In this document: positions 1 to 64,000 of the stretch, piece by piece
Layout: every line of letters begins with the position of its first letter
Numbering within the stretch: the first letter of the stretch is position 1
DNA from: Thermoplasmatales archaeon E-plasma
Lineage (GTDB): Archaea > Thermoplasmatota > Thermoplasmata > Thermoplasmatales > Thermoplasmataceae
Length of the DNA stretch: 64,000 nt
Assembly (NCBI GenBank): GCA_000496135.1
Contig: KI542675.1
Span: 434,001 to 498,000, forward strand
Reading direction: 5' to 3'
Translations under genes and position numbers: made by a program
Notes under the pieces: model-generated
What the model was told of the DNA's origin: nothing
Seen by the model: only the letters and a program-made list of their open reading frames with translations
The model's database searches: none

Positions 1-194
1 GCCTGAGCGATCATAGATTTCCCAACGCCTGGAGGTCCAACCAGAAGGAGATGTCTTCTCTGTCTGGCTGCGATTCTCGCTATCCTTACCGCATCATCCT
101 GACCAATAACTCTTTCCAGAGGATTGGAAGGGATTTTCAGCTGGGAAGTATCGGATATGCTTCCAAAATCTGCATTTATGAAGTATGATCCCAT
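1..194 (-). CDS. lonB: Archaeal LonB-type ATP-dependent protease, N-terminal part
   Basis: Only the first ~64 codons lie in the window; the gene runs off the left edge. The start ATG at 194-192 sits inside the 3' end of dnaG in another frame (19 bp overlap), so the two genes are translationally linked. The visible part reads PSNPLERVIGQDDAVRIAR, followed by QRRHLLLVGPPGVGKSMIAQ, which carries a Walker A P-loop (GPPGVGKS). This layout, an I-GQD-A segment followed by RH-LL-G-PG-GKS, is typical of the AAA+ domain of membrane-anchored archaeal Lon. Those proteins degrade unfolded and regulatory proteins at the membrane. The membrane helices and Ser-Lys protease domain are outside the window, so the family call rests on the P-loop context alone. 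Confidence 0.8.
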   Translation of the reverse strand, partial: MGSYFINADFGSISDTSQLKIPSNPLERVIGQDDAVRIARIAARQRRHLLLVGPPGVGKSMIAQ

Positions 195-1507
195 GCTACG
201 ACCCTCAATTCTTGTGGCTTCTTTGTTATATTTCCTATTTTAACACCATAAATGTTCTTGATGCCGGATTTATAAGCAATATCCACAAGTCTTTGAGAAA
301 TAACGCCTCCTGTTATTATGGAATGCGCCCCTGAAACAGTTTCTATTTTATCCACTGCTTCAGCCACTGGAAAAGACCCTAAGGTTTTTCCCTCCTCATC
401 ATAAATTTCAGTTATCTTTTCCTCTGTCAAACTCGTGAGTCTCTTCTGTATGCTTCTCGGGTCGTTGAAATGGAGAGTACCATCGTCCTCTTCAACAATG
501 TCTTCCTGAACTGTTTCTATTTCGGCAGTGGTTACTTCAATTTCAGGTTTTTGAATCTTCTCCGAAGGTTTGTGTTCCTTTTTAAATTCTCTTTTCTCTG
601 GAACATTTTTCATTGCCTCAGCGTTCTTCTTCTCAGATGTGTTGTTTCTCTCATTGACAGCTTTTAACTCCTCGGTCATTCCCCTCATTGAAAGGTATTG
701 CTCAACCGGGGTTTTGTATCTTAGCGCTTTTACTATCTGTTTGTAAGTAAGCTCTTCAACCTCAGTTCCTGGGGGTGCTCTTGCAACAAAATCCACCTCT
801 GCAACCTGAAGCATTTCCTTAAGTATGAGATCTCCTCCACGGTCACCGTCAAGGAAAACCGTTACAGTTCTCTCTCTAGATAACTTTTGCACTGTCTTGG
901 GAATGCTTGTTCCCTGAACAGCTATGGTGTTCTTTATTCCGTATCTAAGAAGATTGATTATATCGCTTCTGCCTTCAACTACTATTATGGAATCTGAATC
1001 CTTTACTGCAGGTCCTGCAGGCAAGTGATCTTCTCCATATGTTATAATTTCAGCTTTTTCAACTCCTTCCCTTACAGTGGCAATTATGCTTTCACTCACA
1101 CTCTTTCCACTATCGGTCATCTTTTTGTAAAGCTGTTCTGCCCTTTCAATAACCTTCTTTCTCTTTTCCTGCCTAACATCTTCCAGGGTTTCTACCTCTA
1201 CTTTGGCTTTGCATGGGCCAATTCTATCGATTGTTTCCAGCGCTGCGGCCAGTATAGAACTTTCCACTTGGTCTAACCCTGAAGGTATTAATGCATAACC
1301 TTCTGTTCTTCCTTTTTTACTGTCAATTTCTACTTCAATTCTTCCTATCTTTCCGCCTTTCTGAAGGTCCCTGAGGTCTAACTCATCACCGAGTAATCCC
1401 TCTGTTTGTCCAAAAATAGCCCCAACAACATCGGGTTTTTCAACCACCCCATCCGTTGAGATCTTGGCTTTGATAAGATATTTTGTAAGATTTGGATCTA
1501 CATTCAT
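176..1507 (-). CDS. dnaG: Archaeal DnaG-like Toprim primase
   Basis: The protein of about 443 residues has the archaeal DnaG layout. A conserved N-terminal domain (VDPNLTKYLIKAK and GAIFGQTEGLLGDELDLRDL) precedes a Toprim domain near residues 175-260. Toprim motifs are VVEGRSD (catalytic Glu) and the acidic FLDGDRGGD. In archaea this protein is associated with the RNA exosome and has primase activity in vitro. Residues ~285-350 form a charged, low-complexity linker rich in Lys and Glu, followed by a conserved C-terminal domain. I chose the ATG at 1507 because GGTGAT lies just upstream; a GTG at 1516 would add three residues. The 3' end overlaps the start of lonB, suggesting a dnaG-lon operon. 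Confidence 0.95.
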   Translation of the reverse strand: MNVDPNLTKYLIKAKISTDGVVEKPDVVGAIFGQTEGLLGDELDLRDLQKGGKIGRIEVEIDSKKGRTEGYALIPSGLDQVESSILAAALETIDRIGPCKAKVEVETLEDVRQEKRKKVIERAEQLYKKMTDSGKSVSESIIATVREGVEKAEIITYGEDHLPAGPAVKDSDSIIVVEGRSDIINLLRYGIKNTIAVQGTSIPKTVQKLSRERTVTVFLDGDRGGDLILKEMLQVAEVDFVARAPPGTEVEELTYKQIVKALRYKTPVEQYLSMRGMTEELKAVNERNNTSEKKNAEAMKNVPEKREFKKEHKPSEKIQKPEIEVTTAEIETVQEDIVEEDDGTLHFNDPRSIQKRLTSLTEEKITEIYDEEGKTLGSFPVAEAVDKIETVSGAHSIITGGVISQRLVDIAYKSGIKNIYGVKIGNITKKPQELRVVAWDHTS

Positions 1508-1725
1508 CAATATCACCTTTTTTGTCGTATACTAATTTATAACAGGATAGAATCCGGCAACAATCTAATCCATTTTCTATCTCCATTAAGATATTCATTG
1601 CAAATCCGTATTTAATCAATTCGATACTAAATACATGATGGATTCAAGTAATCCCTAACTTGCATGGAAGAATCATCAGGGAACTATAATTAATGATATT
1701 GCGTTGTGCCTTCAGGAATTATTTC

Positions 1726-2925
1726 ATGTTTGAGAGTGAAACTTCAACTACAGGAGGCATTGATTTACTGGATCAGCAAAAAACCATAATACGGCAATAT
1801 TCCAAGGCAATCCTGATTTCAGGGATATTTGGCATTGTTTATGAAATCTTATCCGGATTTCCGTACTTAGGCGTCTATTTATTCTTTAGTCTACCATTCC
1901 AGTTTCCATCGGTTGCTTTTCATTCCTCATCATTGGTTATCATTGCATTTTCTTCTTTGGTCTCATCTTATATTTCATTGGGTATTGGGGTATTATTTCT
2001 CTCAAGACTGTATAGGAAAGCATATTATTCAAAGAAGAGGAGATTATTTTATCGTGTATTGTTGTATTTATTGTCGGCTTACACAATCTGGTTAATTATG
2101 ATCACAATAATAATCATGATTTCAGGAATTAAATCAAATCCCACAAACCAGCCAACACAGCTATATTCAATCATTCTCTCGTTAGTTATTATTTATACGA
2201 TGTTTACATTTTCTCTGACCATATTTTTTGTCATAACTTCATTCGCATTAAGGACGAAAAATCAATATTTCATTTTATTGGCATTTATTGCGGCCCCTGA
2301 TGTATATTTCCTCCCTATAATCGCAGGTCTTCTGGGCTTGATCATGACATCAGCCCAGGGAAACACAGCTAGTAAATTGCTATATGCAGAAGTTACTCGG
2401 AAAATTAGAAGAATAGAGTTACGAATAACTGCAATAGTTTACCGAATAAAATATCTGGATAGACGGCGGTACAACAAATATGTATATCCCTTATTAGCAT
2501 TATCAATTCTGGCCACGACCGTTTTGTTATATTATTCTCTTATAATAAAATATTATTTCGTGTATGAATATAAATTCTATTATCATCCTTACCATTTTGG
2601 TCCCAATGGTATTTCCAATGGTATAAGTCTTATGTGTCTGATAGCATTTGATCTCCTATTAATTAAATTCCTTACAAATGGAGTTAAATCGATCAATCTA
2701 ATTGTAAATGCATCTTCTATTTTGGGCATTACCATAGTGCTTTTTTCGGGGATATTGATGTCGGGATATCCAGGAAATTATCCCAGAGGTCTATTAGAAG
2801 CATATTCTCAAAGCTTGGAGTTTTCCGCATTCGGTGTTTTGTTAGGTACTGTTTTAATCAGTCCCAAAAACCAAAAAAAGCTAAGAAGAAGTCAACTTGA
2901 TAGAAACAAAGATCAAATAGATTGA
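1726..2925 (+). CDS. Unknown multi-pass membrane protein
   Basis: I do not recognise this family. The product (about 399 residues) has roughly nine hydrophobic segments spread along its length, beginning near residues 20-45. Two loops are strongly basic: the one after the second helix (YRKAYYSKKRRL) and a longer one around residues 225-260 rich in Arg and Lys. No signal peptide, enzyme motif or substrate-binding signature was seen. The first in-frame ATG is at 1693, but the MFESETSTTGG start at 1726 gives a more plausible soluble N-terminus; neither has a clear ribosome site. The gene stands alone between divergent dnaG and the next plus-strand gene, with AT-rich flanks. A transporter or integral membrane regulator are both possible. 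Confidence 0.6.
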   Translation: MFESETSTTGGIDLLDQQKTIIRQYSKAILISGIFGIVYEILSGFPYLGVYLFFSLPFQFPSVAFHSSSLVIIAFSSLVSSYISLGIGVLFLSRLYRKAYYSKKRRLFYRVLLYLLSAYTIWLIMITIIIMISGIKSNPTNQPTQLYSIILSLVIIYTMFTFSLTIFFVITSFALRTKNQYFILLAFIAAPDVYFLPIIAGLLGLIMTSAQGNTASKLLYAEVTRKIRRIELRITAIVYRIKYLDRRRYNKYVYPLLALSILATTVLLYYSLIIKYYFVYEYKFYYHPYHFGPNGISNGISLMCLIAFDLLLIKFLTNGVKSINLIVNASSILGITIVLFSGILMSGYPGNYPRGLLEAYSQSLEFSAFGVLLGTVLISPKNQKKLRRSQLDRNKDQID

Positions 2926-3086
2926 AAATTGGTCAAATTCATCCATTTTCATAAATATTTTCAATTCTATCAGGTACAAACTCATAATGAAAATATAAAA
3001 TGATCCTGAACTATCAAACATAATGCATTGAAAATAGGATGATTCATAAACATTAAAATTATATCCTATCATAGGCAAGGTAATTT

Positions 3087-4106
3087 ATGATCAGGTACGG
3101 AATAGCTGGTATACCACTGACCAGTAAGGGTAGAACTTTTGTAGAATCAGTTGAGGACGCTGCAAATATAGGACTTAATGCTCTTGAGGTTCAATTGCTC
3201 AGGGTCAATGTTCAGGAAAATCAGGTACCTGAGTATTCCGGGTTTTTGCCCAAGGACATCGAGACATCTATCATTATAGATATTCTCAGGCAGGATGAGA
3301 ATGGAGTATATGTCAGTATAGGAAACGATTCTGTTATTGAGGAAGACGACATCGTTCAGGAGCTCTTCTGGAATATGGCCAAGAATTATGATGAATTGAA
3401 AGAAGGGGGCGAACTTGCCAGGGAACTGGATGTTCTACTTTCTTTGCATGCTCCATATTACATGGATCTTCTCGAAGGCGGAGAGATAGCGGAAAGCTCT
3501 GCTAATCATTTGAAGTGGTCTATGATCATAGGAAAGGCCATGGAGGCAAAGAGGGTAATTACACACACTGGTTTTTACAGGGGAACCAAAAAGAACAGCT
3601 TGAAGATGGCTGTAGCAACATATTCTAATTTCGTAAAGAAATATGGACCCGATAAAAACTATCCTTTCCTGGGTGTTGAGACATCAGGAAAACCGGAGAT
3701 ATTTGGAACCGCTGATGAGGTAATATCAATTGCAAAACAGGTACCTGAGGTAGAGCCAATTCTAAACGTTCCTCATACTCATGCACTAAATGGGGGAAAT
3801 CTCATTGAGGGAAAGGATTTCAAGAATCTTCTTGAAATGTTCCAGCCCTATGCTAAGGGAGATATGTATCTTGAATACGCAGGGGTTGAATATGACGATA
3901 GCGGGGAGAGAAAACTCACTGCAATTAAGCACGGTGACCTGAAATTTGAAACATTTTCTGAAATACTGATGGATTATGATAAAGACCTGACTCTCATATC
4001 ATGCTCACCACTGCTTGAGCACGATGCACAATACATGAATCTTATATTTATGAGGAACTATTACAGACATATGCAGAGAAAACAGGTTCAAAAGAAGGTG
4101 GCATAA
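3087..4106 (+). CDS. Endonuclease IV-like / sugar isomerase TIM-barrel protein
   Basis: The 339-residue protein belongs to the AP endonuclease 2 (xylose isomerase-like) TIM-barrel superfamily. It starts with IRYGIAGIP, typical of the first strand. It keeps metal-ligand-type residues in order: His in LSLHAPYY, His in RVITHTGF, Glu in FLGVETSG, the His pair in LNVPHTHALNGG, His in AIKHGDL and the late acidic strand. Endonuclease IV cleaves DNA 5' of abasic sites using three metal ions. The archaeal members of this branch are mostly untested, so a repair role is inferred rather than certain. AAGG upstream at 3078-3081 supports this start. A small conserved gene follows after 3 bp, so the two are probably co-transcribed. 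Confidence 0.75.
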   Translation: MIRYGIAGIPLTSKGRTFVESVEDAANIGLNALEVQLLRVNVQENQVPEYSGFLPKDIETSIIIDILRQDENGVYVSIGNDSVIEEDDIVQELFWNMAKNYDELKEGGELARELDVLLSLHAPYYMDLLEGGEIAESSANHLKWSMIIGKAMEAKRVITHTGFYRGTKKNSLKMAVATYSNFVKKYGPDKNYPFLGVETSGKPEIFGTADEVISIAKQVPEVEPILNVPHTHALNGGNLIEGKDFKNLLEMFQPYAKGDMYLEYAGVEYDDSGERKLTAIKHGDLKFETFSEILMDYDKDLTLISCSPLLEHDAQYMNLIFMRNYYRHMQRKQVQKKVA

Positions 4107-4109
4107 ACA

Positions 4110-4400
4110 ATGAGAGAATTACCAACAAAAAAAGGAATTGATCTGTCAGCGGAAACAATATCAAAAAAGATGAAAGATGCCTTTGGACAGGTTACATCAC
4201 GGGATGGAGAATTTATCTCAACTTATCCTGGAATCAAGGAAATTAGAGTTAAATACGAAGGAAAGAAATTATTTATTGAGGTTCAAAACGAAGAAAAACC
4301 AGAAAATCCGGAACAGATATTGAAAGTTTATAACACCTTTCTTGAGTCAATTACAGGTTTAAACGCAAAAGAAAGAAAGAAAAAATTAACTAAAATTTAG
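4110..4400 (+). CDS. Small conserved Thermoplasmata protein (DUF5611-like)
   Basis: This 96-residue basic protein starts 3 bp after the endonuclease-IV-like gene, with GGTGG spaced well before the ATG, so it is very probably in the same operon. The sequence looks like a compact alpha/beta fold. A strand with IKEIRVKYEGKKLFIEVQ lies in the middle, followed by a helix and a lysine-rich end (KERKKKLTKI). It has no cysteines and no catalytic motif. I associate it with the small archaeal family annotated DUF5611, but this is from memory and not checked. Function is unknown; linkage to a putative repair nuclease and the basic tail would suit nucleic-acid binding, which is an inference. Confidence 0.6.
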   Translation: MRELPTKKGIDLSAETISKKMKDAFGQVTSRDGEFISTYPGIKEIRVKYEGKKLFIEVQNEEKPENPEQILKVYNTFLESITGLNAKERKKKLTKI

Positions 4401-4408
4401 TTATTGGA

Positions 4409-4678
4409 TTATTTATATTTTATTTTGCTTGATGGTCTGAAGACAAATTTCTCTTTTGGTGGAACCCTGATTTCCTGCTTTGTCTGGGGGTTCTTTGCCT
4501 TTCTTGCCTTCTGTGTCCTTCTCTCAAATATTCCAAATCCGGCGAGGTTTATTTTGTTCTTCTTGTTTGCCTCTGCTACAATTCTGTCCAGGAAGGTCTT
4601 TATTACCTCTCTGGCCTGCTTCTGTGTCGTTCCGGTTTCCTTGGATACATCTTTCGAGAGCTCGCTTATTCCTACCAT
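4409..4678 (-). CDS. HTa, HU-family chromatin protein
   Basis: The 89-residue protein is a complete HU/IHF-fold DNA-binding protein. A helical N-terminal half (SELSKDVSKETGTTQKQARE) is followed by the diagnostic INLAGFGIFERR strand and a basic arm ending in a proline-containing turn (RVPPKEKFVFRPSSKIK). In Thermoplasma the homologous HTa protein coats much of the genome and protects it from nuclease in a histone-like way; it was probably acquired from bacteria. A strong Shine-Dalgarno (GGAGG) precedes the ATG. The upstream region (4690-4760) is AT-rich with a TATA-like AAATATTTTAA on the minus strand. The gene converges on the preceding small gene with only 8 bp between stops. Its presence is one of the best taxonomic markers in the window. 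Confidence 0.95.
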   Translation of the reverse strand: MVGISELSKDVSKETGTTQKQAREVIKTFLDRIVAEANKKNKINLAGFGIFERRTQKARKAKNPQTKQEIRVPPKEKFVFRPSSKIKYK

Positions 4679-4843
4679 TTTTGTTTCCTCCTACATGATA
4701 ATATACATACTACTATTAAAATATTTGTATGTAACTATTAATAGAATGCGTTAATAAAGCCAAATATTAATTTATCATTATTTGTATAAAAATTATTCAT
4801 ATATATTGGATATATTAATAACCCTGAAATAATAAGGATTTAC

Positions 4844-5509
4844 ATGAACTTTCCATCAGAAATCCTGAATATTGAACATGTTTTGTTCAGTCAATATGGA
4901 GATCTAAAATGGTGGCCTGCAAAAACGCCAGATGAAGTATTGATTGGAGCTATACTTACTCAGAATACTACGTGGAAGAATGTTGAAAAGGCAATAGATA
5001 ATCTGGCATCTGAAAATCTACTTGATCTAGGATCGTTAAGTAATGCTTCCAGGGAAAAAATATCCACACTCATTAAGTCATCAGGTTTTTACAATCAAAA
5101 AACAGAACGTTTACTGGGAATTTCAAGAAAAATTTATTCCGAATTTGGCAGTCTTCATAATCTTTCCAGGCAAGGAATGCAGTTTTGTATTGATTATTTA
5201 GGTCAAATGAAAGGCATAGGAAGAGAAACAATGGATTCAATTCTTCTTTATGCAATGGATTTCCCTAGATTTGTCATAGATAAATATACGATCCGTTTCA
5301 TGACAAGATATGGATTACTTCAAGATCACATTGACATTGAAAAGCTGGAGAGTATTCCTGATATTCTAAATCATGATATCTGGAGGCTCAAAAACTTTCA
5401 TGCACTGATCGTGGAATTAAGCAAAAATTTCTGCAGATCAGAACCATTATGTAAAAACTGTATTCTGAATAAAAATTGCAAATATTACAAAGATAAGAGC
5501 GTTCCATAA
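4844..5509 (+). CDS. Endonuclease III-superfamily DNA glycosylase, MagIII-like
   Basis: This 221-residue base-excision glycosylase has the helix-hairpin-helix with [14 protein letters not shown]. It is followed by the catalytic Asp in [10 protein letters not shown] and a C-terminal 4Fe-4S loop with cysteine spacing C-x5-C-x2-C-x5-C. The position that carries the Schiff-base Lys in bifunctional endonuclease III (GRKT) is Glu here (GRET), as I recall for Helicobacter MagIII. It should therefore be a monofunctional glycosylase without lyase activity, perhaps for alkylated purines. Uracil or mismatch substrates are not excluded. The 3' end overlaps the convergent aIF2-gamma gene by 25 bp. Confidence 0.8.
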
Positions 5510-6714
5510 CCTATGAGACGCCATCTGTTATCAATTCTTCTTGCTAAAGCCACTCTTTCTTTTTCCCTTGCGGCGACAGGGTATTTTAGAATAATTTCAG
5601 CTGAACTGTCTCTGGCACTTGTAACGAGACCCACAGTGTTTGAAGTCCCCACAGTTAGCATCAGGCTTTCCTTGCTCTTTATTGGCTCGACCTTCATATC
5701 TTCCGTAAAACCTACCACTCTTTTGAGGAGATGTGTTTCAACTGTAAGATTCATAGTCATTTGAGGTAGTTTTCCAGGTTTTCCCGCTATTCTTCCTGTA
5801 AGTGAATCTCCCTTTGTCAGGAAAGGGTCTAATTTTGTTCCCACTGCAGATAGGCCTCCCGGGATAATTTTATCATACGGGTGTGTTCCTGCCATCAGGC
5901 TTGTAATTTCTGTCAAAATGTTTTCCCATACCTGTTTATTGCCCTTTGTTAATTGCAATCCAGGAGTAATTTCTATTTCATCTCCAACTTCCAGGCTCCC
6001 GCTTACGAGAGATCCTCCTATAACACCACCTTTCAACTCCGAAATGCTTGTACCGGGTCTGTTAATATCAAAAGATCTGGCAACATACATCATTGGATCG
6101 GAATCAGCCTTATGTGGCGGGGTAGGTATAAACTCTTCAATCGCTTTGAAGAGGGCATCAATGTTCCTGTTATGGTATGCACTTACTGGAATAACCGGGG
6201 CATTCTCTGCTATGCTTCCTTTGAGGAAATTCTTAATTTCCTTATAATTTTCAATTGCCTTTTCTCTGGTTACCAGATCAATCTTGTTCTGGACAACAAC
6301 AATATTTTTAATTCCCATTATTTCAATTGCAATGAGATGTTCCCGTGTCTGGGGTTGGGGGCATTTTTCATTGGCAGCTATTACTAAAAGTGCGCCATCC
6401 ATTATTGCTGAACCTGAAAGCATTGTCGCCATCAGCGTTTCGTGACCGGGGGCGTCAACAAAGGAAACAACCCGTTTCAATTTGCAGCTTTCATCGGTTG
6501 CGGTTCTTGAATACTTTTCTTCCCCGTTCTCATCCTTGCAAATATATATTGGAGTTTCTGCGTATCCTAATTTTATTGATATTCCTCGCTTTATCTCTTC
6601 AGAATGAATATCGGTCTTAGTTCCTGTAAGTGCTCGTGTAAGAGTGCTCTTACCATGGTCAACGTGACCGACCATTCCGATATTTACTGTAGGCTGAGGA
6701 AGATCCGAAGTCAT
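5485..6714 (-). CDS. eif2g: Translation initiation factor aIF2 gamma subunit
   Basis: The 409-residue GTPase is the core of the aIF2 complex that brings initiator Met-tRNA to the small ribosomal subunit. G-domain motifs are present in order: GHVDHGKST (P-loop), the switch region [18 protein letters not shown], and NKID. Domains II and III follow ([20 protein letters not shown]). In many archaea a zinc knuckle with four cysteines follows switch I. Here only two cysteines remain (YICKDENG and DESCKL), so the knuckle is probably not functional. The gene is the second of an rps6e-aIF2-gamma operon with start and stop sharing one base. The far end overlaps the DNA glycosylase gene tail to tail. 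Confidence 0.96.
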
Positions 6715-7094
6715 TAATTCTTTTCCTCAGGTTCATCTAAGGCCTTTGGGCCGTACTGTAAAATAGAAAGATTCAACTGTGATATATCTGATCCAATTAT
6801 TGAACCCCTAAATGTTACCCTCTTTCTAACTCCCTTCTTGGCCCTTCTACCTTCTGAATATGTAACCAGAATTCTCTTTTTTCCTGATGTTGCCAGGTCT
6901 CTTCTCATTGGAAAGCCGTCAATACTTGAGCCTCCTGTTATCCTGAGCTTGTATCCGGGCATTTCAAAGAAGATTCCATCTATCTCTTCTCCCAGTTTTC
7001 TGCCTGTTAATATGCTCATGTTTTCCGGAGTAACCTCTTTCTTGTAACTCTTTCCAGTTCTTGGGTCAGCGATTATCGCTACTGAATTTGCCAT
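6714..7094 (-). CDS. rps6e: Ribosomal protein S6e
   Basis: The 126-residue small-subunit protein shows the S6e signatures [13 protein letters not shown] near the start, then [10 protein letters not shown], the [11 protein letters not shown] loop, and the basic [16 protein letters not shown] segment. Archaeal S6e is a short form of this length without the eukaryotic phosphorylated tail. Its stop overlaps the aIF2-gamma start by one base, a common archaeal pairing that joins a ribosomal protein with an initiation factor. The C-terminus is acidic (DEPEEKN). Confidence 0.95.
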
Positions 7095-7295
7095 ATATCT
7101 TTACACTCCCTATTGATAATAGAGTTCCACTAAATCAATAAATGACTTATAAAGATATCATTTGTGTGTTTCAATTTCAAAATCTTTAAAAAATAACACA
7201 GAGTAACTTGATACATTTGGCATCGTTAAAAAAAGTAAAGCGTGTAACATATTAATTAAATTGGAATATTGTGGCATGGAAAAGGAAAGGTTTCA

Positions 7296-8894
7296 ATGAT
7301 TGTTCTTGGCATTGAAGGGACAGCACATACGATAAGTGCGGGTATCATAGACGAAGAGAATATTTATTATACCAGTTCCAGAACTTATCATCCGAAGGAT
7401 GGCGGGATTCATCCAAGGGAGGCAGCCAATCATCACTTTGAGAATATTCTCCCTGTTATTCGGGAGGCTCTTAAAGAATCTTCCATGAATATTGGAGATA
7501 TAGATCTTATTGGATTCTCCCGGGGACCTGGCCTTGGACCATGCCTTAAAATAGTAGCGGTTGCGGCACGCTCACTATCTATCAGGAATAATATTCCATT
7601 GCTTGGGGTTAACCATCCCATGGGGCACATAGAAATAGGGAAAAGAACAACAGGATCCAAAGATCCACTGGTTCTTTACGTTTCTGGGGGAAACACCCAA
7701 ATTATAACAGGCGGTAAGGGAAAATATAGGGTCGTAGGAGAGACACTTGATATAGGAATTGGAAACATGCTTGATAAATTTGCAAGAGACATTGGCATCC
7801 CGTTTCCAGGCGGGCCGGCAATCGAGCAATATGCTCTCAGGGGAAAGGAACTTCTGACTCTCCCTTATTCAGTGAAAGGCATGGATACTGCCTTTTCAGG
7901 AATATATACTGCAGCAAAACACCTCAAAGAGAAGGGACATAATGTTGAGGATATATGCTACAGTATTCAGGAAGTAGCCTTTTCTATGCTGTGCGAAACA
8001 CTGGAAAGGGCCATATATACAACAGGCAAGAGGGAAATTTTGCTTACCGGCGGAGTGGCCCGTAACGGGAGATTGAGGGAAATGATATCAATACTGGCAA
8101 AGGAAGCGAATTGCAAGGTATTTGAAACACCAGTAGAATATTGCATGGATAATGGAAGTATGATTGCTCAGGCCGCTCTTATGATGTATCAAAATGGAAT
8201 AAGGCATAACCTTGAGGATACCAGTGTCGATCAGAAATTCCGGATTGATCAGGCACCAGCGCCATGGATATCTTCAGGCATGATTGAAGTCATAGAAGAC
8301 CAGGGGGCAGAATCTGTGATCTCTCATAATGAATTTCTTGGTATAAATGCAGTAATAAAGAAAAGACTCAGTAAAAGTTACAGGGATAAAAGACTCGATG
8401 GAATGATCTTAAACGAAAGAACGGGAAGGGAGATGAGGATACTAGCAAAGGGAATAGAAAGCGGAGTTAATTTCCCAATTCTACTGGATTACAACAGTGA
8501 AGGCACAGAAATAGTTTTGGAGAAGATTGAGGGCTCTCTTTTAAACGCAGTTCTCGAAAAGGGAGAGAACTTAACCCATAATATTTTCAGCCTGGGCAAA
8601 GAGGTGGCTAAAATGCACAATTCGAATATTTCTCACGGTGATCTCAACTTAAATAACATAATTGTGAGAGGTGAGAATATATTTATTATTGATCCAAGCC
8701 TTGGATCATTATCTCCAGGTGTTGAGGAATTTGCCACTGATATAAAAATGGTAAATGATTTTCTGGCAGGATATGAGGACAGAGGCAAAGCTTTATTTGA
8801 CATCTTTCTTGAATCATACAAATCTAATTTTCAGAGATGGGATGAAGTTATGAGTGTTCTTAAGGAAATGGAAGTGAGGAAAAGATATTCATGA
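7296..8894 (+). CDS. Kae1-Bud32 fusion, tRNA t6A synthesis (KEOPS)
   Basis: One 532-residue protein joins the Kae1/TsaD ASKHA domain and the Bud32 kinase, the two central KEOPS subunits that make threonylcarbamoyl-adenosine on ANN-decoding tRNAs. Kae1 (about 1-325) has HPREAANHH, the metal-binding NHPMGHIE, VSGGNTQI, and LTGGVARNGRL with a following DNGSM. Bud32 (about 340-532) has the invariant Lys in AVIKKRLSKSYR and the catalytic loop HGDLNLNN. The usual DFG motif is replaced by DPS (IIDPSLG). The fusion is known in Thermoplasma and several euryarchaea. I chose the ATG at 7296, matching the family start MIVLGIEGTAH; upstream TTG would add nine residues. The stop overlaps the next gene by 4 bp. 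Confidence 0.95.
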   Translation: MIVLGIEGTAHTISAGIIDEENIYYTSSRTYHPKDGGIHPREAANHHFENILPVIREALKESSMNIGDIDLIGFSRGPGLGPCLKIVAVAARSLSIRNNIPLLGVNHPMGHIEIGKRTTGSKDPLVLYVSGGNTQIITGGKGKYRVVGETLDIGIGNMLDKFARDIGIPFPGGPAIEQYALRGKELLTLPYSVKGMDTAFSGIYTAAKHLKEKGHNVEDICYSIQEVAFSMLCETLERAIYTTGKREILLTGGVARNGRLREMISILAKEANCKVFETPVEYCMDNGSMIAQAALMMYQNGIRHNLEDTSVDQKFRIDQAPAPWISSGMIEVIEDQGAESVISHNEFLGINAVIKKRLSKSYRDKRLDGMILNERTGREMRILAKGIESGVNFPILLDYNSEGTEIVLEKIEGSLLNAVLEKGENLTHNIFSLGKEVAKMHNSNISHGDLNLNNIIVRGENIFIIDPSLGSLSPGVEEFATDIKMVNDFLAGYEDRGKALFDIFLESYKSNFQRWDEVMSVLKEMEVRKRYS

Positions 8895-9436
8895 TTAAAT
8901 TTGTTTCAAGTAACAGGCATAAATTCGAAGAGATTGATGAAATTCTGAGAAAAAACGGAATAGAATCAACATGGATAAACCTGAAATATGAGGAGGTTCA
9001 GGAGGATTCCATAGAAAAAATTTCATGGGAATCATGTAACAGGTTAACCAGTAAGATAGGTTCAAATTTCTTTCTGGAAGATTCAGGTATCCTTATTGAA
9101 GCTTTGAACTGGTTTCCCGGGCCATATTCCTCATATATACAAAGAACAATTGGAAACGAGGGTATATTGAAGCTCCTTGAAGGCAAAAAAAGGAATGCAA
9201 CGTTTGTTACTGTTATTTCTTACTGGGACGGAGAGCAAATTATGCAGTTCAAAGGGAAAACAGAAGGGGTAATTGCAAATTCAATATTCCATGGAAGAGA
9301 CTTCGGTTATGATCCTATTTTCATTCCAGAGGGAAAAAGCAAAACTGCATCTCTTCTGTCAATAGAAGAAAAGAATGAGGTATCGCAGAGGGGAAAGGCC
9401 ATGATAAGGTTCATAGAGTATCTTAAAAACGCATAG
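8891..9436 (+). CDS. XTP/dITP diphosphatase (HAM1/RdgB family)
   Basis: The 181-residue protein matches the housecleaning nucleotide pyrophosphatase family that hydrolyses ITP, dITP and XTP to monophosphates. Conserved segments are SSNRHKFEEI at the N-terminus, EDSGILIEALNWFPGPYSS, GRDFGYDPIFIPEG and the late SQRGKA helix. Length is normal for archaea (about 180-190). It is translationally coupled to kae1-bud32 through an ATGA overlap, a pairing also found in other archaea. It is cytosolic with no signal peptide. Confidence 0.93.
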   Translation: MIKFVSSNRHKFEEIDEILRKNGIESTWINLKYEEVQEDSIEKISWESCNRLTSKIGSNFFLEDSGILIEALNWFPGPYSSYIQRTIGNEGILKLLEGKKRNATFVTVISYWDGEQIMQFKGKTEGVIANSIFHGRDFGYDPIFIPEGKSKTASLLSIEEKNEVSQRGKAMIRFIEYLKNA

Positions 9437-9650
9437 GTCAAAGTTACTTCATCATGGCAAAAGGTATTGCTGTATATCTTCCATATTAAAGCTCTAACAA
9501 TGTTAAATTTAAGGGTCCTTACTGTCTAATTTTGTTCCGATTACTAACAAATATAATGATAAATTTCTGATATCAAATGAGAGATTAATGCGCGTAAAAT
9601 GTAAATAAGATTCACGAAATTTAAATAATTCTACTCTATAACTTGGAGCA

Positions 9651-10025
9651 ATGAATGGAAATCTTAAGAATTTCACTTTAATTATATATTTCGGAATACT
9701 TATTGCTTCTCTAATAGTGTGGGTCATTTCTGCAAATGATCTGTTGTTCCATTATAGCGGCTTTACCAATAATTCAGTTACTTTTGATTATCTAGGATAC
9801 TGGAACTATTGGATATTTACTATTTCACTAATATTGGTTCTCATATTTGCATACTACACTTACGTCTGGATCAAGGAAGACAGGAAATTTATCTCCATGA
9901 CGTCTTCAGAGAGCAAGCAAACATTTATGAAAAATTTAAAAAGTCTGGAAAAAATAGCCAGAAAGCATGGTTCAAGGTTTCAAAGTATGCTCAACGAAGC
10001 TAAGGAAAAATGGAAGGTCAGATAA
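9651..10025 (+). CDS. Small two-helix membrane protein
   Basis: This is an unrecognised 124-residue protein. Two hydrophobic helices are visible, near residues 8-26 and 53-72, separated by a polar loop. A basic, helical cytoplasmic tail of about 50 residues follows ([18 protein letters not shown]) that could form a coiled coil. No cysteine pairs, lipobox or enzyme motif is seen. The 3' end overlaps the convergent speE gene by 8 bp. The upstream 214 bp has AT-rich promoter-like sequence but no strong ribosome site, so the transcript may be nearly leaderless. Confidence 0.6.
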
Positions 10026-10839
10026 GACTTTTGACAAACTCAGGGAGTTTGAAAGCGCCTTCCAGAACCTCCTCGTTGAAGTATTTCCCAGGCGATAAGT
10101 TGTGAGAATAATTTTTGATCTCTGAATCTGAAGCCAGGGTAAAACTCCAGAATCCGCTTGGATATGTGGGAATAAATGCCGTATAAACTCTAATATTTTT
10201 GAATACACTCTTCATTCCAGATGTTGCCATGGTAAGACCCTTTGGCTGGTAGAAAGGAGAACCGGACTGCGTGACCATAATTCCATCTGCCGTAAGGGCA
10301 CCCTTTACGTTTCTATAAAAATCAGCATTGAATAACCCTTCAGCCGGACCCACAGGGTCTGTAGAATCAACAACTATAAGGTCGAATGTTCCCTTATTCT
10401 GTTTCATAAATTTGATTCCATCATCGATGAGAAGCGTAACCGACGGATTGGAAAATGATGAATGAAGCTCAGGGAAAAATTTCCTGCTCACTTCAACGAC
10501 CTGTCCGTCAATCTCAACATTTACGATTTTCTTTACGCCAAGTTTGAGGAATTCACCTGCTGCACCGCCATCTCCTCCTCCAATTATGAGAACGCTCTCA
10601 GGTTTCTTCTTCATCATATTGAAAGGAACTCTGGAAATCATCTCATGATAAACAAATTCGTCTTTTTCTGTGAGCTGAACAGTTCCGTCGATTGAAAGCA
10701 GCTTTCCAAAATCGTATGTATCAAAAACATCTATTCTCTGGAAATCTGTTTTCAGAGACAGAAGCTGATCCTTAACTCTGAATGAAAGTTGCAAATTGTC
10801 AGAATATCTCTCAGAAAACCAATTTTCAATTAATTTCAT
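10018..10839 (-). CDS. speE: Polyamine aminopropyltransferase (spermidine synthase)
   Basis: The 273-residue enzyme transfers an aminopropyl group from decarboxylated S-adenosylmethionine to a diamine. Family motifs are the substrate-side strand [19 protein letters not shown], the cofactor loop [30 protein letters not shown] and the catalytic [14 protein letters not shown]. It has the usual N-terminal beta region and a Rossmann core, without the long extension of eukaryotic forms. Polyamines stabilise nucleic acids in thermophiles and acidophiles. The gene stands alone on the minus strand and converges on a small membrane protein gene. No adoMetDC gene is next to it. Confidence 0.94.
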
Positions 10840-11183
10840 AAAGGTAGATTCATTTTATAGGTTAAGGTTTTTGGCTTAAAGCATTCAATATACCAATTAT
10901 AGGTTTATATTAAGAAAATCAAGATGGTTCTTGCTTAATCCAGTTAGACCCTTCAAAATACATTGCCCTCTTATTTTCTAATCAGGGGCAGTTCATAAAA
11001 TTATGCTTTGCATGGATAATTGCCAATTGTTATTCAATGTTCAAATATTTCAAATTTATACTTAATTTTCCGTTGCTGGTCCAGTTAAACCGGTCAATTG
11101 GTAATGTTCCGCAATTAATTAGACTAAGTCAGACAGTTTTTTCGGGAAAATGGTTATTAAATGATCACATATATCCCACTTAA
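10840..11183. other. Intergenic region between divergent speE and fixC
   Basis: This 344-bp AT-rich gap lies between two divergent genes and should hold both promoters. A TATA-like GGTTATTAAAT at about 11152-11162 sits 22-30 bp before the fixC ATG, which would give a leaderless or very short-leader fixC message. An imperfect dyad around ACCGGT (11080-11101) is preceded by CTGGTCCAG, and a related CCAGTTA segment occurs at 10940-10946. These may be operator sites. No open reading frame of interest or RNA gene was seen. Confidence 0.5.
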
Positions 11184-12479
11184 ATGAGCGAATTTGATGT
11201 GATCATAGTAGGGGCAGGTCCTGCAGGAGCATCAGCGGCAATTAAGCTTGCTGGCGCTGGTTCAAGTGTCCTTTTGGTAGAACGCGGTGATCCTCCAGGC
11301 AGTAAAAACGTTTCAGGGGGAGTTCTATGGGGAGACTCTCTTGGCTCTGTTGCACCGGACTGGGAAAAGGCAGCTCCAATGGAAAGATATGTGGAAGCAA
11401 AAGGCGTTTCATTTCTCACAAAGGATTCTAAAATTTCCATAGATTTCCGCTCTAAAAAATTACAGGAAAGAAGAAGCGGATATACTGTCTTAAGGACAAA
11501 GCTGGACGGCTGGCTTTCAAAGAAAGCAAAGGATGCTGGCGCAATGGTAGCCAGTGGAATTACTGTAGACAAACTTGCATTCAAGGATGACAGGGTCATA
11601 GGAGTCGAACAGGATGGAGATATTATTACCTCTGACATCGTAATACTTGCTGAAGGAGCAAACCCCAGAGTGGCAATAAATTCAGGAATAAGGGAACGGC
11701 TTAAGGATAGGGACGTTGCAATTGGAGTAAAGGAGATCATTAAACTCCCTGAAAAAACGATCAACGAAAGATTTAATTTAACGTCTTCAAAAATGGGTTT
11801 CGCGTCTGAATATGTGCTTGGATTTCTGGAGGGAGGAGTTAAGGCAGGTGGATTTATTTATACCAACAAAGAGAGTATATCGCTGGGTTTGGTCATTTCC
11901 ATGAAGGAGATGAGGCAAAATAACAATACGAGATCCTTCGATCTTATTGAACAGTTCAAGGAACATCCATACATCGCTCCTCTCATTGATGGGGGAAGGG
12001 TAGACGAATACAGTGCACATATGGTTCAGGAAGGAGGATTGAAATCTGTTCCACAGCTATACGGAAACGGCTTTATGGTTGTTGGAGACGGTGCAGGATT
12101 CTCATTCAGCAATGGTATGGTTCTTCAGGGTATGAACTATGCAATTGCCTCCGGAATCGCAGCTGCTGAGAGTGCAATAAAAGCAAAAATAAAATCAAAT
12201 TTCACCATGGAAGGATTATCTTCCTATGAAGAGAGATTAAAATCATCGTTTGTTCTTCAGGACCTCATGAATTTCAAGGGCATTGAAGAGGTTACATGGA
12301 GCGATATGATACATAGAGGAATTCCAAACATGTCTGAAGAATTATTCCTTTCTCTGTTCTCTGAGAATGGACAGCCTAAGGCGCATATGATAAACTTGCT
12401 TATCAGGGCCATGGGACATTCCGATGTTCCAAGAAAAGACATGGTTATCAATATGTATAGAATGTTGAGGAGGATGTAA
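11184..12479 (+). CDS. fixC: FixC, flavoprotein-quinone oxidoreductase
   Basis: The 431-residue FAD protein of the ETF-quinone oxidoreductase family begins with a Rossmann dinucleotide fold (DVIIVGAGPAGASAA) and the VSGGVLWG loop. A second FAD contact follows (GNGFMVVGDGAGFSFSNG). It lacks the C-terminal iron-sulfur domain of mitochondrial ETF-QO; the downstream ferredoxin-like FixX supplies it. With FixA/FixB it can pass electrons from ETF to quinone and, in bifurcating FixABCX, couple this to ferredoxin reduction. fixX begins immediately after the stop, and the gene order C-X-A-B with gaps of 0-9 bp indicates one operon. Confidence 0.93.
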   Translation: MSEFDVIIVGAGPAGASAAIKLAGAGSSVLLVERGDPPGSKNVSGGVLWGDSLGSVAPDWEKAAPMERYVEAKGVSFLTKDSKISIDFRSKKLQERRSGYTVLRTKLDGWLSKKAKDAGAMVASGITVDKLAFKDDRVIGVEQDGDIITSDIVILAEGANPRVAINSGIRERLKDRDVAIGVKEIIKLPEKTINERFNLTSSKMGFASEYVLGFLEGGVKAGGFIYTNKESISLGLVISMKEMRQNNNTRSFDLIEQFKEHPYIAPLIDGGRVDEYSAHMVQEGGLKSVPQLYGNGFMVVGDGAGFSFSNGMVLQGMNYAIASGIAAAESAIKAKIKSNFTMEGLSSYEERLKSSFVLQDLMNFKGIEEVTWSDMIHRGIPNMSEELFLSLFSENGQPKAHMINLLIRAMGHSDVPRKDMVINMYRMLRRM

Positions 12480-12752
12480 ATGAAAATAGAAGACAGATTA
12501 TCATTATTGAATTATAAGACAGACAAATCCTACGAGCATATAACAATCAACCCCAGTATATGTGAAACCTGCCCGGATCACTTTTGCACATTTGCATGCC
12601 CCGCAAAATGTTACAGTCTTATAGAGGAAAAGCTCAATTTCAAGTATGAAGACTGTGTTGAATGCGGAACATGTGATGTCGCATGCTCGCATGGAAGCGT
12701 TGCATGGAACAACACAAAGGGCGGCCATGGGGTCAAATATAAGTACGGGTGA
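12480..12752 (+). CDS. fixX: FixX, ferredoxin-like protein
   Basis: The 90-residue iron-sulfur partner of FixC. The cysteines form one canonical 4Fe-4S motif, CVECGTCDVAC (C-x2-C-x2-C-x3-C). An N-terminal set, CETCPDHFCTFACPAKC, includes the conserved FixX CPA-CY turn. It ends with the family-typical Gly-rich HGVKYKYG tail. Bifurcating FixX proteins carry two clusters that lead electrons away from FixC; the cysteine count here is compatible with that. The ATG follows directly on the fixC stop, with GAGG about 10 bases upstream inside fixC. Confidence 0.92.
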   Translation: MKIEDRLSLLNYKTDKSYEHITINPSICETCPDHFCTFACPAKCYSLIEEKLNFKYEDCVECGTCDVACSHGSVAWNNTKGGHGVKYKYG

Positions 12753-12756
12753 TTAA

Positions 12757-13545
12757 ATGGTGCTGGAAATAATAGTTATGATCAAACAGGTGCCAGACAG
12801 TCAGGAAGTAGTAATTGATCCTGTAACATTCACATTAAACAGAGGTGCAGCAAGGAATGTCATTAATCCAGCTGACGAGAATGCAATAGAGGCTGCCCTG
12901 AGAATTAAGGACAAAACCGGTGCCCACATCACCGTCATAACAATGGGTCCCCCATTTGCAGAATCAGCATTAATAGACTGTATGTCAAGAGGAGTAGACG
13001 ATGCAGTTCTGGTAACAGACAGGGCTTTTGCCGGTGCAGATACATATCCAACCGGTCTAACACTGGCATCAACCATCAAGAAGCTTGGAAAATACGACAT
13101 CATATTTGCAGGGGAAGAGTCCACCGATTCCAGTACAGGCCATGTAGGTCCGGGTGTAGCAGAATTTCTTGGCACGGATCAGGCATCATACACAAGCGAA
13201 TCATGGTATGAAGATGGATTTGTATATGCAAAAAGAGAGCTTGAGGAAGGCACTGAGATTGTAAAGATGAAACCTCCAACTCTCATAACCGTTCTTACAA
13301 ATGCCAACGACCCAAGGAGAGCAACCTTGAGAAAGAAAATAGATGCTATGAAGAAGGGTATAAAGACAATGACTCTTGCAGATCTTGGAATGCCTCCAGA
13401 ATGGGTTGGATTACGAGGTTCACCAACGGTTGTTAAGTCAATGAGAACCATTGATGAGAAGAAAAGGGAAGGTAAAAAGTTCAAGATAGAGGAGATTCCA
13501 AAGCTAGTGGATGAACTAATAGAAAAAAAGATAATTTCAATTTGA
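12757..13545 (+). CDS. fixA: FixA, electron transfer flavoprotein beta subunit
   Basis: The 262-residue EtfB/FixA subunit shows KQVPDSQEVVIDP at the N-terminus, the NPADENAIEAALRI helix and an adenine nucleotide-type loop (AGEESTDSSTGHVGP). The C-terminal arm RRATLRKKIDAMKKGIK resembles the recognition region that docks on partner dehydrogenases. In bifurcating ETFs this subunit binds NADH and the bifurcating FAD; in others it binds AMP. Sequence alone does not settle which applies. It starts 4 bp after fixX. Confidence 0.93.
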   Translation: MVLEIIVMIKQVPDSQEVVIDPVTFTLNRGAARNVINPADENAIEAALRIKDKTGAHITVITMGPPFAESALIDCMSRGVDDAVLVTDRAFAGADTYPTGLTLASTIKKLGKYDIIFAGEESTDSSTGHVGPGVAEFLGTDQASYTSESWYEDGFVYAKRELEEGTEIVKMKPPTLITVLTNANDPRRATLRKKIDAMKKGIKTMTLADLGMPPEWVGLRGSPTVVKSMRTIDEKKREGKKFKIEEIPKLVDELIEKKIISI

Positions 13546-13554
13546 GGAGATAAA

Positions 13555-14598
13555 ATGGTAGGTATAATTAATGCGGTTCCCCCTGAAAATCTTGATGATT
13601 ACAAAAACGTATTTGTATTCATAGAACTGAGAAACGGCCAGTTGTCAAGACCAGGTCTTGAGATGATCGGCGCCGGTATGAATATAGCCAGAAAAGCAAA
13701 CGAAAAGCTTATAGGCGTTATGATTGGCGACAATATCTCAAAGCTTGCAGATGATGCAGGTGCCTATGGATGCGATATTGTTCTTGGAGCAGAAGGCAAT
13801 GAATTGAAGGAATTCAAGACAATGCCCTATTCCTATATTATAGGAGAATTTATTCATGAATTCAAGCCAAACATACTTCTCATTCCGGCAACAAGAAATG
13901 GGAGAGATCTGGCGTCCAGGGTAGCTGTGAGGTCCAAGGCTGGAGTTACAGCAGACTGCACAGAACTTGACATTGACCTGAACGGAAGAATCCTTCTTGC
14001 TAAGAGGCCAACATATGGGGAAAGTACGCTTGCAGAGATTCTTTGTAAAAAACACAGACCACAGATGGCAACTGCAAGACCCGGTATCTTCAAAATACCT
14101 GACAGGGAAGAGGGGAGAAAATTCCAGAAGGATATTCGAAAAATGAAGGTTCCGGCGGAGATGATGGGTAAGGAGATCATAGAATTCATACCTAAGAAAT
14201 CTCTTGATCTTACCGCAGCAAAAATTGTTGTTAGCGGTGGACTAGGGCTTTCCAAGCCACAGGGATTTCAAATTCTTGATGAACTTGCAAATGAACTTGG
14301 GGGAGTAGTTGGGGCATCAAGGCCAACCGTAGACCTGGGATGGATTGAAAGGGATCATCAGGTAGGTCAGACGGGACAATCGGTTCGTCCTGATCTCTAT
14401 ATTGCAGCAGGAATATCAGGTAAAATTCAGCACATAATGGGAATGAAACTGAGCAAAAACATCATCTCCATTAATACGGACCCAAACGCTGAGATAAATC
14501 AATATTCTGATTATATCATAAACGATGATCTTTACAAGGCTATACCTGCTCTGATCGAAGAAATAAAAAAGAGAAAAGCAGGAAAGAAAGCGGATTAA
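13555..14598 (+). CDS. fixB: FixB, electron transfer flavoprotein alpha subunit
   Basis: The 347-residue EtfA/FixB subunit has an N-terminal alpha/beta domain including LLIPATRNGRDLASRVA. Its C-terminal FAD domain carries the family signature SGGLGLSKPQGFQIL, then VGASRPTVDLGWI, DHQVGQTGQ and YIAAGISGKIQH. These residues bind the flavin that accepts electrons and hands them to FixC. It follows fixA after 9 bp with GAGG before the ATG and closes the fixCXAB operon. The 3' end overlaps the convergent thrS by 4 bp. Confidence 0.94.
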   Translation: MVGIINAVPPENLDDYKNVFVFIELRNGQLSRPGLEMIGAGMNIARKANEKLIGVMIGDNISKLADDAGAYGCDIVLGAEGNELKEFKTMPYSYIIGEFIHEFKPNILLIPATRNGRDLASRVAVRSKAGVTADCTELDIDLNGRILLAKRPTYGESTLAEILCKKHRPQMATARPGIFKIPDREEGRKFQKDIRKMKVPAEMMGKEIIEFIPKKSLDLTAAKIVVSGGLGLSKPQGFQILDELANELGGVVGASRPTVDLGWIERDHQVGQTGQSVRPDLYIAAGISGKIQHIMGMKLSKNIISINTDPNAEINQYSDYIINDDLYKAIPALIEEIKKRKAGKKAD

Positions 14599-16616
14599 AT
14601 TATCTGATCTATTTTCCTTTCTCTGATCTCCATTAATATTTTATCTACAAATTCCTGAATTTTGAGCGTTGTCTGGGCATCTTTCCTGTTTCTTACGGTT
14701 ATTGTTCTGTTATTGACTTCATTCTCACCAACAACACAGATATATGCAGGTCTCTTTGATCTTATTAATTTGATTTTCTTCCCAACAGTCTCCGGACTCT
14801 GATCAAGAATGCAGTTTATTCCATTGTTTCTAAGGGTGGTTTCAATGGTCTTGGCATATTCTGTGTAGGCTTCACTTACCGGGATAAGATAAACCTGAAG
14901 CGGTGAAAGCCAGGTTGGGAGTTTTCCAGCATAGCTCTCAAGAAGTATAACGATCAATCTCTCAATCGAACCAAAAATTGCCCTGTGGAGCATTACCGGT
15001 GTTTCGTGCTTGCTTTCACTGTTCACGTAATATAATTCAAAGCTTCTTGGCATGTTGAAATCGAGTTGAAGGGTTGAGAGCTGCCAGGATCTTCCAAAAG
15101 CATCTTTTACATGCACATCGATCTTTGGCCCATAAAATGCTGCTTCACCTTCGAATTCCTTGAAGTTTATATTTCTTGAAAGAAGAGCACTTCTCAATTG
15201 ATCAGTGGCAGAATCCCATACTGAAAAGTCAGGTTCCAGGTTACGTGAACTGCATTCGGGGCATTGAACTTCTGATGCATTGGCTGATTTTCTTACCGGT
15301 TCTATGATATGACCGCAATCTTTACACTTATACTGTAAAAGATAGCTTTCCGGGTGATTCTTATCCATAAGACTGAGGTCAAAGGATACCGGCCATCCGC
15401 TGAGCATTATGCCCATGCTCCTGGTGATCATATCAAGGGTTCTTCCAATTTCTTCCTCAATCTGATCAGGTCTCAGGAATGCATGACCGTCGTCTATGGT
15501 AAATGTTCTTGGTCTGCTCAATCCTCCTACTTCTCCTGATTTTTCATACCGGTATACTGTGCCGAATTCACTTAGTTTTACAGGTAAATCACGATAGCTG
15601 TGTGAGCTGTTTTCGTATATTGTAATGTGACCGGGGCAGTTCATCGGTTTAAGGGCGTATTCGTCACCATCTGCAAGTTTAAAGAGAAACATATCGTCTT
15701 TGTATTTTGCATAATGACCTGACTGCTTCCACATGGTATCACGGAACAGATGGGGCGTACATACCTCCTGCCACCCGTTCTCCCTGTTCATGCCCCTCAT
15801 AAATTCAATCAGCTGATTTCTTATAAATGCACCATTTGAAGTATATAACGGAAGACCGGGTGCTCTTTCCGAATTGAAGACAAACAGATCCATTTCAGCT
15901 CCAATTTTCCGGTGATCTCTCTTTGCAGCTTCTTCCCTGTTCTTCAGAAACAGCTTTAAAGATTTATCATCGGGAAAGGCCGTGCCGTAAATCCTGACCA
16001 TGCTTTCAAGCTTTACATCTCCCCTGTAATTTGTGCTTGCTATGGAAAGCAGTTTAAACGCTTTAATATAGGAGGTATCTGGAACGTGAGGTCCCCTGCA
16101 GAAATCCACATATTCACCCTGTTCATAGATCGTTGAGGATGACCCGTCTTTTACATTATCCTCAATTTTGTCAATCTTGTATTTATTGTGACTGAAGAGT
16201 TTGAGTAATTGATTCTTGGGTAACTCCTTCTTTACGATTTTAAGTTTTTTAGATGCAATTAAATGCATTCTTTCCTCAACAACTTCTAGATCCTCCATTC
16301 CAATGGGCTTCATTCTGAAGTCATAATAGAATCCATCATCAGTGGCAGGTCCGGCATTGGGCAAAGCGTCCGGGTAAATTTCAGTAACTGCCTGGGCAAG
16401 GAGATGTGCAGCAGAGTGCCTTAGAATTCCAAGTCCTTCCTCACTATCAATGGATATTAGAATTGCTTCCTTATCTGAATTGAATGTCTCTGAAAGGTCA
16501 TGTAATGTATCATCGATTTTAGCAGCAATATATTCTCTGCTCCTGACATATTCTAAAATACTGTGCCCAGCCTCTATTTTAAAAGTTTTCTGTCTCTTGT
16601 TATCTGCGTTCTGCAT
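14595..16616 (-). CDS. thrS: Threonyl-tRNA synthetase, bacterial-type
   Basis: The 673-residue class II synthetase charges tRNA-Thr. A TGS-like N-terminal domain precedes the bacterial/eukaryal N2 editing domain with the HSAAH (H-x3-H) and CRGPH motifs that clear mischarged Ser-tRNA. The catalytic core has motif 2 (FGTVYRYEKSGEVGGLSR) and zinc-binding residues (MNCPGH). A C-terminal anticodon domain follows (YAKTIETTLRNNGI). Most archaea instead use an unrelated D-aminoacyl-tRNA-deacylase-like editing domain, so this is the bacterial form, as also seen in Thermoplasma. An extra Cys4 zinc-ribbon-like insert occurs at about residues 438-461 (KCKDCGH and VQCPECSS). That insert is not in typical bacterial ThrRS as I remember it. 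Confidence 0.95.
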   Translation of the reverse strand: MQNADNKRQKTFKIEAGHSILEYVRSREYIAAKIDDTLHDLSETFNSDKEAILISIDSEEGLGILRHSAAHLLAQAVTEIYPDALPNAGPATDDGFYYDFRMKPIGMEDLEVVEERMHLIASKKLKIVKKELPKNQLLKLFSHNKYKIDKIEDNVKDGSSSTIYEQGEYVDFCRGPHVPDTSYIKAFKLLSIASTNYRGDVKLESMVRIYGTAFPDDKSLKLFLKNREEAAKRDHRKIGAEMDLFVFNSERAPGLPLYTSNGAFIRNQLIEFMRGMNRENGWQEVCTPHLFRDTMWKQSGHYAKYKDDMFLFKLADGDEYALKPMNCPGHITIYENSSHSYRDLPVKLSEFGTVYRYEKSGEVGGLSRPRTFTIDDGHAFLRPDQIEEEIGRTLDMITRSMGIMLSGWPVSFDLSLMDKNHPESYLLQYKCKDCGHIIEPVRKSANASEVQCPECSSRNLEPDFSVWDSATDQLRSALLSRNINFKEFEGEAAFYGPKIDVHVKDAFGRSWQLSTLQLDFNMPRSFELYYVNSESKHETPVMLHRAIFGSIERLIVILLESYAGKLPTWLSPLQVYLIPVSEAYTEYAKTIETTLRNNGINCILDQSPETVGKKIKLIRSKRPAYICVVGENEVNNRTITVRNRKDAQTTLKIQEFVDKILMEIRERKIDQII

Positions 16617-16790
16617 TCAACTCCAGAGAATAATTAAAGATATATACCTTGAGTTAAGTCCGTTATACAAAGAATATAGTTAATGAAAACAGGGATACTT
16701 TTGTTATATCAGTACTTTTTTAAGGCAAAACGTTTTTAACGATTGATATATAATTAGCCTGTTAATGATTATCAGGGAGTTGATTTAAAA

Positions 16791-18464
16791 GTGGAAGAAC
16801 AAAGTGAGATTTCAAAGAGTATAGAGATGCTATGGAAGAAAAATTACCCTGCCGGAACCAGGAGGGAGTTGAATATACTGGAAAGGACAGTTTATTCTCT
16901 TCTGGAAGAGTCAGCCAAAAATTCGCCACATAAAGTTGCGATGGACTTCTATGGAAAGAAGACAACTTATGCTGAGCTGAAGACTGCGGTTGATAAAGCT
17001 GCTGCTTATCTTGCAGATATTGGAATCAAGGGTTTTGACAGGGTAGGTTTAATGCTGCCGAACACACCACAGTTCGTGATTCTATTCTTTGCAATAGTAA
17101 AATTAGGGGCAATCGTTGTTCAGGCAAACCCGCTTTATACGACTTTTGAATTGAGAGACGAGTTCACAGATTCTACAACATCCACGGTAATTATTCTGGA
17201 TGATTTCTACCCCAAGATAGAACCTCTCTACCCTTCAGTTATCAAAAAGATTATTGTGACTAAGGTTCAAGATTATTTGCCTGGAATGCTGGGGGCATTG
17301 TACTCTCTTTCCAAAGGGAAAAATAAGGTAAAGATTCCAAAGGGAGATCACATAATCCACTTCGGACCAAAATCATCATCAGCAAAAAATGTAAATGAGG
17401 CAAAAATAGAACCGTTAACAACGCCCGCATTAATACAATATACAGGAGGAACGACAGGTACACCAAAGGGCGCTCTTCTATCTCATCAGAACCTTATTGC
17501 AAATGTTTATCAGCTCTCAGAGTGGCTGCCGGACAATATGAGAAAGGACCGAACTTTCCTTTCAGCAATACCATTTTTCCATGTATATGGAATGATGACG
17601 GCAATGCTTATGCCCTGTCATCTGAGTTCAAAAATGAAGATAGTTCCTGATCCAAGAGATACAAAGAATGTGCTGAAAACAATTCAGAAAGAAAAATCCC
17701 TCATCTTTCCAGGTATTCCAACCATGTATCATTCAATATTGAGATATAAGAAATCTGCAAAATACAACATAAAATCGCTGGAACTTCTCCTGTCAGGTGC
17801 AGCGCCCCTTCCAATGGAGATTCAGAAGGAATTCGAAGTCAGATCCGGGGCATCACTTCTTGAAGGGTATGGTTTGACAGAAGCTTCTCCGGTGGTATGT
17901 GCAACGCCTGTGGAAATTGAAAAGAGGAAAGCCGGATCTGTAGGTTTTCCTGTTCCAAATACCTCTGTAAAGATTGTGGACGAGGAGACTGGAACAAAGG
18001 AATTACCAGTCGGGGAGATTGGCGAGATTATTGCAAAGGGGCCTCAGGTCATGCTCGGCTACCTGAATAACGTGGAAGAAACAAAAGATACAATACGGGA
18101 CGGGTGGCTATTTACTGGAGATCTTGGAATGATCGACCAGGAGGGGTATATACATATTGTGGACAGAAAGAAAGATCTCATTATTGCAGGCGGATATAAT
18201 GTATATCCAAGGGAAGTGGAGGAGGTAATGTATCAGAACCCAAAGATTGAAGATGTGGCTGTGGTAGGTGTTAAAGACGTACACAGAGGTGAAACGGTTA
18301 AGGCGGTGATAGTTCTGAAGAAGGGCGAAACACTGACCAATGAGGAGATCACCCAGTTTTGTACAACACACATGGCAATATACAAAGTTCCAAGGATTAT
18401 TGAATTCAGGGAGAGCCTTCCCAGGAGTGTAGTTGGTAAGGTGCTCAAAAAGGAGTTAAGATAA
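16791..18464 (+). CDS. Long-chain acyl-CoA synthetase (AMP-forming)
   Basis: The 557-residue member of the ANL superfamily activates a carboxylic acid as an acyl-adenylate and transfers it to CoA. Motifs are the P-loop-like YTGGTTGTPKGALLSH, the aromatic/adenine segment EGYGLTEASPV, the hinge-region GDLGMIDQEGY with DRKKDLIIAGGYNVYP, and the catalytic Lys near the end (SVVGKVLKKELR). Length and the VYPREVEEV segment fit FadD-like medium/long-chain ligases. It starts with GTG at 16791 after CAGGGAG. It may feed fatty-acid catabolism, with ETF genes 2 kb upstream as possible electron acceptors; this link is an inference. It converges with hutH, 4 bp apart. Confidence 0.88.
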   Translation: MEEQSEISKSIEMLWKKNYPAGTRRELNILERTVYSLLEESAKNSPHKVAMDFYGKKTTYAELKTAVDKAAAYLADIGIKGFDRVGLMLPNTPQFVILFFAIVKLGAIVVQANPLYTTFELRDEFTDSTTSTVIILDDFYPKIEPLYPSVIKKIIVTKVQDYLPGMLGALYSLSKGKNKVKIPKGDHIIHFGPKSSSAKNVNEAKIEPLTTPALIQYTGGTTGTPKGALLSHQNLIANVYQLSEWLPDNMRKDRTFLSAIPFFHVYGMMTAMLMPCHLSSKMKIVPDPRDTKNVLKTIQKEKSLIFPGIPTMYHSILRYKKSAKYNIKSLELLLSGAAPLPMEIQKEFEVRSGASLLEGYGLTEASPVVCATPVEIEKRKAGSVGFPVPNTSVKIVDEETGTKELPVGEIGEIIAKGPQVMLGYLNNVEETKDTIRDGWLFTGDLGMIDQEGYIHIVDRKKDLIIAGGYNVYPREVEEVMYQNPKIEDVAVVGVKDVHRGETVKAVIVLKKGETLTNEEITQFCTTHMAIYKVPRIIEFRESLPRSVVGKVLKKELR

Positions 18465-18468
18465 ACTC

Positions 18469-19980
18469 CTATACATTCACATGAATATCTGATATAATTT
18501 TATCAAATTCTCTTGAGCTTTCAATAATTTCAACCATTTTTTCTATATCTCTGAATACAGGTCTGTCTTCATGCAGATGATCTATGCTTTCCCGTATTTC
18601 AGATCTTAATAATTCATTGAATGAGCATGGCTCTTCCTCCAGTAAATCAAGAGCCTGTGCAGCAAGGACATATTCTATTGCGATGATTTGTCTTAAATTT
18701 TTAACTAATTCTGTTAACTTTATTGCCGAATTGGTGCCCATGCTCACGTGATCCTCCTGGTTTGCACACGTTGGTATTGTGTCAATTGAAGAAGGTACAG
18801 CAAGTGTCTTATTTCTGTTACAGAGTGCCGCAGCCGTATACTGCGCTATCATATATCCCGAGTTCAGTCCACTGTCCTTAACAAGAAACGGAGGAAGATC
18901 GCTCAATTTTTCGTCGGTTATTCTTGCAATGCGCCTCTCAATGATATTTCCCAGATCGCACAGGGCAATTCCCAGAAAATCACTAGCAAAAGCCACAGGT
19001 TCGCCATGAAAATTTCCTGCAGAAATAAATTCTGTATCGTTTACAAGAGGATTGTCAGTGGCAGAATTCAGTTCGATTTCCAACACAGATTTGACGTATC
19101 TTATGGTATCCTCCACAGCCCCATAAACCTGGGGGATACACCTCAGGCTGTATGCATCCTGAACTTTTCTGCTTTCAGATTCCAGGCAAATTTTACTATC
19201 GTTCAGGATCTCTCTCATAATTTTAGCAATATTAACCTGCCCGGCATGATTTCTTGTCTCGATAGCCCACCCCTGGAAGGCCTTTCTTGTTCCGCGTAAT
19301 GCCTCAAAACTCATGGATGCAGAAGCGATGGAATTTTTTAACAGATCTATGGCTCTTGAGGTCTCAAGCGATAATATGCCGGTTATTGTTGCTGTTCCAT
19401 TTATAAAGGAAATGCTCTCCTTTGATTTGAACGAATAAGGCTCTATGGATTTTCTGTTAAGTACCTCCATAACGTCCACTCTTTTTCCATCCATCAGAAC
19501 AAACCCCTCTCCCATGAGGCACAGACCTATATGGGCAAGTGGCGCAAGGTCTCCACTGGCACCAACAGATCCGTATCTGGGAACATATGGTATAATATCT
19601 TCATTTAAGAATTCAAGAATTTTTTCTACGAGCTCCACAGATACACCAGAATAACCCTTACAGAGGCTGTTTGCCCTGATGGCCATTATGGCTCTCACAT
19701 GTCTGGGCTCCAGTGGTTCCCCTACTCCGGCAGAATGACTTCTTATTAGATTTCTCTGCAATTCTTCAATCTTATCCGGTTTTATTCTGACATTAAGCAG
19801 GCTGCCAAAACCGGTGTTCACCCCATATATATTGGCTCCGGAGGAGACTATTTTCATAAGTGAATCCCGTGATTTTTTCACATTCTTCGCAGCTTCATCA
19901 GAGATTCCCACGGGTTCATTTCTTTCAGCTATCATGCGAAGCTTTTCCAGGTTCAGACTTGTACCATCTAAATAGATCAT
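18469..19980 (-). CDS. hutH: Histidine ammonia-lyase
   Basis: The 503-residue enzyme eliminates ammonia from histidine to give urocanate. The Ala-Ser-Gly triad that cyclises to the MIO electrophile is in GSVGASGDLAPLAH. The Tyr in NIYGVNTGFGSL and the signature QDAYSLRCIPQVYG favour histidine over phenylalanine or tyrosine. The length is normal. No hutU, hutI or hutG is adjacent, so either the pathway is dispersed or urocanate is an end product. The same genome carries egtD, which also consumes histidine (51.6 kb). Confidence 0.93.
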   Translation of the reverse strand: MIYLDGTSLNLEKLRMIAERNEPVGISDEAAKNVKKSRDSLMKIVSSGANIYGVNTGFGSLLNVRIKPDKIEELQRNLIRSHSAGVGEPLEPRHVRAIMAIRANSLCKGYSGVSVELVEKILEFLNEDIIPYVPRYGSVGASGDLAPLAHIGLCLMGEGFVLMDGKRVDVMEVLNRKSIEPYSFKSKESISFINGTATITGILSLETSRAIDLLKNSIASASMSFEALRGTRKAFQGWAIETRNHAGQVNIAKIMREILNDSKICLESESRKVQDAYSLRCIPQVYGAVEDTIRYVKSVLEIELNSATDNPLVNDTEFISAGNFHGEPVAFASDFLGIALCDLGNIIERRIARITDEKLSDLPPFLVKDSGLNSGYMIAQYTAAALCNRNKTLAVPSSIDTIPTCANQEDHVSMGTNSAIKLTELVKNLRQIIAIEYVLAAQALDLLEEEPCSFNELLRSEIRESIDHLHEDRPVFRDIEKMVEIIESSREFDKIISDIHVNV

Positions 19981-20131
19981 CCATCTTGAAGATTCAAAAA
20001 GTGATTAAAGTTTTTGAATATGGAATCACACTATATTCATGCTTCATCTTTCATTTACACATAAAATAACGAATTTGCCGTAAGAAACAGCGTATATTTT
20101 AGTCATTCTGCTTTCACTGTTTCCCTAATTT

Positions 20132-21076
20132 CTAAATTTCGTTAAGCAGATTCCAGTGCTTCCTGTTTTTTGAATGTTCTATCCAGGTTTCCAGATCTGA
20201 AAAATAGGTCAGTATCTGTTTCCATTCAGTTAGAGATTTTGTAGTGTTTTTCCAGATGTCCAGCCATTCAAGACTAAACATTTTTGGAACAAAAATGATT
20301 GCTTTATAGTACCTCCCATCAAGAATTTGTATTCTGCTGTGAGTAATTATATTTGAATCTATATAATTCTGATTCATTTTATAAACGTATTCATTATCTA
20401 TGAGATCTTCAAAGTAAATATTTTCAAAATTTCCACTCTTCGTGAATGGGAAGTATACTGCCTTCAGAATTCTGGATCCATAGGGATTCTTTATTATTCT
20501 TATCCAGGTATCTGATCCCCGTACGATTTCTTTTTTAAATGTTTCAGCCGTTAATATCCTGTCTATTTCGGCCACATATATGTCTTTGTGAATACTTGAT
20601 GCCTTAAGAGTTTCCAAATAACCATTTGAATTTCCAAGAAATTCTATTCCCAATCGGTCTGTTTTTGAATTTATTTTGAGCACTAAGGAAGAAACCATTT
20701 CCATATCTTTGCTGTTGAATAAGAATTCTGCAGTATATATCCCGTCTCTAAGTGCGATTCCATTCAGGATAATTGAAGGGATTGACAGGATACTGTTGAA
20801 TATTTCGCTTTCATTCTGATCCATTTTTCTGGGTATTATCCAAAATCCCTTTTTTCTCTTCCCATTATATTTTTTTATGAGAAGTTCAATTTCTGATGGT
20901 ATTTCAATATCATCAGGAATAAAAAGATCGCCACTTGAATTTTCATTTCCTGTATAGACACCTATTTGAATTGTAACATTACTGTCCCTGGTCATTTCCT
21001 CCAGGTCACTTCCAGAATTGAAAGTCAGGAGCAACCTTTTATCAAGTTTATCTAAAAGCGAAAATGACCCAAACAT
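20132..21076 (-). CDS. Hypothetical protein, cytosolic
   Basis: I do not recognise this 314-residue protein. It has no hydrophobic helix long enough to span a membrane and no cysteines, and looks like a mixed alpha/beta protein with many Ile, Asn and Ser residues. The pattern of charged strands in the N-terminal 90 residues (LLLTFNSGSDLEEMTRDS) followed by a second repeat-like half suggests two related domains, but I could not align them convincingly. The C-terminus is helical with Trp residues (LEWLDIWKNTTKSLTEW, then ETWIEHSKNRKHWN). It stands alone between hutH and tRNA-Gly. It could be a lineage-specific regulator or ligand-binding protein; no function can be assigned. Confidence 0.55.
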   Translation of the reverse strand: MFGSFSLLDKLDKRLLLTFNSGSDLEEMTRDSNVTIQIGVYTGNENSSGDLFIPDDIEIPSEIELLIKKYNGKRKKGFWIIPRKMDQNESEIFNSILSIPSIILNGIALRDGIYTAEFLFNSKDMEMVSSLVLKINSKTDRLGIEFLGNSNGYLETLKASSIHKDIYVAEIDRILTAETFKKEIVRGSDTWIRIIKNPYGSRILKAVYFPFTKSGNFENIYFEDLIDNEYVYKMNQNYIDSNIITHSRIQILDGRYYKAIIFVPKMFSLEWLDIWKNTTKSLTEWKQILTYFSDLETWIEHSKNRKHWNLLNEI

Positions 21077-21168
21077 GTTTCTGCTCGCAGGATCGACATA
21101 AATGCTTATAAAAGTTTACTCAATAAAAACGAAGAAATTAAGCACCCCTACAACGAATGCTTGTAAGA

Positions 21169-21243
21169 TGCAGGTGCCGGGATTTGGACCCGGGTTGAAA
21201 GCTTGGAGGGCTCTCGTGCTAGACCAGACTACACTACACCTGC
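21169..21243 (-). tRNA. tRNA-Gly (anticodon TCC)
   Basis: A full cloverleaf folds on the minus strand. It has a perfect 7-bp acceptor (GCAGGTG/CACCTGC), D stem GTGT/GCAC and anticodon stem AGAGC/GCTTT with loop CCTCCAA. The T stem is CCGGG/CCCGG with loop TCCAAAT, and the variable loop has 4 nt. The anticodon is TCC. Two normally invariant positions differ: base 33 is C rather than T, and base 55 is C rather than T. There is no intron and CCA is not encoded; the discriminator is A. Confidence 0.93.
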
Positions 21244-21282
21244 TGGAAACCACCATCGTGTTGAGATATTTATTTTTGTTCA

Positions 21283-21957
21283 TCAGGAGTTAAAGAAAAC
21301 CTCCTGGGTGGATGAAAATGTCTTACCGTTACTTATCATTGTTATATGGAGGTAATCGGTTATTCCTAGAGATTCCTGACTCAGATTAAAGTAAAGATAA
21401 CCATTATTAAAGTTAGAGGATAAAACCGAATAAGAACCGGAATTTACCATCAATGATATGTTGGCACCTGTTATTTTGTAGACGTAGCTGAAGGCAGCTC
21501 TTATGCTGTATGATGTTGCATGAGGAGATATAGTTAGAATATATTGTCCATTGCTTGAAGCCATTCCTGCCCATGAACTTGAGGTATCCTGCTGCAGTGA
21601 CACGCTTGGGCTGCTTATGACATTGAGCGGTGGATTCAAGGCAATTATCCAGAAGACAACCCAGGTGAGAAGAAAAGAAGCAAAAAGAAAAAACTTCTGG
21701 CTTGTTCTCTTAGGGATGTGAATTCTCAATGCCTGAAGAAGCTTAAAGAAGAATAACAATGCAAAAATAAAGATTACAGTTGCAAGATACCAGTAACCCT
21801 CAATTTCCATATAACCTGAAGCCAGGCCTAATAAAGCTGCCATGGCAATGACCATAAGAGTGGATTTGGCCCTATTTCGTTCGTCTATGAGAAACTCCTT
21901 CTCACTAAATTCAGGTTCTACAAATATGGGCTCCTTATTCTCCTTAGCCTTGACCAT
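21283..21957 (-). CDS. Membrane protein with exported beta-rich domain
   Basis: The 224-residue protein has a charged cytosolic N-terminus (about 30 residues, rich in Glu and Lys). Three hydrophobic helices follow near residues 32-50, 57-78 and 88-108. The rest is a Ser/Asn/Thr-rich, beta-predicted domain of about 110 residues that should lie outside the cell if the N-terminus is inside. I do not recognise the family. It is 10 bp downstream of tpiA in the same direction, so co-transcription is likely, though no shared function is obvious. Confidence 0.6.
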   Translation of the reverse strand: MVKAKENKEPIFVEPEFSEKEFLIDERNRAKSTLMVIAMAALLGLASGYMEIEGYWYLATVIFIFALLFFFKLLQALRIHIPKRTSQKFFLFASFLLTWVVFWIIALNPPLNVISSPSVSLQQDTSSSWAGMASSNGQYILTISPHATSYSIRAAFSYVYKITGANISLMVNSGSYSVLSSNFNNGYLYFNLSQESLGITDYLHITMISNGKTFSSTQEVFFNS

Positions 21958-21967
21958 TTTGCCTTAA

Positions 21968-22615
21968 TTATGATAATGTTAATGAATTTAACGCGGATCT
22001 TGGATCGGGTGCCCTGGTAATTCCAGAGGCTATTAAAATCCCCTGAGCTCCAAGCTTTATGGACAATTCAACATCCTCTCTTGTTTTCACGCCGGCTCCA
22101 ACAAGGAGTGATGCGCCTTCCCTTTCGCAAATCTTAACGCCCTCACCTATTATTTCCGGCTTTGCGGAAGACACAGAAATGTTGCCACCTATGAGTTCAG
22201 GAGGCTCATAGGCAATAGTTCTAGCGCCCAGTGAAGAATAAAGTTTTATCTCGTTGAGGTTTTCACAGCATACCACCAGTTCGAAATTTAGTGATTCTGC
22301 CTTTTTAATAATATTTGCAATGATTTCACTTTGAATTCTCTTTTCAGAATGGTTTAGCAGAGAACCATTAATTCCATAGGTGAGTAATGATTCCATGGGT
22401 ATGGAACCGGTATACGGTCCCGGAGGGTTCAAATCTACGTGCTGGGCCATTATCTTTCCAGGAAATAATCCTGCGAGATTCTCTAAATTTATGGATGGTA
22501 CAGCAAATGAGATATGGAATTTGTTGGACTTCACACTTACCAGATTTGAAATAAACTCTGCAGGTTTCTTCATAATATTATCATAAACCTTTAAATTGGT
22601 TATAAACTGAAACAT
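21968..22615 (-). CDS. tpiA: Triosephosphate isomerase, archaeal type
   Basis: The 215-residue TIM barrel interconverts dihydroxyacetone phosphate and glyceraldehyde 3-phosphate. The short archaeal form has NLKVY with the catalytic Lys near residue 9, NHSEKR with the catalytic His, AYEPPELIGG with the catalytic Glu and flexible loop, and the phosphate-binding GAGVKTREDVE and GILIASGI. In most archaea the loop reads PPELIGTG; here it is PPELIGGN. The length is 20-40 residues shorter than bacterial enzymes, as expected. It heads a two-gene unit with the membrane protein downstream. Confidence 0.92.
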   Translation of the reverse strand: MFQFITNLKVYDNIMKKPAEFISNLVSVKSNKFHISFAVPSINLENLAGLFPGKIMAQHVDLNPPGPYTGSIPMESLLTYGINGSLLNHSEKRIQSEIIANIIKKAESLNFELVVCCENLNEIKLYSSLGARTIAYEPPELIGGNISVSSAKPEIIGEGVKICEREGASLLVGAGVKTREDVELSIKLGAQGILIASGITRAPDPRSALNSLTLS

Positions 22616-22774
22616 CGTTGTAAAGAACGATTTGTAATTTAATTCTTTTTATGCACGGCTATTAATTTAAGGGTCAGGCTTCGTTTTGGATTCTTTGTCT
22701 TAATTGAGAACTGTAATTTATCAATACTGAATATTAAGGCAATTGTTTAATAATATTTGTACCGCTTAATATGA

Positions 22775-24166
22775 GTGTTTGATAAGCTCGTTAACGCAAA
22801 ATCTGTAGCTGTTGTAGGGGCCAGCGAAAATGCAATGAAGATTGGATATGCCATCATGAAAAATCTCGTAGAGGGTCAATATAACGGGGAAATCTATCCG
22901 GTGAACAAAAGTGCCAAAACAATACTTAATTTGCAATCTTACAGTTCGCTCTCAGATATAGGAAAGGCAGTCGATTTATGTGTTGTTGCAGTACCTTCTT
23001 CACTTTCTGTAGATGTTGTAAGAGAAGCTATAAAATGTAATATCCCTTTCATAGTTCTTATTCCAGGAGGTTTTTCAGAAACCGGGGAAGAAGGAAAGCA
23101 GCTGGAAGAGAAAATCATGTCGATTATAAAGAATTCAGGAACAAGGGTAATTGGCCCAAACACAGTTGGTATCTATTTTCCACATTCAAACCTTAATACT
23201 GCATTAACACCTCCGGACAGAGTTTCCTTTCCAAAACCTGGAAGTATATCATTCATATCTCAGAGCGGTGCACTGGGTCTATTGACAATGGATTCAATAT
23301 CTGAGCTTGGAATAGGAATATCAGCTTTCATTAATCTTGGAAACAGAATAGACGTTGATGAAATTGAACTGATAAAGTATTTTAAGAATGATCCTAAAAC
23401 GAAGAGCATTGCAATATATCTGGAAAGTGTTCACAACGGGAGAGAGTTTTATGAAACACTCAAGGAAGTTAACAGAGTTAAACCCATTGTTGTCCTCAAG
23501 TCAGGGAGAACTGCATCATCTGCCAGGGCTGCTTCTCTGCACACAGGGGCAATGGGTACAGATGACAGAATATTTCAGGGAATGCTTCGTCAGGCTGGTG
23601 TAGCAAGGGCATATAATGAAGTTGAATTGATCGATTATGCGCGTGTCTTATCTTATTCTCCATTACCTGATGGAAAAAATGTTGCCATAGTGACAACAGC
23701 TGGTGGTGTTGGAGTAATAACATCTGATTATATTTCAGCCACTGAACATGGTATGGGTCTGAATATGGCTTCACTTTCCTCTGACACCAAAGATAAGATC
23801 AAAGGTTCAATAATTTCTTTTGGGTCAGCAGAAAACCCTGTTGATTTAACGGCCGACGGTTCCATAGAAGCATATGATTCTGTGTTGTCGGCACTACAGG
23901 AAGATGTTAATGTCAATATCATCGTATCATACGCTTTGCCGCAGACTCCCAAAATGAACATGGGGATCGTGGATGTTATTTCAAAGTACACCCACGCAAA
24001 AAAACCTGTTATCGTGGGTGTTATAGGGTCTAAACTCGGAACAGACCTGATCAGAGAGTTTGAGAAAAGGCAAATCCCGGCATTTCCATCAATTGAAAGG
24101 GTAGTCAATTCTGTCAGAGCACTCTATGATTATTCTTTGTTCAGAAGAGGTGGTGTAAGTGAATAG
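22775..24166 (+). CDS. acdA: Acyl/acetyl-CoA synthetase (ADP-forming), alpha subunit
   Basis: The 463-residue alpha subunit converts acyl-CoA, ADP and phosphate to the acid, ATP and CoA together with AcdB. It has a CoA-binding Rossmann domain (SVAVVGASENAMKIGYAI) and a succinyl-CoA-ligase-like domain with the GPNTVGIY and SFISQSGALG loops. The phosphorylated His is in AASLHTGAMG. It starts with GTG at 22775 giving MFDKLVN; an overlapping ATG at 22771 is out of frame. The end overlaps acdB by 8 bp. In Thermoplasmata this system yields ATP from organic acids made in amino-acid or sugar breakdown. Confidence 0.92.
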   Translation: MFDKLVNAKSVAVVGASENAMKIGYAIMKNLVEGQYNGEIYPVNKSAKTILNLQSYSSLSDIGKAVDLCVVAVPSSLSVDVVREAIKCNIPFIVLIPGGFSETGEEGKQLEEKIMSIIKNSGTRVIGPNTVGIYFPHSNLNTALTPPDRVSFPKPGSISFISQSGALGLLTMDSISELGIGISAFINLGNRIDVDEIELIKYFKNDPKTKSIAIYLESVHNGREFYETLKEVNRVKPIVVLKSGRTASSARAASLHTGAMGTDDRIFQGMLRQAGVARAYNEVELIDYARVLSYSPLPDGKNVAIVTTAGGVGVITSDYISATEHGMGLNMASLSSDTKDKIKGSIISFGSAENPVDLTADGSIEAYDSVLSALQEDVNVNIIVSYALPQTPKMNMGIVDVISKYTHAKKPVIVGVIGSKLGTDLIREFEKRQIPAFPSIERVVNSVRALYDYSLFRRGGVSE

Positions 24167-24818
24167 TGCTGAAGACTTTATTCAAGAAATAAAAAGCAAA
24201 GGAAAATCTGAATTTTCGATCAAGACTGCCTTAAAAAACATGGGAATTTCAGTTCCACGCAGTTTAATCATTGAGGATATACCTGAAAAGCTTGACATTT
24301 CATATCCTGTTGTGTTAAAGGTGTCAGATGAATCCATTTTACACAAATCTGATGTTGGTGGAGTAAGCATAGGAATCAAGACATTGGAAGAGCTTAAAAC
24401 CCGATTCAATAACATGAAGAAACTTTTCCCGGATTCCCAGTTTTTGGTTGAAGAAATGGTAGAGGAAGGAATAGAAATTATTGTGGGAATCTCCAGAGAT
24501 AATGTGTTCGGTCTGTCAATGATGCTTGGGATGGGAGGTACAATGACGGAAATTTATCATGATGTCACATTCAGGTTGATTCCGGTTAGCAGAAATGACT
24601 GTAACAGAATGATAGATGAAGTCTCTATTGGCAAATTCACAGAAAACGGATTCAGGGGACATAAAATTGACAGGAATTCGTTGATAGAATTCCTGATGAA
24701 AATATCTTCTATTGGAGAAGCAAGTTTGAATTCTATTGAGCAACTTGATCTAAACCCAGTTAAAATAAACGGATCCAAAATAGTTGTGCTGGATGCAAAG
24801 ATAATAGCAGGATTATAG
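24159..24818 (+). CDS. acdB: Acyl/acetyl-CoA synthetase (ADP-forming), beta subunit
   Basis: The 219-residue ATP-grasp subunit binds ADP and accepts the phosphoryl group from the alpha-subunit histidine. Visible motifs are YPVVLKVSDESILHKSDVGG, the LVEEMVEEGIEIIVGISRD strand pair, and MLGMGGTMTEIYHDVTFRL with the DLNPVKING metal site near the end. Length matches separate AcdB subunits (about 220-235). The GTG start at 24159 lies within the end of acdA, so translation is coupled. Confidence 0.91.
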   Translation: MNSAEDFIQEIKSKGKSEFSIKTALKNMGISVPRSLIIEDIPEKLDISYPVVLKVSDESILHKSDVGGVSIGIKTLEELKTRFNNMKKLFPDSQFLVEEMVEEGIEIIVGISRDNVFGLSMMLGMGGTMTEIYHDVTFRLIPVSRNDCNRMIDEVSIGKFTENGFRGHKIDRNSLIEFLMKISSIGEASLNSIEQLDLNPVKINGSKIVVLDAKIIAGL

Positions 24819-25185
24819 CATCAATAGAGGTTCGGGAAAGCCTCAACCAAATTTCATTTGACAATTATTTACTTGTTTAACTCTAATCATCTGTTTAATC
24901 ATTTCTCCATCAGATGATTTAACTGAAATCTTTATTGGATTAGATTTCTGTTGATCTCAATTATGATTCATCAGAAATCTTTTGAGATCCCCAAACTTCT
25001 ATCAAAAGAATAGAAAGAAATGTTAAAAAGAAATTCTAATCTGTCTGGATTCGAATCTTGGAATTGTTTCTATTACAATAAGGGAATTGAGTATGTCAAT
25101 GAGTTCTGAATATCATATCACTGTCCTATTTGTGTTGCACCACCATTGACAATTAATTTTTATTTCATTCAATCTTAAAGAATCA
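24819..25185. other. Non-coding gap with inverted repeats
   Basis: This 367-bp gap has no convincing reading frame. Just after acdB a GAGG/CCTC hairpin (24829-24846) could be a terminator. A cluster of strong inverted repeats (24885-24989) is listed separately. The right part is AT-rich and should hold the promoter of the methyltransferase gene. I see no recognisable RNA family. Confidence 0.5.
24885..24989. repeat. Nested and interleaved inverted repeats
   Basis: Three perfect inverted repeats occur in 105 bp. The first is AATCATCTG (24885-24893) with CAGATGATT (24911-24919). The second is AGATTTCTG (24942-24950) with CAGAAATCT (24972-24980). The third is GATCTCAA (24953-24960) with TTGAGATC (24982-24989). 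The last two interleave in the order a-b-a'-b', so as RNA they would be mutually exclusive hairpins or a pseudoknot; as DNA they could be overlapping operators. The one-base spacer between a' and b' makes a classical pseudoknot sterically doubtful. Confidence 0.65.
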
Positions 25186-25842
25186 GTGGATCATTATAAC
25201 TCAAGAAAAGTAGCTGAAGATTATCACATGGCCTTCACAAGAGATGCCTACAGTCAGGAGGCAAGGGAGAAAGCTATCAAAAGATATCGGAAGTTTATTT
25301 CAAGATTGAAACAAAATGGGCATATTCTGGATGCAGGTTGTGGCACTGGTAGATTTGTGCAGTATTTTATCAAAGACGGTTTCACAGTTACAGGTATAGA
25401 CAGTTCAAGTTCAATGATTGAGTTTGCTGCCAAAAACACTCCCATGGTTGAATTCAAAGTCATGGATATACGCCGCTTAGATTTTTCGTCAAATTATTTT
25501 GATGGTATATGGAATGTTGCGACCCTGCTTCATTTGAACGAATCTGGCGTCAAATGCGCTTTGCAAGAATTTATGAGAGTTTTGAAGGTCAACGGAATTC
25601 TATATATTGCTACTCGAACAAAAAACAAGAGCATTAGCACTATAGAAGAGTCAACTGAAGGAGGTAAGATTGTTGTAAATTACTATTCACCAGATAAGTT
25701 GCGCGAGTTATTGATTGATTCTGGTTTTGAAATAGTCGAGTTCAATGTTGAACCGGATGATTACTCACGGGCGTTCGACTATGCATTTGTACTCGCCAAA
25801 CACTCAGATCGAGGTCCTGACGAAACAAATTATAGGCCTTAA
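25186..25842 (+). CDS. Class I SAM-dependent methyltransferase
   Basis: The 218-residue protein has motif I ILDAGCGTGRF, the acidic post-I residue in VTGIDSSSSMIEFA, motif II around DGIWNVATLLHL and motif III LKVNGILYIATRTK. This is a small-molecule-type methyltransferase (Methyltransf_11-like) of unknown substrate. It starts with GTG at 25186 after AAAGAATCA with no clear ribosome site. Codon use near the end (CGA, CGG, GGT) differs from the ribosomal region, and it borders the decayed accessory patch, so lateral acquisition is possible. Confidence 0.8.
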   Translation: MDHYNSRKVAEDYHMAFTRDAYSQEAREKAIKRYRKFISRLKQNGHILDAGCGTGRFVQYFIKDGFTVTGIDSSSSMIEFAAKNTPMVEFKVMDIRRLDFSSNYFDGIWNVATLLHLNESGVKCALQEFMRVLKVNGILYIATRTKNKSISTIEESTEGGKIVVNYYSPDKLRELLIDSGFEIVEFNVEPDDYSRAFDYAFVLAKHSDRGPDETNYRP

Positions 25843-25869
25843 CAAACCACTAAAAAACCTCTGCAAATA

Positions 25870-26098
25870 GTTTTCACAACTTTATTTGATTTTATTTGAA
25901 ATTATTAATGCAATACATTAGAAGCAAGGCTGATAGTGAGTTACCCAACATACAAAAAAAGATGGACCCCCAGCTGCTAATAACAATAATCCATTAACGG
26001 AATAGCTCACTAAATTGGACAGGGACAATGTGGTTCTTGAGGCGTTCGGTCCTTCAGCCTATGAATTAAGAGTTTATCAGTGGTTTAGTTTATGGAAG
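25870..26098. repeat. Diverged direct copy of the tRNA-Lys locus and its 3' flank
   Basis: This stretch aligns collinearly with 27476-27713. GTTTTCACAACTTT at 25870 matches GTTCTTACCACGTT at 27476 and the following ATTTTATTT and AAATTATTA blocks agree. GATGG-CC at 25961 matches 27570, GCTCAC at 26005 matches 27614, and the tRNA-like part at 26039 matches 27648. The offset is 1606 bp at the left and a constant 1609 bp afterwards, implying a single 3-bp indel. Identity is about 80% in the first 42 bp and about 70-75% in the last 60 bp, by eye; the middle is weaker. Confidence 0.7.
26027..26098 (-). pseudogene. tRNA-Lys(CTT) pseudogene
   Basis: The plus strand reads GAGGCGTTCG then AGCCTATGAATTAAGAGT, against GAGGGGTTCG and GGCCTATGGATTAAGAGT in the intact tRNA-Lys gene at 27640-27713. 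The anticodon loop (CTCTTAA on the minus strand) is intact. The anticodon stem has lost pairs, the D arm is shortened and the acceptor stem no longer pairs. Most differences are C-to-T or G-to-A changes, as expected for an unselected copy drifting in an AT-rich genome. Confidence 0.7.
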
Positions 26099-26109
26099 CT
26101 TTTCCATTA

Positions 26110-26517
26110 TCACGACTTGACTCTCAATCCGATATTTTCAATCTCTTTTTCCTTTTCTAAGAATTCACGGTCAAAAGTTATAAAACCATCTACCTCCAAT
26201 ACAACGCCAGCGGCAAGATGCAATATTTCCAGAGTCTTCATTCTTATATTAACCGCGATCTCAATTGCATTGCTGATGACTTTATTCATGTCAATCATCG
26301 GAACTTCTATATTAATTTCATGTAAGTAATCCACAAAGGCTTCTATTTCATCAGTATCCAATTTGGTTGTTCGACAAAGAACGGACTTTAATTCTAAGAT
26401 AGCCACTGGGGATGTAACCATTTCACTATCATGGTTTAAGATCTTCAATGCTTTTTCATGATTAATGTCTCTGCTGTTAAGAAATGAAATTATAACGTTT
26501 GTATCGATATAATTCAA
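26110..26517 (-). CDS. vapC: VapC-type PIN-domain toxin
   Basis: The 135-residue PIN ribonuclease keeps the acidic metal-binding residues: Asp in MNYIDTNVIISFL, Glu in VAILELKSVL, and the later Glu/Asp pairs in TLEILHLAA and GFITFDREF. VapC toxins cleave RNA, often initiator or other tRNAs, when their antitoxin is lost. The start is TTG at 26517, immediately following the antitoxin stop. It forms a complete pair with the upstream ribbon-helix-helix gene and lies between a tRNA-Lys pseudogene and the intact tRNA-Lys. Confidence 0.88.
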   Translation of the reverse strand: MNYIDTNVIISFLNSRDINHEKALKILNHDSEMVTSPVAILELKSVLCRTTKLDTDEIEAFVDYLHEINIEVPMIDMNKVISNAIEIAVNIRMKTLEILHLAAGVVLEVDGFITFDREFLEKEKEIENIGLRVKS

Positions 26518-26518
26518 T

Positions 26519-26770
26519 CTACTCCCGTTCCCTTATTGATATTTCCGACAGGTCATTAGGCAGTTCCGGGAGTCCATTTTCTTTCCATTTCTTGATTATG
26601 TCTTGACTTTTTTCCTTTCTTTCTAATGTTTTTTTTGCACTTTGCATGCCATTCTGCATAATCCATCTCAAGGCCGCCGTTCTGTTAATGGCGAGCTTAT
26701 ATTTTATCAACTTTTCAATAAGATCGGAAGTGTTATCATCTATTCTCAATGCGATAACGTTTGAAACCAT
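26519..26770 (-). CDS. vapB: VapB-type ribbon-helix-helix antitoxin
   Basis: This 83-residue protein has an N-terminal strand and two helices typical of the ribbon-helix-helix fold (SNVIALRIDDNTSDLIEKLI). A Lys/Glu-rich linker and an acidic C-terminus (LPNDLSEISIRERE) would wrap the toxin. Such antitoxins repress their own promoter; the AT-rich sequence at 26771-26800 is the likely operator region. The stop is one base from the toxin start, ensuring coupled synthesis. Confidence 0.82.
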   Translation of the reverse strand: MVSNVIALRIDDNTSDLIEKLIKYKLAINRTAALRWIMQNGMQSAKKTLERKEKSQDIIKKWKENGLPELPNDLSEISIRERE

Positions 26771-26893
26771 TATATTTCATATGTAAACATTGTATAAATT
26801 CTTTCTCAATTATTTCTATTCATCCTTTACTTACGGTCTGCTGTTGCTCTGCCTCTTTCGTAGGTTTTTCTTAAACCAAATGATAATATTCAA

Positions 26894-27292
26894 ATGCGTT
26901 ATTTAAATCGTTATTTGTTGATGATAAGGGGAACTGGATTTATGCCTCATTTGAAGAATTTTGAAGATGCAATATTGTTGTTAGAGACTTCCGAGAATGT
27001 ACCTTCACCTGGAATTGTCGAAGTAATGTTTAGGAATCCTGGACTAGCTGGTGTAATAGATAGGGTAAATGGTATTGCATTTGGTAGATTCCGAGGCTAC
27101 ATCATGTAAATGAGAGATAAAGTTCATTCTGCGATTCAGAGGGTTCTGGAAGTAGAATTCGGGATAGAGAAAATTCCAGCAGTAACTGGAGTTGATTTTG
27201 GTCATACCGATCCGTATTTCCATAAACCTGTGGGAATTCGGGCAGAAATCAGAGGAGAAAGGATCAGGTTACTTGAATCTCTAACAGTGTAA
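26894..27292 (+). pseudogene. Peptidase S66 (LD-carboxypeptidase/MccF) remnant
   Basis: Two reading frames in register, split by a TAA at 27107-27109, together encode the C-terminal third of an S66 serine carboxypeptidase. The first part has AILLLETSENVPSPGIVEV, then GLAGVIDRVNGIAFGRFRGY; the second has IPAVTGVDFGHTDPYFHKPV. These match the LETSE-PSP, GRFRGY and catalytic GVDFGHTDP segments of the family. The N-terminal two thirds with the nucleophilic Ser are absent, so the gene is both truncated and interrupted. S66 enzymes act on peptidoglycan peptides or microcin-like compounds; this copy is dead. An ATG directly follows the stop, but a 60-residue fragment is unlikely to be functional. 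Confidence 0.8.
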
Positions 27293-27639
27293 AAAGATAG
27301 ATTAATTGATTTAAATCGAGTTACTGTTTTTACTTTTCCTTTCTATTTTTGGACTTCAACAATAAAGACTACCCGAAGCAAATCAAAGTAATTTTGGAAT
27401 GGTTTTTTAAGTGAAGGTTGTCGATTTAAGCTTATCTGAGAAGGGAACAACATCTGATGGCTTTCCTTTGAAATTGTTCTTACCACGTTATTTAATTTTA
27501 TTTAAAATTATTAGCAGCATTTCTTTCAAGATGGGTTAATCCTATATTCTCTCACTTTCAAAACTAAGAGATGGTCCGCCTTTTCACATTCATCAAAAAT
27601 CGAGTCCAAAAATGCTCACAGAGGTAAACAGAGTTAAAG
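27293..27639. other. Gap between S66 remnant and tRNA-Lys
   Basis: This 347-bp stretch has no gene. Its right half (from 27476) is the better-preserved copy of the duplicated tRNA-Lys 3' flank. The left half is AT-rich with no recognisable protein remnant. A poly-T-rich tract (27327-27350) might act in termination. Confidence 0.45.
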
Positions 27640-27713
27640 CGGGTCCGGAGGGGTTCGAACCCCCGGCCTATGGATTAAGAGTCCATCGCTCTACCTGGCT
27701 AAGCTACGGACCC
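27476..27713. repeat. Intact copy of the duplicated tRNA-Lys locus
   Basis: This is the partner of 25870-26098 in direct orientation and contains the functional tRNA-Lys plus about 165 bp beyond its 3' end. The two copies bracket vapBC and the dead S66 gene. The extent goes well past the tRNA 3' half, so it looks like a segmental duplication rather than the short attachment-site repeat left by an integrase. No integrase gene is present. Confidence 0.7.
27640..27713 (-). tRNA. tRNA-Lys (anticodon CTT)
   Basis: The cloverleaf on the minus strand has acceptor GGGTCCG/CGGACCC, D stem GCTT/GAGC, anticodon stem ATGGA/TCCAT with loop CTCTTAA, a 5-nt variable loop and T loop TTCGAAC. The anticodon is CTT, reading AAG. 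The discriminator is G, typical of lysine tRNAs. There is no intron and CCA is not encoded. A decayed copy lies 1.6 kb to the left. Confidence 0.96.
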
Positions 27714-27874
27714 ACAGCACCGCAATAACATATCTGCATTTAACACTTTTGCGAATTCATAGTTCTTATACCGCAATAAACCTGTTAACCTGATGCTATT
27801 TGTAATTACATTAAATGTCAGGAGTTACCAAACCGAATAAATAATTGATTTTTTGGTCTATTTGATTTCTCATA

Positions 27875-27890
27875 AAGGTTTATATATATT
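27875..27890 (+). promoter_or_regulatory. Promoter (BRE/TATA) of the ribosomal superoperon
   Basis: AAAGG followed by TTTATATATATTC at 27879-27891 is a strong archaeal BRE/TATA box and the best promoter in the region. Transcription would begin about 25 bp downstream, near 27905-27912, leaving a leader of about 95 nt before rpl3. No other strong box is seen between here and 28003. Confidence 0.7.
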
Positions 27891-27935
27891 CTTAAATTAA
27901 CGTCCAAGCGAACCATACACTCTTGGCTCTGCATA

Positions 27936-27992
27936 ATGCAACCAAAGTTGAATCACTATATTCTGGTGTTTTTCAGCAAGTGTAACGGTTAG
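27936..27992 (+). CDS. Possible leader peptide upstream of rpl3
   Basis: A short frame in the predicted leader starts with ATG at 27936 and encodes 18 residues (MQPKLNHYILVFFSKCNG) before a TAG at 27990-27992. The last base of this stop is the first base of the GGTGG ribosome site of rpl3. A ribosome ending here would therefore sit on the rpl3 initiation site, allowing coupling or regulation. It has no obvious ribosome site of its own. It may be chance; this is a hypothesis from position only. Confidence 0.3.
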   Translation: MQPKLNHYILVFFSKCNG

Positions 27993-28002
27993 GTGGTAAA
28001 AT

Positions 28003-28992
28003 ATGTCGACGCCGCATCATCCGAGAAGAGGCTCTATTGGATACTATCCAAGGAAAAGAGCCAAGAAAATGCAGGGCAGTATAAGAAGCTGGCCCGAGAT
28101 CGAAGGTAATCCTAAACTGCAAGCATTTGCAGGTTACAAAGTGGGCATGACTCACATTGAGTTTACAGATTATCGTAAGAGCAGTGTAACTGCTGGAAAA
28201 AATATAGTTTCAGCGGTGACAGTTGTGGAGGTTCCTCCAATGACTGTAGCAGCAATAAGACTCTACGACGAGGATGAAACAGGTCTCGTAGTAGTCTATG
28301 AAAAATGGGCAGATAATCTGGAAAAGGAGGTTTATTATAGAATTACAACTCCAAAAGAAAAAACTGAGAAACCGCTTCCAGAAAGCTATTCGGAAGTTAG
28401 AGTTACAGTTCATACAAATCCGGATAAAATAACAGGTATCCCGACCAAGATTCCAGATCTTTTCGAAGTGAGGATTGGCGGTGGCACACTTGATGCAAGA
28501 TTAAAGTTTGCGATGGAAAAACTAGGCAAACAGGTTACTTTTGAAGATTTTTCCAAACCAGGGAACTTTGTTGACGTAACAGCAGTTACAAAGGGAAAGG
28601 GTTTTACGGGACACGTTGAAAGATTTGGGGTAAAGTTACTCCCAAGAAAAAACAGAAAGCACAGGAGAATGATCGGTACACTTGGACCATGGCATCCTGA
28701 TTGGGTTAGATTCACAGTTCCTCAGGCAGGTCAAATGGGATCACATCAGAGAACAGTTCCAAATATACGTGTATTAAAGCACGGTAAAACAGATGGAACA
28801 GATGACATTAATGTTAAAGGAGGATTTGTAGGATATGGAGAGGTTCGATCCGATTACATACTTCTTCATGGGTCTATACCGGGGCCATCAAAAAGACTGG
28901 TTAAACTTCGTGATCCATCAAGACAGAAATCCACCAATGTTGACAAACTCAATATAACATATATTTCAAAAGAATCGAAACAGGGTGATTAA
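28003..28992 (+). CDS. rpl3: Ribosomal protein L3
   Basis: The 329-residue large-subunit protein opens with HHPRRGSIGYYPRKRA and carries the archaeal L3 signature GKGFTGHVERFGVK plus the GTLGPWHPDWVRFTVPQAGQ loop that reaches toward the peptidyl-transferase centre. It is the first gene of the superoperon, with GGTGG before the ATG. Its end overlaps rpl4 by 8 bp. Confidence 0.97.
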   Translation: MSTPHHPRRGSIGYYPRKRAKKMQGSIRSWPEIEGNPKLQAFAGYKVGMTHIEFTDYRKSSVTAGKNIVSAVTVVEVPPMTVAAIRLYDEDETGLVVVYEKWADNLEKEVYYRITTPKEKTEKPLPESYSEVRVTVHTNPDKITGIPTKIPDLFEVRIGGGTLDARLKFAMEKLGKQVTFEDFSKPGNFVDVTAVTKGKGFTGHVERFGVKLLPRKNRKHRRMIGTLGPWHPDWVRFTVPQAGQMGSHQRTVPNIRVLKHGKTDGTDDINVKGGFVGYGEVRSDYILLHGSIPGPSKRLVKLRDPSRQKSTNVDKLNITYISKESKQGD

Positions 28993-29749
28993 AATAAAAA
29001 CTTCAATATATACCATTAAAGGAGAACCAAAGGGAGAAATTGAACTTCCAACTATATTTGAATCTGAAATCAGGGATGATATACTTAAAAAGGCATTCAG
29101 GGCCTCTCAATTATCAGCTAGACAGCCATATGGTTCTTCACCATTAGCAGGTTCAAGAAGAGTCGGTCATACAACCGGACCAGGTCAGGGAGTTTCCAGA
29201 ATGCCAAGAGTCAGTGGATCATCCAGAGGAGTATTACTTGGAAACACAGTAGGAGGAAGGAGCCCCCACTCACCAAGATCCAACAAAGTACTTTTTAAGA
29301 AAATTAATGCCAAGGAGAAAAAGATAGCTCTGTCTACAGCTATTGCAATGACTGCAAAGCAGGAACTTGTATCAGCAAGAGGTCATAAGTTTGACCAGGA
29401 ATTGAAATTCCCGGTTGTAGTTGAGGACAAAATAGAAAACATTTCAAAAGCAAAGGAAGCTCTTGATTTCCTCGGCAATCTTGGAGTTGCAGAAGATGTT
29501 GAAAGGGCAAAGGAAGGAACAAAAATAAGAGCTGGGCGCGGTAAAATGAGAAACAGAAAATACAGAACCCCCAGAAGTATGCTGATAGTTTCAACGGAAC
29601 CATCTAAACTCATTGCATTTAAATCAATACCGGGAGTAGAAGTTTGCGGAGCCAAGAACATGACTCTCAGAAAACTTGCCCCAGGAGGAGATGGCGGAAG
29701 GTTAGTTATTTATACAGAATCTTCAGTTAAACAGATAGGAGGGAATTAG
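28985..29749 (+). CDS. rpl4: Ribosomal protein L4 (L4P/L1e)
   Basis: The 254-residue protein is the exit-tunnel protein L4. It has the GEIELPTIFESEIRDD start, the long tunnel loop with ARQPYGSSPLAGSRRVGHT and GQGVSRMPRV, and the C-terminal globular part (GRGKMRNRKYRTPRSMLIV). Start codon GTG at 28985 lies inside the end of rpl3, giving an 8-bp overlap. The stop is TAG, directly abutting the rpl23 ATG. Confidence 0.97.
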   Translation: MIKIKTSIYTIKGEPKGEIELPTIFESEIRDDILKKAFRASQLSARQPYGSSPLAGSRRVGHTTGPGQGVSRMPRVSGSSRGVLLGNTVGGRSPHSPRSNKVLFKKINAKEKKIALSTAIAMTAKQELVSARGHKFDQELKFPVVVEDKIENISKAKEALDFLGNLGVAEDVERAKEGTKIRAGRGKMRNRKYRTPRSMLIVSTEPSKLIAFKSIPGVEVCGAKNMTLRKLAPGGDGGRLVIYTESSVKQIGGN

Positions 29750-30001
29750 ATGAAATTCAATATCATATCTCCGGTAGCAACAGAAAAAACAATGCTCAAA
29801 GGAGAAAAGGAAAACAAGTTAACATTCATAGTAAGAAAAGGAGCAACCAAACAGGACATAGCAAAGGAAGTTGAAGAAAGATTTGGAGTGAAGGTTGTAT
29901 CCATAAACTCACTTAACACAAAGAAGGGAAAGAAAGTCATAGTGAGATTAGCCAGTGAGTTCAGTGCAGATGAAATTGGAGGAAGAATAGGTATCTATTA
30001 G
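29750..30001 (+). CDS. rpl23: Ribosomal protein L23
   Basis: The 83-residue protein near the exit tunnel serves as docking site for SRP and chaperones. Motifs are SPVATEKTMLKGE, KLTFIVRKGATKQDI and the C-terminal VVSINSLNTKKGKK. It begins on the base after the rpl4 stop with GGAGGG upstream. Its stop is TAG. Confidence 0.96.
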   Translation: MKFNIISPVATEKTMLKGEKENKLTFIVRKGATKQDIAKEVEERFGVKVVSINSLNTKKGKKVIVRLASEFSADEIGGRIGIY

Positions 30002-30010
30002 GGTGAAAAT

Positions 30011-30706
30011 ATGGGAAAACCAATCATACCGCAGAGAAGAGGAAAGGGAGGGCTTGTATATAGAAGTCCAAGTCACAGACATGTAACAGAGGTTAAGCTT
30101 CTTGGTACCGGTAAATACAAGGTAGTGGATTTGATTCATGCGCCTGGAAGATCAGGACCGCTGATGAAAGTTCTTTCAGATTCCAGAAAAGTGGAATATG
30201 AGATTGCGTTCAGAGGTGCATATGTTGGACAGGAATTAAATTCAGGTAAGCTTGACTCACCAAACGAAGGAGATACAACTTATTTAGGATTGATACCAGA
30301 CGGTTCATTTATTCATAATATAGAATCAATGCCAGGAGACGGAGGTAAATTCTGCAGAACTGCCGGTTCTTCATCGCAGGTTATCAGTCATGGAGAAAAT
30401 GTAAGCGTTAAATTACCTTCAGGAGCAATTAAAAACTTCAATCCTTCCTGCAGAGCTACAATAGGTATTGTTGCTGGTGCAGGAGCAAAGGATATTCCAA
30501 TATTGAAAGCAGGAAGACAGAAACATTACCTGCAGAGCAGAGCGAAGAGACCAATATCTGTTAGAGGAGTAGCCATGAATGCAATAAATCACCCGCATGG
30601 AGGAGGAAACCATCAGCATATTGGTAGACCAAGCACAGTAGGAAGAGGCGCACCACCAGGCAGAAAGGTCGGAAGGCTTTCACCACAAAAGAGGAAGATT
30701 AAATGA
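30011..30706 (+). CDS. rpl2: Ribosomal protein L2
   Basis: The 231-residue RNA-binding protein supports subunit association and the peptidyl-transferase region. It has [13 protein letters not shown] at the start, a beta-barrel and SH3-like centre, and the highly conserved [19 protein letters not shown] loop containing the functionally important His, then APPGRKVG. Length is normal for the archaeal form. It overlaps rps19 by 4 bp. Confidence 0.97.
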
Positions 30707-31158
30707 CGGTAAATAGACAGGCATCGGTAAAATCCATCAGGAGAAGATCAAGAAAATCTCAGAAAGTAACTCTAGGAAGAGCAAAGGAATTCAGGTATCG
30801 AAACTTCACCCTTGATGAGCTCAAAAAAATGGATAAGGATCAGTTAATGAAAATCCTTCCAGCAAGGGCAAGGAGATCCCTTAAAAGAGAGATGGGAATT
30901 GATCAGGTTAAATTATATGAAAATCTCATAGGACCAAAGAAACAGATCAAGACTCATGTTAGAGATATGGTTATTCTTCCAAGATATGTTGGAAAAATAA
31001 TTGAACTGTACAATGGAAACTCATACGTCAAATTTGAAATAAGAGGAGAAATGATTGGGCATTATCTCGGTGAGTTTGCACTCACAAGAAAAGAGGTAAA
31101 GCACTCTGGACCAGGAGTAGGGGCAACAAGGTCTTCCAAGTTCATGCCGCTGAAGTGA
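30703..31158 (+). CDS. rps19: Ribosomal protein S19
   Basis: The 151-residue small-subunit head protein has a basic N-terminal extension ([15 protein letters not shown]). The S19 core follows ([20 protein letters not shown], then [19 protein letters not shown]). The C-terminus [14 protein letters not shown] is archaeal-type. The start overlaps the end of rpl2 and the stop overlaps rpl22. Confidence 0.96.
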
Positions 31159-31613
31159 TGAATATGAAAGGATACTCAACAAATGAATTTCCGGAAAAAC
31201 ATGCCAGGGCATTAAGCAAAGACAACAATATTTCCTTCAAGGATTCGGTAAACATAGCCCACAATTTAAGAGGCCTTCCTTTGAAAAACGCAAAGGCTCT
31301 TCTCGAGGGCGTCATGGAAAAGAAAGTACCCATAAGATATTTCAGATATCTTGATTCCGTTTCTCATAAGAGAGGGGTTGGACCTGGTAGATATCCAGTA
31401 AAAGCAGCCTCTGAATTCCTTAAGGCTTTATCAAACGCTGAAGCAAACGCAGAATTTAAGGGGATGGATACCGACTCCTTGAAAGTAACACATATCGCAG
31501 CGAATAAGGGAAAAATGCTCAAAAGATTTACGCCAAAAGCCTATGGAAGAGCTGGTGCCAACAACAGGGATCTTGTCAACATAGAAATTATACTGGAGGA
31601 AATGGAACAATGA
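31158..31613 (+). CDS. rpl22: Ribosomal protein L22
   Basis: The 151-residue protein has the archaeal L22 layout. An N-terminal helix region ([20 protein letters not shown]) precedes the [16 protein letters not shown] segment, and the exit-tunnel hairpin ends in [18 protein letters not shown]. The ATG at 31158 shares one base with the rps19 stop; a GTG at 31155 and an ATG at 31164 are alternatives. It overlaps rps3 by 4 bp. Confidence 0.95.
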
Positions 31614-32269
31614 AGGAGAGAAAATTCGTAAGTGATGCAGTAAAGAGACTTCTTGTCAATGAATACATCAGAAAAGAGACTGATGCTGCTGGATTCGGAG
31701 GAATAGAGATGAAGAGAACTCCTCTTGGAACAAATATTACATTAATTGTAAATAAGCCCGGACTTGTCATAGGAAGACATGGATCAAAGGTTCAGCAGAT
31801 AACAGAAACTCTTGAGAAGAAGTATGGCATTGAAAGCCCTCAAATAGAAGTTAAAGAGGTTCAGGATCCAGACTTAAACCCACAGGTCGTTTCAAAGAAG
31901 ATTGCCCTTTCACTGGAAAAGGGATGGGCATACAGGAAAGCAGGAAACACAACACTAAGAAGAATCATTGACGCTGATGCAAGAGGTGTACTCATAAGAA
32001 TTGGGGGAAAGATTTCAGGGGAGAGAGCAAGAGCCCAGAAATTCTTCTATGGATCAATAAAATACTCAGGAGAACCAGCCAGAAGCGGTATTCAGCATGG
32101 TTTTTCAACTGCAAAGATGAAGCAGGGTATAATTGGTGTTTCTGTTAAGATTCTGAATAAAAATTACAAATTACCAGATGATATAGAAATTGCAAGGGAA
32201 AGGATAATTAAAAGTGAGGTAAAAGTAGATGGCGCAACTGAAGTCGGAACAGATAAGAAAGATGAGTAA
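31610..32269 (+). CDS. rps3: Ribosomal protein S3
   Basis: The 219-residue protein carries an N-terminal KH domain with the GRHGSKV loop ([15 protein letters not shown]). A C-terminal domain follows with the conserved [21 protein letters not shown] and [12 protein letters not shown] segments. It lines the mRNA entry channel. Its 3' end overlaps rpl29 by 41 bp, an unusually long same-strand overlap for this operon. Confidence 0.96.
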
Positions 32270-32435
32270 AGAAGAGAGAAACGAGCAACTTAAGCAGCTG
32301 CATGAAACTCTCCTGAGACAGAGGGCCAGTGTGGCTATGGGAGGAGCACCGTCAAATCCCGGTCTCATAAAGTCAGTAAGACAGCAGATTGCCCGAATCC
32401 TTACAATTAACAGGATGGAGGATATTAAAAAATGA
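32229..32435 (+). CDS. rpl29: Ribosomal protein L29
   Basis: The 68-residue helical protein lies near the tunnel exit. It reads [20 protein letters not shown] with [17 protein letters not shown] and the [10 protein letters not shown] helix, a good L29 match. It starts inside rps3. GAGGTAAAAG precedes the ATG at a good distance, supporting the long overlap. It overlaps the next gene by 4 bp. Confidence 0.94.
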
Positions 32436-32731
32436 AGGAAAAGAATTTTACTGGAATACCTAAAGAACTGCAACCATGGGAGGGATTTTCCCGAAACAAT
32501 CAGGCCATAAAGATCAGTGTGGACAAGAGAAGATATGGAAAGAATGTAACAATAATCGAAGGCTTTGATCCAAAGAGTGAGGACATTGATGAAATCGCAA
32601 AGAAACTGAAGAGAAGGGTTGCATCAGGAGGAACAGTAAAAGAAGGAAAGATAATAGAGCTTCAGGGGGACCACAGAGAGCCGGTCAAGAAATTACTGGA
32701 CGACATGGGGTTCAAGACAGAAGTGGTTTAA
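32432..32731 (+). CDS. Translation initiation factor SUI1 (aIF1)
   Basis: The 99-residue protein is the archaeal homologue of eIF1, which polices start-codon choice on the small subunit. It has the core motif VDKRRYGKNVTIIEGFD, then LKRRVASGGTVKEGKIIELQ and GDHREPVKKLL. Its position between rpl29 and the RNase P subunit gene is known from other euryarchaea. It is coupled to rpl29 by a 4-bp overlap and separated from the next gene by 1 bp. Confidence 0.95.
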   Translation: MKEKNFTGIPKELQPWEGFSRNNQAIKISVDKRRYGKNVTIIEGFDPKSEDIDEIAKKLKRRVASGGTVKEGKIIELQGDHREPVKKLLDDMGFKTEVV

Positions 32732-32732
32732 T

Positions 32733-33032
32733 ATGAAATTAGAGGACATCGCCGGGGACTTCATAGGAAAAGAAATAAGAATTGTGGAATCAAAGAATTC
32801 TCAGTTCGTTGGATTTGCAGGGAAAATTGTGGACGAAACAAAGAACACATTTTCAATTATGAAAGAGGCAAAGGTAAAGATGATCCCCAAGGAAGGTTCG
32901 AAGTTTCAGTTTGACGATAACAAAGAGAAATTTACGATAAATGGAGAATATATAAGAATAAGTCCGGAAAATAGAATTAAGGAAAGCAGAAGAATAATGC
33001 GATCAATAAACAGGAGCGAAAAAATATGGTAA
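32733..33032 (+). CDS. rnp1: RNase P protein component 1 (Rpp29/Pop4)
   Basis: The 99-residue Sm-like beta-barrel protein binds the specificity domain of RNase P RNA, which matures tRNA 5' ends. It reads DFIGKEIRIVESKNSQFVGF with GKIVDETKNTFSI and a C-terminal basic helix (NRIKESRRIMRS). Length is typical of archaeal Rnp1. It sits upstream of rps17 and overlaps it by 7 bp, the usual archaeal context. Confidence 0.94.
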   Translation: MKLEDIAGDFIGKEIRIVESKNSQFVGFAGKIVDETKNTFSIMKEAKVKMIPKEGSKFQFDDNKEKFTINGEYIRISPENRIKESRRIMRSINRSEKIW

Positions 33033-33352
33033 GACAGATAGGATTAGATGTACCAGTTCCAAAGGGAGAATGCCAGGAAAAGAAATGTCCATTCCACTCG
33101 AATTTGAGTGTCAGAGGGCAGGTCATTGAGGGTGAGGTAGTTTCAACATCAATGATTGGCAGTGCAACAGTGGTAAAGTATGGAAAGAAATTATCGGGAA
33201 AGTTTGAAAGATGGATTAGAACCAAATCCATCTATCACGTTCATGTACCAGGATGCATGGAGATTAATGTTGGGGACAGGATTAAATTCTCTGAATGCAG
33301 GAAGCTGTCTAAAACAATTTCACATGTTGCAGTAGAGAGGTTGAATCAATGA
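33026..33352 (+). CDS. rps17: Ribosomal protein S17
   Basis: The 108-residue small-subunit OB-fold protein has an archaeal N-terminal extension with two cysteines (ECQEKKCPFH), then RGQVIEGEVVSTSMIGSATV and the RTKSIYHVHVPGC loop. KFSECRKLSKTISHVAVE closes the fold. It overlaps rnp1 at the start and rpl14 by 4 bp at the end. Confidence 0.96.
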   Translation: MVRQIGLDVPVPKGECQEKKCPFHSNLSVRGQVIEGEVVSTSMIGSATVVKYGKKLSGKFERWIRTKSIYHVHVPGCMEINVGDRIKFSECRKLSKTISHVAVERLNQ

Positions 33353-33747
33353 GAGGAATTGCAGGCAGGCAAACCAGGGGTCTCCCTCTTGGAGCAAGAA
33401 TGGTTTGTGCCGATAACAGTGGGGCAAAAATTATCAGTCTGGTAGATGTTAAGGCTTATCACGGAGTTGCAAGCAGGATACCTGCTGCTGGTGTGGGAGA
33501 TTTATTCATAGCCAGCGTTAAGAAGGGCAGTCCGGAAATGAGGAGCAAGGTCGTATATGCTGTCGTTGTAAGACAGAGAAGACCATTCAGGAGAGCAGAT
33601 GGAACAATGGTATCATTTGAAGAGAATGCTGCAGTTCTCGTAACTCCAGAAGGTGAAGTTAGAGGTTCTGAAATTAAGGGGCCGGTAGCAAGGGAAGCAG
33701 CAGAAAGATGGCCAAGAATTGCGGCTATTGCTTCAACAATTGTCTGA
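33349..33747 (+). CDS. rpl14: Ribosomal protein L14
   Basis: The 132-residue protein forms intersubunit bridge contacts and binds release/anti-association factors. It reads LGARMVCADNSGAKIISLV with GDLFIASVKKGSPEMR and VVYAVVVRQRRPFRRADG. It has the archaeal length and carries the C-terminal GPVAREAAERWPRIAAIAS helix. Confidence 0.97.
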   Translation: MRGIAGRQTRGLPLGARMVCADNSGAKIISLVDVKAYHGVASRIPAAGVGDLFIASVKKGSPEMRSKVVYAVVVRQRRPFRRADGTMVSFEENAAVLVTPEGEVRGSEIKGPVAREAAERWPRIAAIASTIV

Positions 33748-33756
33748 GGTTTTCAT

Positions 33757-34332
33757 ATGATTAAAAAAATTAATGTAAGTTTAAACAAAGACCTGAGGGA
33801 AAGATACGGTGTAAGAGCCTTTCCCATAACAAAAGGCGATTTAGTTAAAGTGAAATCAGGAAAAAGAAAGGGTGAAGGTGGAAAGGTTTCATTCGTAGAT
33901 CACAGCGAAAAGGGAATTCAGGTAGAGGGTATAAACATAGCAAAGGCTGACGGAAAGGAAAAACAGTTTCTCATAAGGCCTGAAAAGCTTGTCATAACAA
34001 AGCTGGACATAACCGATGAGAGAAGACTTGAAAGGATCAAGGAAATTGCCACAATCAAACACAAGGATCTTTCCGCCATAGAAAAAGAAGCACTTGAACA
34101 GAAAAAAGAAGCTGAAGAACAGGAAAAAGCCGAATCAGAAACCATGCAGGAAGCAGAAGTGGTTGACGATAACGACTCAGTTTCCGAACCAGCTGGGGCA
34201 GAAGATTCAGAATTACCCAAAGATGATGAAATGGATTTAGAGGACGAAAAGGACGAAGAGGAAGATACCGAGGAAGAAAACGTGGAAGATGAGATAAGGA
34301 AGGAGGAAGATTCAAATGATAACCAAGAGTAA
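33757..34332 (+). CDS. rpl24: Ribosomal protein L24 with long acidic tail
   Basis: Residues 1-115 form the archaeal L24 KOW protein (FPITKGDLVKVKSGKRKGEG and VEGINIAKADGKEKQFLIRP). It is normally a rRNA-folding initiator of about 120 residues. Here a further tail of about 75 residues is almost entirely Glu, Asp, Lys and Ser (for example KDDEMDLEDEKDEEEDTEEE). That gives a 191-residue protein with a strongly negative, probably disordered end. The tail is translated in phase and ends 17 bp inside rps4e, so it is not a misread region. Its role is unknown. Confidence 0.94.
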   Translation: MIKKINVSLNKDLRERYGVRAFPITKGDLVKVKSGKRKGEGGKVSFVDHSEKGIQVEGINIAKADGKEKQFLIRPEKLVITKLDITDERRLERIKEIATIKHKDLSAIEKEALEQKKEAEEQEKAESETMQEAEVVDDNDSVSEPAGAEDSELPKDDEMDLEDEKDEEEDTEEENVEDEIRKEEDSNDNQE

Positions 34333-35029
34333 GAGACAAACCATCCCGAGAGTTATTATGATTCCCAGAAAAACATTCTTCTGGGGAGTTTCAGCAGTCC
34401 CGGGTGGACATAAAAAGGATGAGTCAATTCCTTTGCTCCATATATTAAGGGATTACCTGAAAGTTGGGGATAAGGAGAGAGAGATAACAAGGATTCTCAA
34501 CGACGGGCAGGTTCTCGTAGATGGAAGGAGAATAAAGCAGAGAAGATATGCAGCCGGTTTTATGGATATTGTCAGCATACCTGCAACAAAGAAACAGTAC
34601 AGAATTCTTTATGACAGGAGAGGTAAACTAAGACCTTTTGAAGAAAGCGAATCTTCTTCACAGATCAAGTTGAAAAAGGTAAAGGGAAAGTATACAATAA
34701 AAGGTGGAAAAACGCAGCTATTGCTCCACGACGGGCAGAATTTCATTACCACGGATGAGTCAATCAGACCCGGCGACGTTATTGCTGTTCACGTACCGGA
34801 CAAAAAAATAGAATCAATTATAAAATTGCAACCTGGCGCAAAGGCATTCCTTACTGGTGGTTCACACGTTGGAACTCAAGCTGTAATAAAAAATATTGAG
34901 ATTAGCAAATCATCAGGTTCAAACCTTATCCATATGGAGGAAGGATTTTCCACAATAAGTGATTATGTTTTCCCAATTTCAGGTGGCAAATTCAGTTATC
35001 AGGTACCGGAAAAAACAGGTGTTGATTAA
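34316..35029 (+). CDS. rps4e: Ribosomal protein S4e
   Basis: The 237-residue archaeal/eukaryotic small-subunit protein begins with a basic arm (SKRQTIPRVIMIPRKTFFWG). An S4-like RNA-binding region follows (LNDGQVLVDGRRIKQRRYAAG), then a KOW-containing C-terminal part (LQPGAKAFLTGGSHVGTQA). AGGAGG precedes the ATG inside the rpl24 tail. It shares one base with rpl5. Confidence 0.95.
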   Translation: MITKSKRQTIPRVIMIPRKTFFWGVSAVPGGHKKDESIPLLHILRDYLKVGDKEREITRILNDGQVLVDGRRIKQRRYAAGFMDIVSIPATKKQYRILYDRRGKLRPFEESESSSQIKLKKVKGKYTIKGGKTQLLLHDGQNFITTDESIRPGDVIAVHVPDKKIESIIKLQPGAKAFLTGGSHVGTQAVIKNIEISKSSGSNLIHMEEGFSTISDYVFPISGGKFSYQVPEKTGVD

Positions 35030-35553
35030 TGGCGTCAAAAGAAAATCCAATGAGAGAGGTTATGATAGAAAAAGTAGTCGTGAATATAGGAGTTGGGCAG
35101 GCAGGCGAGAGACTCAACAAAGCGATGAAAGTTATCGAGATGCTTACAAAGCATAAACCTGTTCTTACCACAGGCAAGAAAACAGTCAGGGAATTCAATC
35201 TCAGAAAAGGATTAACGATTGGAACAAAGGTTACCCTGAGAGGGGAAGACGCCTCAAATTTCCTTAGAGAAGCATTCTATGCAAATGATAACAAAATTCA
35301 CTCCTATTCAATTGACAGACAGGGAAATGCATATTTTGGTATAAACGACTATACTGAATTCAAGGGAATGAAATATGACCCAGATATAGGCATATTTGGA
35401 ATGGATATTGCAATAGTAATGAAGAGAAGAGGCGGTTACAGAGTTTCAAGAAGAAGGCTGTCCAATCAGCATCTAAAACCAGCACAGAGAGTTACAAAAC
35501 CTGAAACACTCAGTTTTCTCAAGAACAATTTTAATGTGGATGAGGTGAACTGA
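35029..35553 (+). CDS. rpl5: Ribosomal protein L5
   Basis: The 174-residue protein of the central protuberance contacts 5S rRNA and tRNA. It has [20 protein letters not shown] at the start, then [19 protein letters not shown] and [20 protein letters not shown]. The length fits archaeal L5. Its TGA shares one base with the rps14 ATG. Confidence 0.96.
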
Positions 35554-35714
35554 TGAGTCAGATTAAACTGCAGCCAAAGAAGAAATTTGGTAAAATTAAC
35601 GGGTGCCTCAGGTGCGGAAGAAAGAGGGGTCTGGTAAGACGTTACGGTATAAGATTATGCAGACAGTGCTTCAGAGAACATGCTCCGGAAATAGGTTTCA
35701 GGAAATACAGTTGA
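35553..35714 (+). CDS. rps14: Ribosomal protein S14 (zinc-binding)
   Basis: This 53-residue gene encodes a type Z S14. It reads [18 protein letters not shown] followed by [20 protein letters not shown]. The four cysteines (C-x2-C...C-x2-C) bind zinc and fold the protein on 16S rRNA. It lies between rpl5 and rps8 as expected, and overlaps the rpl5 stop by one base. Confidence 0.96.
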
Positions 35715-35723
35715 GGTGAAAAA

Positions 35724-36113
35724 ATGAGACATGATCCTTTAAATGATATTATAAATACAATAAAGAACGCATCCAGAAAGGGAATGAATGAGATTGAAAT
35801 AGGGCCCGCCGGAAGATTAACAGGCAGTGTGCTTAAAGTAATGCAGGAACACAACTACCTCAAAAGTTTTGAGGTTATTGAAAACAATATGGGTGGCAAA
35901 TTCAAAATAACACTGAACACCACAATTAATAATTGTGGAAGCATAAAGCCCAGATACGCAGTTAAGAATATCAACCTGGACAAGTTTGAATCAAGGTATC
36001 TTCCTGCACAGGACTTTGGTATACTCATAATGACCACAACCAAGGGAGTTATGAGCCATGTCAAGGCAAGAAAAGAGGGCATAGGAGGCAAACTCTTAGC
36101 TTACATATACTAG
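35724..36113 (+). CDS. rps8: Ribosomal protein S8
   Basis: The 129-residue protein binds the central domain of 16S rRNA and starts DPLNDIINTIKNASRKG. Its archaeal ending reads GILIMTTTKGVMSHVKARKE and GGKLLAYIY. GAGGTGAAAAA precedes the ATG. Its stop is TAG. Confidence 0.96.
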   Translation: MRHDPLNDIINTIKNASRKGMNEIEIGPAGRLTGSVLKVMQEHNYLKSFEVIENNMGGKFKITLNTTINNCGSIKPRYAVKNINLDKFESRYLPAQDFGILIMTTTKGVMSHVKARKEGIGGKLLAYIY

Positions 36114-36122
36114 GTGATAAAG

Positions 36123-36665
36123 TTGATAGAATGGAAAAATGTTCATACAGTAGAAATACCAAAGGGAATAAAGGTAAGCGAAAGCTCTGGCCACATTACC
36201 GTTGAAGGTAAACTGGGAAAGGTGTCAAGGACATTCAGAGACAATTACGTCAAAATAGAATATGATGGAAAATCAGTAAAAGTATCTATTACCAAGGATA
36301 ACAAATACACAAAGGGAATAAGCGGAACATGGGCGTCTGAGATCAGGAAAGCCATTACAGGTGTTCAGGAAGGCTACCAGTCCACAATGAAGATAGATTA
36401 CACTCACTTCCCCACAAGGGTATCTGTGAGAGGAAATCTGGTTGTCATAGAGAATTTCCTTGGGGAAAGGAGTCAGAGGACTGCTGAAATTATAGGTCAA
36501 ACAAAGGTTGCAGTAAAGGGAGATAAAGTAACAATTAATGGTGTTGACAAAAAAGACATAGGTGAAACTGCTGCAAATATAGAGAGAGCTACCAAGATAA
36601 GGGGCTTTGATCCAAGGGTATTCCAGGATGGAATATATCCAATAGAAAACGAGGTCGGTGAGTGA
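36123..36665 (+). CDS. rpl6: Ribosomal protein L6
   Basis: This two-domain protein sits near the GTPase centre. Motifs are VEIPKGIKVSESSGHITVEG, the KIDYTHFPTRVSVRGN segment and GFDPRVFQDGIYP. I chose TTG at 36123 because GGTGAT sits at the spacing used elsewhere in this operon; GTG at 36114, right after the rps8 stop, would add three residues. It overlaps the rpl32e ATG by one base. Confidence 0.94.
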   Translation: MIEWKNVHTVEIPKGIKVSESSGHITVEGKLGKVSRTFRDNYVKIEYDGKSVKVSITKDNKYTKGISGTWASEIRKAITGVQEGYQSTMKIDYTHFPTRVSVRGNLVVIENFLGERSQRTAEIIGQTKVAVKGDKVTINGVDKKDIGETAANIERATKIRGFDPRVFQDGIYPIENEVGE

Positions 36666-37072
36666 TGTCAGATGTAAAGCCATCCTTGACAAAGGAAGAG
36701 AAAAAATTATTAAAATACAAACTGGAAAGAGCAAGAAAGAGAACCCCGTTCAGAAGACAGGAGTGGTTCAGATACAAGAAACTGGGCGAAGCCTGGAGAA
36801 AACCCTGGGGAAAACATTCAAAGCTCAGAGAACATCTGGATTGGAGAGCACCCAGAGTTGATGCCGGGTACAGAGGTCCAAGAGCAGTAAGGGGATTACA
36901 TCCATCCGGATTCAGAGAGGTCATGGTCTATAATCTGAATGACATTCAGAAGATAGATCCAACAAAGGAAGCAGCCAGAATTTCATCAAAAGTAGGCAGA
37001 AGGAAGCGCGAAATTATAGAGGAGAAGGCGAAGGAGTTAAAGGTAAGAGTACTTAATCCAAGGGTAGAATAA
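36665..37072 (+). CDS. rpl32e: Ribosomal protein L32e
   Basis: The 135-residue archaeal/eukaryotic protein has the core RRQEWFRYKKLGEAWRKPWG, then WRAPRVDAGYRGPRAVRGLH, HPSGFREVMVYN and a basic C-terminus. The ATG at 36665 shares one base with the L6 stop. The region from rpl6 to rpl18 has the standard archaeal order L6-L32e-L19e-L18. Confidence 0.95.
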   Translation: MSDVKPSLTKEEKKLLKYKLERARKRTPFRRQEWFRYKKLGEAWRKPWGKHSKLREHLDWRAPRVDAGYRGPRAVRGLHPSGFREVMVYNLNDIQKIDPTKEAARISSKVGRRKREIIEEKAKELKVRVLNPRVE

Positions 37073-37073
37073 A

Positions 37074-37529
37074 ATGAGAATGGAGACAGCGAAGAGAATA
37101 GCAGCAGATGAATTTAAATCCGGCGTTAGCAGAGTCTGGGTAGATACAAACAGCGTATCCGAAGTGCTTGAATGCGCAACCAGAGATGATATTAGGCAAT
37201 TAATCAGAAGGAATGTGATCCAGCTTAAGCAGAAAAAGGGAAATTCCAACTGGAGATTAAAGAAGAGGATCGCCCAGATATCAAAAGAAAGAAGGAGAGG
37301 ACCAGGATCCATAAGAGGAACAAAATATGCCAGATTTCCAAGAAAGGCAAGATGGATTAAAACAATCAGACCTCTTAGAGATGAACTGAGAACTTTAAAA
37401 ACTTCCGGAAGAATTGATCCAAAAGTATACAGGAAATACTACAGGGTCATAAAGGGAGGAAGCGTAAGATCCAGAGCTCAGTTGAGAACACAGTTGAAAG
37501 CAGCTGGAGTATTGGGTGATGAAAATTGA
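37074..37529 (+). CDS. rpl19e: Ribosomal protein L19e
   Basis: The 151-residue, very basic helical protein has ETAKRIAADEFKSGVSRVWV, then RNVIQLKQKKGNSNWRLKKR and the GPGSIRGTKYARFPRKARW loop that bridges the subunits. Typical archaeal length. It overlaps the TTG start of rpl18 by 4 bp. Confidence 0.95.
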   Translation: MRMETAKRIAADEFKSGVSRVWVDTNSVSEVLECATRDDIRQLIRRNVIQLKQKKGNSNWRLKKRIAQISKERRRGPGSIRGTKYARFPRKARWIKTIRPLRDELRTLKTSGRIDPKVYRKYYRVIKGGSVRSRAQLRTQLKAAGVLGDEN

Positions 37530-38017
37530 AAACTCCAAAAAATTTGAAGAGAAAGAGGGAAGGAATTACAGATTACAGAAACAGACTCGCCCTCCTGAGA
37601 TCAGGAAAGGCTAGGTTTGTTGTAAGACCGTCAAAAAAAGGTTTTACTGCTCAAATAGTGCAATATGACCCATCTGGAGATAAGGTCATTTGCACAGTTA
37701 CAGAAAAAACACTTGCAAAACTGAAAATATACAAAGAATCAAACAACACACCTGCGTCATATCTCATAGGATATATATCAGGTCTCAAGGCGCAGAAGTT
37801 AGGTGTAGAGGAAGCCATAATGGATATAGGCAGATATAAGATAACAAAAGGTGGACGGATTTCAGCAGCACTAAAGGGCCTTGTTGACTCCGGAATAGAG
37901 ATTCCACACGATAAGAAAATATTCCCTGACAATTCCAGAATAGGGGGAAAACATCTGAAAGATGGTATAGATATGAAGGCGGTATTGAAAGAAATACCGG
38001 AAAAAATAGGTGCATAA
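37526..38017 (+). CDS. rpl18: Ribosomal protein L18
   Basis: The 163-residue 5S rRNA-binding protein starts at TTG 37526 with GGTGAT spaced normally upstream. It reads KRKREGITDYRNRLALLRSG, then RFVVRPSKKGFTAQIVQYD and GLKAQKLGVEEAIMDIG. The archaeal C-terminal extension DIKMKAVLK-like helix is present as KDGIDMKAVLKEIPEK. It overlaps nothing downstream; rps5 starts one base later at 38019. Confidence 0.95.
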   Translation: MKTPKNLKRKREGITDYRNRLALLRSGKARFVVRPSKKGFTAQIVQYDPSGDKVICTVTEKTLAKLKIYKESNNTPASYLIGYISGLKAQKLGVEEAIMDIGRYKITKGGRISAALKGLVDSGIEIPHDKKIFPDNSRIGGKHLKDGIDMKAVLKEIPEKIGA

Positions 38018-38018
38018 A

Positions 38019-38681
38019 ATGGCAGAAGAGACATGGGTTCCGAAGACGGAACTGGGAAAGAAAGTTGCGTCCGGCCAGATAAAATCAATGTCTGAAGCCC
38101 TCAGGAGCAAGTTACCCCTGAGAGAATATCAGATCGTGGACTATCTGATGCCGGATATCAAGGATGAGGTAATATATATAGAGAGAGCTCAGAGGATGAC
38201 TGACTCCGGCAGAAGAATGAACTATTCAATAACATCAATTGTGGGAAACGAGGATGGTTTTGTCGGTCTGGGTAGAGGTAAAGCAAAGGAAGCTGCACCT
38301 GCAATAAGGAAATCCATAAATGATGCAAAGCTTCATCTTATTGAGATAAAGAGAGGATGCGGATCATGGGAATGCGGTTGCGGTCGTGCACACACTCTGC
38401 CATTCGTTGTAGAGGGAAAATCAGGATCTGTATCAGTCACATTAAAACCAGCCCCTCAGGGTGTTGGAAGAGCAGTAGGAGACGTTGCCAAAACAATTCT
38501 CAAAATGGCAGGTATAGAGGATTCCTGGGGATTTGCAAAGGGTCACACAAAAACAACGGTAAACTATGCATCAGCCACTTTCCTTGCTCTCATGGAAACA
38601 GTTAAAGTAAAAATAAACCCGGCAATCAATCTTAGTACGCCTATATATGTTGGGAGTGTTGCAAATGCTGGCAGTCATTAG
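38019..38681 (+). CDS. rps5: Ribosomal protein S5
   Basis: The 220-residue protein is involved in decoding accuracy and mRNA entry. An archaeal N-terminal helix region (WVPKTELGKKVASGQIKSM) precedes the double-stranded-RNA-binding-like domain (GNEDGFVGLGRGKAKEAAPA). The C-terminal domain includes GCGSWECGCGRAHTLPFVV. The ATG at 38019 with AGGTG upstream is preferred over a GTG at 38010. Its stop is TAG. Confidence 0.95.
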   Translation: MAEETWVPKTELGKKVASGQIKSMSEALRSKLPLREYQIVDYLMPDIKDEVIYIERAQRMTDSGRRMNYSITSIVGNEDGFVGLGRGKAKEAAPAIRKSINDAKLHLIEIKRGCGSWECGCGRAHTLPFVVEGKSGSVSVTLKPAPQGVGRAVGDVAKTILKMAGIEDSWGFAKGHTKTTVNYASATFLALMETVKVKINPAINLSTPIYVGSVANAGSH

Positions 38682-39162
38682 AATCCGAGGGAGAACTGGA
38701 ATCCGATACGATATGGATCAGACAACCAAGCTCCTTAATTTAACCAGAATTAACCATATGGTCATTATCCCGTCAAACGAAACATACAAAGGTATGCTTC
38801 AGAAAGTCAAGGATTATGTTACATGGGGAGAAATTGAAAAAGATACACTTGCACTTCTTCTAAAGCACAGGTCTCAATTCAAGGGAAGAAAGCATTACAC
38901 AGAAGAGGAACTCAAGGAGAAGACAGGCTTCACATCATATGATGAAATGGCTGAAGCATTGATATCAGGCAAGGTTATTTACAAAAACATAGAGGGAATA
39001 GTTCCAATATTCAGATTGCACCCACCACGTGGCGGCCTTGAATATGTGAGAAAACCATACGGCCAGGGCGGTACAGGTGGTTACAGAGCATCTGAGATTA
39101 ATAAATTAATCAAAAGAATGATAGTTCCGGGGGCGGATTTAAACGGTAAGAACAAGAACTAA
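38665..39162 (+). CDS. rpl30: Ribosomal protein L30
   Basis: The long archaeal form (about 165 residues) of L30 has the N-terminal strand MLAVIRIRGRTGIRYDMDQT, then TKLLNLTRINHMVI. The C-terminal archaeal/eukaryotic extension includes FRLHPPRGGLEYVRKPYGQG. I chose ATG at 38665 because it aligns with the family start; ATG at 38647 would add six residues. It overlaps the rps5 end by 17 bp. Confidence 0.94.
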   Translation: MLAVIRIRGRTGIRYDMDQTTKLLNLTRINHMVIIPSNETYKGMLQKVKDYVTWGEIEKDTLALLLKHRSQFKGRKHYTEEELKEKTGFTSYDEMAEALISGKVIYKNIEGIVPIFRLHPPRGGLEYVRKPYGQGGTGGYRASEINKLIKRMIVPGADLNGKNKN

Positions 39163-39586
39163 AAAATTCAGAGGTTCCCACTATGGAAGGGGAATGAAAG
39201 CAGGAAGAGGAAAAGGTAAACGGGGAGGTTCAGGAAACGCTGGACTCCACAAACATAAATGGAACTGGGTTCTCAAATATGACAGAAACCACTTTGGACC
39301 AATTGGATTCACCAGCCATACACAAAGAAGACCCGATATACCAATAAGTCTCCGTGATTTAAGCACACAATATGAAAATCTGGTTACAAAAGGTTTCGTG
39401 ACAAATGAAGGAAAATCACCCACAATCAACCTTACAAATGCCGGTTACACAAAACTTATTGGAACAGGTGAATTCAACATACCATCTACTATAATAGTGA
39501 AGAAGGCAACCGAAAAGAGCATAAACAAGCTTAATGCTTTGGGTATTACGGTAGAAATAGATGAGCAAGGTAATACAGAGGAATAA
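39146..39586 (+). CDS. rpl15: Ribosomal protein L15, start codon unclear
   Basis: The core GRGKGKRGGSGNAGLHKHK, KWNWVLKYDRNHFGPIGF and SLRDLSTQYENLV segments identify L15 without doubt. The first ATG in frame is at 39194. Upstream codons nevertheless stay open and encode the conserved basic tail VRTRTKKFRGSHYGRG before a TAA at 39140-39142. In that open stretch there is no ATG, GTG or TTG; the expected initiator position holds GTA at 39146. I list the gene from that codon. Either initiation is non-canonical, the start has been lost, or one base (GTG read as GTA) is an error. It overlaps rpl30 by 17 bp and secY by 26 bp. Confidence 0.85.
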   Translation, partial: VRTRTKKFRGSHYGRGMKAGRGKGKRGGSGNAGLHKHKWNWVLKYDRNHFGPIGFTSHTQRRPDIPISLRDLSTQYENLVTKGFVTNEGKSPTINLTNAGYTKLIGTGEFNIPSTIIVKKATEKSINKLNALGITVEIDEQGNTEE

Positions 39587-41324
39587 GCGTACAATCGTAC
39601 CAGTAATTGTGGTCTTTGCACTGACCATGGTTATGTTCTGGTATTTTGGTGATCTGTCACCGTTAAGCTTACTCATAACAGGCTTGATACTGTTTCCAGT
39701 ATTCGGGATGCTTTATCTCGTGGTCAGTTATGCAGGTCCGAAGAAGAGCAAACTTTACGGCCTGGAAAATCTTGCCGCTAAACTGCCTGCTGTAAAGAAA
39801 GCCAAGGGGCATGTTCAATTTAAGCACAAGCTCATTTGGACCCTATTAATCGTAATCCTGTATTTCGTTCTTACAAACATCTATATATACGGTTTAAACC
39901 AGTCACAGACAATTGATGTTTTTGCATCGTTCAGGGCTATATTTGCTGGAGCCCAGGGTTCATTAATGGATCTTGGAATCGGTCCTATCGTGACGGCATC
40001 CATAGTAATGCAGCTTTTTGCCGGTGCTAAGATTTTTAACCTTGATCTTACGAATTCCGATGATAAGGCACTATACCAGGGAGTACAAAAAATCCTTGTA
40101 ATAGTAATGATATTTGTTGAAGCCATTCCACAGGCATTCGGTTATCTTGTTCCAGACGCAGCTCTTGTTACATCAATGAACGCGTTCGCCCCGGGATATG
40201 GAGATTTCCTGTCCAAGGCAATTATCATCATCCAGCTGTTCTTTGGTTCGTATCTGGTATTCTTAATGGATGAGGTTGTATCAAAATATGGGATTGGTTC
40301 AGGAATTTCGCTGTTCATTGCAGCAGGCGTATCACAGCAGTTAATTACGGGAACATTCAACTGGAATCCTGCAAACCCCGGTCCACTTTCTCTTATTAAT
40401 CCGCCAGCGGGAACACTCCCACATATTTTCTATGTTGCCATATACGGCACAGCATCGTTCATGCAAGGACAGGGATTAGGTGCACTGTTCTTAGGAAGCC
40501 CAAATCCTGTAATCGCACTTATTGGAACATTAATCATATTCTTCCTTGTTGCATTCTTCCAGAGCAGCAAAGTGGAGTTGCCAATATCACATGAACGGGT
40601 TAGAGGTGCCAGAGGAAAATATCCTCTACAGTTGCTGTATGCTTCTAACATACCGGTCATATTAGCTACGGCTCTCCTTGCTAACGTGTCTATGTGGACT
40701 TTGCTATTCTGGAGTAGTCCGGTATTGAGTCATATACCGTTACTGGGGCATAATCCATTGCTGGGTTCTTATCTGACATCTGCACAGGCAACTGCCTCAG
40801 GTGTCTCCTACACAACGCCAACCGGAGGATTGGCATATTATCTGTTCACGCCGAATGGACTGACTGACTGGCTCATGCCAATGGTATCACCTGCGCAATA
40901 TCAGTCGCAGGTTCTGTTCAATCATGCAGCATGGGAGGAAGGAATCCACGTGATCGTATTTCTTGGATTCATGATCATTGCAAGTACAATCTTCGCCAAG
41001 TTCTGGATTGAAACCACAAACATGGGTGCAGGATCTGTAGCCAAACAAATTATGGCCCAGGGGATGCAGATTCCAGGTTTCAGGAGAGATCCAAAGGTTC
41101 TGGAAAAGGTGCTTCAGAAATATATCCCTGTCATAACAATATTCAGCGGAGCAATTGTGGGTCTGCTTGCCGCAGGTGCTGATCTCATAGGAACTGTGGG
41201 TCAAACCAGCGGTACAGGTCTTCTGTTAGCCGTAGGTATCGTGATTCAGACATATGAGGCCATAGGTCGAGAGCAAATTATGGAAATGCATCCAATAATC
41301 AGGCAGTTCTTTGCAGGGGCATAA
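39561..41324 (+). CDS. secY: Protein translocase channel SecY, N-terminally extended
   Basis: The 587-residue protein is the central pore of the Sec translocon. The canonical part begins at about residue 70 (ENLAAKLPAVKKAKGHVQFK) and leads into TM1 (KLIWTLLIVILYFVLTNIYI). The plug region follows (FAGAQGSLMDLGIGPIVTAS), then KYGIGSGISLFIAAGVSQQL and the basic cytosolic loops (ELPISHERVRGARGKYPLQL). Before this come about 68 extra residues with two more hydrophobic helices (about 11-28 and 31-53). Ordinary archaeal SecY has about 430-470 residues. A long exported loop around residues 385-450 adds more length. It starts inside rpl15. Confidence 0.95.
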   Translation: MSKVIQRNKRTIVPVIVVFALTMVMFWYFGDLSPLSLLITGLILFPVFGMLYLVVSYAGPKKSKLYGLENLAAKLPAVKKAKGHVQFKHKLIWTLLIVILYFVLTNIYIYGLNQSQTIDVFASFRAIFAGAQGSLMDLGIGPIVTASIVMQLFAGAKIFNLDLTNSDDKALYQGVQKILVIVMIFVEAIPQAFGYLVPDAALVTSMNAFAPGYGDFLSKAIIIIQLFFGSYLVFLMDEVVSKYGIGSGISLFIAAGVSQQLITGTFNWNPANPGPLSLINPPAGTLPHIFYVAIYGTASFMQGQGLGALFLGSPNPVIALIGTLIIFFLVAFFQSSKVELPISHERVRGARGKYPLQLLYASNIPVILATALLANVSMWTLLFWSSPVLSHIPLLGHNPLLGSYLTSAQATASGVSYTTPTGGLAYYLFTPNGLTDWLMPMVSPAQYQSQVLFNHAAWEEGIHVIVFLGFMIIASTIFAKFWIETTNMGAGSVAKQIMAQGMQIPGFRRDPKVLEKVLQKYIPVITIFSGAIVGLLAAGADLIGTVGQTSGTGLLLAVGIVIQTYEAIGREQIMEMHPIIRQFFAGA

Positions 41325-41326
41325 AA

Positions 41327-41872
41327 ATGAGGGTAGTTATATCCGGAGTTGCAGGAGTTGGTAAATCCACCATACTGGAACTGGTTGAAAAAGGTACCAA
41401 CTATGATGTAATCAACTATGGTACATTAATGTATGAAATGGCAAAGGAAATCGGTCTCATAGCGCATCGCGACGAACTTAGGAAACTCAACGTGGACACA
41501 CAGATAAATCTTCAAAAGAAAGCGTCCAGCGCCATAGGACAGATGGACGATGTCATTGTTGATACACACATGGCAATCAAGTCGCCCAAGGGATACATTC
41601 CCGGACTACCGGAATGGGTTCTTCGGGAATTAAAGATATCTTCTTATTTCATAATAGAATCAGACTACAGGGAAATCAAAAAAAGGAGGACCGCAGACAC
41701 AACAAGATTCAGGGACGATGACTCCGAAGAGGACATCAAGATTCATCAGGAATTGAACAGGTATTTCGCGGCTGTATATGCAGTATATACTGCGGCAACT
41801 GTCAATTTCGTGAACAATGTTCAGGGAGCACCCGAAGTTGCTGCTAATGAAATAATAAGGAAACTGATGTAA
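41327..41872 (+). CDS. adkA: Adenylate kinase, archaeal type
   Basis: The 181-residue kinase catalyses ATP + AMP to 2 ADP. The P-loop is VVISGVAGVGKSTILE. The AMP-site helix region is INYGTLMYEMAKE and the late acid/base segment is VDTHMAIKSPKGYIPGLP. The lid contains the Arg-rich KKRRTADTTRFRDDD. This is the trimeric archaeal AdkA type. It follows secY after 2 bp, the standard archaeal secY-adkA arrangement. Confidence 0.95.
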   Translation: MRVVISGVAGVGKSTILELVEKGTNYDVINYGTLMYEMAKEIGLIAHRDELRKLNVDTQINLQKKASSAIGQMDDVIVDTHMAIKSPKGYIPGLPEWVLRELKISSYFIIESDYREIKKRRTADTTRFRDDDSEEDIKIHQELNRYFAAVYAVYTAATVNFVNNVQGAPEVAANEIIRKLM

Positions 41873-41873
41873 A

Positions 41874-42560
41874 ATGACAGATGATTTACAGGTGCAAAGA
41901 CAGAAGGAGATGATGAAATCTCTTACGCAGACTCAAATGCTGTATTTTGGAATCTTTATATTCAGTATGGTTGTCATATACCTTGCTCCTCTGAGGGAAG
42001 CCATAGGTTCTGCACTTGGCACTGTGCTTGATCCAAGCATCGGCTTTAACTTCGATTTTCCAGTTATCACACTTGTGCTGGCAGGTATTATTATTGGTGT
42101 GGTTACAGCAGTCCCAAGATATATCTTCACTGACTGGCTTAAGATGGGAAAAGCACAGGCAAGAACAAGAGCATTTTCAGAGGCACTGAGAAAAGCATAT
42201 CGTGAAAACGATCAGGATAAAGTGAAAAAGCTGCAGAAGCTCAGAACAGAAATGACAATGGAACAACAGGTTGTCCAGATGAACAACACTAAGCCACTGA
42301 TGTTTCTATCATTCTTTACAATTCTAATTTTTGTTTGGCTTTTCGTATTTGTTTACGCAATGAATTATGCATACATTTCCACTCCATGGAATCCAACTGT
42401 ACCATTGCTTGGTTCTTTCCTTGGTCCAATGCCGTATTGGGTTTTCTTATATTTCGTTTCAAACCTGGTAATTGGTTATTTCATAACGATGCTGATTAAA
42501 TTTATCGATTTCACATACAAGGCTAGAGAAATAGAGACAAAGGAATTGCAAGGCTTTTAA
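41874..42560 (+). CDS. DUF106 membrane insertase-like protein (EMC3/YidC-like)
   Basis: The 228-residue membrane protein has three main hydrophobic segments: about residues 22-43, 60-80 and 140-165, with a further helix near 190-210. A positively charged coiled-coil region (ARTRAFSEALRKAYRENDQ) lies between the second and third, as in archaeal DUF106 proteins. These are homologues of Oxa1/YidC and eukaryotic EMC3/TMCO1 and help to insert membrane proteins. The position right after secY-adkA supports the role. It shares one base with cmk. Confidence 0.88.
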   Translation: MTDDLQVQRQKEMMKSLTQTQMLYFGIFIFSMVVIYLAPLREAIGSALGTVLDPSIGFNFDFPVITLVLAGIIIGVVTAVPRYIFTDWLKMGKAQARTRAFSEALRKAYRENDQDKVKKLQKLRTEMTMEQQVVQMNNTKPLMFLSFFTILIFVWLFVFVYAMNYAYISTPWNPTVPLLGSFLGPMPYWVFLYFVSNLVIGYFITMLIKFIDFTYKAREIETKELQGF

Positions 42561-43087
42561 TGAGAATTACAATTAGTGGAACCATCGGGAGCGGAAAATC
42601 TACCGTAGCAGAATTATTGGGGAACCTTACAGGATTTAAGGTATATTCCGGGGGATATTTCTTCCGGAAGGCCGCACAGGATCATGGAATGACAGTTGAG
42701 GAATTCAACCGGTTCCTGGAAAATGATCCTGAATATGATCAGCAGTTGAATGATCAGATTGAATCTTTTATCAGGGATAATGACAATATCATAGTGGAAT
42801 CAAGATTAACAGGCTGGCTGTCATACAGAGCCAACATCCCTGCATTCCGGGTATTTCTGGATGCAGATATTGATGAGAGGGTCAGAAGAGTTAAGAAACG
42901 GGATACTCCAAGTGAAACAAGGAAACTTCTCATTGAAAGGGAGGAATCCGAGATAAAGAGGTTCCGGGATTTCTTTAATATTGATTTTACCGATAAGAGA
43001 ATATATGATCTTGTTATGGATACGGATAACATAACTGCACAGGAGGCAGCAAGGAGAATTTATGACATGGTCATTTCCAATGGATGA
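42560..43087 (+). CDS. cmk: Cytidylate kinase
   Basis: The 175-residue archaeal CMP kinase phosphorylates CMP and dCMP. The P-loop is ITISGTIGSGKSTVAELL, the substrate region VYSGGYFFRKAAQDHGM, and the lid has RVRRVKKRDTPSETRKLL. Length and order of motifs match AAA-type archaeal Cmk. It begins on the last base of the DUF106 gene and ends 8 bp inside cbf5. The L14e and L34e genes often found nearby in other archaea are absent here. Confidence 0.93.
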   Translation: MRITISGTIGSGKSTVAELLGNLTGFKVYSGGYFFRKAAQDHGMTVEEFNRFLENDPEYDQQLNDQIESFIRDNDNIIVESRLTGWLSYRANIPAFRVFLDADIDERVRRVKKRDTPSETRKLLIEREESEIKRFRDFFNIDFTDKRIYDLVMDTDNITAQEAARRIYDMVISNG

Positions 43088-44762
43088 AGACGGTGGTTTT
43101 ATTGTTATTGATAAACCAAAAGGGCCCACAAGCCATCAGATAGATTACTGGGTAAGAGAAATTACGGGTATTGCAAAGGTTGGCCATGTGGGAACACTGG
43201 ATCCACAGGCAACGGGGGTTCTGGCGATGGCTCTGGGCAAGGCAACAAGACTCATTGACATAGCGCACGAACAGCCAAAGGAATATGTTGGCATTATGAA
43301 GTTGCATGGGGACGTTGAAAGAACAAGACTTGAAGAGGTTCTCAGGGAATTTACCGGTGAGGTTATTCAATTACCACCCATGCGTTCTGCAGTTGCCAGA
43401 AGATTGCGAACAAGAAAGATATATGAACTGGAACTCCTTGAAATTAAGGAGAGAGATGTTCTTTTCAGGGTAAAATGCGAATCTGGAACTTATATCAGAA
43501 CACTCTGCGTGGACATAGGTTATGTCCTGGGTACAGGCGCAAACATGACTGAGCTTCGCAGAACAAAAACAGGTGTTTTTTTCGAAGATCAGACGGTAAC
43601 GCTTCAGGATCTTTCCGATGCAGTCGAATTGTCCAGAACTGGAAAACCCAATCTGTTAAAGGCCATGTTCCATGACCCAACATTCTTATTCAAGGAGAAA
43701 GCCAAAATAGTTGTCAAGGACAGCACAATACACAATATATCAAAGGGTTCTGATCTCTATCCTGGTGGAATCCGGAAGATTATAGGGGAGCCAATGAAGG
43801 GTGACCGGGTTATGGTTTCTTCCGAATCAGGGAAATTTCTTGGCACGGGAATAATGCTCGCAAATTTCATGGATATCACAGATTTGAAGGTTGTTGATTT
43901 TGACAGGATAATGGTAGATCCGGTAGAGGGAAATGTAAATAAAATAGAGGAAAAGCCCAAAGTGAATTCAGCCGATAAATTACATATTCATACTTTTGAT
44001 AAAACTATCAATATTCCTAAAATCAGAGGAAATGAATCAGAAGTGAAACTCCGAACGGACAGACCTTCAGATTACAGAAAGAATATTGAAGCAGCACCAG
44101 GGAAGAAATCCTTTGTAAAAGGCAAGGAAAATTCTTTCAGAGATAAGGGTAAGGAGAGAAGGCCAGGATCAGAAGAAAAGGCCAAGAGATTTGGAAGAGA
44201 TAGAACTTCGGAATCATTCAAACCACAATTTAAAAGGAGAGAAGAGAGGCCTTTTGAAAAAAACAATTTCGTTTCCAAAGATAAGGGTAAAGGAGAACAA
44301 AAAAATTACAGGTTTAGCGGTGAAAGAAAAGAAAATTTCACTGGAAAGGAAAAAGAAAATGTAAGAACATTCCCATCTGAGCCATTTCCAAGAAGAACTC
44401 AGGAACAGGAAAAGGATCCGCGTTTTGACAGAAATAAAGGTTTTGATAAAAAGAAGAGCGGACAGAGAAATGACCGGCCACCATGGCAAAGAGACAGGGA
44501 AGGGGGAAGAGTAAAGCAGGAATCCTTCAATAAGGGTAACTATAACAGGGGTCAGGGCAGCAGGAACTTTGATCGGAGAGAAACCAATCAGGGATCAGGA
44601 AGTTCAAGATCAGGTTATGGCAACAGAGACCGCAGACCCTCTTATCGTTCAGGAGATGAGAAGGACAGGCAATATAGAGACAGAGCGAATAAGTCAGGAT
44701 CACCCGGTTCATACGGTTCAAAGGGACCAGGACGGAAGGGAAAGAAGAATGAGTCAAGATAA
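43080..44762 (+). CDS. cbf5: Cbf5/TruB pseudouridine synthase with disordered tail
   Basis: Residues 1-290 form the H/ACA pseudouridine synthase that acts with Nop10, Gar1, L7Ae and guide RNAs on rRNA and tRNA. It has GGFIVIDKPKGPTSHQ, the catalytic Asp in GHVGTLDPQATGVL, KEYVGIMKLHGD, and CESGTYIRTLCVDIG, then a PUA domain (IVVKDSTIHNISKGSDLY). Archaeal Cbf5 usually ends near 330-340 residues. Here a tail of about 250 residues follows, rich in Lys, Arg, Glu, Gly, Ser and Phe, with repeated FDR/FGR/RGG-like bits and no predicted fold. I chose the ATG at 43080 (MDEDGGF); ATG 43062 would add six residues. Confidence 0.93.
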   Translation: MDEDGGFIVIDKPKGPTSHQIDYWVREITGIAKVGHVGTLDPQATGVLAMALGKATRLIDIAHEQPKEYVGIMKLHGDVERTRLEEVLREFTGEVIQLPPMRSAVARRLRTRKIYELELLEIKERDVLFRVKCESGTYIRTLCVDIGYVLGTGANMTELRRTKTGVFFEDQTVTLQDLSDAVELSRTGKPNLLKAMFHDPTFLFKEKAKIVVKDSTIHNISKGSDLYPGGIRKIIGEPMKGDRVMVSSESGKFLGTGIMLANFMDITDLKVVDFDRIMVDPVEGNVNKIEEKPKVNSADKLHIHTFDKTINIPKIRGNESEVKLRTDRPSDYRKNIEAAPGKKSFVKGKENSFRDKGKERRPGSEEKAKRFGRDRTSESFKPQFKRREERPFEKNNFVSKDKGKGEQKNYRFSGERKENFTGKEKENVRTFPSEPFPRRTQEQEKDPRFDRNKGFDKKKSGQRNDRPPWQRDREGGRVKQESFNKGNYNRGQGSRNFDRRETNQGSGSSRSGYGNRDRRPSYRSGDEKDRQYRDRANKSGSPGSYGSKGPGRKGKKNESR

Positions 44763-45567
44763 GTATGAAACCAAATGGTTTGGCATTTCGGATAAGGACA
44801 AAAATATCAGATATTTTAAAAATATTGAAACAGAATATGTAGATATATTTCAAAAGCTCAGGAAGGGTATAATTCCTGAGACAGGCAACGCAGGAAACAA
44901 ACCTGACCTCAGGAAGGCAATGATTGAATTTGGCAAAGTCAGGTTGAAGGAAGAGCTTGGAGAGGATCGATTCGTGGTGAAGCTTGTTCAGGCTTTGAAC
45001 TCAATTGACGAGATCATTAATCTATACTATGAAAGAGCTTCAGGCTTTGCAATTTTCACAAAGGATTTTCATAATGTCGGAACAATGAATGAGTTATTTA
45101 ACGACATTGCTGAAGGTGATTCAAAGTTTAACCCTGTGGCAATGCATCTCATTGGAGACGAGGGCAAAAGGCTCATAGATACAAAGAAAGAATTAGAAAA
45201 ACTTCTTAACGATTCAATATCCCGCATTATGCCAAACACCACAAGACTCATAGGGCCAAACCTTGCCTCTGAGCTCCTGGCCAGAGCTGGAAGTCTTCAA
45301 AAACTTGCACTTTCATCTGCGTCAGCAATTCAACTTACAGGGGCTGAAAGAGCACTCTTCCAGCATCTTTCAAAGGGAACAGATCCACCAAAACATGGAG
45401 TTATATATAAGCACAGTCTGGTTGCGGGCGCACCGGATGGGAGAACAGGAAAAAGAGCAAGGCGGCTTGCCTGTAAGATATGCATTACTGCAAGGGCCGA
45501 TTTGCGTGGCACCAGCTTATCCGATGAGATCATTAACGGTTATATAGAAAATATTCAGAAACAGTGA
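44749..45567 (+). CDS. nop5: Nop5 (Nop56/58) box C/D RNP protein
   Basis: The 272-residue scaffold of archaeal box C/D RNPs guides 2'-O-methylation. A short N-terminal domain precedes the coiled-coil helices. The Nop domain has IGPNLASELLARAGSLQKLA, LTGAERALFQHLSKGTDPPK and HGVIYKHSLVAGAP, then a basic end (RTGKRARRLACKICITARAD). The ATG at 44749 lies 14 bp inside cbf5 in another frame; the longer open frame upstream is just the Cbf5 tail read out of phase. The usual partner gene for fibrillarin is not downstream. The N-terminal fibrillarin-binding domain looks shorter than usual. Confidence 0.93.
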   Translation: MSQDKYETKWFGISDKDKNIRYFKNIETEYVDIFQKLRKGIIPETGNAGNKPDLRKAMIEFGKVRLKEELGEDRFVVKLVQALNSIDEIINLYYERASGFAIFTKDFHNVGTMNELFNDIAEGDSKFNPVAMHLIGDEGKRLIDTKKELEKLLNDSISRIMPNTTRLIGPNLASELLARAGSLQKLALSSASAIQLTGAERALFQHLSKGTDPPKHGVIYKHSLVAGAPDGRTGKRARRLACKICITARADLRGTSLSDEIINGYIENIQKQ

Positions 45568-45772
45568 ATTTTATATATATTACACCAAATTAGATTTATA
45601 AAGGACAGTTTAAAATTCTAATTTATTAAGTGAAAATCTGCTAACATTAGAATTAAACCTTTAGATATTATGATAAAGACTAATCCGATCCTGCTTCAAA
45701 GTTGATATCTTGTAAGAAACCCATATTTGAAAAATAAAAATGAGTCGGGATGTAGCATTAATTACGTTAAAA

Positions 45773-46354
45773 TTAAACCTGTATGGAGATACTTCTTTCC
45801 AGCTTTATTTCTCTTATTAATTTCTGAAGCAGTTCTGATATGAACTTTATAGCCATTTCATCGGTGAGGTGTCCATTTTCATCAAACTTTTTAGATGCAA
45901 AATTGATGAATACTTCAGGCCTGTTTATAAGCCGTGCATCAAGTGCAGTTAAAACCTGTCTCAAATGATACTGTGCCCTGGATCCTCCAAGCATTCCCAT
46001 TGAAGCACTCATTATTACTCCATGTTTTCCTGCGAAAGGGTTTTGGTCAGCCGGTTTCGAAATTGAGTCTATGGCGTTCTTTAAAAACCCCGGGATCGAA
46101 TAGTTGTATTCAGGTGTCGCAATAATAAAACCATCAGAATATTTTATAGATTCCTTAAAATTGACTATACTGGAATTTTTATCATTCTCTGCATCCTCAT
46201 TGTATAAAGGAATACCTGTTATATCAACTATATCCAACATTGAATTCTCCGGCATTAGACGCTGCACCTCTTTTAAAAGCATCATATTGTATGAACCTTT
46301 CCTTAAACTTCCTCCAAATCCAACAATCTTAATTTCTTCTGTATTTTCAGGCAT
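45773..46354 (-). CDS. NAD(P)H-dependent FMN reductase
   Basis: The 193-residue flavodoxin-fold enzyme has the phosphate loop FGGSLRKGSYN and the isoalloxazine-binding ATPEYNYSIPGFLKNAID, as in chromate and azo reductases. It reduces quinones, metals or azo dyes with NAD(P)H via FMN. Length is typical (about 180-195). It may protect against redox stress in a metal-rich habitat; that is inferred. It faces nop5 tail to tail across 205 bp that contains AT-rich, terminator-like sequence. Confidence 0.85.
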   Translation of the reverse strand: MPENTEEIKIVGFGGSLRKGSYNMMLLKEVQRLMPENSMLDIVDITGIPLYNEDAENDKNSSIVNFKESIKYSDGFIIATPEYNYSIPGFLKNAIDSISKPADQNPFAGKHGVIMSASMGMLGGSRAQYHLRQVLTALDARLINRPEVFINFASKKFDENGHLTDEMAIKFISELLQKLIREIKLERSISIQV

Positions 46355-46518
46355 TTATAGTAATTTTAACTTATTATTTAATAATCTTGTAGTCAATCCA
46401 GTTCTGACGAGAGTTCATAAAGGTAATAGAACCTGACTGATCAGGAAATGTTTTTGATACTTGAATAAAGGTAAACATCACATCGACGAATATAATTTTC
46501 CTTGCCTGGCCGTGTATA

Positions 46519-46932
46519 CTACTTTAGAAAAGCATTGATCAAGCCTCTATCAAATATTAAATAAAAAATGAAGATAAAGGCTGGAATTCCTAATATTTGA
46601 TAATAAATTGCAACATAATATAACCAACCAGAAACAAAATAAGAAGATGCACTGGCAATAAAGAGAACTGCTATTCCCATGGATTCAATTCTTAATCTGT
46701 AAGCGGATAGTTTGAAATCCTCGCCTTTCTTATTCAAAACAATAGTGAGGAATATAATAATAGACAGTAAAAGAACAGAATCTATCTGCAGTAAGGCATT
46801 TTGAAGGCTTTGTGAATAATTTGAATCCATAATATTCTTATTGTAAATTATGGAAAGGATAAACCAGATAAGAAGAAAAATACCGCCGATGATTGCTGAA
46901 AAGCGTTTTTTAATCACCATATTATTAGACAT
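46519..46932 (-). CDS. Small four-helix membrane protein
   Basis: This unrecognised 137-residue protein has four hydrophobic segments, near residues 12-30, 48-68, 85-103 and 107-130. The short polar loops suggest a compact bundle with both ends on the same side. No motif, cysteine pair or signal was found. It is isolated in a sparse part of the window. Confidence 0.5.
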   Translation of the reverse strand: MSNNMVIKKRFSAIIGGIFLLIWFILSIIYNKNIMDSNYSQSLQNALLQIDSVLLLSIIIFLTIVLNKKGEDFKLSAYRLRIESMGIAVLFIASASSYFVSGWLYYVAIYYQILGIPAFIFIFYLIFDRGLINAFLK

Positions 46933-47194
46933 AGGTTTTAAAGCGCAGACAAATAAAAATATCCATAACCTTCACAGTAATGCCTTTTTTACTGGAATTA
47001 CGGTGTAAAACAGTTTCCAATGTTTATATTGATCCAAAATTTATGAACACATACTCATTCCGGTATCTCGAATAATGGATTCAATTTTATATCATTGATA
47101 TGTTATGCTTATGTCCTTTCTTTGAAAGTTTAAATGCTTAATGAGGCTGTTTTAGAAAATAGATTAATGATTTATATTTCTGCGTCATTGACAA

Positions 47195-48124
47195 ATGATG
47201 ATATATTTAGTTACCGCATCAAAAAAACTGAAAGTGGAGGGTCAACCCATTCGAGTAGACCTAGCTTGGGACCTTTTCCTCCCTGACTCAAACGGCGATT
47301 TGCCTGAGGAAAAGCTTCAGGATATTGAAATGATTAAGAACTGGATATGGCGTCAGCTAGGAAAAAAGCTGGGTCATTTTAAGAATAGTATGAGCGACCC
47401 GGTCACGGTTTTATTGCCTGAATTGACCAAAGCAGGATTAGATTTTGTTGTTCGTACCTGTTCTTTCTGGTCAGATGAAATTTATTTTCTATCCGAATCT
47501 AAAGGAGCTGTAAGAAATAACCTCTGGACTGCACCCGTTGTGAATGTCTTTAACGTTCCGGGAAATATTGAGTCTTTATCAAAACTCACATCAGTGAAGC
47601 ACAGGGAATTACACTCAATGTTGTCTCCAATACTTGGCTCCGGCAGGTCCAATATCAGGACATATGTTATATCACCTGGAGATACATTTGCAAGATACCA
47701 CAGTCATACAGCCAGGGAAGAATTTTACCTGATTTTGGAAGGAAGAGGCAGCGTAAGAATTGGTGCACATAAGGTGGAAGTCAGTAGGGGGGATCTCATT
47801 TCAAAACCTACTGGTCCTGACATTGCCACTCAATTTCTTGCAGATCTAGGAGAAGATCTTAGAGTCCTTGATGTAGAGGTGTGGCCGGACATGGACAAGA
47901 GATCGAAGGATCTGGTCCATTATCCTGATCATGGGGAGCTTGATCTTTTTGGTGAGGGGTGGAATCTAATGATTCCTGATGAAGCCATGCATGGCGTTGA
48001 AGATAGTATGAAGAACTACGAAACTGGATATGTCAGACTAATTGATGGATCATGGAAACCTAAGGAAGTACCTGGCTTTCATAAAAGAGAAAAGGAACCA
48101 ATTAAAAGAAAAAGAGGGAAATAA
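47195..48124 (+). CDS. Cupin-domain protein with unknown N-terminal domain
   Basis: The 309-residue protein has a cupin 2 barrel at about residues 150-230 (DTFARYHSHTAREEFYLILE, then GRGSVRIGAHKVEVSRGDLI). The metal-type ligands H-x-H and E are in place. The first 140 residues are a separate alpha/beta domain I do not recognise, with WIWRQLGKKLGHF and a Cys in VVRTCSFW. The C-terminus is charged and Lys-rich. Cupins cover dioxygenases, isomerases and binding proteins, so no reaction is assigned. Start ATG is 47195 or 47198. A TATA-like TTTATATTTC at 47171-47180 suggests a nearly leaderless message. Confidence 0.65.
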   Translation: MMIYLVTASKKLKVEGQPIRVDLAWDLFLPDSNGDLPEEKLQDIEMIKNWIWRQLGKKLGHFKNSMSDPVTVLLPELTKAGLDFVVRTCSFWSDEIYFLSESKGAVRNNLWTAPVVNVFNVPGNIESLSKLTSVKHRELHSMLSPILGSGRSNIRTYVISPGDTFARYHSHTAREEFYLILEGRGSVRIGAHKVEVSRGDLISKPTGPDIATQFLADLGEDLRVLDVEVWPDMDKRSKDLVHYPDHGELDLFGEGWNLMIPDEAMHGVEDSMKNYETGYVRLIDGSWKPKEVPGFHKREKEPIKRKRGK

Positions 48125-48903
48125 GCAAAATTTGCGCACTAAGGGTTTGGTGGAAATTCATTCTTTGGAATATCTGATAGAATTAGAATACACCCTGGCT
48201 AAAAATAATAAGTATGGAAGATGGTCTGGAATTGAGATCTGCGAAGGTAAGGCAGCATGAACACACTGAGATAAAGCAGTATTAAAATTGTCATGACAGC
48301 AATAGTTGAAAAGTTTAAATTGTTAAAAAGAGGAGAAAAACTAAGGATCTGGTACGGGGAATTTTTTACAAACCCAAGGAACATTAGCCAATTGACGTCA
48401 ATTCAAATAGTTCATAAAATTTTCCCGAATTGAGAATTTCTGAATTTGTCAGGAATTTCCCATGCAATTTCAAAAAATCTCTTAACCCACAGTCACATAT
48501 AAATGCTATTTCCATAACTCTTCCATAAATTCAGAAAACTCCTTGATATGTGTTTCACACATTTAACTCATGGTTGATTGACTATCATGCTCAATTTTAG
48601 CAATGAAAGTAATTAAAGTAATAGTATGAATTACTCTGAGCTATATTTCTTATGTCATTCGTGGAATATTACCTATCTCCTGTTGTATCATTAATTATTT
48701 TTGTTTAAATCACTAAAAATGGAACTTTTATTGAGGCAAACGCCGCCAAATGAAATAGTTGATTGCATGCATCTGTTACCTGTTTTAATGGTATTTGTCC
48801 AATCGGCGAAAGCTAATAAAAAGAATTTTCCCTTTATGCACTAGACAATTCGCAAATCCATTCGAGTCTATTTTGCCTTTCACATTAACTTTGGATTTAA
48901 CAA
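48125..48903. other. Gene-poor stretch with minor open frames
   Basis: This 779-bp stretch has no gene I can support. Short frames exist: a 46-codon frame beginning MTAIVEKFKLLKRGEKLRIW at about 48293 and a 41-codon frame from 48719 (MELLLRQTPPNEIVDCMHLL), both on the plus strand. An 18-codon minus-strand piece (MCETHIKEFSEFMEELWK) lies near 48,520. Their composition is protein-like, so they may be debris of lost genes, but none matches a family I know. The left edge holds the end of the cupin gene's transcript. Confidence 0.4.
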
Positions 48904-49269
48904 TTATTTCATTATCTTAACGTTAGTGCTTCTCAGGTATGCAAAAGCTTTGTCCTGAGTAATTAAGACCTCATCGTTGGCTACGCATATTCCAAATATC
49001 ATGAGATCACTAACGCTCATCATCTTCCCAATCGACCTTAATTCATGATAAGCATTTGCAGCTTCCCTTTCAGAAAGTTCGTTAGACTGATATACTCGAA
49101 GATTTTGTATGACGTCTTCCATAATTTTTCTGCTAGCGTTCTTTAATAATTCATACACATTAACAAACGTAGTGGAGAGTTCATCTTTTCTATAACTGTT
49201 AATTTCTCTTACCACATCTTCCTTTCCTATTAAGTAGTCTATAATCACATTTGTATCCAGTACCACCAA
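48904..49269 (-). CDS. vapC: VapC-type PIN-domain toxin
   Basis: The PIN ribonuclease of about 121 residues has its first Asp in VVLDTNVIIDYLIG, Glu in TTFVNVYELLKNASR, and the distal acidic residues in SVSDLMIFGICVANDE and LITQDKAF. The fold is intact. The most likely start is TTG at 49269 (or GTG 49266), because VapC proteins begin just before the VxDTN strand. An open TTG at 49311 would create a 38-bp overlap with the antitoxin. It forms the second vapBC pair of the window. Confidence 0.86.
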   Translation of the reverse strand: MVVLDTNVIIDYLIGKEDVVREINSYRKDELSTTFVNVYELLKNASRKIMEDVIQNLRVYQSNELSEREAANAYHELRSIGKMMSVSDLMIFGICVANDEVLITQDKAFAYLRSTNVKIMK

Positions 49270-49273
49270 AAGA

Positions 49274-49498
49274 TCACATATTTTCAACGTTTCTTTCCCT
49301 GTCCTCTTCAATTTGCAACTTAAATTTCTCCAATTCGCTTGCCTGAGCCTTCAGAGTACCGGCAAATTTATTAAAATCATGTGTGCCCATGGATTGTTTT
49401 ACCAATTTCAACACGACGTCTGAAAACGACATGTCTTTCCCTTTGATTTTTTTCAGTGCTTCATATGCTTCGTTGGATAGAGTTACAGGTTTTGTCAT
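49274..49498 (-). CDS. vapB: VapB-type antitoxin (COG1753-like)
   Basis: The 74-residue antitoxin starts MTKPVTLSNEAYEALKKIKG with MSFSDVVLKLVKQ, the pattern of the archaeal VapB family in which a short strand is followed by SF-DV/I. The C-terminal half is a charged helix that would bind the toxin. It is a different family from the ribbon-helix-helix antitoxin at 26.6 kb, so the two pairs are not recent duplicates. The stop lies 4 bp before the toxin start. Confidence 0.82.
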   Translation of the reverse strand: MTKPVTLSNEAYEALKKIKGKDMSFSDVVLKLVKQSMGTHDFNKFAGTLKAQASELEKFKLQIEEDRERNVENM

Positions 49499-50082
49499 GA
49501 TGTATATACATATGCTATACGTATAAAACTTTATTCGATAGAGAAAGAAATCGTTTAATCCTTTGCATTAAGTACCTCTTCATTTTTCATCACTATCATG
49601 TTGTTTCTTAGAAACAATGAATTTATTGGGATAGTGCATAGAATTTTGCGTAAATATAAACCATGGATGGGAAATTCACACAAAGGAAAAGAATACCTCC
49701 TTGAAGGCAAACAAGGGCTATAATACACAAGGTAGGATTTTCCTGCAATATGCATTAGTTTTACACACAGCGAGGAGAATAAGAACATCTGTTTGGGTTT
49801 AGAGGTTCAGATGTGTTATACGATGGATAAATCATACACCGATTCCCAAGGTTTCAAAATTCTATTCTAAAATTGACCATGAATAAAATGCATTACAGAT
49901 ATGCATAATCAGAATAATCTTTTCACTTAATTATGCACGGTTGTGAAGAAATTATTCTCTTATTTTTATTCACTTATTATTCTATTCTAAATATTGATCC
50001 ATTGTCAATAAATTAGCGTTTAAAGAAACTCTAAAATGAACATTTTTTTAACATAAGGAAACAAAATTAACATAGTTTATAG
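49499..50082. other. Intergenic region upstream of vapB and beyond tRNA-Pro
   Basis: This 584-bp AT-rich region has no supported gene. A hairpin TTGTTTC-TTA-GAAACAA (49601-49617) and an inverted repeat TGCATAAT/ATTATGCA (49902-49909 and 49930-49937) are visible. TCTATTCTAA occurs twice, at 49861 and 49981, each followed by a similar A/T-rich dozen bases. The sequence near 49500-49530 is the likely vapBC promoter and operator. Confidence 0.4.
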
Positions 50083-50155
50083 TGGGTCTGCCCGGATTTG
50101 GACCGGAGTTTCCAGCTCCCGAAGCTGGAAGGATACCAGGCTACCCCACAGACCC
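50083..50155 (-). tRNA. tRNA-Pro (anticodon CGG)
   Basis: The cloverleaf on the minus strand has acceptor GGGTCTG/CAGACCC, a D arm with GGGT/ATCC, anticodon stem CCAGC/GCTGG with loop TTCGGGA, and T stem TCCGG/CCGGG with loop TCCAAAT. The anticodon is CGG. As in tRNA-Gly here, base 55 of the T loop is C rather than T. The discriminator is A. There is no intron and CCA is not encoded. Confidence 0.93.
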
Positions 50156-50259
50156 TTAATGGGCTAAATCTTAAACATATTTAGACTTTGCATCCTTTTG
50201 ACCGTAATCTGTTAGAATTTACAATTTAACGGGAGAAATGAAAATAAGATCAAATCGGA

Positions 50260-51573
50260 GTGAAAAGGTATTTATGGGTTAACACAGATTATAAGCTTAT
50301 GGCGGAACCCAACTTTCCTGAATCAGATAAAACAGAAACTATGATATCTAAATTCAGTAAAGTTAGAAAAACCACGGAAGATCTTGCAAGGCCACTTGAA
50401 ATTGAAGATTATGTGATTCAGGCAATAGACGATGCAAGTCCTGTGAAATGGCATCTAGGGCACACCTCCTGGTTTTTTGACAAGTTCATTGTTAGAAAAT
50501 ATATGAAAGGAAAGTCTTCTACATCCAATGGAATTGACTTCATATTTAATTCATATTATGAAACCCTTGGAAAGTACCTGTCAAAGAATATGAGAGGGAC
50601 CATGTCAAGACCTCTGGTAAGCGAAACTTATGAATACAGAACCATGGTGACCAATGCCATTTCTGAATTGCTTAAATCAGGCACTGGAAAAGATTCCGAG
50701 TTTCTAAAACTGGTTGAACTTGGCATAAATCACGAACAGCAGCATCAGGAACTTCTTTTGATGGATATAAAGGTAGCTTCATTTCACAATGGCGGAAAGA
50801 TAAAATATCCAGCAAAAAAGAATAAACCTTCAAAGAGAGGTTCGCAGGAGTGGATTCAATACAAAGGCGGCCCAAAAGAAATTGGCTATTCCGGTAATGA
50901 TTTCTCCTTTGATAATGAGACACCAGAACACAAGGTGTATCTCGACGACTTTCAGCTTCAGAAATTTCCTGTATCAAACGGTGAATTCATGGAATTCATT
51001 GAGGATGGTGGCTATAAAAAACCGGAGCTATGGCTTGCAGCAGGCTGGGATTTTATCCAGAAAGAAAACATTTCCATGCCATTATACTGGTCAAATTCAG
51101 AAGACGGATATAAAATATTCAAGCTGTCAGGATATGAGGAAATTGACAAAGACGAGCCGGTATCTCATGTTTCCTATTTTGAAGCCGACGCCTTTGCAAA
51201 ATGGAAAGGTGCAAGATTACCAAGAGAAGAGGAACTGGAAGTGGCAGGACTTGACATGAAAATTGACGAATCCCAGAATTTTATGGAGAAATTTTATCTG
51301 TCTCCAATATCACAGGATAGCAAATCCAATCACATTGAGAAGTTGTTTGGTGATGTATGGGAATGGACTTCAAGTGCGTATCTTCCTTATCCCGGTGGTA
51401 AGCCACTGGAAGGGAACCTTGGTGAATATAATTTCAAGTTCATGTCCGGACAATTTGTCCTGAGGGGAGGTTCCTGCATCACACCATGGAATCATTTCAG
51501 GAATACATACAGAAATTTCTATCATCCGGAGAAGAGATGGCAGATGTCCGGAATCCGCCTGGCGAGGGATTAA
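50260..51573 (+). CDS. egtB: EgtB-like sulfoxide synthase (ergothioneine pathway)
   Basis: The 437-residue non-haem iron enzyme joins a DinB-like helical domain to a formylglycine-enzyme-like C-terminal domain. The three iron-binding His are recognisable in KWHLGHTSWFFDKF and INHEQQHQELLLMDI. The C-terminal FGE-type part ends QFVLRGGSCITPWNHFRNTY and MSGIRLARD. EgtB forms the C-S bond between trimethylhistidine (hercynine) and a thiol donor, either gamma-glutamylcysteine or cysteine. No egtA or egtC is nearby, which points to cysteine as donor, an inference. GTG at 50260 or ATG at 50299 could be the start. egtD follows after 1 bp. Confidence 0.88.
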   Translation: MKRYLWVNTDYKLMAEPNFPESDKTETMISKFSKVRKTTEDLARPLEIEDYVIQAIDDASPVKWHLGHTSWFFDKFIVRKYMKGKSSTSNGIDFIFNSYYETLGKYLSKNMRGTMSRPLVSETYEYRTMVTNAISELLKSGTGKDSEFLKLVELGINHEQQHQELLLMDIKVASFHNGGKIKYPAKKNKPSKRGSQEWIQYKGGPKEIGYSGNDFSFDNETPEHKVYLDDFQLQKFPVSNGEFMEFIEDGGYKKPELWLAAGWDFIQKENISMPLYWSNSEDGYKIFKLSGYEEIDKDEPVSHVSYFEADAFAKWKGARLPREEELEVAGLDMKIDESQNFMEKFYLSPISQDSKSNHIEKLFGDVWEWTSSAYLPYPGGKPLEGNLGEYNFKFMSGQFVLRGGSCITPWNHFRNTYRNFYHPEKRWQMSGIRLARD

Positions 51574-51574
51574 A

Positions 51575-52540
51575 TTGACAGAGGAATTGGGAAGACTTAA
51601 ATTTTATGAATACAAAAAGGTTGAGGAAAATTTGAAACCAGAGCTGCTAAGTGGTTTGCGTGAATCGCCAAAACACATTTCTCCAAAGTTTTTTTATGAT
51701 AAAACCGGTTCTCAGCTATTTGACCAGATAACAAATCTTGAGGAATATTATCCAACGGAGAAGGAGATATCAATACTCAGGGATCACATAAATGAAATTT
51801 GCAGCATGATAGGTGAAAATTCTGCCCTCATAGAATATGGAGGTGCGAATCTTAGAAAAATAAGCATTATTCTGGATCACTGCAAAGGTATAGCATATTA
51901 TATTCCAATAGATATTTCAACAATTTATATGCAGTCATCCGTAAACCGGCTCCTGAACCAGTATGAGGACCTTTCAATAATGGCCATCTCTGCTGATTTC
52001 ACCAAACCGATCAGAATTCCTGACATTGAAAAATTTAGCCGAAGAACGATACTATTCCTGGGATCATCCATAGGCAATTTCGAACCTGATGAACTTTTAC
52101 ATTTTCTGATGAATGCCAATGAGACCATTGAAGAGGGTGATTGTCTTATCATAGGGGCGGACCTGAGAAAGGATTCAGAAATTCTTAACAGGGCGTATAA
52201 TGACAGCAGGGGTGTGACTGCAGCTTTCAATCTCAATCTCATTACAAGAATCAACAGAGAGTTTGGTTCAGGACTCTCTCCTGAACTGTTTCAGCATTTT
52301 GCATCCTATAACGGTGAAAAAGGCAGAATAGAGATGTACCTGAAGGTTCTGGATAACTTTGAAATGAACATTGGCGGAGAGGAAATAGTATTCAGAAAGA
52401 ATGAACTTATACATACCGAAAATTCTTACAAATTCACAATAGAGGGATTTTCAGATATTGTGGAAAAGGCAGGTTTCAAGGTTGGAAAGGTCTGGACAGA
52501 TGAGGAAAATTATTATTCAGTTTTTATCATAGTTAAATGA
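51575..52540 (+). CDS. egtD: Histidine N-alpha-methyltransferase EgtD
   Basis: The 321-residue SAM enzyme trimethylates histidine to hercynine. Family marks are FFYDKTGSQLFDQITNLEEY with YPTEKE, the SAM-site region ALIEYGGANLRK, FLGSSIGNFEP, GVTAAFNLNLITRINREFG, and ENSYKFT near the end. In many EgtD proteins the SAM loop reads ELGSG; here it is EYGGA. It starts with TTG at 51575 after GAGGG and is coupled to egtB by one base. The pair should carry out ergothioneine synthesis up to the sulfoxide; the final lyase (EgtE) could be any PLP enzyme elsewhere. Confidence 0.92.
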   Translation: MTEELGRLKFYEYKKVEENLKPELLSGLRESPKHISPKFFYDKTGSQLFDQITNLEEYYPTEKEISILRDHINEICSMIGENSALIEYGGANLRKISIILDHCKGIAYYIPIDISTIYMQSSVNRLLNQYEDLSIMAISADFTKPIRIPDIEKFSRRTILFLGSSIGNFEPDELLHFLMNANETIEEGDCLIIGADLRKDSEILNRAYNDSRGVTAAFNLNLITRINREFGSGLSPELFQHFASYNGEKGRIEMYLKVLDNFEMNIGGEEIVFRKNELIHTENSYKFTIEGFSDIVEKAGFKVGKVWTDEENYYSVFIIVK

Positions 52541-52623
52541 GTTTATCTTCAGCCTGACACTGAAGGCTGCAACGTTATTAATCTCATTCGACTTACTAAT
52601 ATGTATGAGAGAAGGTGAATGAC

Positions 52624-53079
52624 ATGAATATTGAAGAAAAGATGAAAAATATAATTGTCGCTGTTGATTTTTCTGAGGAATCTGAAAGGGCTGTTGAATT
52701 TGCAATGGCTCTTATTGACAGGAATCTTGATACGACAATTCACCTTATACACGTTGTAAAGTCATATTATGCTCCAATTGGAGATACAACAGGTACAACG
52801 GAAATTCTTCAGGAAGAAGAGGAAGATATTCTGAAAACATCAAGAAACAGGATTGAAAGAATGGTAACCTCATTGAAAAATAAGGGGGCAAAGAATGTCC
52901 ATGGTTCTGTGAGAGTTGGGGACCCGGTTTCCATAATAATTGCGGCTGTTGATGAATACAAAGCAGGTCTCATTGTGATGGGAACAAGAAAACATGGACT
53001 TGCCAAAGGGATATTTACGGGTTCTGTTTCCGAGAGAGTTTCTGCAAATTCTCCAGTTTCGGTTCTCATAGTAAGATGA
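52624..53079 (+). CDS. Universal stress protein (UspA family)
   Basis: The roughly 151-residue UspA-fold protein starts IIVAVDFSEESERAVEFAM. It ends with the ATP-binding signature GTRKHGLAKGIFTGSVSERV (G-x2-G-x9-GS) followed by SPVSVLIVR. This pattern fits ATP-binding UspA proteins. AAGGTGA lies before the ATG at 52624, so I prefer it over GTG 52615. It sits 80 bp after egtD, which suits a stress-response neighbourhood. Confidence 0.9.
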   Translation: MNIEEKMKNIIVAVDFSEESERAVEFAMALIDRNLDTTIHLIHVVKSYYAPIGDTTGTTEILQEEEEDILKTSRNRIERMVTSLKNKGAKNVHGSVRVGDPVSIIIAAVDEYKAGLIVMGTRKHGLAKGIFTGSVSERVSANSPVSVLIVR

Positions 53080-53167
53080 TCTTTTTTAAAATACAACGAA
53101 GCGGGATTCAGACTAACATGAAACATTGAAATGAATCCAATTATCTGAATTCAAATTCAGATCCGTT

Positions 53168-55528
53168 TTAGATTTTATAGTGCCTGAATATTGCGTTTTT
53201 CAATGGATCTATGAGGGCCATAGAGATGAATGTTATGAGGAGTACTATACCCACATAAAGTAATGGTATTGCTGTGACAAGGATACCTGCAGATGACATT
53301 GCAGTTATTACAAGAATATCTCCGATCGATGCAATGAGCAGATACTTTCCAGGTCTGGAGCTCCAGAAATGGCCCCTTTCCCTGATCATATATATGGTGA
53401 ACTGTCCGGAAAATACCAGCATGTCAAATATGAATGTATGAATCTGATCAACAGAGAGGCTCAAGCGCATTCCAACGAGAAGGATAATGAATGATTCCAC
53501 CACGATGAGTAAGGCAAGACTCATGGACGAACCCACCAGTGATTTTACATCCCATCTTTCAGGTTTACTGGAAAATCTCACGTTATCTGTGGCAATGGAC
53601 ATGGTTGCAAAATCGTTGGCAAAGAGGAGCAGAATTATTTCAAATGAAGTTGTGACAAGGTACCTGAATATGAGGAATGAAACAGTAAGAAAAATGGCTA
53701 TTTGAATCGTTTTAATAATTTTGTTAAGAGTATATGTGAGCATTCTCTGGTATATCTTCCGGCCATCCTCTACAGCACTTACTGCATCAGTTATTCCTTC
53801 GTGCGTAAGAACAATGCTTGCCGAAGCCTTCGCCACATCAGTAGCAGAAGCAACCGCTATTCCAACCTCAGCCTGTTTCAGAGCAGGTGAATCATTAACG
53901 CCATCACCTGTCATTCCTGTTATGTGCCCTTCTTTCTGCAAAAGTTTTACTATTTCATATTTGTCTTCAGGGAAAACCTCAGCAAAGACATCACAGGAAT
54001 CAATGTGCTGCTTTCCATTTATAACATCAGAAGATATACAGACCCTTGAGCCTATGCCCACCTTTGAGGCAATCTCACTTGCAATCGCTGTGGAATCTCC
54101 AGTAACCATCTTGGCAGAAATCCCCAGATCACTGAGTTTGGTAATAAGCTGATTTGAGTCGGGTCTTGGAATATCAAAAAGGGGGATAAGACCCAGGAAT
54201 TTATAACGGTCTCCGGAGGATTCTGCAACGCCCAGTGTTCTATATCCCCTATGAGCAAGATTTACGACATTTTCCATTACACTTTTACCGTCTGCATCGC
54301 CGCATAGACTCAATATGATCTGTGGCGCACCCTTAACCACTGAAATTATGGAGTCATTTTTGAGCACCTTTGCCTCTGTTCTCTTTCTGGATGGATCAAA
54401 AGGAATAAACTCGGTCACCTTAAATCCGGTAATATCGAAATTATTTTCCTTTCCATACTGAATTATTGCAAGATCAATTGAATCCTGACTCGACTCGTCT
54501 GAGGCAAGTATTGCTGCCTGGATTAGTACCTCTTCCGTGCAGGCATATGGTACAGGCGAAGTCACAGAGAGTTTGTTCTGCGTTAATGTTCCTGTTTTGT
54601 CGAAGCATATGGTATCCATTGATGCTGCATCTTCCACAGCAGACAGTCTCGTGACAAGAGCACCTCTCCTGGACATATCCAGTGCACCGATAGCAGTTGC
54701 AATGGTAAACGTAGCCGGTAGCGCCACCGGGATTGAAGCTATGAGAACAACAAGAGCAAATGGTATGGTATCGACATAGGAGATGGAATAGATACTTGAG
54801 AATACGAGGAGCAATCCTACCAGAACAACATCTATAATTACAAGATATTTCACTATGGAAAGGATAAGTTTTTCCAGGTGTGACTCAGATCCAGCCTTTT
54901 TCACAAGTTCAGTTGTTTTTCCAAAGTATGTTTGTGAGCCTGTGGCCGTTACAATTCCGGTTGCTTCCCCTTTCTTCAGCACAGACCCGGAATAAATATC
55001 CCCGTCTGTAGATCTCCTCACTGGATTTGATTCACCTGTGAGTGCTGACTGATCAGAATCAACAACACCACTGATTATCTTAACATCAGCTGGAACAATA
55101 TCGCCCATTCTTACATGGATTATATCACCAGGTACAAGTTCAGATGCTGGGACCTGTTTCCATATGCCGCTTCTCAGTACTCTTGCATTGACATTGATCT
55201 TCTTACGAAGTAATTCAACTGCATCTGTGGCACGTGATTCCTGTAAAAAGGATATTATGCTGTTAAAGACCAGAAGAGCCAGAATTATATAAGTGTCAAT
55301 ATACTTTCCAAGGAAATATGTTATTAAAGCTGTTATTTCCAGCATCCATGGAACCGGCCCTGATAATTTTTTAATGAATTTTATTATTGCAGGTGTCTTA
55401 GTCTATTCAATGGAATTAGTTCCATACTTTTCTCTCCGTCTTACTGCCTCATCATTTGAAAGGTCTGATTCCTGCGATTGGAGTCTTTTGATGGTTTCCT
55501 GATGTTTTTCATTCTGATCTACTGTCAT
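53168..55528 (-). pseudogene. P-type H+-ATPase (P3A) with in-frame TAG
   Basis: The frame encodes a full plasma-membrane-type proton pump of about 786 codons. It has ALTGESNPV (actuator), FDKTGTLTQNKLS (phosphorylated Asp), TGDGVNDSPALKQAEVGIAVA, and a membrane Asp in LLFANDFATMSIATDNV. The N-terminal 41 codons from ATG 55528 are followed by TAG at 55405-55403, and homology resumes at once (PAIIKFIKKLSGPVPWMLEI). With the stop, the longest ATG-initiated product is 725 residues from 55345, lacking the cytosolic start and part of helix M1. Either the gene is newly broken, is read through, or the base is wrong. Related proteins pump protons out in acidophiles. Confidence 0.85.
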
Positions 55529-55589
55529 TCATCATCGCTCTTATTTTATTCAAATTGATTATGGTTTCACAGGATTATTAAGGACTGAG

Positions 55590-55662
55590 CAGACCCGCCG
55601 GGATTCGAACCCGGATCATGGGCTCCGGAAACCCATATGATAATCCATTACACTACGGGTCC
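55590..55662 (-). tRNA. tRNA-Arg (anticodon CCG)
   Basis: The cloverleaf on the minus strand has acceptor GGACCCG pairing with CGGGTCT (one G-T at the end). The anticodon stem TGGGT/GCCCA carries loop TTCCGGA, and the T stem CCGGG/CCCGG has loop TTCGAAT. The anticodon is CCG. The discriminator is G. Its first base overlaps the last base of the stop codon of the upstream gene, so processing from a joint transcript is likely. Confidence 0.93.
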
Positions 55663-56156
55663 TATCTTTTATACCCTATATTTCTCAGGAATTTCATTCT
55701 TTCTCTGGCATTGTCCACAGTCTCAACACCGAGCGGTGAAAAACCATCCATAACGCCAAGAATAGCAGCCTGCTCATTATCTCTTGCAACCAGAACTTTG
55801 ACAGGATTCGATGTTGCTGCAAATATATTAACTATCTCCTGACACTGCTTGACCTGATTCAAAACACTGATTGGAAATACATTTTTTAGCATAATGAGGA
55901 AACAATGCCCTGCCGATATCGCCATGATATTTTTGATGGCGATATCGCTGAGTTCCTGATCAGTTCCATCACGTCTTATGAGTCTTGGCCCGGAAGCTTC
56001 AGAGAACGCTATGCCAAATTCTGCCTTTGGGTTGGAAGTTATGATTATTTCATAGAGGTCTTCAACTGTTTTAATGAAATGCGACTGCCCGAGAATTATA
56101 CTGCACCCTTCAGGAATTATAAGATCAACCGTTTCAATACCCAGTTGTTTTGCCAT
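55662..56156 (-). CDS. Adenosine-specific kinase family protein (PF04008)
   Basis: The 164-residue protein belongs to the small archaeal family annotated 'adenosine specific kinase' from a structural-genomics study (Pyrobaculum). It has PEGCSIILGQSHFIKTVEDL, the segment EFGIAFSEASGPRLIRRDG, and FAATSNPVKVLVARD near the end. The biochemical role in cells is weakly established. The TAG stop overlaps the 5' base of tRNA-Arg, placing the tRNA in the same transcript. Confidence 0.85.
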   Translation of the reverse strand: MAKQLGIETVDLIIPEGCSIILGQSHFIKTVEDLYEIIITSNPKAEFGIAFSEASGPRLIRRDGTDQELSDIAIKNIMAISAGHCFLIMLKNVFPISVLNQVKQCQEIVNIFAATSNPVKVLVARDNEQAAILGVMDGFSPLGVETVDNARERMKFLRNIGYKR

Positions 56157-56617
56157 ACATGGATAACATTTTCATCGTGTTAAAAGTATTCCTTAAAATG
56201 AAAATATGTGTTGATACAAAAAAGAATTGGGCTTGAGTAGGCGAATCAACTGATTTAAATAATGAGGTCGTTTAAAAAAAATTATTCTAAAAAGTCATAA
56301 TTAATAAATTCTGTTCATTCACTGATATTGATCAATTTTGTGTAAAAGTTGATCGAAGAGGTCGGACCAAATTTGCCAGAGGTTAAAAACGTACCTAATG
56401 CTACTGCATAAATGGGTATTATTTTCAATGCTTTCACACATATTATTAGAGAATTCACAGGAGAAATAAATTGAAAATATGATTGAGAGGATGTTTGCAT
56501 ATTTTGCTTTATCAGATGATTATTTTATAATGAAATTTTCATAAATATCTAATTAAGATTGCATTTCTTCGGATCACAGGCTTTACGTGGATGCAGGAGT
56601 TGAAGAGGAAATTAATT
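56157..56617. other. Intergenic region without recognisable genes
   Basis: This 461-bp AT-rich stretch lies between two minus-strand genes. It must contain the promoter of the PF04008 gene (TATA-like sequence near 56,185-56,215) and the 3' end of the histidine phosphatase transcript. A 61-codon minus-strand frame at 56315-56500 looks like chance. No RNA gene was recognised. Confidence 0.4.
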
Positions 56618-57223
56618 TTAATCATCTCTTTTATGAGAATCAGGCCATAAGGGGTTCTTGATTTTGAAACCCTGGAAGAACCCTCTCTCGACAACATTAT
56701 TGTTCATATCCAATATGGAGAGATCAGGCATCCTGATTTTTTCCCTATCTCTATATCCTAAGGGAACTCCCAATAAATGACTGTAAAGTAATGTAATGAT
56801 CATTCCGTGAGAAACAATTAATATGGATTTCCCGGGAGATCCTGCAATAAGACTTTTCAAACAGGAAATTATTCTGTCTCTGGCATCACCAATACTTTCA
56901 AAATTCCGGTCATTGTCTCCGTAAAAATACTCAGCAAGGCGTGTTTCGAAAATCTCCTTTTCTACAAAACTAAAGTATCTTTCAACTTCTCTCACGCATT
57001 GGCGTTCTTCTAATGATAGACCGAGAATCTCACTTATATTCTGTGCTGTTTGTTTTGATTTCGCAAGCGGGCTATAATATATGATACAGGTATCGGTGAT
57101 ATCAACTTCTTTCAGCATTGTTTTTATAACATCAAACGAACCATCCTTGAGCTTCCACTGGTCAGAAGGTAGGTTTGATAAAATCTCAGTTTCACCATGC
57201 CTTACAACAAAAATTTTTGCCAT
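56618..57223 (-). CDS. Histidine phosphatase (phosphoglycerate mutase family)
   Basis: The 201-residue protein starts IFVVRHGETEI with the phosphate-accepting His in RHGE. It has the second His in ILIVSHGMIITLLYSHLLG and a Glu-rich middle. Family members are mutases or phosphatases for sugar phosphates, phosphoserine or cobalamin precursors; this sequence does not single one out. The start at 57223 fits the family N-terminus. It is divergent from the permease gene. Confidence 0.85.
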   Translation of the reverse strand: MAKIFVVRHGETEILSNLPSDQWKLKDGSFDVIKTMLKEVDITDTCIIYYSPLAKSKQTAQNISEILGLSLEERQCVREVERYFSFVEKEIFETRLAEYFYGDNDRNFESIGDARDRIISCLKSLIAGSPGKSILIVSHGMIITLLYSHLLGVPLGYRDREKIRMPDLSILDMNNNVVERGFFQGFKIKNPLWPDSHKRDD

Positions 57224-57447
57224 TATCCTTAATTCCAGAAGGATACATTTATTATAAAAACTCCTTTCGATGTGTAAAAGAATGGAACAGTTTCAATGAA
57301 TATCCCAAGGTTATTGTCAATATTATGAATGATTTAGATATAATAAAGAGACTGAAATCAGAACCATTAACAAATTTAGTCTTCCAGATTTAAAATGTAA
57401 AGAAGCGGGGTTAATGTAATTAGGAATAACTCCATATTGTTCCCATA

Positions 57448-58779
57448 ATGGAAAAGAAACTGAGCAAATGGGAGGCTTCTGCCATAGGTCTTGGCAACAT
57501 AATCGGCGCAGGAATATTTGTTCTGGCCGGTACAACAATCTATGATGCAGGACCTGGTGCACTTATTGCATTTGCCATTACAGCGGTTCTGGCATTGACC
57601 ATTGCACTGAACAGTGCAGAGCTTTCTTCAAAAATCATTACGCACGGAGGCCTCTATTCTTTTGCAAAGGAGACCATGGGAGATTCTGCAGGTTTCATGG
57701 TTGGATGGCTGAGAAGTATATCATATTCAATTGCCGCGTCTGCAGTAGCTCTGGGATTCGGGGCATACCTTCTTTCATTCTTTTCTCTGCCATATTATTT
57801 TGTCATAATAGCTGCTGCCGGTATGATCGCATTTGCAACATTCCTGAATTATATGGGAATATCCGCAGTGGCAAGGGTAGAAAAATATCTTGTAATATTA
57901 ACTGTGGCAGGTCTCGTTCTTTTCATCATAATTTCCATATTCTACGGGAAATGGGAGGTATCCAGATTTACCCCGCTGGCACCAATGGGATTCGAAAGCA
58001 TAATCGTAGCAGCTTCCCTGAGTTTCTTCGCTTATTCAGGGTTCAACACAATTGCTACGCTTACCCCGGAGGTTAAGAATGGTGCTAAAAATGTGCCATT
58101 TGCAATTATATTTGCCCTTGTGGTCAGCACAGTGCTGTACATTCTTGTTGTTACCGGCATGTTAGCCTTAATGCCATGGCAGAACTATTCAATTTCTGCT
58201 GACCCGCTGACAAACGCTCTTCATTTCAGCAATGCACCGGTATTCGTAGGCTATGCCATAGCCATAGTGGCAATTATAGCAACATTCACAGTAACCGTTT
58301 CACTCATAGTTGCGGGTTCCAGAACACTCCTTCAGATGAGCGAAGATAAGGTTCTGCCGGAATGGATCCAGGGCCGCCAAAAAGATTCTCCAAAAAAGGC
58401 AGTAATATTGATAGGAGGGCTGGCTATTGCTGCCCTGTTTCTGGGAAACGTTCAGATAATAGCTCTGGCCTCCAACTTCGGTGTCATTTTTTCATATGCA
58501 CTTACAGGATTGTTCGTGGTAATATTGAGGCACAGGAAAGTAAAAGGGGAATTCTCTTCCCCGCTCTATCCTTATGTGCAAATAGCATCAGTTTTACTGT
58601 CACTTCTCATAATGTACGCTCTGGGTGTAAGGGCAATATATCTGGGATTCATCACAATTATTGTGGGCATGATGATCTATTATTTCGAGAAAGAAGCAAG
58701 GACGAAAGGATCAGAGCACAATAATCAATCTTCGAAATCTCATAATAAGGATTCCGATGCCGGGAAGGTACAAAATTAA
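57448..58779 (+). CDS. APC-family amino acid permease
   Basis: The 443-residue transporter has about 12 hydrophobic helices. Its first helix contains the family signature GLGNIIGAGIFVLAG (the broken-helix substrate and sodium/proton site). Other marks are FAYSGFNTIATLTPEVKN in the middle. The C-terminus is a charged cytosolic tail. It should import amino acids with protons, useful for a peptidolytic acidophile. It lies upstream of elp3 by 17 bp, so they may be co-transcribed. Confidence 0.87.
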   Translation: MEKKLSKWEASAIGLGNIIGAGIFVLAGTTIYDAGPGALIAFAITAVLALTIALNSAELSSKIITHGGLYSFAKETMGDSAGFMVGWLRSISYSIAASAVALGFGAYLLSFFSLPYYFVIIAAAGMIAFATFLNYMGISAVARVEKYLVILTVAGLVLFIIISIFYGKWEVSRFTPLAPMGFESIIVAASLSFFAYSGFNTIATLTPEVKNGAKNVPFAIIFALVVSTVLYILVVTGMLALMPWQNYSISADPLTNALHFSNAPVFVGYAIAIVAIIATFTVTVSLIVAGSRTLLQMSEDKVLPEWIQGRQKDSPKKAVILIGGLAIAALFLGNVQIIALASNFGVIFSYALTGLFVVILRHRKVKGEFSSPLYPYVQIASVLLSLLIMYALGVRAIYLGFITIIVGMMIYYFEKEARTKGSEHNNQSSKSHNKDSDAGKVQN

Positions 58780-58796
58780 TTATTGGTTAAGCATCC

Positions 58797-60350
58797 ATGG
58801 GCATAATGAATTTCTTCGATGAGGTATCCATCAGGATAAATAATGGAGAGATCAGCAATAAGGATGATCTGCAGGCTCTGAAGCTCCAGCTCTCCAGAAA
58901 ATATTCTCTTGATCATATTCCTTCTGACAGTGAAATTCTGAATACTGCAAACATAAATAGCGAATTTAAGAAACTGCTTAGAATAAAGCCAACCAGAACA
59001 GTTTCAGGAGTAGCGGTTGTTGCAGCCATGACTTCTCCGGAAATCTGCCCCCATGGAAGATGCATATTCTGCCCCGGAGGTGTGGAAAACAACTCTCCGC
59101 AGGCATATACCGGCTATGAACCATCAGCCCTGAGGGGAAGAGCCAACCAGTATGATCCTTATAATATTGTATTCAACCGTCTTAAACAGCTGGAGACCAT
59201 AGGCCATGATACAAGTAAGGTTGACCTGATTATAATGGGCGGAACTTTCACTGCAAGAACAAGGGAATATCAGGAGTCCTACGTGAAAGGATGTATAGAT
59301 GCCATGAACGGATTTGTAGCTGAAAATCTGGAAGCGGCTATGGCATACAATGAAACTGCTGGAAGAAGATGTATAGGTCTCACAGTTGAAACCAAGCCTG
59401 ACTGGTTTTTTGAAAAGGAGATTGATCTGTCACTGGATTATGGTGCAACAAAGGTGGAACTGGGTGCACAAATAATTAACGATCGCGTTTTGAAAATGAA
59501 TATGCGAGGACACGGGATCTCAGAGATAATAAAATCCACTCAGTTGAGCAGGGATGCAGGGTTCAAGATCGTATACCATCTTATGCCTGGTATGCCCGGG
59601 GCATCATATGAAGATGATTTGAAAAGCTTCAGGGAAATGATGTCAAATGAGGATTACATGCCGGATATGCTCAAGATATATCCAACTCTGGTTGTAAAAG
59701 GCACAAAGCTTTACAATATGTGGAAAAACGGAGAATACCAGCCAATGGATACCAGTGAAGGGGTCAGCCTTATATCCACATTTATGAAGGAGATGCCGCC
59801 ATGGGTCAGGGTTCAGAGAATGCAGAGAGATATCCCTGTAAAATTCATAGAGGCAGGGGTCAAGAGGAGTGATCTCAGGAACCTTGTTGAACTGCAACTT
59901 TCAACGGATGGAAAACGATCCATGGAAATAAGAGGGAGAGAAGTTGGAGTAAGAGATGTCAAATCCGGAGACTTCAAATTAATAAGAAGAGAATATGACG
60001 CATCCGGCTCAAAGGAAATATTTCTGAGCTTTGAGAATTCTGATGACGATATATCAGGTTTCATTAGATTGAGGAAACCGTCTGCCAAATCTCATAGAAG
60101 TGAAATGAAAGGCTCCTCAATTATAAGGGAGATAAAAGTTCTTGGGAACGTCGTGCCAGTGGGACAGAGAACGGGTGAAGGATTCCAGCACAAAGGCATT
60201 GGCAGGAATCTCCTCGACGAGGCTGAGAGAATCAGCAGGGACGAATGGAATATGGAGAGAATCCTTGTGATTAGTGGAATAGGTGTGAGGGAATACTTCC
60301 GGAAATTTGGCTATGAAAGGGTTGGGCCATACATGGGTAAAAAACTTTGA
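58797..60350 (+). CDS. elp3: Elp3 tRNA uridine(34) acetyltransferase
   Basis: The 517-residue protein has an N-terminal tRNA-binding arm, then a radical-SAM domain with the unusual iron-sulfur set in CPHGRCIFCPGG. Inside this domain are MGGTFTARTREYQESYVKG and VETKPDW. The C-terminal GNAT acetyltransferase has GEGFQHKGIGRNLLDEAERI. Archaeal Elp3 alone makes cm5U-type modification at the wobble base. Start ATG at 58797 or 58806 cannot be told apart. Confidence 0.94.
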   Translation: MGIMNFFDEVSIRINNGEISNKDDLQALKLQLSRKYSLDHIPSDSEILNTANINSEFKKLLRIKPTRTVSGVAVVAAMTSPEICPHGRCIFCPGGVENNSPQAYTGYEPSALRGRANQYDPYNIVFNRLKQLETIGHDTSKVDLIIMGGTFTARTREYQESYVKGCIDAMNGFVAENLEAAMAYNETAGRRCIGLTVETKPDWFFEKEIDLSLDYGATKVELGAQIINDRVLKMNMRGHGISEIIKSTQLSRDAGFKIVYHLMPGMPGASYEDDLKSFREMMSNEDYMPDMLKIYPTLVVKGTKLYNMWKNGEYQPMDTSEGVSLISTFMKEMPPWVRVQRMQRDIPVKFIEAGVKRSDLRNLVELQLSTDGKRSMEIRGREVGVRDVKSGDFKLIRREYDASGSKEIFLSFENSDDDISGFIRLRKPSAKSHRSEMKGSSIIREIKVLGNVVPVGQRTGEGFQHKGIGRNLLDEAERISRDEWNMERILVISGIGVREYFRKFGYERVGPYMGKKL

Positions 60351-60426
60351 TTCATGCTTACTTTTAATGACAAATTGCTTAAACGATCTGTCAGGGGAAT
60401 GTTATTAAGTCCCTGCATTATATATA

Positions 60427-61035
60427 ATGGTGGCTGACCTTAAGGATTATTATGAGGAAGGGGAAGAAAGATTTGGTTTTATTTCCTCAAGACTTTATGT
60501 GCTTTCCTCCCTGATACCGACATTCCGGCATTTCTATAGATTTGTAATAGATGATCTTAAGGGATTTGAATTCAAGACCGTTCTGGATATTGGTTCTGGA
60601 AATGGAAAGATATTAACATCACTGGCTGTGGAGAAGGAAAATTTTACCGGAGCCGGTCTCGATCCCTCTCCCTCAATGAGGGGTGTTAGCTCAAGGAGAG
60701 CCAAAAAAAAGAAAGTGTCTGAAAGAATAAAATTCATAGCAGGAAGTTGCAGGGAACTTCCTCAGAATGAGAAATATGATCTCATATACACCTCGCTCTC
60801 ATTCCACCACTGGAAAGACAGAGCCAGGTGCATCCCCGGCATAGTGGATCACCTGAACGAAGGCGGTTCTTTCAATATATATGAAATGGTCAACGACGAT
60901 TCATTCAAAAAACACATTGCTGCAGCTCATTTGATGAAGCCTTCGCAATTCGAGGCAATTAGCAAAGAACTGGGACTGAATTTGACGCTGAGGGAAGATG
61001 GGGAATTTATAAGGGCAACCTTCAAAAAGAAATAA
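60427..61035 (+). CDS. Class I SAM-dependent methyltransferase
   Basis: The 202-residue protein has motif I VLDIGSGNGKILTSLA, the acidic residue in GAGLDPSPSMRG, and motif IV-like LIYTSLSFHHWKDR. The SLSFHHW region recalls ubiquinone/menaquinone-type and Methyltransf_25 enzymes. The substrate is not known. The N-terminus has a YYEEGEERFGF helix as a cap. It converges with the rhodanese gene 3 bp away. Its position after elp3 might suggest RNA modification, but the sequence gives no RNA-binding domain. Confidence 0.78.
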   Translation: MVADLKDYYEEGEERFGFISSRLYVLSSLIPTFRHFYRFVIDDLKGFEFKTVLDIGSGNGKILTSLAVEKENFTGAGLDPSPSMRGVSSRRAKKKKVSERIKFIAGSCRELPQNEKYDLIYTSLSFHHWKDRARCIPGIVDHLNEGGSFNIYEMVNDDSFKKHIAAAHLMKPSQFEAISKELGLNLTLREDGEFIRATFKKK

Positions 61036-61038
61036 AAA

Positions 61039-61386
61039 TTAATCTTTTACAATATTCTTCCCACTGGATTTCCATGCACGCATACCGCTTTTCAGGTGAC
61101 TTACATTCTTTATGTTGTTTCTAACCATTTTATTTGCGGCTGCTCTGCTTCTATGTCCGGTGGCACATACTAAAATATATTGTTTCTCTCCTTCAAATTC
61201 CTTTAAATGGTGTTTCAACTCTCCAAGAGGAATATTTTTTATACCTTCAATGTGGCCTGCATTGTATTCCATTCTTGTTCTCACATCTATAATTGCTATT
61301 GATTGATCTTCTTTCATTTTCTCAATTTCATCAGGTTCCAGTTCTTTCAATTCTACCGGGTCCCTGAAAAAATCCAAAATGCTCAT
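61039..61386 (-). CDS. Rhodanese-like sulfurtransferase
   Basis: The 115-residue single-domain rhodanese has the substrate-loop Cys in YILVCATGHRSRAAANKM. It shows the family strand IAIIDVRTRMEYNAGHIEG and IKNIPLGEL. The active-site loop CATGHR is six residues, typical of thiosulfate or polysulfide users rather than arsenate. It stands alone between the methyltransferase and top6A; the partner is unknown. Confidence 0.88.
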   Translation of the reverse strand: MSILDFFRDPVELKELEPDEIEKMKEDQSIAIIDVRTRMEYNAGHIEGIKNIPLGELKHHLKEFEGEKQYILVCATGHRSRAAANKMVRNNIKNVSHLKSGMRAWKSSGKNIVKD

Positions 61387-61469
61387 ATTAAGTAATGGAT
61401 TCGAAGTATAGATTACCTTTCTTTATTTATTCTCATTATTTGTTGCGCAGTGTTTTAAACGTGTGAGGA

Positions 61470-62549
61470 TCATAAAACATCGGAAAGCTTGTCAGGAAGG
61501 TATTTTTCAGTGACAAAATCCAGACCGTATTTTGCAAGAGCTTGCTGTTCAGCCTTCTTTCCCATCTGAAGCATGGTTTCGATCTCCTGTTTCCAGAATT
61601 CAGTTGAGAACCGCGGATCCTGAAGTTCAGAATTCAGGGCTGAAACATCTTTGTCACTTAGCTTATCTGAAGGCAGATCATAGTTGATTATATCGGATGC
61701 GGTTATTCCAATGAATTCGGCTGCAGGTACGGCAAGCCATTCAGAAATATGTGCAGTTTTAATGGCCCCATATGCTATAGATCCAAATATTCTGAATGAC
61801 CATGGATCACCGTCGGTGAACACAAACACAGGTAATCCAAGTTCATTGTTCAGGCGTTTAAGAAGCCGTCTTGTGCTCCTTGCCGGTTGACCTTTCAGAT
61901 GCACAAGCACAGATCGAAAATCCTCGTCAAAACCATTTTCCACAAGCCTGTCAAACATTCCTCCTGTCTCTATGGCAAGAATAAAATCAGCATCATGGGA
62001 TATGAGCTTAACCTTGTCATTCTCCACGTTATATGGAATAGTATATCCCGCATCTCCAACATCATCCCGGCAGTTTATTCTTTTGAATTCACCCTTTCTG
62101 TTTTTTTCTTCTATGGTGATATTTCCTATGACGCTGGCTCCATTTTCCTCAGGTCTCAATTTAAAATCTTCCCGCATAAGCGTTGTGATAACCTCAAGGT
62201 CTTCGGCCAGCATATTTGATTCGTCCTGTGTATGGAATTTATAATCCTTCCACCCTTCTGATATGTAATACATTTCCCTCAAGGTTGAAGATTTCTGGCT
62301 CTTTATCATATCCATAATAAATTCGATTGTGTAGAGAGCCTTTGCCATGAACTGGGCACCATCAGTGGTCCTGGCACTTCTGGATACAAATGACCCGCCA
62401 TATTTCCAAACATTCATTGCCTGATCAAACACTATATTATCTTTGGTTCTTGAGGATAATTTAAGTTCGGGTACCTCTCCGGAAATGAGTTCATTGTACA
62501 TCTTTTCAACAAGTTTGATGAGTACTTCATCTGTTTTTATATTAACCAT
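61470..62549 (-). CDS. top6A: DNA topoisomerase VI subunit A
   Basis: The protein of about 359 residues is the Spo11-like cleaving subunit. The active-site Tyr is in LREMYYISEGWKDY, and Toprim acidic residues are in FILAIETGGMFDRL and VFTDGDPWSFRIFGSIAYG. A helix-turn-helix CAP-like domain precedes them (KYGGSFVSRSARTTDGAQFM). I take ATG 62549 as start (MVNIKTDE), giving an 8-bp overlap with top6B; the longer frame to 62621 is top6B sequence out of phase. Topo VI relaxes supercoils and decatenates DNA using ATP. Confidence 0.93.
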   Translation of the reverse strand: MVNIKTDEVLIKLVEKMYNELISGEVPELKLSSRTKDNIVFDQAMNVWKYGGSFVSRSARTTDGAQFMAKALYTIEFIMDMIKSQKSSTLREMYYISEGWKDYKFHTQDESNMLAEDLEVITTLMREDFKLRPEENGASVIGNITIEEKNRKGEFKRINCRDDVGDAGYTIPYNVENDKVKLISHDADFILAIETGGMFDRLVENGFDEDFRSVLVHLKGQPARSTRRLLKRLNNELGLPVFVFTDGDPWSFRIFGSIAYGAIKTAHISEWLAVPAAEFIGITASDIINYDLPSDKLSDKDVSALNSELQDPRFSTEFWKQEIETMLQMGKKAEQQALAKYGLDFVTEKYLPDKLSDVL

Positions 62550-64000
62550 CCTGTTCCACCTCACTGTTTCGCAGATCCCAATCACCTGGAAGAGGTTCAG
62601 CCCCCTGTATTTTGGAAACATCTATTCCGGTGAAATAGTAATCTGTTCCCGGGTATTGCCCCGGCCATTGAACAAAGTTCTGAAATACCCTCTCTTCGGC
62701 AGGTTTCAGGTCACTGATCTCTAAATCTGTACTCCTGTCTTCCATGCCTCCGAATACAGCCTTCAGAGTAAATTTATGAGTAGATCTTGTGAAGTTGAAT
62801 ATCTCTGTGCGTATATTATATCCTGAATCGGCTTGAATCGCTTCTTCATGGATAAATACCACATTTGCAATTTTGGATACCACAGGATTAATATCTGGAA
62901 CATCTTTTCCAAGTATTAAAGAGCATTTGCTGGCAATCTCCGGGATAAGTCTCCTGAAAAGATTGAATTTCTCGGCGACCTTCTTCATTTTATCTTTTCG
63001 GTTACCAAAGGTTTTCAGCATTCTCATTTCCTGCTTTATTGCAGCTTTGATTTCGTCTGTTATGATTTCCACGCTGGATATAGCCTCCTTTGATTCAGAG
63101 GTATAAGGCAGCCTTGGGCCATATACATGGACGAGAATGATGGCTGGACCATATGGCTGACCTTTTCCCTGTTTCTGTTCAAGTCCGTATGTTCTCCAGT
63201 CCAGATCGAAAACGGATTGCGTTATAGCGCATGAACCAGGCTGATAGAGCAGGGGAACCTTGTTGGCAAACCGTATTATCCTGACCGGCTGGTCACCGGG
63301 AAGGTATCCTCCGTAGACCATGCCCACTTCTACAGAAAAAGGATTTCCATTGTATACACTTGCTTTCCTTGTAACAGGTCTTCCATAGAATTCAGGTCTC
63401 TCCTCTCCGTATATGCTCATCATTCCTCTTCTGATAAATTCCTCCCCAATTGGAGAGAGACTCTCCTGTGAGGGGGGCATAAGTTTTGCCTTCTGTATGG
63501 ATTCTCTGAGAGAGGATATCTCCTTATTGTTCAGCGATGACGGGAGAACTTCAGCCTTAAGCCCTGCTGCGTTAATGATCTCACTTGCAGTATTATCGCT
63601 GACTCTGCTGAAATCATCAGCAAGGAATCTTAAGAGGGTCTTTGCTGATGTGGACTTCGCCATTGTTATCAGTTCCCCTATTTCAATTCCATACGGATGA
63701 GGTTTTACCGCCTTTGATATGTAGGGAGCCTTCTCTATATTCCTGTTAAAATGTATCCTGTTGCCATCCGGATCCACAAATGTGATGCTTGCATGTGGAT
63801 TTACGACGGCACTTTCTTTCAGATATTCAATTGTTGACTGTCTTCCAGTTACGTATCTTCCCTTTGCAGTAATGGACACGCTTGTCCCGTGTGGTCTATC
63901 CCAGATAAATGGTTCCTGAGTCTTTATATCTGCTTTATTTTCTTTGACATTTATTCCCAGGATGAAACGAAATGCCACGTCATCCTGATCCCTCTTCGTC
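62542..64000 (-). CDS. top6B: DNA topoisomerase VI subunit B, N-terminus missing
   Basis: The visible 485 codons run off the right edge without a start; the frame is open through base 64000. The region includes the end of the GHKL ATPase (DRPHGTSVSITAKGRYVTGR), the helix-two-turn-helix part, and the transducer domain. The switch Lys is in GLEQKQGKGQPYGPAII, near YTSESKEAIS. The N-terminal ATP-binding motifs lie beyond the window. The first visible GTG (63978) is internal. The end overlaps top6A by 8 bp, so the two subunits are made together. Confidence 0.92.
   Translation of the reverse strand, partial: TKRDQDDVAFRFILGINVKENKADIKTQEPFIWDRPHGTSVSITAKGRYVTGRQSTIEYLKESAVVNPHASITFVDPDGNRIHFNRNIEKAPYISKAVKPHPYGIEIGELITMAKSTSAKTLLRFLADDFSRVSDNTASEIINAAGLKAEVLPSSLNNKEISSLRESIQKAKLMPPSQESLSPIGEEFIRRGMMSIYGEERPEFYGRPVTRKASVYNGNPFSVEVGMVYGGYLPGDQPVRIIRFANKVPLLYQPGSCAITQSVFDLDWRTYGLEQKQGKGQPYGPAIILVHVYGPRLPYTSESKEAISSVEIITDEIKAAIKQEMRMLKTFGNRKDKMKKVAEKFNLFRRLIPEIASKCSLILGKDVPDINPVVSKIANVVFIHEEAIQADSGYNIRTEIFNFTRSTHKFTLKAVFGGMEDRSTDLEISDLKPAEERVFQNFVQWPGQYPGTDYYFTGIDVSKIQGAEPLPGDWDLRNSEVEQDG

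Follow-up and report, generated by a model that had tools for sequence, protein, structure and literature searches.

A charged, predicted-disordered tail on an archaeal Cbf5 that evolves as protein and, in related genera, is encoded within the Nop5 gene

Does the Cbf5 gene in the window (the whole 64,000-nucleotide stretch of DNA that was analysed) encode a genuine C-terminal tail, and what might such a tail do? The gene continues well past its last recognizable domain and runs into the gene that follows it. The parts of the locus are as follows.

43062-44762, forward strand: Cbf5 open reading frame, 566 amino acids, with its stop codon at 44760-44762
43062-43925, forward strand: Cbf5 core, residues 1-288, with TruB_N, TruB_C_2, and PUA domains (NF003280, Pfam, Foldseek)
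43926-44759, forward strand: predicted-disordered, K/R-rich polyampholyte tail, 278 residues (289-566) (composition, pLDDT, dN/dS)
44749-45567, forward strand: Nop5/aNOP56-like gene, 272 amino acids, in the +1 frame (PF01798 Nop, 108.9 bits)

The core is that of an archaeal Cbf5. Residues 11 to 287 match the NCBIfam Cbf5 equivalog NF003280 with 374 bits (cut-off, 242), and TIGR00425 is matched with 296.5 bits (cut-off, 238), placing the protein in the archaeal Cbf5 family. Pfam identifies a PUA domain in the core (33.4 bits), and the catalytic Asp, D47 within GTLDP, is invariant in 78 aligned sequences. In an AlphaFold2 model built with 78 sequences, residues 1 to 290 have pLDDT values mostly >90, and the best Foldseek match of the model is Methanocaldococcus jannaschii Cbf5 (2apo; E value, 5.8e-34; rmsd, 1.9 Å). 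The catalytic and PUA domains of canonical archaeal Cbf5 (2apo; P. furiosus 2hvy/3hax) superpose on those of the window protein. However, the canonical proteins have a long N-terminal extension and a C-terminal YPxxWK motif, whereas window Cbf5 lacks both and has a disordered tail added. Most sister families of the order have a shortened version of the N-terminal extension found in other archaea, and the window's own family retains almost none of it. The Cbf5 start at ATG 43062 sits within the 3′ end of an upstream cytidylate-kinase-like gene (42560-43087); starting instead at a second in-frame ATG, 43080 (M7), would cut this overlap to 8 nt. Among H/ACA partners, Nop10 is encoded in the same genome (74 bits). 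The sole Gar1 candidate in the genome, L077 (G000:C2:312515-312640), scores 21 bits (cut-off, 29.3), so that either Gar1 is absent there or its sequence has diverged greatly. The Gar1-like and fibrillarin matches of this genome sit in short frames, of 85 and 224 amino acids, respectively.

Beyond residue 287 we found no Pfam or NCBIfam match. Since the NF003280 match ends at this residue, the tail starts at approximately position 43926. An earlier note on this DNA had placed a tail of about 250 residues at 43950-44762; the tail is real, but it begins 24 nt earlier and comprises 278 residues. It contains 39 K, 39 R, 29 G, 27 E, 25 S, 22 N, 17 D, 16 P, and 16 F residues, with an FCR of 0.44, a net charge per residue of +0.12, and a kappa of 0.07. 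Aromatic residues number 24 (8.6%), and Phe and Tyr are dispersed. The tail has low hydropathy and falls on the disordered side of the charge-hydropathy line, and from about residue 310 the AlphaFold2 model (78 sequences) has pLDDT values of ~38 to 48 and no secondary structure, in agreement with the disorder that had been proposed. The FDR (twice) and FGR (once) tripeptides that had been pointed out are also present. The description of the tail as RG-rich, with RGG-like pieces, did not hold: RGG does not occur in it, and its five RG and GR pairs do not exceed the number in a composition shuffle (mean, 8.2; P for at least five, 0.94). KKE and KKD are likewise absent from the tail sequence. Internal repeats were considered as the origin of the long tail and rejected, as only one 18-nt pair was found. 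A sequence search revealed no other protein with a similar tail in the source genome. Two Rfam matches in positions 42500-46000 were both subthreshold and were taken as chance. Two antisense frames lie over the tail (44072-44278 and 44214-44489, reverse strand; 68 and 91 amino acids, with TTG starts); they probably reflect chance in purine-rich coding DNA.

We compared the tail between species of the window's genus. It is 278, 277, and 279 residues long in three species, and all indels among these tails are of whole codons. Within the genus, dN/dS is 0.29 to 0.41 for the tail versus 0.02 to 0.04 for the Cbf5 core, at similar dS values of 0.78 to 1.06 (tail) and 0.82 to 0.86 (core); dS is near saturation in some of the pairs compared. 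In a fourth species, whose core is 85% identical, the tail is diverged and runs for at least 131 residues before the contig ends. The equal lengths, the in-frame indels, and the dN/dS values of the congeners exclude a frameshift and an assembly error. The earlier note had considered that a frameshift here might leave close relatives without a tail, or that translation might stop before it; two congeners carry an intact tail of matching length, and its coding-sequence evolution counters an early stop. Translation of the tail is supported by evolutionary criteria, and purifying selection on the window tail in the Cbf5 frame is weak but evident. Because this constraint is approximately tenfold weaker than that on the core, part of the length may be a loosely constrained spacer. 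The conserved islands of the tail are as follows.

44229-44240, forward strand: FKRR, residues 390-393, invariant in the three full-length congeners
44364-44396, forward strand: RTFPSEPFPRR, residues 435-445, invariant in the three full-length congeners
44460-44504, forward strand: GQRN-RP-WQR-REG, residues 467-481, in three congeners, with 3 positions varying
44523-44549, forward strand: SFN-GNY-R, residues 488-496 (congener alignment)
44697-44756, forward strand: the tail end, G-PGSYGSK....KG-KNES, residues 546-565 (congener alignment)

The DNA of the tail end is purine-rich (GGACGGAAGGGAAAGAAGA) and immediately precedes the Nop5 start. It may be the Nop5 ribosome-binding site, and conservation there is consequently not evidence for protein alone.

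To place the tail in a wider context, we surveyed Cbf5 across the class Thermoplasmata, with C-termini read from DNA in 61 relatives, 300 class genomes, and 77 family genomes. A basic tail is present on every intact Cbf5 examined from the window's family (f1, which we take to be Thermoplasmataceae, apparently including Thermoplasma). It is 50 to 106 residues long in most genera; the shortest has 19 residues (genus g13), and the longest are those of the window's genus (277 to 279). No tail was seen outside f1 among the Thermoplasmata sampled. The ends there are canonical or bare. The tail is a family-wide feature and not special to the window gene, which the earlier note had missed. The C-terminal YPxxWK motif is missing from all aligned f1 Cbf5 proteins; outside f1 it is nearly always kept in the class sample, being retained in sister families f2, f3, f4, and f6 and in most f5 members. 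Two f5 genomes, L086 (G040) and L090 (G053), have lost YPxxWK and gained no tail. Other Thermoplasmata families include some very long Cbf5 frames (up to 793 amino acids), which were rejected as tails; they are due to upstream read-in of high-GC frames, and their C-termini are canonical. In a low-completeness f1 member of genus g7, L096 (G009:C1:42000-44900), Cbf5 lies in three pieces in different frames, possibly because of an assembly error. Across f1, the tails remain net positive and low in hydrophobicity even though their coding DNA differs greatly between genera, and charge and composition are better conserved than sequence.

The gene that follows Cbf5 proved to be central to how the tail is encoded, an aspect that the earlier note had missed: in most genera the tail is an overlapping frame of Nop5, kept open and basic by selection. 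Nop5 had correctly been recognized as the neighbor of Cbf5. It follows Cbf5 immediately, and the 14 nt from its ATG (44749) onward are shared with the Cbf5 end. The window Nop5 is a short, divergent protein: its Nop domain match begins only at residue 139, and it scores 151 bits against the aNOP56 equivalog NF011121 (cut-off, 452); short Nop5 frames are general across f1. All across f1, and in sister family f4 too, Nop5 comes right after Cbf5; in f4 there is little or no overlap between them. The tail overlaps Nop5 in 10 of the 19 genera (at least 35 genomes) and partly in another two, with 30 to 40 residues of own tail before the overlap. In the 10 overlapping genera, Nop5 starts ~10 to 45 nt past the end of the core, and the frame of Cbf5 extends ~180 to 230 nt inside Nop5, at +1 and in the same relative frame throughout. 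In five genera, including the window's, the tail is on its own DNA and Nop5 starts near the tail end, within the last 8 to 14 nt of Cbf5 in the window's genus. A further genus has the 19-residue tail. Each genome inspected has a Nop5 start codon of its own. Own-DNA tails elsewhere in f1 have dN/dS values of 0.07 to 0.53.

We used four tests to determine whether the overlapping frame is under selection, with the non-overlapping genera (own-DNA tails) as the control for all four. First, we recoded Nop5 synonymously according to each genome's own codon usage. The Cbf5 frame is open for 176 to 230 nt into Nop5, versus a median of 14 to 50 nt in the recodings (P < 0.02 in nearly all overlapping genomes); the corresponding frame of the non-overlapping genera ends where chance predicts. 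Second, we counted stop codons. The Cbf5 frame of the overlap has 0 stops, versus 177.6 expected, and the third frame has 215, versus 142 expected; in the same Nop5 stretch of the non-overlapping genera, there are 115, versus 135.8 expected. The zero follows partly from how the class was defined, and its weight lies in the rarity of such long open frames in each of ten deeply separated genera. Third, we compared synonymous change between close species in the overlap with that in the rest of Nop5, a test that is independent of the class definition. Synonymous change is about threefold lower in the overlap (Mantel-Haenszel odds ratio, 0.315; Fisher P = 2.7e-13; 8 pairs from 6 genera). The odds ratio in the non-overlapping genera is 1.04 (P = 0.89), which excludes general constraint at gene starts as the cause. 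Fourth, we examined composition. The net charge of the overlapping tail is higher than the mean of stop-free recodings in 40 of 40 genomes and individually significant (P ≤ 0.05) in about half; as genomes within a genus are not independent, it is the agreement between genera that counts. Relative to unconditioned recodings, the genus-mean charge excess is +6.8 (control, −3.5) and the difference in hydrophobic residues is −4.0 (control, −0.6). Together, the open frame, the absence of stops, the slow synonymous sites, and the charge excess indicate that the tail is kept as protein and that positive charge is favored. Judged by sequence evolution, the Cbf5 frame inside Nop5 is under selection, and both frames are selected in the shared DNA; this applies to the window's relatives rather than to the window itself. 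A set of tail motifs, VVR..IPVQ..RKKK, was dropped as conserved in its own right in the overlapping tails, because the Nop5 sequence in the other frame dictates it.

Trees of the Cbf5 core together with Nop5 place the window's genus and its sister genus (presumably Cuniculiplasma), both with own-DNA tails, as basal in f1. In the careful tree, made from the better-aligned sequences, the overlapping genera form one clade with weak support (76/39). A quick tree with more rows nests a second own-DNA group among the overlapping genera, whereas the better-aligned quick tree agrees with the careful one: a single overlapping clade, with own-DNA tails basal. If the overlapping genera are one clade, the overlap would be a single later event. 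On any reading of these trees, the tail was retained while its encoding DNA changed completely.

Several known systems resemble parts of this arrangement. The KKE/D tail of eukaryotic Cbf5/dyskerin belongs to the same orthologous enzyme, follows the PUA domain, and is likewise disordered and charged (PMC11528048; PMC7991803). It has an FCR of >0.35 and a positive net charge, as does the window tail (FCR, 0.44), and the likeness to dyskerin in character rather than in sequence that the earlier note proposed is borne out in that both are strong polyampholytes following the PUA domain. However, the eukaryotic tail has KKE/KKD repeats and lysine blocks, with a kappa of 0.1 to 0.4, whereas the window tail has no such repeats, a kappa of 0.07 (0.07 to 0.09 in the genus), Arg about as frequent as Lys, abundant Phe and Tyr, and no sequence similarity to it. 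The archaeal tail also replaces the canonical C-terminal segment, in cells with no nucleus or nucleolus. The window tail is not a member of the eukaryotic KKE/D tail family. Nor is it a GAR (RGG) domain. Like the GAR domains of eukaryotic Gar1 and fibrillarin, it is a disordered Arg/Gly-containing segment on a snoRNP core protein; unlike them, it is on Cbf5, has no RGG, has RG pairs at no more than chance frequency, and has a high acidic content. The gene arrangement, in turn, resembles long same-strand overlaps of prokaryotic genes, in which one stretch of DNA encodes two conserved proteins, each in its own frame. The f1 overlap differs in being ~180 to 230 nt long, kept across 10 genera, and selected in both frames. 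Surveys of same-strand overlaps have left out those of >59 bp for fear of misannotation (PMC3887535). In the open-licence literature, we found no prior account of the Cbf5 tail or of the Cbf5/Nop5 overlap.

What, then, is the tail for? In known H/ACA particles, the PUA domain holds the lower stem of the guide RNA and the ACA box (PMC7991803), and the lysine-rich tails of yeast Cbf5, Nop56, and Nop58 have roles in rRNA modification and in nucleolar compaction and condensation (PMC11528048). We consider it probable that the f1 tail is a genuine translated, disordered extension of Cbf5 that acts as a basic RNA-affinity arm beside the PUA domain, with charge conserved over sequence. Flexible and located on the PUA side of the particle, such an arm would strengthen local binding of both guide RNA and nascent rRNA. 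In the window's genus, 278 residues with dispersed Phe and Tyr may also aid multivalent clustering of H/ACA particles on pre-rRNA. The tail would then parallel the eukaryotic Cbf5 tail functionally, having been reached independently. RNA binding by the tail and condensation with Nop5, both suggested in the earlier note, are plausible, but the DNA shared by Cbf5 and Nop5 is not evidence of shared function. Several observations count against an RNA-affinity arm: the window tail is near charge-balanced (+0.12 per residue), its charges are well mixed (a kappa of 0.07, lower than in eukaryotic Cbf5 tails), and it is far less constrained than the core; genus g13 manages with a tail of 19 residues; and the charge excess reaches individual significance in just about half of the overlapping genomes.

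We weighed other explanations against this one. Selection might have acted on translation coupling between Cbf5 and Nop5, disfavoring an early Cbf5 stop and leaving a peptide with no function. In favor of this, the two genes adjoin in f4 as well, and in the window's genus Nop5 starts within the last 8 to 14 nt of Cbf5. However, coupling predicts a stop near the Nop5 start, and the overlapping genera stop ~180 to 230 nt inside Nop5; nor does it predict the excess of positive charge or the keeping of own-DNA tails as protein. We regard this explanation as unlikely. The tail might instead have no RNA-specific role and serve to stabilize or complete a PUA domain that has lost the canonical C-terminal segment, since every tailed f1 member lacks the YPxxWK motif that other Thermoplasmata nearly always keep. 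That would leave unexplained why the model folds the PUA domain confidently to residue 290 with the tail unstructured, and why L086 and L090 do without both motif and tail; moreover, neither 278 residues nor selection on charge is needed to finish a fold, and we find this account improbable. It is very unlikely that the overlap marks a programmed +1 frameshift giving a Cbf5-Nop5 fusion, with the tail just the unshifted product. The fixed +1 relation of the frames over ~180 to 230 nt would suit a fusion, but all genomes inspected show a separate start codon for Nop5, the overlap in the window's genus is just 8 to 14 nt, and selection on tail charge is not predicted. Finally, although the low-complexity sequence and the unusual length of Cbf5 might suggest a frameshift, an assembly error, or noncoding read-through, the independent assemblies of two congeners, which agree in tail length, differ by in-frame indels alone, and give dN/dS values far below 1, make this almost certainly wrong.

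The RNA-affinity arm can be extended into a broader proposal, which we offer tentatively and as more doubtful than the arm itself. Thermoplasmataceae may have evolved, without any link to eukaryotes, a disordered basic Cbf5 tail that brings H/ACA particles to nascent rRNA and is able to cluster them. The selected trait would be the charge and not the sequence or the DNA; one lineage would encode it in the second frame of Nop5, and the window's genus would have elaborated it into a 278-residue condensation module containing aromatic residues.

These findings bear on how disordered extensions of snoRNP proteins are viewed. A 2024 paper described archaeal snoRNPs as lacking lysine-rich and GAR disordered domains, which it regarded as eukaryotic inventions tied to the nucleolus (PMC11528048). 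That claim needs qualification, since a charged, predicted-disordered Cbf5 tail, albeit of other composition, occurs throughout one archaeal family. The overlap is a rare case in which both frames of a same-strand cellular overlap (~180 to 230 nt) are selected, and it has a built-in control in related genera whose tail is on its own DNA. It is also an example of a disordered tail that keeps its charge even as the DNA encoding it differs. For this family, the presence of such a tail throughout makes its role in cells without a nucleus testable.
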